36,311 bases of DNA, taken from Verrucomicrobiota bacterium. GTDB lineage: Bacteria > Verrucomicrobiota > Verrucomicrobiia > Chthoniobacterales > UBA10450. Below the pieces are notes generated by a model. It worked only from the letters and a program-made list of their open reading frames with translations. It was not told where the DNA came from and did not search any database. The position numbers and the translations under genes are program-made. The stretch covers positions 1 through 36,311 of the forward strand of contig QHPC01000165.1 of NCBI GenBank assembly GCA_003218915.1. Reading direction: 5' to 3'. How positions within the stretch are numbered: position 1 is the stretch's first letter; each line of letters starts with the position of its first letter. This document shows positions 1 through 36,311 of this stretch, piece by piece.

Positions 1-9670: not shown

Positions 9671-10203
9671 ATCGGCAGCGAAAGGAACTCTTTGACCTTT
9701 GCCTCCTCGCCGTTGGGATCGTCGTGGGGCTCGAGCATGTCCTCATCCAGATCGGCTTTGTATTGGCGCACATAGCTCAGCCGTTCGGCTTGGCTGATCG
9801 TGTACAAGTCCACGCGCGCTGCCGCGAGTTCGCTTAGCCGCTTGAGTTGCAGCGAATAGAATCGCAACAGCGGATCGTGGCTGTCCGCACTATTTTGCGC
9901 AGTCTTTTGCGTAGCCTTTTGCGTAGCACGCACACCGGTCCACGCGTCTCGTGCTCTTTGGAATATCTCGAGCGTATCACCCCATATCCTGCGACAATCG
10001 TCAACTCGGTCCAAAGATCGACATGACAACGTTGCCAAACTGAACACAGTTTTTGCGCCTGAACAAAGCTCGATCAGCTCGGCTGGATCGACCGCCTCTC
10101 CGGCGCGGATTGCCATCGCCACAATCGCGTTATCGGCCAAAAATCCCGTCCTTACTTCTTGGAGGAGTTCGGTGTTCACCAGGATTGGTCCGAAAATTAG
10201 CAT
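9667..10203 (-). CDS. Hypothetical protein
   Basis: 178-aa ORF divergent from 10254..10952. Confidence 0.45.
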   Translation of the reverse strand: MLIFGPILVNTELLQEVRTGFLADNAIVAMAIRAGEAVDPAELIELCSGAKTVFSLATLSCRSLDRVDDCRRIWGDTLEIFQRARDAWTGVRATQKATQKTAQNSADSHDPLLRFYSLQLKRLSELAAARVDLYTISQAERLSYVRQYKADLDEDMLEPHDDPNGEEAKVKEFLSLPI

Positions 10204-10253
10204 AAATCGTCTTTTGTGGACAAGTTTGAGACATCTTGCAATAGTGTATCGTC

Positions 10254-10952
10254 ATGCTCCAATTGGCTTTCGCACAAGCTGGCGCGCCAGTTACCCCACT
10301 CTCGCAGCAAGAGAAAATTCGATTGCGCTCCCTTGTGCAGAAGATCGAGCGCGGGATGTCGACATTTTTAGAGGTCGGCGCGGCATTGATCGAACTCAGA
10401 AGCAGCCGGCTGTATCGCGAAACACATTCGACTTTCGAGAGCTTCTGCCGCGATACGTTTGGGCTTGCCCGATCCACGTGCGACGGCATGATCCGTTCGG
10501 CGAGCGTAGCGCAAACACTCAAGGAGAATGGGATCGAGTTAGCGCCTACAACCAGCGAAGCTGTGCTCAGACCGGTTGCGGCTCTCCCATCGCCTGAACT
10601 CCAGCGCGCAACATGGAGATTGATTGAATCCGCAAGCCCCAGATGCGGCCCTACTCAACCAGTGGCAAGCAAGATCGCGCGTGTAATCAAGAATGCCATC
10701 GAACCAGCCGAAAATAACGGCAATGGGCATAAGCCCAGAAGCCGCGAGCACATCGAACGCGAGATTCCGTTCCTGCGTCCCGTGACCAGGCTTGGGAGTT
10801 ATCCGTCTTTCGACGCCGAGCTGGTGGTCTCGCATTTGGATAAGTTCATCCCTGCAGCCGGGGCTTATACGATGTGCGGCAAACTGATTGAGCGCTGCCA
10901 GGCGGTCAGGCAAGTATTGGAAACCAAATTCCCGGAGTTGGCCGATGCCTAA
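10254..10952 (+). CDS. Plasmid/phage-type DNA-binding-like protein
   Basis: IERGMSTFLEVGAALIELRSSRLYRETHSTFESFCRDTFGLARSTCDGMI, motif common in mobile-element HTH proteins. Confidence 0.55.
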   Translation: MLQLAFAQAGAPVTPLSQQEKIRLRSLVQKIERGMSTFLEVGAALIELRSSRLYRETHSTFESFCRDTFGLARSTCDGMIRSASVAQTLKENGIELAPTTSEAVLRPVAALPSPELQRATWRLIESASPRCGPTQPVASKIARVIKNAIEPAENNGNGHKPRSREHIEREIPFLRPVTRLGSYPSFDAELVVSHLDKFIPAAGAYTMCGKLIERCQAVRQVLETKFPELADA

Positions 10953-11241
10953 AGTTTCGCCATCACAGCGCAAAAGAATCTCGAGAATAAGACGCCGTGC
11001 TATTGTGGCCGTCCGAGAGGCGTACGAGAAGGGTTTGATCAGCGCTAAGCGCGCCGATCTGCTTTTGTATCTCTCCGCCGACGAACAAGCCAAAGAGCTT
11101 GCGACAATCCTTGCTGACCGTGAAACCCGTGAACGGACTGCGCATTTGGCCGCTGAGACAATCAACGCGTACCTGGCCAGCCATTCGGATAAGGTCGACC
11201 TGCTGGAGCTGGGGCGCCAGATTCGCGCTGTAATCGCTTGA
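10945..11241 (+). CDS. Small basic hypothetical protein
   Basis: MPKVSPSQRKRISRIRRRAIVAVREAYEKGLISAKRADLLLYLS; overlaps upstream stop. Confidence 0.45.
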   Translation: MPKVSPSQRKRISRIRRRAIVAVREAYEKGLISAKRADLLLYLSADEQAKELATILADRETRERTAHLAAETINAYLASHSDKVDLLELGRQIRAVIA

Positions 11242-11382
11242 ATACACAACCCGCTATCTTGACCCTCGGAAGCCATCAAACGCGCTACATTCTGGCAATG
11301 TGCGCATTTGGCAGGAGTGATTAGATACACTGGCTCGTGCGTTCGGCATTTTGAACGATAGGGAATTTTGGATAACTGAATT

Positions 11383-12228
11383 ATGCGAACGCCGTCGCTA
11401 ACAGCATCTAAGAAGCGAAGAAACGCCGGGCGCCCGAGCAAGAAAACTGATGAGAAAGTTAAGGCTCTGATGCAGGTCATTTCCACCGGGGCGCCATATC
11501 GGATTTGTTGCGCTGCAGTCGGGGTTTCCTATGACAGTTTTATGACATGGAAACGCGAGGATTGGGAGTTTGACGCGAAGGTTGAAGCGGCATCTGCGAA
11601 AGCTGCGTTGCGATTGTTGGGCAAGATCGAGAAACAAGCGGATCAAAATTTTGCTGCCAGCAGCTGGATTCTAGAAAGGCGATTTCCAGAAATTTTCAGT
11701 CGGCCCGAGGTGCAGCTCAACCTGATCCAGCAAAACAACACAGTCGAGAACAGCCTTGTGATCAACATTACAGGGACGGATGCGGCGAGGATTGAGGCGC
11801 AGGCGGAGCCGATTCGGGCAGAGGTGGCAGCGATGTTTGAACAATACCGACCGCTCTCAGGCGGTGGTGAAAACGCAGCGCATGAGGTTGAGGCTGAGCC
11901 AGTTGCTGAACAACCGCTTCCGAAGGTTGCGGACTCCGACCAGGGGCGGGTCATCACGCACCGCGACGGCGATGAGAATAGCCAGGCGTTCTGGAGAATA
12001 CTGGTCAGCGCACGCCCTGAGAGGTTGATCGCGAAGGATACGGCGGAGTTCGCGGTCCGGACTTTGTTATCGCAAACGTTAGGCTATAAAGCGCACCGGA
12101 TGGAGATCGATTTTGGCGGTGACCCAGTCACCCTTGAAGAGATGTTCAGCCGGCTTGAAGAGCTGTGTGGCGGATCAAGTTGCTGGCAGGCTGCGCAACG
12201 GCTAGCTGGCTACACTGCAACATCTTAA
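11383..12228 (+). CDS. Terminase small-subunit-like HTH protein (phBC6A51-like)
   Basis: GRPSKKTDEKVKALMQVISTGAPYRICCAAVGVSYDSFMTWK...ASSWILERRFPEIFSRPEVQLN. Confidence 0.65.
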   Translation: MRTPSLTASKKRRNAGRPSKKTDEKVKALMQVISTGAPYRICCAAVGVSYDSFMTWKREDWEFDAKVEAASAKAALRLLGKIEKQADQNFAASSWILERRFPEIFSRPEVQLNLIQQNNTVENSLVINITGTDAARIEAQAEPIRAEVAAMFEQYRPLSGGGENAAHEVEAEPVAEQPLPKVADSDQGRVITHRDGDENSQAFWRILVSARPERLIAKDTAEFAVRTLLSQTLGYKAHRMEIDFGGDPVTLEEMFSRLEELCGGSSCWQAAQRLAGYTATS

Positions 12229-12308
12229 CGGCCTTGTGCCACCCCAATTTTACAGTCGCACCGCAGCTCAAAAATCAGTAAGCTCGAGGGCAACCAGGAG
12301 ATACAAAG

Positions 12309-13697
12309 ATGGCACGTAAATACACACCGCGACCAACCCCGCGTAGACCGTACTATCCCGCTCGCCGTTACGCTCAAGCGGTAGATCAAGGTGGTGGATT
12401 TGCTGGTGGTTGGAAGATCGGGGAACAGATTGGTGGTGGGTTAGGGCAGTTGGCCAAGGCGATAGCTGCGGCTCGTGAACAAGAGGCCCGCAATCGGGTT
12501 GCCAACCGGATCATGAACACGGCGTATGCGCCGCGGGCTGGGTTTGTGGGAGGAACAGCGCCGGCGGCTGGTGTGCCATTAGCTGGCACAGCGCCCGAGA
12601 GAGGTGGAGCGGCTGCAATGGATGAAGCGATTCGAGGCCAGCAATTGATCAATGCGCTACAGAATCAGAAGATAGCGGCTCAGAGGCAGCAGACCGCGGC
12701 TGAAACAATGGAGATGCGCAGGAGAGCGGCAATGGCGGGTGGTGGCGCAGGTCGAAGCCCGTGGCGGCCCGGAGGCGGAGCGAGTGCTGCGCCGGTTTTA
12801 TCGCAAGGTGGTGGGCAAGCCCCCGGCGGGAAGCCCGGTAAGCCGACTAAGTATGAGCCTGGGAGCAGTACGCCGGATGACCAGTCGTATTACAACTATA
12901 ACAATCATCGGGCGGACGTGGATGCGCAGCACGGGAAAGGGACTTTTGACCGGTTACAGGCAGCTACTGGGCTAGTCGAGCAAGATTCCAATACTGGTCA
13001 ATACATATCGAAAGATCCTGACACAGTTGACGTTGATCCTAAGACTGGGGCTATAACATTGAAACCCAAAGGCAGTTATCCTGGCGCGCATATAAGCTCT
13101 GAAGAAGTCCAGAGTAATATGGCGCGTTATGATGCGACCAGTGTCCAACGCGGCGGTAAACCTTCTTACGTCGATCGTTATATGGGAAGTGCTGCGCCAC
13201 AGAGCGGGTTGGGTGCAGGCAGCCAGGAAAATCCGTATACGCCAAAGGGTACAGTGGAGCTGAACGCGGTACCTGAAGGGGGGTGGTTTGTGAGTCCTTC
13301 TGATGGCAAGACTTATCAAAAGCAGCCACATGCGCGACCGGCGCCGGAGGAAAAGAAGACGACTGGTCTTGGAACAGAGACTCCGGAGGGAACGCAGTTG
13401 GCTAGTGCGCCAGAGGCGGCTGGGACTCCGGTTGATCTTGGGCAGTTGCCGGCTGGTGGGCAGGGTACCGATTTAGCTGATGCGATTGCGCGTGCGAGGG
13501 CAGCTCAATCGTTGCAAGGGCCGACTCCGACGCCGATGCCGCCGGTTGATCTGGCGTCTGTGGCGCCGAGCAACATGCCGGCCAGTTTCAGTCTTGGGCA
13601 ATTGCCGACTGGCGGAGGGGTGCCGGATACGCAATTAGCCGATGCAATCAGGATGGCGCAGACAGCTGATCAGTTCAGAGGCTCTTCCTATGGCTAA
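12309..13697 (+). CDS. Low-complexity Gly/Pro/Ala-rich protein with internal C-terminal repeat
   Basis: LGQLPAGGQGTDLADAIARARAAQSLQG and LGQLPTGGGVPDTQLADAIRMAQTADQFRG; overlaps start of giant ORF. Confidence 0.55.
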   Translation: MARKYTPRPTPRRPYYPARRYAQAVDQGGGFAGGWKIGEQIGGGLGQLAKAIAAAREQEARNRVANRIMNTAYAPRAGFVGGTAPAAGVPLAGTAPERGGAAAMDEAIRGQQLINALQNQKIAAQRQQTAAETMEMRRRAAMAGGGAGRSPWRPGGGASAAPVLSQGGGQAPGGKPGKPTKYEPGSSTPDDQSYYNYNNHRADVDAQHGKGTFDRLQAATGLVEQDSNTGQYISKDPDTVDVDPKTGAITLKPKGSYPGAHISSEEVQSNMARYDATSVQRGGKPSYVDRYMGSAAPQSGLGAGSQENPYTPKGTVELNAVPEGGWFVSPSDGKTYQKQPHARPAPEEKKTTGLGTETPEGTQLASAPEAAGTPVDLGQLPAGGQGTDLADAIARARAAQSLQGPTPTPMPPVDLASVAPSNMPASFSLGQLPTGGGVPDTQLADAIRMAQTADQFRGSSYG

Positions 13698-16600
13698 TGG
13701 CACGCTTTCAGAAGAGGTCAGGCGCAAGCGACTCGCTGAGCAGTGGAGTCCAGCCGAAGATGAGATCGACCAGGAAGACGTTGATCTAGAAAACGAACCT
13801 GTCCTGGAAGAGCCGCCGCCTGCGCCCGAAGAGCTTGAGCCCGAAGAACCTGAGGCTAAAGAACAGCCTGAGCCTGAACGAAGGGCCGCTGAACCGGCGC
13901 CAGTGTCTCGAGTACCTGGCCGTGTCCAACACTTTGAAGATTACAGCGTACCGCCAGCGCCAGCTCCTCCTGCCGAGCCGTTAGGCCCTCCGACAAAGTT
14001 CTTGGGTGAAGAGGGCGTCGATATCACTCCAACGCCACCGAAGATCGAGCCCGCGGCACCAGCAGCACCAGAGGCTGGTTTTCTGGGCGAGCAAGGCGTT
14101 GATGTTGTTCCGACAGCTCCAAAGATTCAGCCTGGCGAAGCGGTTATCAAGCCTGAGAAACCATTGCCGCCGGCGAAACCGTTAGAGCCTGAGCCAGAGC
14201 CAGAGGTTGATATACCAGCGACCAGTTATAGGCCTGGCCGCGGCGGGCAAGAACCGCAGTATATCGTTCTTCATTCCAGTGATGGACACGAGAAGGGCGA
14301 CATTAACACACTGACTCAAGGCAATGTGTCGTCCCATTATTACACGACCAAAGACGGCCGATCGATGCATTTCGTGCCGGAAGCTGACACGGCCCATCAC
14401 GCTGGCAGGGATAGGTACGGCGGTGACGGCAATCCGTACACAATCGGGATCGAACAGGAGCATATCGATGGGGAGGAGGAGTGGAGCGATGATCAGGTCC
14501 GGGCCACTGCCAGGACGGTTGCCGGTATCATGCGTCGGCATCCTGATATCCCGCTTGAGAATGTTATCGGGCACGCAGACCTGGCTGGAGAGCGCAAACA
14601 GGATCCGCTCGATTTCCCGTGGGAGACGTTTCGTAAATACGTAACGACTTATCTTAGAGGCGGTGAACCGCGGGAAGCTGCTCGAGAGGGAGTCGCTAAA
14701 GCTGGTCCTGGTAGAGTGCAACATTTTGAGGACTACGCTCAGACGACGCAGGTAGAAACTCGTGATGCAGAGGGCAATATCATTCTAACGCCTGTAACTG
14801 TCGAGGGTCGGCCGGATGTTACCAGGCGAGCTAGGCCAGCGGGTCAATCGGAGTACGGTTATTACCCGGGAGAGAAGCGGGAGGATTTTGTTTACGGGAA
14901 TGCCACGACATTTGGCGATGCGGAGGACCGACGCCGGTATGCGGATGCTCGTGCACATGGATTAAGCGAAGCTGAGGCGCGTGCAGTAGGTGATAATGGC
15001 CGGGGTGCAGCGAGCCAAGGCGGGCTATATACACCAGACACGTATGGCGTCGCAGTCCCGCACGATGTGTTGGTTGAGCGATTCGGCAACAATCCAGCCG
15101 CCTGGCGCAGAGTACGCGTGGATATTGTCACGCCCGACGGCCGCCGGTTACGAGTACCGATTGTTGATATTGGTCCTGGAGCAGGCCCGCAGGCAAGAAG
15201 AGTAGCCGCGGATTTTACTCCACGATTGGCTGCTCAGATTGGGACAGAGGGCAAGTTCGCGTTCAAGCTTGTCCCGGATGCTGGGCCGGACGTGAACAAA
15301 GATCCGCGGATGTGGCAGAGCGAACAATCGGCGATCGCTCAAGGGATTGATTTGAGCGGGATCGCGAAGGAACATCAGCGCTTTGAACGACCGCAAGTCG
15401 CGGGCAAAACGATGACGGATGAAGAAATGGCCCGGGCAGCGGTCAAGCGTGATGAGGCCATGACGCGCCAGCACGACATCATTACGAAGCTGCCTGAGGC
15501 CCAGATATCATGGTTGCCTGATGCCCAGCAATCGCCAGTGCAGCTTTTCAAGCGGCTGAATACACGCGTTGAGGGGGTCAGTGATGCGTTCAGGCACCAG
15601 TACCAAGAACAGGTCAAGACTGAGATCATCAAAGAAGCGCAGGATTTTTACAAGGAGCCTGACCCGCAGAAAGCTTTTGAACGTGCGACCAGTGACGCGA
15701 ATTTCCTGACCGTTGGTGAAGAGATGGGCCGGATCATCAAGGGGATCACCGATATAAAGGATCCAACCCAACGTGCACAGACGTTAGGCAAGCTGAATGC
15801 AGAGTTGGACCCGGCCAAGCAATACAGCGATATAGTTGGCTTGGCCGATAGCGCTGACCGGGTTGCTAGTCCTGAATATCAGCAGCAACAGAGCCAGGCG
15901 ATTGCGCAGAAGAAAACCTGGATCGAGAACCAGTTAAAACAGAATCCACAGCTGCAAGGGACCTTAGGTGAATTTGTGGCTCAACAAGGCGCACAGATTT
16001 TGGGGAGTGCGTCGTTGGCATGGTTGCCACCTGGAATCAGAGAGAGCGCGTTTGCGGCTCAGATCTATGGTCAGGCCAAGGATGAATTCAAGCGCGATCA
16101 TCCTGACTGGAGTGAACAACAACTTAATGATGCAGCTGGTAAATCGGCATTTCTGCAACTGGCGCCGCAGGAGATTGTTAGTGCTGCGATTGGCGGGCGA
16201 TTGGGATCACTGACCGGTGGGATAGGCCATCCAGTAGCACGGATCACATCGGCAGTAGCAGCGCATATGGGTATTGGCGCTGGCGGCGGGGTGTTGCAAC
16301 AGATTGGTGCCAATGTTGCGGCTGGTAAACCGTGGGATGAGGGAATTGATAGAGCTGCTGGCCTAGCTGCTATTCAGAGTGTGCCTGGTGGGATTGCTGC
16401 TGGGGTAACTCATCCGCCTGTACGGCGCGCGCCTGAGGTTGCTCCAGAAAGACCAGCAGTGCCTCCTGAGGAACGTCCGCCGGTAGTGCCAGAACGCCCG
16501 CCGGTAGTACCAGAGGAACGCCCGCCTGTGGCTGAGGAGCGTCCGCCTGTAACTGAGGAGCGTCCGCCTCCTGTGGCCGAGGAACGGCCTGTCGTCACCG

Positions 16601-19600
16601 AAAGGCCCGAGGGACATCCCGTTGCTCAAGAGCCACATGTCGTCGAAGAGCAGCTTAATAAAACCAACCAGGATCTGTTCAACCGGTACCAAGCACAAGG
16701 TGCTATTGAAGAACGACTCGGCCCAGCCGATATTATTAGAGGTGAGCGACCAACCGAATTTGGCGAAACTCCAAGAGGAGCTGCTATTTCTGCGAGAGAA
16801 GATGAAGCGGCACGAGCTCTCGCGGCTGGACGTCCAGAGGATATTGCATCTCGAATGGCTCGTGAACGGGACCTGGGACGAATTGGACAACTACGACCAA
16901 TACCTGGCGCGCGGGGCGAAGGAGTTTTTGCACGAGAAGCGCCCGCCGGCTGGCGCGCAGTAGAGGGCGAGCGACCCATTGATTGGGCTCATCCGGCTAA
17001 TGCTGAAGTCTTGCGTCGAGCCCATATAGTCACAGAAGAGTTCCGACCCGCCATAGAAGCTTTGGGCGCGCGCTTAACTCATGAGCCTGGTAAGAACTAT
17101 GCACATTTAAGCGAAGAGCAAGGTTTCAAGGTTAATCTTGACCCGCTGAAATTGGCGCACAATTCCATCAGTGAGGGACTCACGCCCCAACAGGCGCACG
17201 AGCGAATGCGGGCTGTCGTTGATGAAGAATTGATTCATGCTGCTGATTTATTGGCAATGCATGAGGATTGGCAGAAAGCTGATCCACAACAGAAGCCAAG
17301 GTTATTTCGACAACATGTCACTGAGGAAAGTCGCAGGGCGATGCGGGAAATGTTTGATGCGTATGATCAGGCAAGAGGTACTGGCAATCGGCGATTAGCG
17401 GCAGTTATAGAACGCACGGCCCAAGGAGCTTATAACGCTTATCATTTCCCAGGGCATGGACGGCCGATGGTCGATTTTGGTGAGATTCGCGGGTATTTGG
17501 AACGCAATCCAGAAGCCGCACAACAGATGCGCGGGGAATTGGTACGCCAATTAATTCAGGCGGGGCGCAGCGGCAACATCAGAGAATTCGTTCCGCGCAC
17601 ACTTCTTGGCCGAATGACCAATTATCTGCGCAAGGTATTGACTGCTTTGAAACGCGCTTATGTGCGCTTCAGAGGCGGAGAAGCTGGACCGCTGATCGCA
17701 CGAGCGATCCGATCTGTTGAGGCGAAATTGGATGGGCTTGATGCGATTAGGCGCGGTGAAGCACCCAGAATAAAGGGTACAGGAGCCGAATTTGGTGAAA
17801 GGCCAGAGGCTCCTGGAAAGCGTAAAATCTCGCTACGCGAAGCTATCTTGAGGGCCAAGCTCGGTTATTCGACAGCGCTTAAGGGTGGTGAGAGCGCCAT
17901 GCTCGATTATGTGCCTAACCTGGCGCGGGCGATTCGGCGCAAGCCCAGTCTAGTACAGGCTTACGGGCAGCGGGGCCGATTGGCGCAATTGGTCAGCGCG
18001 TTTCAGTCTATCCCAGGGCGTGAGCGTGCGCGGGTGACTCGTGAATGGACTGATTATATCAGAGCTGAACAGACTCGTAAGCCGTTGCCGGTAGTAGGCG
18101 CTGATACCATGCGGCTCTTGAATGCGCGCAAAGACACTGCGGCTGGTATCGGCCAGTTACTCAAGGAACTCAATGTTCATGTTAAGGATTCCAAGGGACG
18201 GGTCCGGCCGGTTCGTTTGATCGGTGATACCTATTATCCGTGGCGGATCAGCGATGATATGCGTGATGTGTTTAACAATCGCGATGGCAATCGTTCGAAC
18301 GAATTCAACAAGATTGTGGAGCAGGAGATCGCTGCCGGAACGGTTAAGAGCCGCGAAGAATTCGTTGACAAATTTACTCATGCGATCAATGGTGAGCCGC
18401 ATTCCAACGATCACTTCGGCAACGTCGAGCGCGCTCGTGAGATGCGGCTACCGTACTCGTTCTATGACTTCAGCCCTGAAGCGTTCCTGCGGTACGCCGG
18501 GCGTGCGACCGATCGATTGGCGCAGATTGGTGCATTCGGCCAAAAGCTATCTGCGAATGGCAAAGACATGTTTGATCTCTCAATCGAGCACGTTAATCAG
18601 AGAGGCGATCTATCGCATGACGCGAAAGAGAAAATCATCGATCGGATTGTCAGAGAACGCAACGCGGAGTTCGCCGAGGGTCCCAGGAGCACCCTGGATC
18701 GGTTGGGCAGCCTGGGTCGGACCACAGCAACCGGGCTGATGCTATCCAATCCGCAGACATCGTTCATGAACTTTGTATCGGGTGCAGCCCAAAACATGGT
18801 CTTTGGCGGCCCAACCAGTTTCGCTAAAACTGCACTCCAGTTTCCTTTTGGATGGAAGAAAGGGCTCGCTGAAGCCCGCGATCGCAACATCCTGAGAGCC
18901 AATTTGCGCAACATCATGGATGACTATGATCTGGTTACCAACCCTAACTGGATCGAACGCGGTGTGCGCAGAGGTACTGAGATCGGGCTGAAGCTCGGCG
19001 GTCAGGATCTGACCGAATCAATTAACCGGGTGTTTGCGATGCAACAAGCCAAGGAAATTTTGCGCGAATTCACTCGTGAATATGGCGTTAAGGATAATCC
19101 AATCAGCCGGGCTCGAAACGAGTTCGTGTCGCGTCGATTCGGCTTCAAGCATGGGGAAGACGCTACTCGGTCTTTGACCGCACTGGCGCGCGAAGGCGGT
19201 ATCGGGGAGATGTCCGATGAATTCATCCGGCAGTATGTGATGGATGTGCACGGCAATTATGGGCCGGGTCAATCGCCAGCACATATCCTCAATAGTCCTA
19301 TCGGAAAGACAATGTTTCAGTTCCAGAAGTGGGGTGCTAATACGTCGCGTATGATGACGCGCGAATACCTGATGCCGTTGGCTCGCGCGATGCGCAGTGG
19401 ATCAATGGCTGATAAAGGCTATCATATCCTGCGAACCTTATCGTATTTTGGTGTCGGAGCCGGCCTGACGATGCCCGCCGTTGCCGCGCTCAATGCTCTT
19501 TATCGCCGTGACCCACAGGATCCGACCCTGGCCGAGATCGGTAAAGCGTTTTCGAAAGGCGATGTACAAACGGCGCTAAGCTATTCGCTCAAGAAAGCTT

Positions 19601-20526
19601 ATGGCTCGTTGCTGTTGAGCGGGTTCAGCGGGTTGTTTGGCAACTATAATGACGTTATCCAGAACCACCTTGGTCATGACCCAAGTGGTCGGCTCAAAGA
19701 TCCTATGCATCCGCCAGCCTGGGGCGTGCTGGAACCGTTTTTCGCGCTTTATCAAGGTTGGCGCGGTGAAGGTGGTGCGATCCCGAGTCCGCAACTCATG
19801 GATACGTTCGCCAAGAATTTAATCAGCCCGTATCGAGTTGGTAAACAGCTTTTTTTAGGAGCCGGTGCTCAAATGGCTAGCAGCCTAGGGATCAAGATTC
19901 CTTACAGCGAAGAATACGCCGCTAACAATGAGCGCAATTTCGCCCGCAATCGAATTAGTATGTATGAACAGCTGAACCCAGTCTTAAGAGCACAAGCGGA
20001 GGCCAGGGGTACCCAGCAAGCTACTTATAAGATGGCGGGCCGCAGCCCATTCAGCCCAGTCCGGGACCGCATCATTAATGGACTCTTGGCAGGGCATTCT
20101 GAAGAGGTTAATTCAGCGATTCGGGATTGGTTGACTAAGGTGCCAATCGAACAGCGCAAAGCTGAGTATGACCGAATCAAAGACATTATCGGTGCGAATA
20201 GTCCAATGATGATCGGCAAGTCAAAAACGCCAGAGGCTGTGATGGAATTCCTGAGCTGGGCGCATGACAATTTACCTGAGGCCGAAGCGCGCCGGATTTT
20301 TGCACTTGCCCAGACCTACGCTAAGACAGCGATTGATACCGGGATGGAGCAAAGAAGCAAAGGGTTTAACCAATTGGCCCGACTTGATTATGACCGGTTC
20401 AAGGCACCGGTAGCGCGCTCGCCGTCAGCCCAGGCAGCAAGAGCAGCAGCTCAAGGGCGGCAAGTCATGGCGGAGCTAGCCAGGAGACAGCGAGTCGCTG
20501 AGCAATTGCGCGCGCGGACTCAGTGA
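13690..20526 (+). CDS. Giant (~2278 aa) polyvalent-type protein with Amidase_2-like domain
   Basis: ATG 13690; YIVLHSSDGHEKGD...SSHYYTTKDGRSMHFVPEADTAHHAG...IGIEQEH...VIGHADL (amidase); possible RlpA-like stretch (YGNATTFGD...VDIVTPDGRRLRVPIVDIGPG); proline-rich PPVVPERPPVVPEERPPV linker; C-terminal LPD-like region. Confidence 0.75.
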   Translation: MANGTLSEEVRRKRLAEQWSPAEDEIDQEDVDLENEPVLEEPPPAPEELEPEEPEAKEQPEPERRAAEPAPVSRVPGRVQHFEDYSVPPAPAPPAEPLGPPTKFLGEEGVDITPTPPKIEPAAPAAPEAGFLGEQGVDVVPTAPKIQPGEAVIKPEKPLPPAKPLEPEPEPEVDIPATSYRPGRGGQEPQYIVLHSSDGHEKGDINTLTQGNVSSHYYTTKDGRSMHFVPEADTAHHAGRDRYGGDGNPYTIGIEQEHIDGEEEWSDDQVRATARTVAGIMRRHPDIPLENVIGHADLAGERKQDPLDFPWETFRKYVTTYLRGGEPREAAREGVAKAGPGRVQHFEDYAQTTQVETRDAEGNIILTPVTVEGRPDVTRRARPAGQSEYGYYPGEKREDFVYGNATTFGDAEDRRRYADARAHGLSEAEARAVGDNGRGAASQGGLYTPDTYGVAVPHDVLVERFGNNPAAWRRVRVDIVTPDGRRLRVPIVDIGPGAGPQARRVAADFTPRLAAQIGTEGKFAFKLVPDAGPDVNKDPRMWQSEQSAIAQGIDLSGIAKEHQRFERPQVAGKTMTDEEMARAAVKRDEAMTRQHDIITKLPEAQISWLPDAQQSPVQLFKRLNTRVEGVSDAFRHQYQEQVKTEIIKEAQDFYKEPDPQKAFERATSDANFLTVGEEMGRIIKGITDIKDPTQRAQTLGKLNAELDPAKQYSDIVGLADSADRVASPEYQQQQSQAIAQKKTWIENQLKQNPQLQGTLGEFVAQQGAQILGSASLAWLPPGIRESAFAAQIYGQAKDEFKRDHPDWSEQQLNDAAGKSAFLQLAPQEIVSAAIGGRLGSLTGGIGHPVARITSAVAAHMGIGAGGGVLQQIGANVAAGKPWDEGIDRAAGLAAIQSVPGGIAAGVTHPPVRRAPEVAPERPAVPPEERPPVVPERPPVVPEERPPVAEERPPVTEERPPPVAEERPVVTERPEGHPVAQEPHVVEEQLNKTNQDLFNRYQAQGAIEERLGPADIIRGERPTEFGETPRGAAISAREDEAARALAAGRPEDIASRMARERDLGRIGQLRPIPGARGEGVFAREAPAGWRAVEGERPIDWAHPANAEVLRRAHIVTEEFRPAIEALGARLTHEPGKNYAHLSEEQGFKVNLDPLKLAHNSISEGLTPQQAHERMRAVVDEELIHAADLLAMHEDWQKADPQQKPRLFRQHVTEESRRAMREMFDAYDQARGTGNRRLAAVIERTAQGAYNAYHFPGHGRPMVDFGEIRGYLERNPEAAQQMRGELVRQLIQAGRSGNIREFVPRTLLGRMTNYLRKVLTALKRAYVRFRGGEAGPLIARAIRSVEAKLDGLDAIRRGEAPRIKGTGAEFGERPEAPGKRKISLREAILRAKLGYSTALKGGESAMLDYVPNLARAIRRKPSLVQAYGQRGRLAQLVSAFQSIPGRERARVTREWTDYIRAEQTRKPLPVVGADTMRLLNARKDTAAGIGQLLKELNVHVKDSKGRVRPVRLIGDTYYPWRISDDMRDVFNNRDGNRSNEFNKIVEQEIAAGTVKSREEFVDKFTHAINGEPHSNDHFGNVERAREMRLPYSFYDFSPEAFLRYAGRATDRLAQIGAFGQKLSANGKDMFDLSIEHVNQRGDLSHDAKEKIIDRIVRERNAEFAEGPRSTLDRLGSLGRTTATGLMLSNPQTSFMNFVSGAAQNMVFGGPTSFAKTALQFPFGWKKGLAEARDRNILRANLRNIMDDYDLVTNPNWIERGVRRGTEIGLKLGGQDLTESINRVFAMQQAKEILREFTREYGVKDNPISRARNEFVSRRFGFKHGEDATRSLTALAREGGIGEMSDEFIRQYVMDVHGNYGPGQSPAHILNSPIGKTMFQFQKWGANTSRMMTREYLMPLARAMRSGSMADKGYHILRTLSYFGVGAGLTMPAVAALNALYRRDPQDPTLAEIGKAFSKGDVQTALSYSLKKAYGSLLLSGFSGLFGNYNDVIQNHLGHDPSGRLKDPMHPPAWGVLEPFFALYQGWRGEGGAIPSPQLMDTFAKNLISPYRVGKQLFLGAGAQMASSLGIKIPYSEEYAANNERNFARNRISMYEQLNPVLRAQAEARGTQQATYKMAGRSPFSPVRDRIINGLLAGHSEEVNSAIRDWLTKVPIEQRKAEYDRIKDIIGANSPMMIGKSKTPEAVMEFLSWAHDNLPEAEARRIFALAQTYAKTAIDTGMEQRSKGFNQLARLDYDRFKAPVARSPSAQAARAAAQGRQVMAELARRQRVAEQLRARTQ
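14931..14967 (-). other. Partial match (protospacer-like) to CRISPR spacer 8, with TTC at the PAM position
   Basis: 30/37 identity to spacer 21406-21442; + strand flank 14968-14970 is GAA (TTC on crRNA-sense strand). Confidence 0.8.
20314..20351 (-). other. Partial match (protospacer-like) to CRISPR spacer 1
   Basis: 34/38 identity to spacer 20951-20988; adjacent + flank is AAG, not GAA. Confidence 0.85.
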
Positions 20527-20876
20527 ATGTGCTTCTGATCGTAAGCAATCATCCATTTGTCCGCAATTTCTTCGACGCGGTCAAAATTGTCGAGGCTAGG
20601 GTAACGTTTCTGCACTGCCACTTTCCAGATATCCAGCTTGCAAAGACCTTCTTCGCTATCGCCATACCCTGATTGGGTCACCTCTTCAGCGGTCACCCCC
20701 GCTTCTTTGCACCACCGTTCGAGGATCGTCCTGTCATTTTCGATGTTGTGGAAATACACGGTCGCCGGCAAAAGCAAGAGAGCACTCAGCAAAGCACCGC
20801 CACTTCTCTTGCGCTGCCAGTACACAAATAAAGCAATGCTAGCGACTAACATTATAATCGACACTGGGATGCTCAT
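20520..20876 (-). CDS. Small protein with N-terminal transmembrane segment, downstream of array
   Basis: MSIPVSIIMLVASIALFVYWQRKRSGGALLSALLLLPATVYF... Confidence 0.5.
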   Translation of the reverse strand: MSIPVSIIMLVASIALFVYWQRKRSGGALLSALLLLPATVYFHNIENDRTILERWCKEAGVTAEEVTQSGYGDSEEGLCKLDIWKVAVQKRYPSLDNFDRVEEIADKWMIAYDQKHIH

Positions 20877-20914
20877 AACTTTATTAATATCGGATAATGC
20901 GGGGATAGCTTTAG

Positions 20915-21545
20915 GTTTCAATCCACGCAGGAGTGTTTAGCTCCTGCGACACATACGCCAAGACAGCGATTGATACCGGGATGGAAGAGTTTCAATCCAC
21001 GCAAGAGCTTTTAACTCCTGCGACTCTGTTCTTCACTAGATGGCTCAGGCTCAAAGTCTTTGTTTCAATCCACGCAGGAGTTTTCAGCTCCTGCGACATT
21101 GGGGTTCTGGTGCGAACCACATTTATCGGAGGCGCATTCGGGTTTCAATCCACGCAAGAGTTTTTACCTCCTGCGACTGTACTAATGTTTCAATCAACGC
21201 GGAGATTTTTAATCTCTGGTTTGTTTGTTTCAATCCACGCAATGACTCGTGGTCACTGCGACCCACTTAGCTCTGGAGGAATACCGGAAGCGGTCCCGTT
21301 TCAATCAACGCAATGACTCGTGGTCACTGCAACCTTAAGCACCGGGTTAAATCCACTCTCGAGCCATTAGTTTCAATCAACGCAATGACTCGTGGTCACT
21401 GCAACACGGCGGTATGCGGATGCTCGCGCGCATGGCCTGAGTGTTTCAATCAACGCAATGACTCGTGGTCACTGCAACTGGATAGATTCGCGTTTCGCCT
21501 CGCTTCCCACCGTCAGTTTCAATCAACGCAATGACTCGTGGCAAC
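20915..21545 (-). CRISPR. Mosaic CRISPR array, 10 repeats; crRNA sense is the minus strand (repeat 3' end ATTGAAAC)
   Basis: Repeat starts (+): 20915, 20989, 21062, 21142, 21187 (degenerate), 21227, 21298, 21370, 21443, 21516 (6 nt shorter). Most spacers 35-44 nt; two short ones of 9 and 4 nt. Confidence 0.97.
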
Positions 21546-21648
21546 ATTTCTTTAGGTATTTTGCGAGCGGCTAACATTTCCTGCTTCTGTAGCTATCTAT
21601 ATCGTCGCAAAATTCCGCGTAATTCCTTGCGCCTCAACACGCGAGCGC

Positions 21649-23763
21649 CTAGCCGTTCTCTTGCATCACTTCGCCGCTCGCATCTAACAATCCGCGCATA
21701 TAGCCCAGGAAATTGTCGTATTGCCCAGGCCGTAACGCATACAGCTCATTACCGATACAATCTGGAGTTAACTTTTCAAACCTGTTGTCCCAGACTTGGA
21801 CGGAGTGCTGCATTAATTCTCGGCTGGTGGGGATCTGGCCGGCTCGCAGTCTGGCAATCAGGCTAGGCTCAGCGACTACAAGCTGAGTGACACTGACGAT
21901 TACCTGGCATCCATCCGCGACCAGCGGATAGTCACCAGCTTTCTCGGCATCACGGATCAGCTCGATTTTGTTCTCGGTTTTTCCAGTGCCTGCGTTCAGT
22001 TCGCGCAGGAGTGCTTCAGTGCAGTGCTCTGGACTGATTTTGCCCTCATCGAACATTTGAGCCAGGACGGCTCGCGGAGTGTCAAATTGAGGATGCAAGC
22101 TAAAAGTGCTGTCATCGGCAATCCGGAAATCCCACACTTCACCGTACTCGTGTTCATTGGAACGGTTCGCTCGGCCGGCGATCTGCAGGATATTGACCAT
22201 CCCGCAGCTTTCGCGATACGCGGTGCGGAAGCTAAAATCAACGCCAGCTTCGACGCAGGAGGTGGCGATTAGAAACCATTCGTTGTCGGCTTTATCAAGC
22301 AGCCGATCGCGCACTCGCTTAACAATGATCGCCCGATCAAACGGAGTCAAAGCGCCAGATAGATGCTCGACACTAAGTCCTGAATCGCGCAGATGACGTG
22401 CGAATACCGCCGCGCTTTGAATCGTGTTAAAGATGACTAGCCGCGGGCCCGGCTTTGACTGCACAAAGGTGGTTAACGTCGCCAAGTCCATTACATCTTT
22501 ACAAGTTTTTATTTCAACTCGCCGAGATTCGAGCGCTGCAGCCTCAACCCGCAGAGCTTCGGGAATCAGCTCGGTAACAACAGGGCGTTCAACTACGGGC
22601 ACAAAATCGTTCAATTGCCAGAAGCGAACCAGTGAACCGGAGCCCAGAACAAGATGACAGCTCCAATCTCGGCACAACTCTGTAAGCCATTTAAACGACT
22701 GCGGCCAAAGCGCAGCGGGGATTGCAGCATGAGCTTCATCAATGAAAATAGCCGAACCCGGTAGTTGGTGTAGTTTGCGCAGACGTGAAATCTTGCAGGC
22801 AGCGAGGGTTTGGAAAAACTGCACAGCGGTCGTAACGATGATCGGGCAATCCCATCGCTGAGTGAGCTGTCGTAAATCGCGGCTATCGAATTCGACCAGA
22901 TGATGATGAGCCGCAACGATCTGTTCAGGGTCTTCTCCCGGTAGTACGAGAGCGCTCCGGTAGACATCGACTGCCTGGTTGATAATGTTGGTATACGGCA
23001 AGACCACAATGACCCGACGCAGGCCACGCTTATGTGCGGTAGCGAGCAGATGCGCCATAACAGCAGTAGTTTTGCCCGAGCCAACGGGCGCATCACAAGC
23101 AACGATCGCATTAGCCAGATCGGCATGGCGGCAAGCGCTATAGATACCGGACCGAATTTTTCCTCGCAGAGCTTCGGCTTCATTTCCTGGAGTCGTAGCA
23201 AGCCCAGCGACGTATCGATCGAGCTGAGCCAACCGTTCAGCGGCTCGCAATGGTTCGCCATCAAGCTCGCGCTCATTGAGATAATTCTGGGCGGTATCGG
23301 AATGGTCTGCGTCAACCAGACAAGAGAGCGCCAGTCTTCGGACCAGACCAGTAAATGGCACATTGGCGACAGAGGTAATTGGCGTAAAGCTCTGGTGGTG
23401 CTGGCCAAGATAATTGGCCAGGAGTTTCTCGGTGCGCTGCCATAATTTTTCCTGCGTGCTTTCATCTATTGCTGGGTCCCGCAGCACAAACTTACGCTTG
23501 GCTTTTTCAACCGGCAATGACGGCAACCCGCAATGATGTGAGTAAGCGAGCAGCGCCGATTCAATAATCTCGTCGAGTTTGCCCAGATCATGGGGAATAG
23601 CGGCGATTACTACTGCACTGACGAATGCCTCACACCATTTCGGCGAGAATGCACCCGCGGCCTCGGTCGCGAAATGGCGTGCATACTTAACGACATTGCC
23701 AACGTGCTCAGCGTAGGTTTGCGCTGGCACGCCAGCTCGAGCGCTATGGGCCAAAGGTGTCAC
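21649..23763 (-). CDS. cas3: Cas3 HD nuclease-helicase
   Basis: IPHDLGKLDE, PVGSGKTTAVMAHLL, FIDEAHAAIP, ATSCVEAGVDFSF, QIAGRANR. Confidence 0.95.
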   Translation of the reverse strand: MTPLAHSARAGVPAQTYAEHVGNVVKYARHFATEAAGAFSPKWCEAFVSAVVIAAIPHDLGKLDEIIESALLAYSHHCGLPSLPVEKAKRKFVLRDPAIDESTQEKLWQRTEKLLANYLGQHHQSFTPITSVANVPFTGLVRRLALSCLVDADHSDTAQNYLNERELDGEPLRAAERLAQLDRYVAGLATTPGNEAEALRGKIRSGIYSACRHADLANAIVACDAPVGSGKTTAVMAHLLATAHKRGLRRVIVVLPYTNIINQAVDVYRSALVLPGEDPEQIVAAHHHLVEFDSRDLRQLTQRWDCPIIVTTAVQFFQTLAACKISRLRKLHQLPGSAIFIDEAHAAIPAALWPQSFKWLTELCRDWSCHLVLGSGSLVRFWQLNDFVPVVERPVVTELIPEALRVEAAALESRRVEIKTCKDVMDLATLTTFVQSKPGPRLVIFNTIQSAAVFARHLRDSGLSVEHLSGALTPFDRAIIVKRVRDRLLDKADNEWFLIATSCVEAGVDFSFRTAYRESCGMVNILQIAGRANRSNEHEYGEVWDFRIADDSTFSLHPQFDTPRAVLAQMFDEGKISPEHCTEALLRELNAGTGKTENKIELIRDAEKAGDYPLVADGCQVIVSVTQLVVAEPSLIARLRAGQIPTSRELMQHSVQVWDNRFEKLTPDCIGNELYALRPGQYDNFLGYMRGLLDASGEVMQENG

Positions 23764-23765
23764 AG

Positions 23766-24662
23766 TTAGAACTGCGCGTGATCAACGTATGTACCGCAAT
23801 CAGCGTAAGTTTTGCCATCTTTACGAGCGACCAGATGTGCCACGCCATTTTCACCGTCCCATTGCGGTATAGTATAATCGGCCTGCGAGATGGAAGGTTG
23901 AGTCAAATCGCCGAGTTTCTTTGGTGTCAGCGCGTCGATCAAGGCCAGTGGTCGACATGAGCCACACGGCTCATTGTGGGTAAAGATGTGCGCATGAATT
24001 ATATCGACCATTGGGCGGGTGACCGAGGCGGTATGCGGGTAAAGATATTTGATCAAGGCCAAGAAAATCTGGATATCGAGAAACGTGCAGCTGCTCTTCT
24101 GCCCGGCGGTCGGATTAACGAAAAGCGGCATCGCATAGAGCCCGTGGACTACTAGCTTTTGTGCGTTAGGAGCCATACCACGATCTTTATTAGCTTCGAC
24201 ACCGGACTTGTTTGTCCATGTAGCAAATTGACAATCAATCGGAGCGACCGATAGCCCGATCCCAAGCTGCAAAGCACCGCAGCGCATAATGTCTGAGCCG
24301 CCCTCTTCCAAGAACGTGTTCCCGAAAAGCGCTCCGTCCCAGAAGCCTGGAGAACTGGATTCGAGCCGTGTTTGGCACTCAGCACGGTCCCGTCCTCGTG
24401 CTTCGAGGATATCATAGCCGGATCCATCAAGGCCAAGCTCTGAGGCAATTTGGAGCCAGACCGGGCCGGTTTTGTTGCCGACCAGATCGCGCGCTTTGCG
24501 TTTGAGCGATACGGCAGAAATTTCGCCTCTGTTATCAGGTCGAATACGTGGCGCTCCGTCATTATTGGGATCGCCATTAGGGTTGGAGTTGCGGACTTCG
24601 ATGATCAGGAGTCCAGTGATAACGGGCAATAGCCCGTTGGAATTATTTTGGATCGTTGTCAT
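23766..24662 (-). CDS. cas7: Cas7 (Csd2-like)
   Basis: GLLIIEVRNSNPNGDPNNDGAPRIRPDNRGEISAVSLKRKARDLV; operon context. Confidence 0.92.
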   Translation of the reverse strand: MTTIQNNSNGLLPVITGLLIIEVRNSNPNGDPNNDGAPRIRPDNRGEISAVSLKRKARDLVGNKTGPVWLQIASELGLDGSGYDILEARGRDRAECQTRLESSSPGFWDGALFGNTFLEEGGSDIMRCGALQLGIGLSVAPIDCQFATWTNKSGVEANKDRGMAPNAQKLVVHGLYAMPLFVNPTAGQKSSCTFLDIQIFLALIKYLYPHTASVTRPMVDIIHAHIFTHNEPCGSCRPLALIDALTPKKLGDLTQPSISQADYTIPQWDGENGVAHLVARKDGKTYADCGTYVDHAQF

Positions 24663-26631
24663 TTTTTATTGTATCTTTGATAGGTTGCAGTGTGTCTGGA
24701 GAACATTGCGTTGATTGAAACGAATTGCCGAGGTGATAGCCGCAGATGAATTTCGCTTTATCAAGCGTAGTCATCTTAGCTGGGAATTGAGTAGGATCGA
24801 TGAGTCCAGAACAAACGTTGATCTGACCCAGTAGATATTTGACCAACCGCAGTTCACATTCAGGCCCGGTAACGCGAACTGTCTGAGCCCAGGCCCGATA
24901 TGGCTGCAGACGAGTATTGGCATTGACAAAAGCATCGAGCGGTCGCGTCAAGGCAGCGTTAAAAAAGGAGTTACCGATAAGTTGTGTAGGCATATCGCCT
25001 TTGCGGACGTGGCGGCAATATTGCAGATGGAGACCATCCATGAGTTGGAGCAGATGCCCCAGTTGCGTGATAGATGTATTCATATAATTTGAGTGCCCGA
25101 TCCGAAAAAGTAGAATGCCGATAAGAGGCATGGCGTTGAGAGCATATTTGCGTGCATCCTCGCCAACGACATAATAGCCATGGCGATTTTCACGCTTGTA
25201 GGTTTGTACTTGGTACCGGCCAATGGCGCTTAGCACACGGCCTATACGCTCAACCAAGAGCGTCAGCGCGCGCTCAGTTTTCTGCCGCGCAAGCGGCGAA
25301 TGCCAGAGAAACACGTCATAAGCATCCGAAGCAGAAAAAGCGTATTGATAATCGCAGCTGAAAACTTCATCAGGATCTGTTTTCCACACCCGGTTGATCG
25401 TTGATGATAGCGCCAGTGGATACGGTGCGCGGCTAGTCAACCAGCGCGGCTTGCTTGTCTTCTTATCCATCACGGGGAGCCGGATTTCTGGCGCGAGCAG
25501 GGCGCCTGCCTGCCATTGCGTGCAAGCCTCAATCAAATCGCGTACATGAATGTCGCGGCAAAGAGCAACCTGCTGCACGCCTCGGCTAACTTTATGGAGT
25601 ACAAGCAACCGAGTAGAAAGCTCAGGATTGGCAGGCAACTTGGCCTTGAGTAATTGAATCGCAGGTTCGCATAGAGCTGCAAAATCGGCGTCAGAAGAAT
25701 CAGTAACGCCAAACATGTCAGCGCTCGGAAAAGTATCGAGCAACTCTCTGTCGCCACCATTGAAATAAGCTATTAAGAGATCAGATTCTTTGGTTTTTTG
25801 ACTTGGCACAGGACACCAGGTTTTACCCTTGCGCGAATCTGCAGTGAGATAATTGAGTGTGGCGCTGACTGATTGCACCAGAGCCATGGAAACAGTGAAA
25901 GCATTGGTCAACTCGTAACGTGAAAGAGCCGAGATCGCGTCAGTATTGAGCGAGTAAAGTTTGAGTTGACCCAAAATTGGTGCGCTCAATGAAGGAAAGG
26001 CATTTGTAATCGCGACATGCTCACCGCTGTAATGATCGATACCGAGCTGTGGAACCGAGACACGGGCCAGAAGATGCTGATTGATTAGCGCGCTGGTTTT
26101 GGAGTGCGCCACACGCGGCTGAATAGGATCACGCAGCGCCGGAATCAAATCGAGATAAAGCGAATATTTTTTGTTCTTGTCATCTTTAAATTTGACCTTC
26201 CTGGCTAGTGAAGACGCTGGCAATAAGGCGACTAATGCCGAATGAAAATCTGTTGCGCTCAGTGTTGAGTTGCCAATTACGTCAAGCAATCGGGTGAAGT
26301 TGATTAGTTCTGGAACTGCGTCAGCAAATTCAACCTGCAACCGTGCGGCGTACTCAAAAGCGCGCAGCGGGCTGCTGTTGAGTTTGCTGGCATCGATTAG
26401 TAGGTTGAATCCCGGAAAGCTGGCCGTGTTCTTAGCTGCGGCATCTTCTCGGATCTTGTGCAGGCCAGTGTCGGTTTTGAGCATTTCCACTTCTACCGGG
26501 AGCCCGCTCTGATCAACGGAAACGACGAACATAGTATCGCCCGGCATCGGAGCAAGACGCGGATGCCATTGCGGACATACGATTCCAAGCCGATCAAGTG
26601 TGCGAGCCGCTTGCACAAGTTCGCTAAACAT
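24643..26631 (-). CDS. cas8: Cas8-like large subunit, divergent I-C type
   Basis: 662 aa between cas5 and cas7; FNGGDRELLDTFPSADMFGV, ALLAPEIRLPVMDKKTSKPRWLTSRAPYPLALSS; mostly context. Confidence 0.75.
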   Translation of the reverse strand: MFSELVQAARTLDRLGIVCPQWHPRLAPMPGDTMFVVSVDQSGLPVEVEMLKTDTGLHKIREDAAAKNTASFPGFNLLIDASKLNSSPLRAFEYAARLQVEFADAVPELINFTRLLDVIGNSTLSATDFHSALVALLPASSLARKVKFKDDKNKKYSLYLDLIPALRDPIQPRVAHSKTSALINQHLLARVSVPQLGIDHYSGEHVAITNAFPSLSAPILGQLKLYSLNTDAISALSRYELTNAFTVSMALVQSVSATLNYLTADSRKGKTWCPVPSQKTKESDLLIAYFNGGDRELLDTFPSADMFGVTDSSDADFAALCEPAIQLLKAKLPANPELSTRLLVLHKVSRGVQQVALCRDIHVRDLIEACTQWQAGALLAPEIRLPVMDKKTSKPRWLTSRAPYPLALSSTINRVWKTDPDEVFSCDYQYAFSASDAYDVFLWHSPLARQKTERALTLLVERIGRVLSAIGRYQVQTYKRENRHGYYVVGEDARKYALNAMPLIGILLFRIGHSNYMNTSITQLGHLLQLMDGLHLQYCRHVRKGDMPTQLIGNSFFNAALTRPLDAFVNANTRLQPYRAWAQTVRVTGPECELRLVKYLLGQINVCSGLIDPTQFPAKMTTLDKAKFICGYHLGNSFQSTQCSPDTLQPIKDTIKNDNDPK
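24684..24721 (+). repeat. Solitary CRISPR-repeat-like element inside the cas8 3' end, antisense to the cas operon
   Basis: GTTGCAGTG-TGTCTGGAGAA-CATTGCGTTGATTGAAAC versus array repeat GTTGCAGTG-ACCACGAGT-CATTGCGTTGATTGAAAC: exact 9-nt and 18-nt flanks, different loop. Confidence 0.85.
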
Positions 26632-27247
26632 AGTTAAGCACTCCTTTTTTGATCATCACATTATGGCGGATAACAGGATCAGGGTTGCCATTGTGGAGCT
26701 GATCAAAGACACTGTGCAGCATTGCCGGAATCAAATGGTTTTCGGTGTCGCACACTGCCGTGCTTTCTCGGAATGGCCCGACATATGAGGGCACGAATTC
26801 TTTCCAGCCGAGAAATGGCATGTGGTGATAACGCCCGATTTCGAGCCCCCGGTTGAATGCATTTCGATATTCAGACGCGGCGAAGGAGCCCCAAATCGGA
26901 CCTGAAGCGTTGGGGATAAAGTCGATTGCTGCGTAAAGACGATAGATCACATTGATCAAAACCTCAGAGTGCAGCTGGAACGAATCGCCTTTTCGGATCT
27001 GGGAGGTTTTACGGAGCGGACCGCCATAGTTAGTCGTGTAGCGATGATACTGAACTGGAGCGCATATTTCGGCGCGAATCGGACGAACAACAACGAGATG
27101 TTGCCAATTACGGATAGATTCAAAAATGCCTTTGACCGCTGAAAAAGTCGGGGCTGGATAGCTGCGCGGGCAGGAACCAGAATCAAGCCGAGTCCATAAA
27201 GCTATTGGGCCGGCAATTTCAAGTTGGATCTCTTGGATGTTGTCCAT
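26624..27247 (-). CDS. cas5: Cas5 (Cas5d-like; candidate crRNA endoribonuclease)
   Basis: LEIAGPIALWTRLDSGSCPRSYPAPTFSAVKGIFESI; no Cas6 present; start could be 27262. Confidence 0.85.
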   Translation of the reverse strand: MDNIQEIQLEIAGPIALWTRLDSGSCPRSYPAPTFSAVKGIFESIRNWQHLVVVRPIRAEICAPVQYHRYTTNYGGPLRKTSQIRKGDSFQLHSEVLINVIYRLYAAIDFIPNASGPIWGSFAASEYRNAFNRGLEIGRYHHMPFLGWKEFVPSYVGPFRESTAVCDTENHLIPAMLHSVFDQLHNGNPDPVIRHNVMIKKGVLNYV

Positions 27248-27284
27248 GTGTTCCTGCTTCAACAGTACGGCAGAATGTGGCTAC

Positions 27285-27296
27285 CACTTTAGGATA
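27285..27296. promoter_or_regulatory. CACTTTAGGATA motif upstream of cas5, shared with recT upstream region
   Basis: Exact 12-mer also at 34935-34946. Confidence 0.6.
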
Positions 27297-27342
27297 CATT
27301 TTCCTTTTATTTCCGGCTGTCCTATCCGATGTTTCTTTCCTA

Positions 27343-27522
27343 ATGAAGAAATCCATGGAAAGAACCCGGGCATACGGCCGGAACAAAAAGGCCAAGAATA
27401 TGCGCTTCACGCCCGAAACAATCCGAAAACTGATAGTCGCCTCGCAAACTGAGGGCGTTAGCCAAACGGTGTATGTCGAAAAAGCGCTCCGTAATCAATT
27501 CCAACGAGACGATATAAAGTAA
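27343..27522 (+). CDS. Ribbon-helix-helix-like regulator, divergent from cas operon
   Basis: GRNKKAKNMRFTPETIRKLIVASQTEGVSQTVYVEKALRNQF. Confidence 0.6.
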   Translation: MKKSMERTRAYGRNKKAKNMRFTPETIRKLIVASQTEGVSQTVYVEKALRNQFQRDDIK

Positions 27523-27708
27523 ACGACCCATGGCTAAAGCCTGTGGGATTCTTCCCCCTTCTTAAACTCCAAGAGTATTTGCCAGTTGGCTGTGGGACCG
27601 TTAAGTTCTATGTCGCTGACCTGCAAGGTTGTATCAGCGTCCGCCGGAGCGAAATGCAGGATGGGCTGCTGCCGCGGGGTTGCCGGTTTCCTGACACACA
27701 AAAACCGG

Positions 27709-27951
27709 CTACAATCCTTTGCCTGTCGGATTGGTGTCGTAGTCGATAATGTCAGCTACACTTTTTCGGGCATCGGCGAGCATTGTTTCCAAGCACCAAA
27801 TCAAGTCTTCCGGCGTCTCTCCATAAGGCGCTTTACCGTTCTCGGTCCACCCCTGTGGATTGCCGTCATCGTCATAGTAAACTTCGTGGATTTCGTAACC
27901 TACCTCGGCCCCGTAATTATGGCGTAATATTCGATAGTTCCAGGTTGACAT
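27709..27951 (-). CDS. Small conserved-type hypothetical protein
   Basis: MSTWNYRILRHNYGAEVGYEIHEVYYDDDGNPQGWTENGKAPYGETPEDLIWCLETML. Confidence 0.65.
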   Translation of the reverse strand: MSTWNYRILRHNYGAEVGYEIHEVYYDDDGNPQGWTENGKAPYGETPEDLIWCLETMLADARKSVADIIDYDTNPTGKGL

Positions 27952-27952
27952 G

Positions 27953-28369
27953 TTATAAAGGAAGCTCCTTAAACGGATTAAATACCTTAATACCATGGCG
28001 CCGAAAATCGCGCTCATTACCTGTGACGATCGTCAGGTTATGACGCAACGCCGTCGCGGCAATGTAGCTATCTTCGATCGGCATCGGCTTACCGGCCTTG
28101 ACCATCTGGTATCGAAGATCGGCCCATGTGAAAGCGATTGAAACACTGAAGCCGTAAATGCGTCCCTCAAGAGTCCTGACCAGACGAGACAGCCATTCTT
28201 GCAATGCTGCCCTTTGCCTGCCTTGTTTTGTTCGCACCCAATACCCAAGCTGCGCTATAACAACCGAGCTTGTATAGCAGCGGGTATATTCCGCCTTGAT
28301 CCAGGCAACAATAACGGGATTTTTTCTCGCCCCCTGGCTAAGAACATCTGTATCAACGAGCCAGCTCAC
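27953..28369 (-). CDS. vapC: PIN-domain toxin, VapC-like
   Basis: MSWLVDTDVLSQGAR...PIEDSYIAATALRHNLTIVTGNERDFRRHGIKVFNPF. Confidence 0.9.
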   Translation of the reverse strand: MSWLVDTDVLSQGARKNPVIVAWIKAEYTRCYTSSVVIAQLGYWVRTKQGRQRAALQEWLSRLVRTLEGRIYGFSVSIAFTWADLRYQMVKAGKPMPIEDSYIAATALRHNLTIVTGNERDFRRHGIKVFNPFKELPL

Positions 28370-28608
28370 AGATTTAGATTTTTGGGAAGCTCGCGACTTC
28401 TTGGAGGTAGATCATCCATTGGCACAGGGCAGCGCATCAGGACATCAAGCCAGCTCTCATCTTGATTTATCTTGCGAAAAACAATCTCACTTTCTTCGCA
28501 ATCGAAACTGGCCTCAAAGGTGTCGCCAGGCTTAAAGTCACTGGCAGCCACTGGCACCGTCAACCTACGTTTTGCGTCCATAACGACCAACATGTGGGAC
28601 TCTCCCAC
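28366..28608 (-). CDS. vapB: VapB/AbrB-like antitoxin
   Basis: Overlaps VapC start; MLVVMDAKRRLTVPVAASDFKPGDTFEASFD. Confidence 0.7.
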   Translation of the reverse strand: MGESHMLVVMDAKRRLTVPVAASDFKPGDTFEASFDCEESEIVFRKINQDESWLDVLMRCPVPMDDLPPRSRELPKNLNL

Positions 28609-28702
28609 ATAAAGAAGCTCTTGTCAATGCCCAGCGTGCCGAAACTCCCAAGGCGGCACTGGGTCAGGATCGCTCCAGAGCCCGCGCCGGCAGTCCCGAG
28701 CT

Positions 28703-28942
28703 TCAGCTAGAGCGCTTCGCCTTTGGCATGTATCCAGGAAGCTCGCCGCTATCGATCCGTGCAATAACTGCCAGCACGTCTTCACGTCGGTAGACGACAT
28801 AACCCGGACTCCTTGCTCGCGCTTTCAGCCATCTATGCTCCTCACAGCGTCTCAACATTCCCTCACCGCCAATTAATTTGATCGCTTCGGTGCGACGGCA
28901 AAGAGGTGATACAACACTACTGGAAAATTTGTTTTTATTCAC
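28703..28942 (-). CDS. Small HTH DNA-binding protein
   Basis: RTEAIKLIGGEGMLRRCEEHRWLKARARSPGYVVYRREDVLAVIARI. Confidence 0.5.
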   Translation of the reverse strand: MNKNKFSSSVVSPLCRRTEAIKLIGGEGMLRRCEEHRWLKARARSPGYVVYRREDVLAVIARIDSGELPGYMPKAKRSS

Positions 28943-29008
28943 AACTCTTCCTATCGACCAATACGCGTTATACTTTAATTACGGCGCATACTTCTTTTTC
29001 GCAGGCAA

Positions 29009-29446
29009 TCAGCGTTGGCCCTCTACGCGCTCGACGATACTGTTGATCAGGATTTGCTCTAGTGAGAGTCCTTGCTCCTGGCTTTGCTGCTCAACAAAGG
29101 CCATTTCGTCCTCAGACAATGTGAGAATCGATTGGCTGACCTCATGCTCGATTAGGGCTCCAAGAAGCATGCTGACAACCAATGCGTCTTCTGTGTCTAA
29201 AGGCCACGGGCCCCAACCTGGCCGGCGCGCTTCCAAGTGATCCCAGATAGCAACTGCCAGATCGCTCAAGCGGTCGGCGCGTACCGGATCTTTTTTCAGT
29301 CGCTCGATGACATTAGTGCTCAGGTTGATCGGCAGAGCCGAATCAGAATCGGTTTTAGCTCTGAGCCGCTCCCGGATCACCGGAGGTAGGAGTAGCGACT
29401 TGAGTTGCGGAATCATAACATCACGGGTCCGCCCAAATCGGAGCAC
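29009..29446 (-). CDS. Hypothetical protein
   Basis: ORF in co-directional minus-strand cluster. Confidence 0.45.
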   Translation of the reverse strand: MLRFGRTRDVMIPQLKSLLLPPVIRERLRAKTDSDSALPINLSTNVIERLKKDPVRADRLSDLAVAIWDHLEARRPGWGPWPLDTEDALVVSMLLGALIEHEVSQSILTLSEDEMAFVEQQSQEQGLSLEQILINSIVERVEGQR

Positions 29447-30089
29447 TTGTGCCTGGTACGGTCACCCAAACCCAAGGCGTGCGTCCAACGATCCAGGTAT
29501 CACCAATTACATTCCCGCTCCGAGGAAGTTGTCCTACTTCAGCCAGGTAACCTTTGAGCACGCCGCGCACTTCGAAGCTCTCATCGTAGGGCATACGCAT
29601 GATGCGCGCTTGCCCCGGCTGCCAAGCAAGCGCTCGCTGCACCAGCTGCGCCCGCGGTGCAGGATCTACGAGAATCTTGACCGTGCGCCCAGTCGAATCC
29701 ATTACTTCCCAGACGCCGTTGCCCATCCACTTTTTGTAGAGCACCAGCCTGGCGCGAGGGGCTGATATAACTGGCGGTGGCGGGCTTAGAGGCTGCTCGC
29801 GCTGGGCCGGCGTGGGCTGCACAATCGGCACCGGGGTAGGCTGAGCGATTGGAGCGCTCTGCGGCTGACGACTGGTAAATGCGGCAACTAACAGGAGCAT
29901 CACGACCAAGACCGAGCAGCCCAATTGCAGGATGCCGGAATAATCCGGCGGCTGGTAAACAGGCGAGCGTTTAAGGATCACTGGCCGTTTCGGGCGCAGC
30001 AACTCGGCCCGCACGCCGTACGGCAGCTCGCAGTCGAATGAGTTAGGGTCGAACCTCCGTGCCGTTAGATCCTGGTTGTTTTTGGACAT
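29421..30089 (-). CDS. Membrane-anchored proline-rich protein
   Basis: TM LGCSVLVVMLLLVAAF then PTPVPIVQPTPAQREQPLSPPPPV. Confidence 0.6.
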   Translation of the reverse strand: MSKNNQDLTARRFDPNSFDCELPYGVRAELLRPKRPVILKRSPVYQPPDYSGILQLGCSVLVVMLLLVAAFTSRQPQSAPIAQPTPVPIVQPTPAQREQPLSPPPPVISAPRARLVLYKKWMGNGVWEVMDSTGRTVKILVDPAPRAQLVQRALAWQPGQARIMRMPYDESFEVRGVLKGYLAEVGQLPRSGNVIGDTWIVGRTPWVWVTVPGTSAPIWADP

Positions 30090-30266
30090 ACGGTGTAGAC
30101 TTTGGCTTTATGCAATCGGATGGTTATCAATTTGGCGGCGCTCCGGAAAACGCCCGCGATTTCGAGCCTAACCGGCAATTCAAAATGATTGTGAGCGGGT
30201 ATGATTTGCATTTTTATCCAGGCCAACAAGTTTTTGGGTATCCTCCATTGCGCTCATTTGGATGCC

Positions 30267-30655
30267 TTAACGCGAGAGTCTGCCCGCCTCTAAAATGGGC
30301 AGCCCTGCCTCGGTTGGTACGTAAATAATCTGGCCCTTGGTTGAATCCAATTTATCGATCCAGAGATAGCGTAGATAAGCCTCATTACTTTGAGACTTTC
30401 CCCAATGATCTGATTGGCTTTTGCGACACCCTGCGCACGCATGACCTCAGCCTCAGCAAGTTTAGAGGCAGCATCGAGCCTGGCTTGCGCTTCAACGACA
30501 GCAGTCCGACGACTGTATTCAGCTTTGGCTAACTCAGCTTCACCGCTTAAACGCTGTTGGTAGACACCATAGTTAGGACCGACCCAGAGCCAAGTTGCGA
30601 TTAAGAGCAGGAAGAATAAACTACCAGCAATAACAAAAGGGATAGGATTGCTCAT
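30267..30655 (-). pseudogene. Phage-type SPFH/band-7-like small membrane protein with apparent frameshift
   Basis: Frame 0: MSNPIPFVIAGSLFFLLLIATWLWVGPNYGVYQQRLSGEAELAKAEYSRRTAVVEAQA...IIGESLK; continuation in another frame: NEAYLRYLWIDKLDSTKGQIIYVPTEAGLPILEAGRLSR*. Confidence 0.7.
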
Positions 30656-30879
30656 TATGACATTGTGAATATGTGTTTGAATAGAACCAGCACCCAGTAG
30701 AACAGCATGGCTATCGCAAACATCAACGGCATCAGTGCGAGCCCGGTCAAAAGTCCGCTCAACGCCGGTAGCCCATCAAAATCGAAGATAAAAAAGCTAA
30801 TGATGTATTGGATCCAATATTCTAAGCGCCGAATGAAAGAGGCGTTTTTTGGCAACGGATCAGGTCTAAATTTTCTCAT
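30655..30879 (-). CDS. Small membrane protein
   Basis: LSGLLTGLALMPLMFAIAMLFYWVLVLFKHIF. Confidence 0.5.
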   Translation of the reverse strand: MRKFRPDPLPKNASFIRRLEYWIQYIISFFIFDFDGLPALSGLLTGLALMPLMFAIAMLFYWVLVLFKHIFTMS

Positions 30880-31151
30880 TCAACAACTCTCCCAATCTTA
30901 AACAGCCTATATAAATAAAATCCCTCAAGCTGATGGCTTTGTTCGATCGCCTCGCGCATCAACCGGCTACTGTTATCTTCGGGCTCCAGCGCGTACATCT
31001 GATTACCAATTGTGACGAGGAGGGTCTGGGTATTGCCGCGGGCGCGCTCAGTATCCAAAACAGCCTTGTAGCGCTTGCGTAACTCGATCACTTTCGCGTC
31101 GATCTCTTTCTGTAAGGCCAGGCATTCGGTTAGTTCTTTTACTGTGTCCAT
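30876..31151 (-). CDS. Hypothetical protein
   Basis: MDTVKELTECLALQKEIDAKVIELRKRYKAVLDTERARGNTQ. Confidence 0.5.
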   Translation of the reverse strand: MDTVKELTECLALQKEIDAKVIELRKRYKAVLDTERARGNTQTLLVTIGNQMYALEPEDNSSRLMREAIEQSHQLEGFYLYRLFKIGRVVE

Positions 31152-31159
31152 ATTGTTAT

Positions 31160-31393
31160 TTAGTGCCCGCATCGTGCAGCTTGGGCGCCAGCCAGCACTC
31201 CTTCGGAAAATCCGTCTCTGTAGCAATCGTGACCCAATGGCGGGAACGGTGCGAAAGGCGGGAACGGCGTAAAATAATCGCCCGACTCAATGCGCCAACC
31301 TTCTTTCCAGCCGCATTGCCAACCGTCCTGATAATCGCCCGCGTGTGCGGTTGCGCAGAACAACATTGTTAGAGCTAATAGTCGCACTCTCAT
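31160..31393 (-). CDS. Small secreted protein with signal peptide
   Basis: MRVRLLALTMLFCATAHA signal-like; DGWQCGWKEGW / YRDGFSEGVLAG repeats. Confidence 0.5.
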   Translation of the reverse strand: MRVRLLALTMLFCATAHAGDYQDGWQCGWKEGWRIESGDYFTPFPPFAPFPPLGHDCYRDGFSEGVLAGAQAARCGH

Positions 31394-31695
31394 CTTAATG
31401 GGCCTATCTGCCGGACATCTTGCTCGCCCCAGGTATTGATGATCACCCGCTCAACTATCGCAGGCCCATTAGGCGGCACGATAATCCGATTGATCTCAGT
31501 CCCGCTTTTCAGGTCGATTATAGTCACTCCGCCCGCGCTAACCTGTTCGATTGTCGGCTTGATTTCAGCGTGGGTCTGAATCGGTCCAGGTACGAGGCTA
31601 AAGAAAAGCCAAAAACCGCCAAAGAGCGCTACAAACATGATTGGGATTGATAAAAACAATGCCCACGGTTTTTCCCAAAAGCTTATCGGCATCAA
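31390..31695 (-). CDS. Small membrane-anchored protein
   Basis: One N-terminal TM segment; overlaps neighbours by 4 nt. Confidence 0.5.
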   Translation of the reverse strand: MMPISFWEKPWALFLSIPIMFVALFGGFWLFFSLVPGPIQTHAEIKPTIEQVSAGGVTIIDLKSGTEINRIIVPPNGPAIVERVIINTWGEQDVRQIGPLR

Positions 31696-32096
31696 TCCTC
31701 TTCCTCCTCGTCTTCCCAGTTCCGCTTTGGCTTTCTGTAAACTGGTGCACCGACCGCATATTCGCCCAAAGTAACCCCGTCATATTGACTCCAAGCCCAG
31801 ACGTCGCGCACATACTGATCGAACTCAGTGGCATCCAGAATGATCGTGTCGTCCACGCTCATTTCGAGCATCATGATTGTTCGATCGTAATCGCTGGTAT
31901 GATCCCGGGGCTCAACCAAATCGATTGAGCGCCTGATTTTACGACCGATTTTCGCGTCACCCAGCATCCGGTCAAGCTCTTCAATAATGAACCTGCGATA
32001 ATTGGTTTGAGCTTTGAGAAACAGCTCTCGGTGAGCTTCACGGTTAGCTCGGACTTTTGTTAGCAGGTCTTCGCGTTTAACTTTTACGGCGTTCAT
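31692..32096 (-). CDS. Conserved phage-type hypothetical protein
   Basis: REDLLTKVRANREAHRELFLKAQTNYRR...PRDHTSDYDRTIMMLEMSVDDTIILDATEFDQYVRDVWAWSQ. Confidence 0.65.
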   Translation of the reverse strand: MNAVKVKREDLLTKVRANREAHRELFLKAQTNYRRFIIEELDRMLGDAKIGRKIRRSIDLVEPRDHTSDYDRTIMMLEMSVDDTIILDATEFDQYVRDVWAWSQYDGVTLGEYAVGAPVYRKPKRNWEDEEEED

Positions 32097-33202
32097 TAAA
32101 TTGAATGTTGGTTAGTTGTTTGCCGCAAACTCGGTGCGACCCGTTTCTCGGCGATGCAGTCACCCATATAACGACTGAATCGGACTCTGGCTTGAGCGGT
32201 CGGCACATTGTTTTTGCTGGCCCAGGCGCGCTCCAGTTCCGAAACTGAAACCGAAGTGCACTCCAGAAATTCAGAGACCGAGAACTGCTCGATCAGCCGT
32301 TCGAAAGCTTGCTCTGGATGCGGTATCCAGCGCCGGCTAGAAGACTGCAGGCGCCAGCCAGGCACGCATGACGAGTCAGTCTCAAGCTGAGCTTTGTAAT
32401 GGGCTTTAATTTGGTCGCATACGGCCTCGACGCGTGCGACCATCTCAAGCAACCGAGCCGCATCCGTGCCGCTTGGTAACTCCTGCACTGGAATAGCGAG
32501 TTGATTTCTTTCCTTCGATCGCGCCGGACAGATCATACTGCCGGGACAAAAAGTGCACCAAGAGCCGATCATCGGTTCACCGGGATCACTCAATGAGGCA
32601 AGCACTGTCAGGATCAATCGATGAAATTGGTCCAATTCCTCGCAACCATAGATCGCCGGCTGATACTTGAAGAAAGGCGATTGGATCGCAACAGTGATCT
32701 CTTCAAGCCCTGGGTCAGCCTGAGCCAAAAGCACGGCATAAGCCCGCAATTGCCAATTCTCAGATGGCGCGCTTACCTGGCGCCGACCAAGCTTGCGATC
32801 AATTATCAGAGCACGGTTGCCTTGGCTGAAAACCAGATCAGGCTGGCCGGTAAAGATCGGGAACAGATGTCCTTCGCGCCGCAGATAGAACCGTTCCTCG
32901 CGTCGCTCCTGGACAGTAGAATCGCGCTTCCACTCTGAGAGCAGATCAAGTTCTTGTCGTCTCAAGTCCTCGGCAAGCTCGCGTTCTTCCGGACCGAGCT
33001 CTTCCAGGTTGCCGGTATGCAACGTCTCGTGGATGCGCGTGCCTTGCTGAGCAGCCTCACTATCCTCATGCGTCGCCTGGCCTAACTGACGCGCTTTCAT
33101 GCTCATCGCGTGACTGGCCCGGCAATGAACAAGACGCTCCAAATGCGAGCCGGATGGAAGACCTAGACGCTCGGGGTCGGATGAGAGAAGGGAGAGGTGC
33201 AT
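32096..33202 (-). CDS. PD-(D/E)XK nuclease, DUF2800-like, with probable Fe-S cysteines
   Basis: GTRIHETLH, TGQPDLVF...ALIIDRKLGRRQV, QLRAYAVLL, HC...WCTFCPGSMICPAR; ATG overlaps upstream stop (TAATG). Confidence 0.8.
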   Translation of the reverse strand: MHLSLLSSDPERLGLPSGSHLERLVHCRASHAMSMKARQLGQATHEDSEAAQQGTRIHETLHTGNLEELGPEERELAEDLRRQELDLLSEWKRDSTVQERREERFYLRREGHLFPIFTGQPDLVFSQGNRALIIDRKLGRRQVSAPSENWQLRAYAVLLAQADPGLEEITVAIQSPFFKYQPAIYGCEELDQFHRLILTVLASLSDPGEPMIGSWCTFCPGSMICPARSKERNQLAIPVQELPSGTDAARLLEMVARVEAVCDQIKAHYKAQLETDSSCVPGWRLQSSSRRWIPHPEQAFERLIEQFSVSEFLECTSVSVSELERAWASKNNVPTAQARVRFSRYMGDCIAEKRVAPSLRQTTNQHSI

Positions 33203-33504
33203 TACGGCAGATGGAGAAAGCGTCGAAGCTCCGTGGAGAATAGTTGCAGCAGCCATGTGACTATCCCGATTGCGAGCACCGGCCAGATCAAGTGCCATAG
33301 CCCTCTGATCCGTCCTTCTAGCTCATCTTTGACAGCTGTGATCTTATCGCTGAGGCGCATTTCCAGGGCGTTCAGTTCGCTTTTGAGTTCCGTGCTGGTA
33401 ACCAGCTGTTCCCGCCGCTGCTCGATAACATTGGCGATCGCACGAGCCTGTGATGCCGACAGACCAGACGCTTCCAAATGCTGCAATGCTTCGATCGGAT
33501 TCAC
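33202..33504 (-). CDS. Coiled-coil protein with C-terminal TM (DUF1640-like)
   Basis: LEASGLSASQARAIANVIEQRREQLVTSTELKSELNALEMRLSDKITAVKDELEG...LIWPVLAIGIVTWLLQLF. Confidence 0.6.
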   Translation of the reverse strand: MNPIEALQHLEASGLSASQARAIANVIEQRREQLVTSTELKSELNALEMRLSDKITAVKDELEGRIRGLWHLIWPVLAIGIVTWLLQLFSTELRRFLHLP

Positions 33505-33737
33505 GGCTGTGGTGGTGGTGGTGGTGTTTCGACCACGACGACTGAGGAAACGTCGCGATAATTGAGTAGCGAATAGCCGTGAGTATCAAATACGGCAAAT
33601 TCGCCGAAGCCCCCAGGCGGTTCCCAGTACCATTGCGCTCGATCGATCCGAATTTGGCTACCATCGTGAGTCACGATCCAAAACGGACGAAAGGGTCGCA
33701 TTGCTAACTGCGCATGAATTTTTTCGACGTTCTCCAT
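33501..33737 (-). CDS. Small beta-rich hypothetical protein; related to 35241..35510
   Basis: MRPFRPFWIVTHDGSQIRIDRAQWYWE...FAVFDTHGYSLLNYRDVSSVVVVE. Confidence 0.55.
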   Translation of the reverse strand: MENVEKIHAQLAMRPFRPFWIVTHDGSQIRIDRAQWYWEPPGGFGEFAVFDTHGYSLLNYRDVSSVVVVETPPPPPQP

Positions 33738-33738
33738 T

Positions 33739-33945
33739 TTAATGAAACAGATAGTGGATAACCAATGACACCAGCAGGGTCAGTGATGGCACCACAATGT
33801 TCAGCCACATCGAATTGCGCAATTTGGCAACATTCTCGCTCAAGGAGAGTTGCTCACGCTCGACGCGTTGCATCCGATCGATCAACACAACGCCCAAATC
33901 GTGCAAATCGCGTTTAGTAGCCGGTTGATCTAGTTCTTCGGGCAT
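33739..33945 (-). CDS. Small coiled-coil membrane protein
   Basis: TKRDLHDLGVVLIDRMQRVEREQLSLSENVAKLRNSMWLNIVVPSLTLLVSLVIHYLF. Confidence 0.5.
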   Translation of the reverse strand: MPEELDQPATKRDLHDLGVVLIDRMQRVEREQLSLSENVAKLRNSMWLNIVVPSLTLLVSLVIHYLFH

Positions 33946-33948
33946 TGA

Positions 33949-34869
33949 TTAAACCTCCGCTCTGCGTTCCCGGAGCTCGCCGGCGATCTCAGTGACTGTG
34001 TCCCAGCCTGAAAGCGACATGAGTAAGATCCGCTCCGAAACACATGCGAGAGACTTGAGACTTTGAGTTTCGGGTATCTTGGAAAGTCGCAAGACATCGA
34101 GAAATTCTTGCTCGCTAATCCGGCTTTCCTCGAGCCGCTGGCGCACCTTTTCAAGCGGACTAGCGCCATTGGTAGACTGTACAGCTTGCCGTGCGCTTTT
34201 ACTGTCCGTGGCGCTCTGGCCGTTCTGCTGGGCAACTGGCACAGGCTTTTCAGGCTCGACCGATTGGACGACCTTGGTGCGACGTCCACGTGGCGCATCG
34301 GTTTCTGTCGGATAATCCATCAATTCCTCGACGGTTTTTGTGCCTTTTAAGATGTCAGCAAACTCGTCTCTCAGGCCAAAGCCCAACGCCCTGTAATACA
34401 CCATGCGGCGCGGATAGTTGCGCCATGTAGGCGAGCGATCGTAAATGCCGGCTGCCTTGGCTTCCTTGACGCTGAAGGAATAGCCTTGCGCCTCTCTGCC
34501 GCGTCGCTGGAGCGTGACCGTGCACTCAAGCGTGTCGCCAATACCAGAGTACTCGACACGTTTTTGCTCGAGCAATCCGCTTGCCTCCACCATCGCAAGG
34601 GCAAGATCGCCCATGATGCCGACACGGTTATTGATGATCGTCATACCTTCGAGAGCCTGAAGAGGTGAGAGCCCCAGTTCTGCAGCTTTCGCCCAAGCGA
34701 TCACCAGCTGCTGCTCGTTCTTGAAACTGGCCGGCGCCAAATTGGATTGCAAATAGCAGCGCGCGAACCGAAACATCGAATCGACGTCTTTAAGCTCAAC
34801 GCCTTTGGGACCGACCGGGATCAAGGCGCGTCCGTTGTTGTTGGTAGAAGTAGGTTCAGGAGTAGGCAT
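33949..34869 (-). CDS. recT: RecT-like ssDNA annealing protein
   Basis: AWAKAAELGLSPLQALEGMTIINNRVGIMGDLALAMVEASGLLEQ...YSFSVKEAKAAGI...WRNYPRRMVYYRALGFGLRDEFADIL. Confidence 0.8.
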   Translation of the reverse strand: MPTPEPTSTNNNGRALIPVGPKGVELKDVDSMFRFARCYLQSNLAPASFKNEQQLVIAWAKAAELGLSPLQALEGMTIINNRVGIMGDLALAMVEASGLLEQKRVEYSGIGDTLECTVTLQRRGREAQGYSFSVKEAKAAGIYDRSPTWRNYPRRMVYYRALGFGLRDEFADILKGTKTVEELMDYPTETDAPRGRRTKVVQSVEPEKPVPVAQQNGQSATDSKSARQAVQSTNGASPLEKVRQRLEESRISEQEFLDVLRLSKIPETQSLKSLACVSERILLMSLSGWDTVTEIAGELRERRAEV

Positions 34870-34871
34870 GT

Positions 34872-34904
34872 GTTTTAATCCGCGCAGCGATTAGTCACTG
34901 CGGC
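34872..34904 (-). repeat. Solitary CRISPR-repeat-like hairpin directly upstream of recT ATG
   Basis: Minus strand GCCGCAGTGACTAATCGCTGCGCGGATTAAAAC; compare array GTTGCAGTGACCACGAGTCATTGCGTTGATTGAAAC; pairable stem kept. Confidence 0.75.
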
Positions 34905-34935
34905 ATAAGAGATACATACGGACGCACGTTCCCTC

Positions 34936-34964
34936 ACTTTAGGATATTGTATGGAATATGTCAA
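34936..34964 (-). promoter_or_regulatory. Predicted sigma70-type promoter for the recT operon
   Basis: Minus strand TTGACA (34959-34964), 17 nt, TAAAGT (34936-34941); places the solitary repeat in the 5' UTR. Confidence 0.55.
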
Positions 34965-35052
34965 TATCATTTCCGCATTACTCCGTAGTATCCCAAGCGA
35001 TTTATGTGGAAACTTTGTTGCCTTTTTCCGCCACCTTGCAGTATGTTTCTGC

Positions 35053-35244
35053 ATGGTTCAAAAGCCCAAAAAGAAATCCAGACGTCCGCTGGGCAAGAAG
35101 AAGGTCCAGCTCACAATGCTGCCAACGACTCATGAGTTATTGGATCAAGCTGCTACGGAGGCTACCACAACAATGAGCGAATATGTTGAACAGATACTCC
35201 TGCGCCACTTCAAGGCACGCGCATCATCAATAACGAAACCGTGA
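35053..35244 (+). CDS. Ribbon-helix-helix-like regulator, divergent from recT
   Basis: KKKSRRPLGKKKVQLTMLPTTHELLDQAATEATTTMSEYVEQILLRHF; resembles 27343..27522. Confidence 0.6.
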   Translation: MVQKPKKKSRRPLGKKKVQLTMLPTTHELLDQAATEATTTMSEYVEQILLRHFKARASSITKP

Positions 35245-35510
35245 AAGTTGCCTCTGGTTTTGATCCTGGGAACGGTATGCTCGATCAGTTGCGCGAGCTG
35301 GCCGAGGCCGAGCCTTTCGTTCCCTTCGCGATCCGCCTGCAGACAGGAACAAAACTGAGTGTAGCCAAGCGGCAAGACATCGAGTTTACCCACTACGGGA
35401 GCCCGAAAGTTCGGTCTGCGACGAGCGGGAAACACTCATTAAGAGATCCCGGTGGACCCAAACGTTGGCGTATCCTGAACGTTGACGCTATCGCGGAGAT
35501 TATTCTTTAA
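35241..35510 (+). CDS. Small hypothetical protein related to 33501..33737
   Basis: EPFVPFAIRLQTGTKLSVAKRQDIEFTHYG...RWRILNVDAIAEIIL. Confidence 0.5.
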   Translation: MKVASGFDPGNGMLDQLRELAEAEPFVPFAIRLQTGTKLSVAKRQDIEFTHYGSPKVRSATSGKHSLRDPGGPKRWRILNVDAIAEIIL

Positions 35511-35516
35511 GCGACG

Positions 35517-35552
35517 CCCGCTGGAGGTCCCGCTGGAAGTCCCGCTGGAGGC
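35517..35552. repeat. Three 12-bp tandem repeats CCCGCTGGAGGT
   Basis: CCCGCTGGAGGT CCCGCTGGAAGT CCCGCTGGAGGC. Confidence 0.8.
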
Positions 35553-35973
35553 CTCAGCATCTAGCTGTTCGCATGAGCAACGCCGAGTTAACAGGTATTG
35601 CGCCATTCGCGCGAATTGGCTCTGGAACGCAAAAAGACGAGATAAAAAGTTTCCGCCCCAGAAAAAGGAGAGAATTGTCAGAATTCCAGCGATCCTCTCC
35701 ACGGCGCGGGGATCATCCCTAACCGGTGACAGCAAGTTGACGGCATAATGCGCTCACACATACTTCCATATTCGCACTCGTACGCCACTATTCCTAGGCA
35801 TGATACAACCTCCTAGGCAGATATCCGGATTCGCCGTCCGATTATTTATAGACCCACAAAAGTGCTCGTAAGACATTGATACCACACATCTTACGTTAGA
35901 GTATCTATTCCGCACGGCCAAACTCTGCTGGCATGATGTTGACACTATAGCGTAGATACAAGAATATCTGCGC

Positions 35974-36311
35974 GTGCGTAAGCCTCAGTTGCGTGTCCAA
36001 GAGTATCCGCATTCGCGCACCGCACGCTACGTCATTGAAGGACTCCGCATAAACGGCAAACGTAAACGGCTCTTCTTTCGCACCCGCATTGAGGCCCAGC
36101 GCGAACTTGCCCGAATCAAAATAAAACGTGCCCGGGAAGGAGAAGATGCCCTAGCCATCCCCGACTCACTGCGGATCATGGCGCGCGATTGTGCTGCGCT
36201 ACTTAGTCCTCATAATAAGACCATCGCCGAAGCGACCGCTTTTTATCTTGCGCACCTCGAAGCACTCTCAAGCAGCATCACTGTCGCGGAGTTGGCTCGT
36301 GAATACCAGAA
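35974..36311 (+). CDS. int: Tyrosine recombinase N-terminal part, truncated at window end
   Basis: VRKPQLRVQEYPHSRTARYVIEGLRINGKRKRLFFRTRIEAQRELARIKIK...FYLAHLEALSSSITVAELAREYQ. Confidence 0.65.
   Translation, partial: MRKPQLRVQEYPHSRTARYVIEGLRINGKRKRLFFRTRIEAQRELARIKIKRAREGEDALAIPDSLRIMARDCAALLSPHNKTIAEATAFYLAHLEALSSSITVAELAREYQ

Follow-up and report, generated by a model that had tools for sequence, protein, structure and literature searches.

Organization of the element and its type I-C module

The window analyzed here is the whole 36,311-nt stretch, to which all coordinates refer (Table 1). Because the two parts of a tyrosine integrase gene lie at its opposite ends and are, compared with most homologues in the order, only ~70 nt apart, the carrier is probably a near-complete circular phage-derived element of ~36.4 kb. 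No terminal overlap between the contig ends was found. Upstream of a DUF927 primase-helicase, a gene at 4006-4662 encodes a VWA-domain protein belonging to phrog_7371, a phage family of unknown function.

Table 1 Features of the window. Matches of spacers are given as identical positions over spacer length.
Feature	Position	Strand	Remarks
Tyrosine integrase, C-terminal part	3..752	+	Contig start
Terminase small subunit-like gene	11383..12228	+	In relatives, a large terminase candidate and the portal gene come next
462-aa protein gene	12309..13697	+	Beside the giant gene; homologue in the equivalent place in G214
Giant gene (2,294 aa)	13642..20526	+	Residues 202-322 form an Amidase_2 domain; phage contigs G214 and G215 carry homologues
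Self protospacer-like site of spacer 8	14931..14967	-	In the giant gene; 30/37; TTC flank
Self protospacer-like site of spacer 1	20314..20351	-	In the giant gene, near its 3' end; 34/38; CTT flank
CRISPR array	20915..21551	-	36-nt repeats, 7 spacers of 35-44 nt; leader end probably adjoins cas3
Spacer 1 (leader-distal, oldest)	20951..20988	-	Matches the giant gene at 20314-20351
Degenerate repeat/spacer remnant	21178..21226	-	Within the array
Spacer 8	21406..21442	-	Matches the giant gene at 14931-14967
Leader-proximal repeat	21516..21551	-	5' half damaged, no hairpin
cas3 (HD nuclease-helicase, I-C like)	21649..23763	-	HD, GSGKT, DEAH and QxxGRxxR motifs intact
cas7 (Cas7c/Csd2-like)	23766..24662	-	
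cas8c	24643..26631	-	
cas5c	26624..27262	-	
Tyrosine integrase, N-terminal part	35974..36309	+	Contig end

The four cas genes were recognized by PADLOC as a type I-C effector set, with matches to Cas3c (5e-92), Cas8c (4e-86), Cas7c (1.5e-24), and Cas5c (8e-14). For cas7, the best match was Cas7b (2e-35), a model common to types I-B and I-C. The assigned open reading frames of the window included no cas1, cas2, or cas4, and no Cas1 was found in the carrier's own MAG (84.9% complete). Within the order, 49 of 214 genomes contain a Cas1, and none of these 49 belongs to the carrier's genus. As the absence of cas1 and cas2 is common in phage-borne variants (PMC7162821), we filed the system as an adaptation-less I-C variant. 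A PIN-domain protein, possibly a VapC-like toxin, is encoded next to the cas genes at 27953-28369. Elsewhere in the order, a single contig of a distant member (locus L033, G096:C92) combines matches to Cas8c and Cas1 with a long array of uniform repeats in the same orientation as the array of the window; this contig may serve for comparison with a complete I-C system.

The crRNA strand was assigned as the minus strand because the repeats end in GATTGAAAC in that sense, following the I-C convention; this end and the accompanying stem-loop are a type I-C feature. The repeats fall into two stem families, in which compensatory changes in the stem retain the hairpin, and one hybrid repeat is found at 21227. 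No Rfam family was matched. The leader is placed beside cas3, since the repeats are uniform on that side and varied at the opposite end. Loss of the leader-proximal hairpin, degeneration of one inner unit, and the missing adaptation genes suggest that the array is frozen.

Viral relatives and satellite-like gene content

The original prediction, made from this DNA alone, was that the array targets competing relatives carrying the giant gene. Homologues of this gene do occur elsewhere, in two viral contigs, so the prediction does not fail for want of them. In the IMG/VR contig G214 (42.4 kb), the giant protein, the 462-aa protein, the terminase small subunit, the exonuclease, and RecT all have counterparts that are homologous, while G215 (20.2 kb) encodes homologues of the C-terminal half of the giant protein (~46-51%), RecT (76%), the exonuclease, and the terminase small subunit. 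Both contigs also carry a portal gene and a phrog_5902 gene, which we read as a large terminase candidate because of its position and its P-loop, and G214 carries a major head protein gene. In a simple scan, neither contig contained the repeat of the window or any regularly spaced exact repeats. Further searches for relatives returned amidase-domain matches only (giant protein against phage records), no match beyond the carrier's own genome (last 542 residues of the giant protein against the 214 genomes of the order), no relative (scans of genome contigs), and solely an already known contig (RecT against IMG/VR).

In these relatives, the large terminase candidate, the portal gene and, in G214, the capsid genes lie between the terminase small subunit gene and the 462-aa and giant genes. 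In the window, the latter two genes come immediately after that for the terminase small subunit (12228-12309), with no intervening structural genes. Capsid, portal, and large terminase genes are absent from the window, where all open reading frames of at least 400 aa were assigned to other functions. Lacking these genes of its relatives, the carrier looks satellite-like. An assembly error at 12228-12309 is a possible source of the missing module. The large terminase candidate of G214 had no match in the carrier's own MAG, in a search run without a positive control. Like PICI-like phage satellites, the carrier has an integrase, a replication gene, and a small terminase subunit and lacks a large terminase, a portal, and a capsid; unlike them, it is larger (36 kb), has kept a giant phage-type gene, and carries CRISPR-Cas.

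Two spacers match the giant gene of the element

The spacer at 21406-21442 was reported in the original prediction to match the giant gene, and its coordinates, its 30/37 identity, and the translation shared by both sequences (RRYADARAHGLS) were correct on recheck. Its number, 8, is a matter of counting, because the degenerate stretch within the array can be counted either way. The TTC claimed to flank the self site also holds: it is the reverse complement of 14968-14970 and lies 5' of the site in the crRNA sense. Mismatches were found at crRNA positions 1, 4, 6, and 7, the seed positions already named, and in addition at positions 13, 16, and 34. Most of the differences had been described as synonymous, an understatement, as all seven are.

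A second self-match, absent from the earlier description and stronger than the first, was found for spacer 1, the site of which lies 564 bases from the array. Three of the four differences are synonymous, and the remaining one alters a single amino acid. Both matches fall on the same strand of the same gene; thus, two of the seven usable spacers match a gene that makes up 19% of the window. When each spacer was shuffled 200 times, no shuffle reached the observed identity, and the best one gave 25 matches.

The remaining five spacers gave little. Spacer 2 (21025-21061) agrees at 25/37 positions with a minus-strand site at 11881 in the terminase small subunit gene; the maximum of 200 shuffles was 24, and the translated comparison was at background level, making this a weak lead. 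Matches of spacers 3, 6, 7, and 9 to the window were at background level in the shuffle test.

Published listings of I-C PAMs include both TTC and CTT (PMC8482600). The flanks in the window, TTC for spacer 8 and CTT for spacer 1, were read at self sites and not at a true protospacer. It had been proposed that self-targeting is avoided by divergence rather than by PAM loss, which agrees with the TTC at the spacer 8 site but does not extend to the spacer 1 site with its CTT flank.

The mismatches point to a coding donor

To be so conservative at the protein level is unusual for random change: the same number of random substitutions preserved the protein equally well with P ~0.0001 for spacer 8 and P ~0.04, a marginal value, for spacer 1. 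Spacers in an array carry no coding constraint, and the differences must thus have arisen in genes. Decay of the spacers inside the array was considered as a source of the differences and is ruled out by the synonymy. As mutation of the spacers is unlikely to have spared the protein, the pattern argues for a donor homologous to the giant gene and itself protein-coding or, failing that, for the carrier's own gene having changed after capture. The donor was probably the giant gene of a near relative.

Pooled over both self sites (n = 11 mismatches), crRNA positions 1-8 account for 6 mismatches, where 2.4 would be expected (P ~0.009). Because the mismatches concentrate in the seed, the element's own copy of the giant gene probably escapes targeting.

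We therefore sought the donor protospacer itself. The spacers joined by Ns had no match in phages and one chance match in plasmids (E = 4). Degenerate DNA patterns derived from the target peptides of both sites retrieved no near-perfect protospacer from IMG/VR, and neither did spacer 8 from the 214 genomes of the order. The near-perfect protospacers with TTC that had been anticipated are consequently neither established nor excluded by the phages, plasmids, IMG/VR, and 214 genomes (spacer 8) searched. G214 lacks the stretch matched by spacer 8, G215 matches spacer 1 at 25/38 only, and both contigs appear too distant to be targets of the array. The proposed targeting of competing relatives is thus favored by the evidence for a coding donor and by the presence of two spacers against one gene, but not by any donor in the collections searched.

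Origin and role of the spacers

On balance, we consider it probable, with some reserve, that two of the seven spacers derive from the giant gene as carried by a close relative and that the I-C module excludes such relatives while the element's own copy escapes. The phage-derived element combines Cas3, Cas5c, Cas7, and Cas8c with an array and does without adaptation genes, and of the seven spacers, two or more would have been taken from the relative's giant gene. In a cell occupied by both elements, Cascade-Cas3 would recognize that gene and destroy the relative's DNA, so that the element would have a built-in means of keeping competitors out. Its own giant gene would be spared by synonymous, seed-concentrated changes and, at one of the two sites, also by the lack of a TTC flank. 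Gene content, flanks, synonymy, and the significant matches were observed directly; interference activity, the identity of the donor, the escape, and the competitive benefit, for which there is published precedent, are inferred.

The spacers might instead derive from the element's own lineage, the giant gene having gained synonymous escape mutations later. Purifying selection on the carrier's gene predicts the synonymy equally well, and the enrichment of mismatches in the seed fits selection for escape. However, some differences lie outside the seed, and a divergence of 10-19% seems large for one lineage over the lifetime of an array. Moreover, divergence is lower for the older spacer at the leader-distal end (4/38) than for the younger spacer (7/37), which, for two sites compared, is a weak argument against a clock of self-divergence. 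We regard this origin as unlikely.

A more elaborate scenario, to which we give a rather low probability, is that a phage satellite, having shed its module for capsid and packaging but kept the giant gene, aims a frozen I-C system at the giant genes of helper-type or rival phages, its own synonymously diverged version replacing theirs.

It is quite improbable that the array is a decaying remnant whose spacers came from the gene of a homologue but whose system no longer works. The degenerate stretch and the damaged leader-proximal repeat would fit such decay, as would a MAG without Cas1 and the lack of a same-genus member among the Cas1-positive genomes of the order, but the cas genes are open, the Cas3 motifs are intact, and the repeat stems covary.

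In type I systems, regulatory guides pair through the seed and are mismatched at the PAM-distal end. Both matches lie on one gene and one strand, and one has a TTC flank, as might be expected if the partial matches functioned as guides for regulating, and not cutting, the giant gene of the element itself. Here, however, the mismatches lie in the seed, contrary to that pattern, and the targets are within the gene body, away from the promoter, making regulation very improbable. Chance resemblance is ruled out by the shuffles and by the preservation of the reading frame and of all encoded residues but one, and its likelihood is practically nil.

Comparison with known virus-borne systems

The reading we prefer, spacers taken from a close relative, places the element among known cases: it fits the kind of virus-borne CRISPR directed against relatives, a feature of which, the difference in the seed between spacers and the carrier's own loci, is found here. 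The mini-CRISPR arrays of the Sulfolobales portogloboviruses SPV1 and SPV2 hold spacers against close relatives, with self loci mutated such that self-targeting is avoided and with targets near the array (PMC6858448). The carrier resembles them in the relatives it would target, in its altered orthologous loci, and in the proximity of the targets to the array. However, the SPV1 and SPV2 arrays have 1-2 spacers and no cas genes and use the host Cas, whereas the carrier has its own I-C effector genes.

Huge phages encode type I-C variants without Cas1 and Cas2, and some spacers of their short arrays are directed against structural and regulatory genes of other phages (PMC7162821). They share with the carrier a phage-borne I-C-like module devoid of adaptation genes, but a helicase replaces their Cas3, whereas the carrier has a Cas3 with an HD motif, is ~36 kb in size, and has no capsid genes. 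Haloarchaeal proviruses encode a type I-B system without cas1, cas2, and cas4, and their spacers are enriched for viral targets (PMC12596717). These proviruses are likewise integrative viral elements with an effector and no adaptation module; they differ in being archaeal and in that a partner system supplies adaptation in several hosts, while no Cas1 was found in the carrier's MAG. A limited literature search returned no report of a self-contained I-C module borne by a satellite.

The synonymy test used here infers the kind of donor even for a donor that databases do not contain. The carrier may compete with its relatives, and it would then exemplify in bacteria, and with effector genes of its own, a pattern documented best in archaeal viruses: an element apparently armed against its relatives, the own target copy of which has been silently changed, mainly in the seed. 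If the carrier is indeed a satellite, a self-contained CRISPR weapon would be added to the satellite repertoire.
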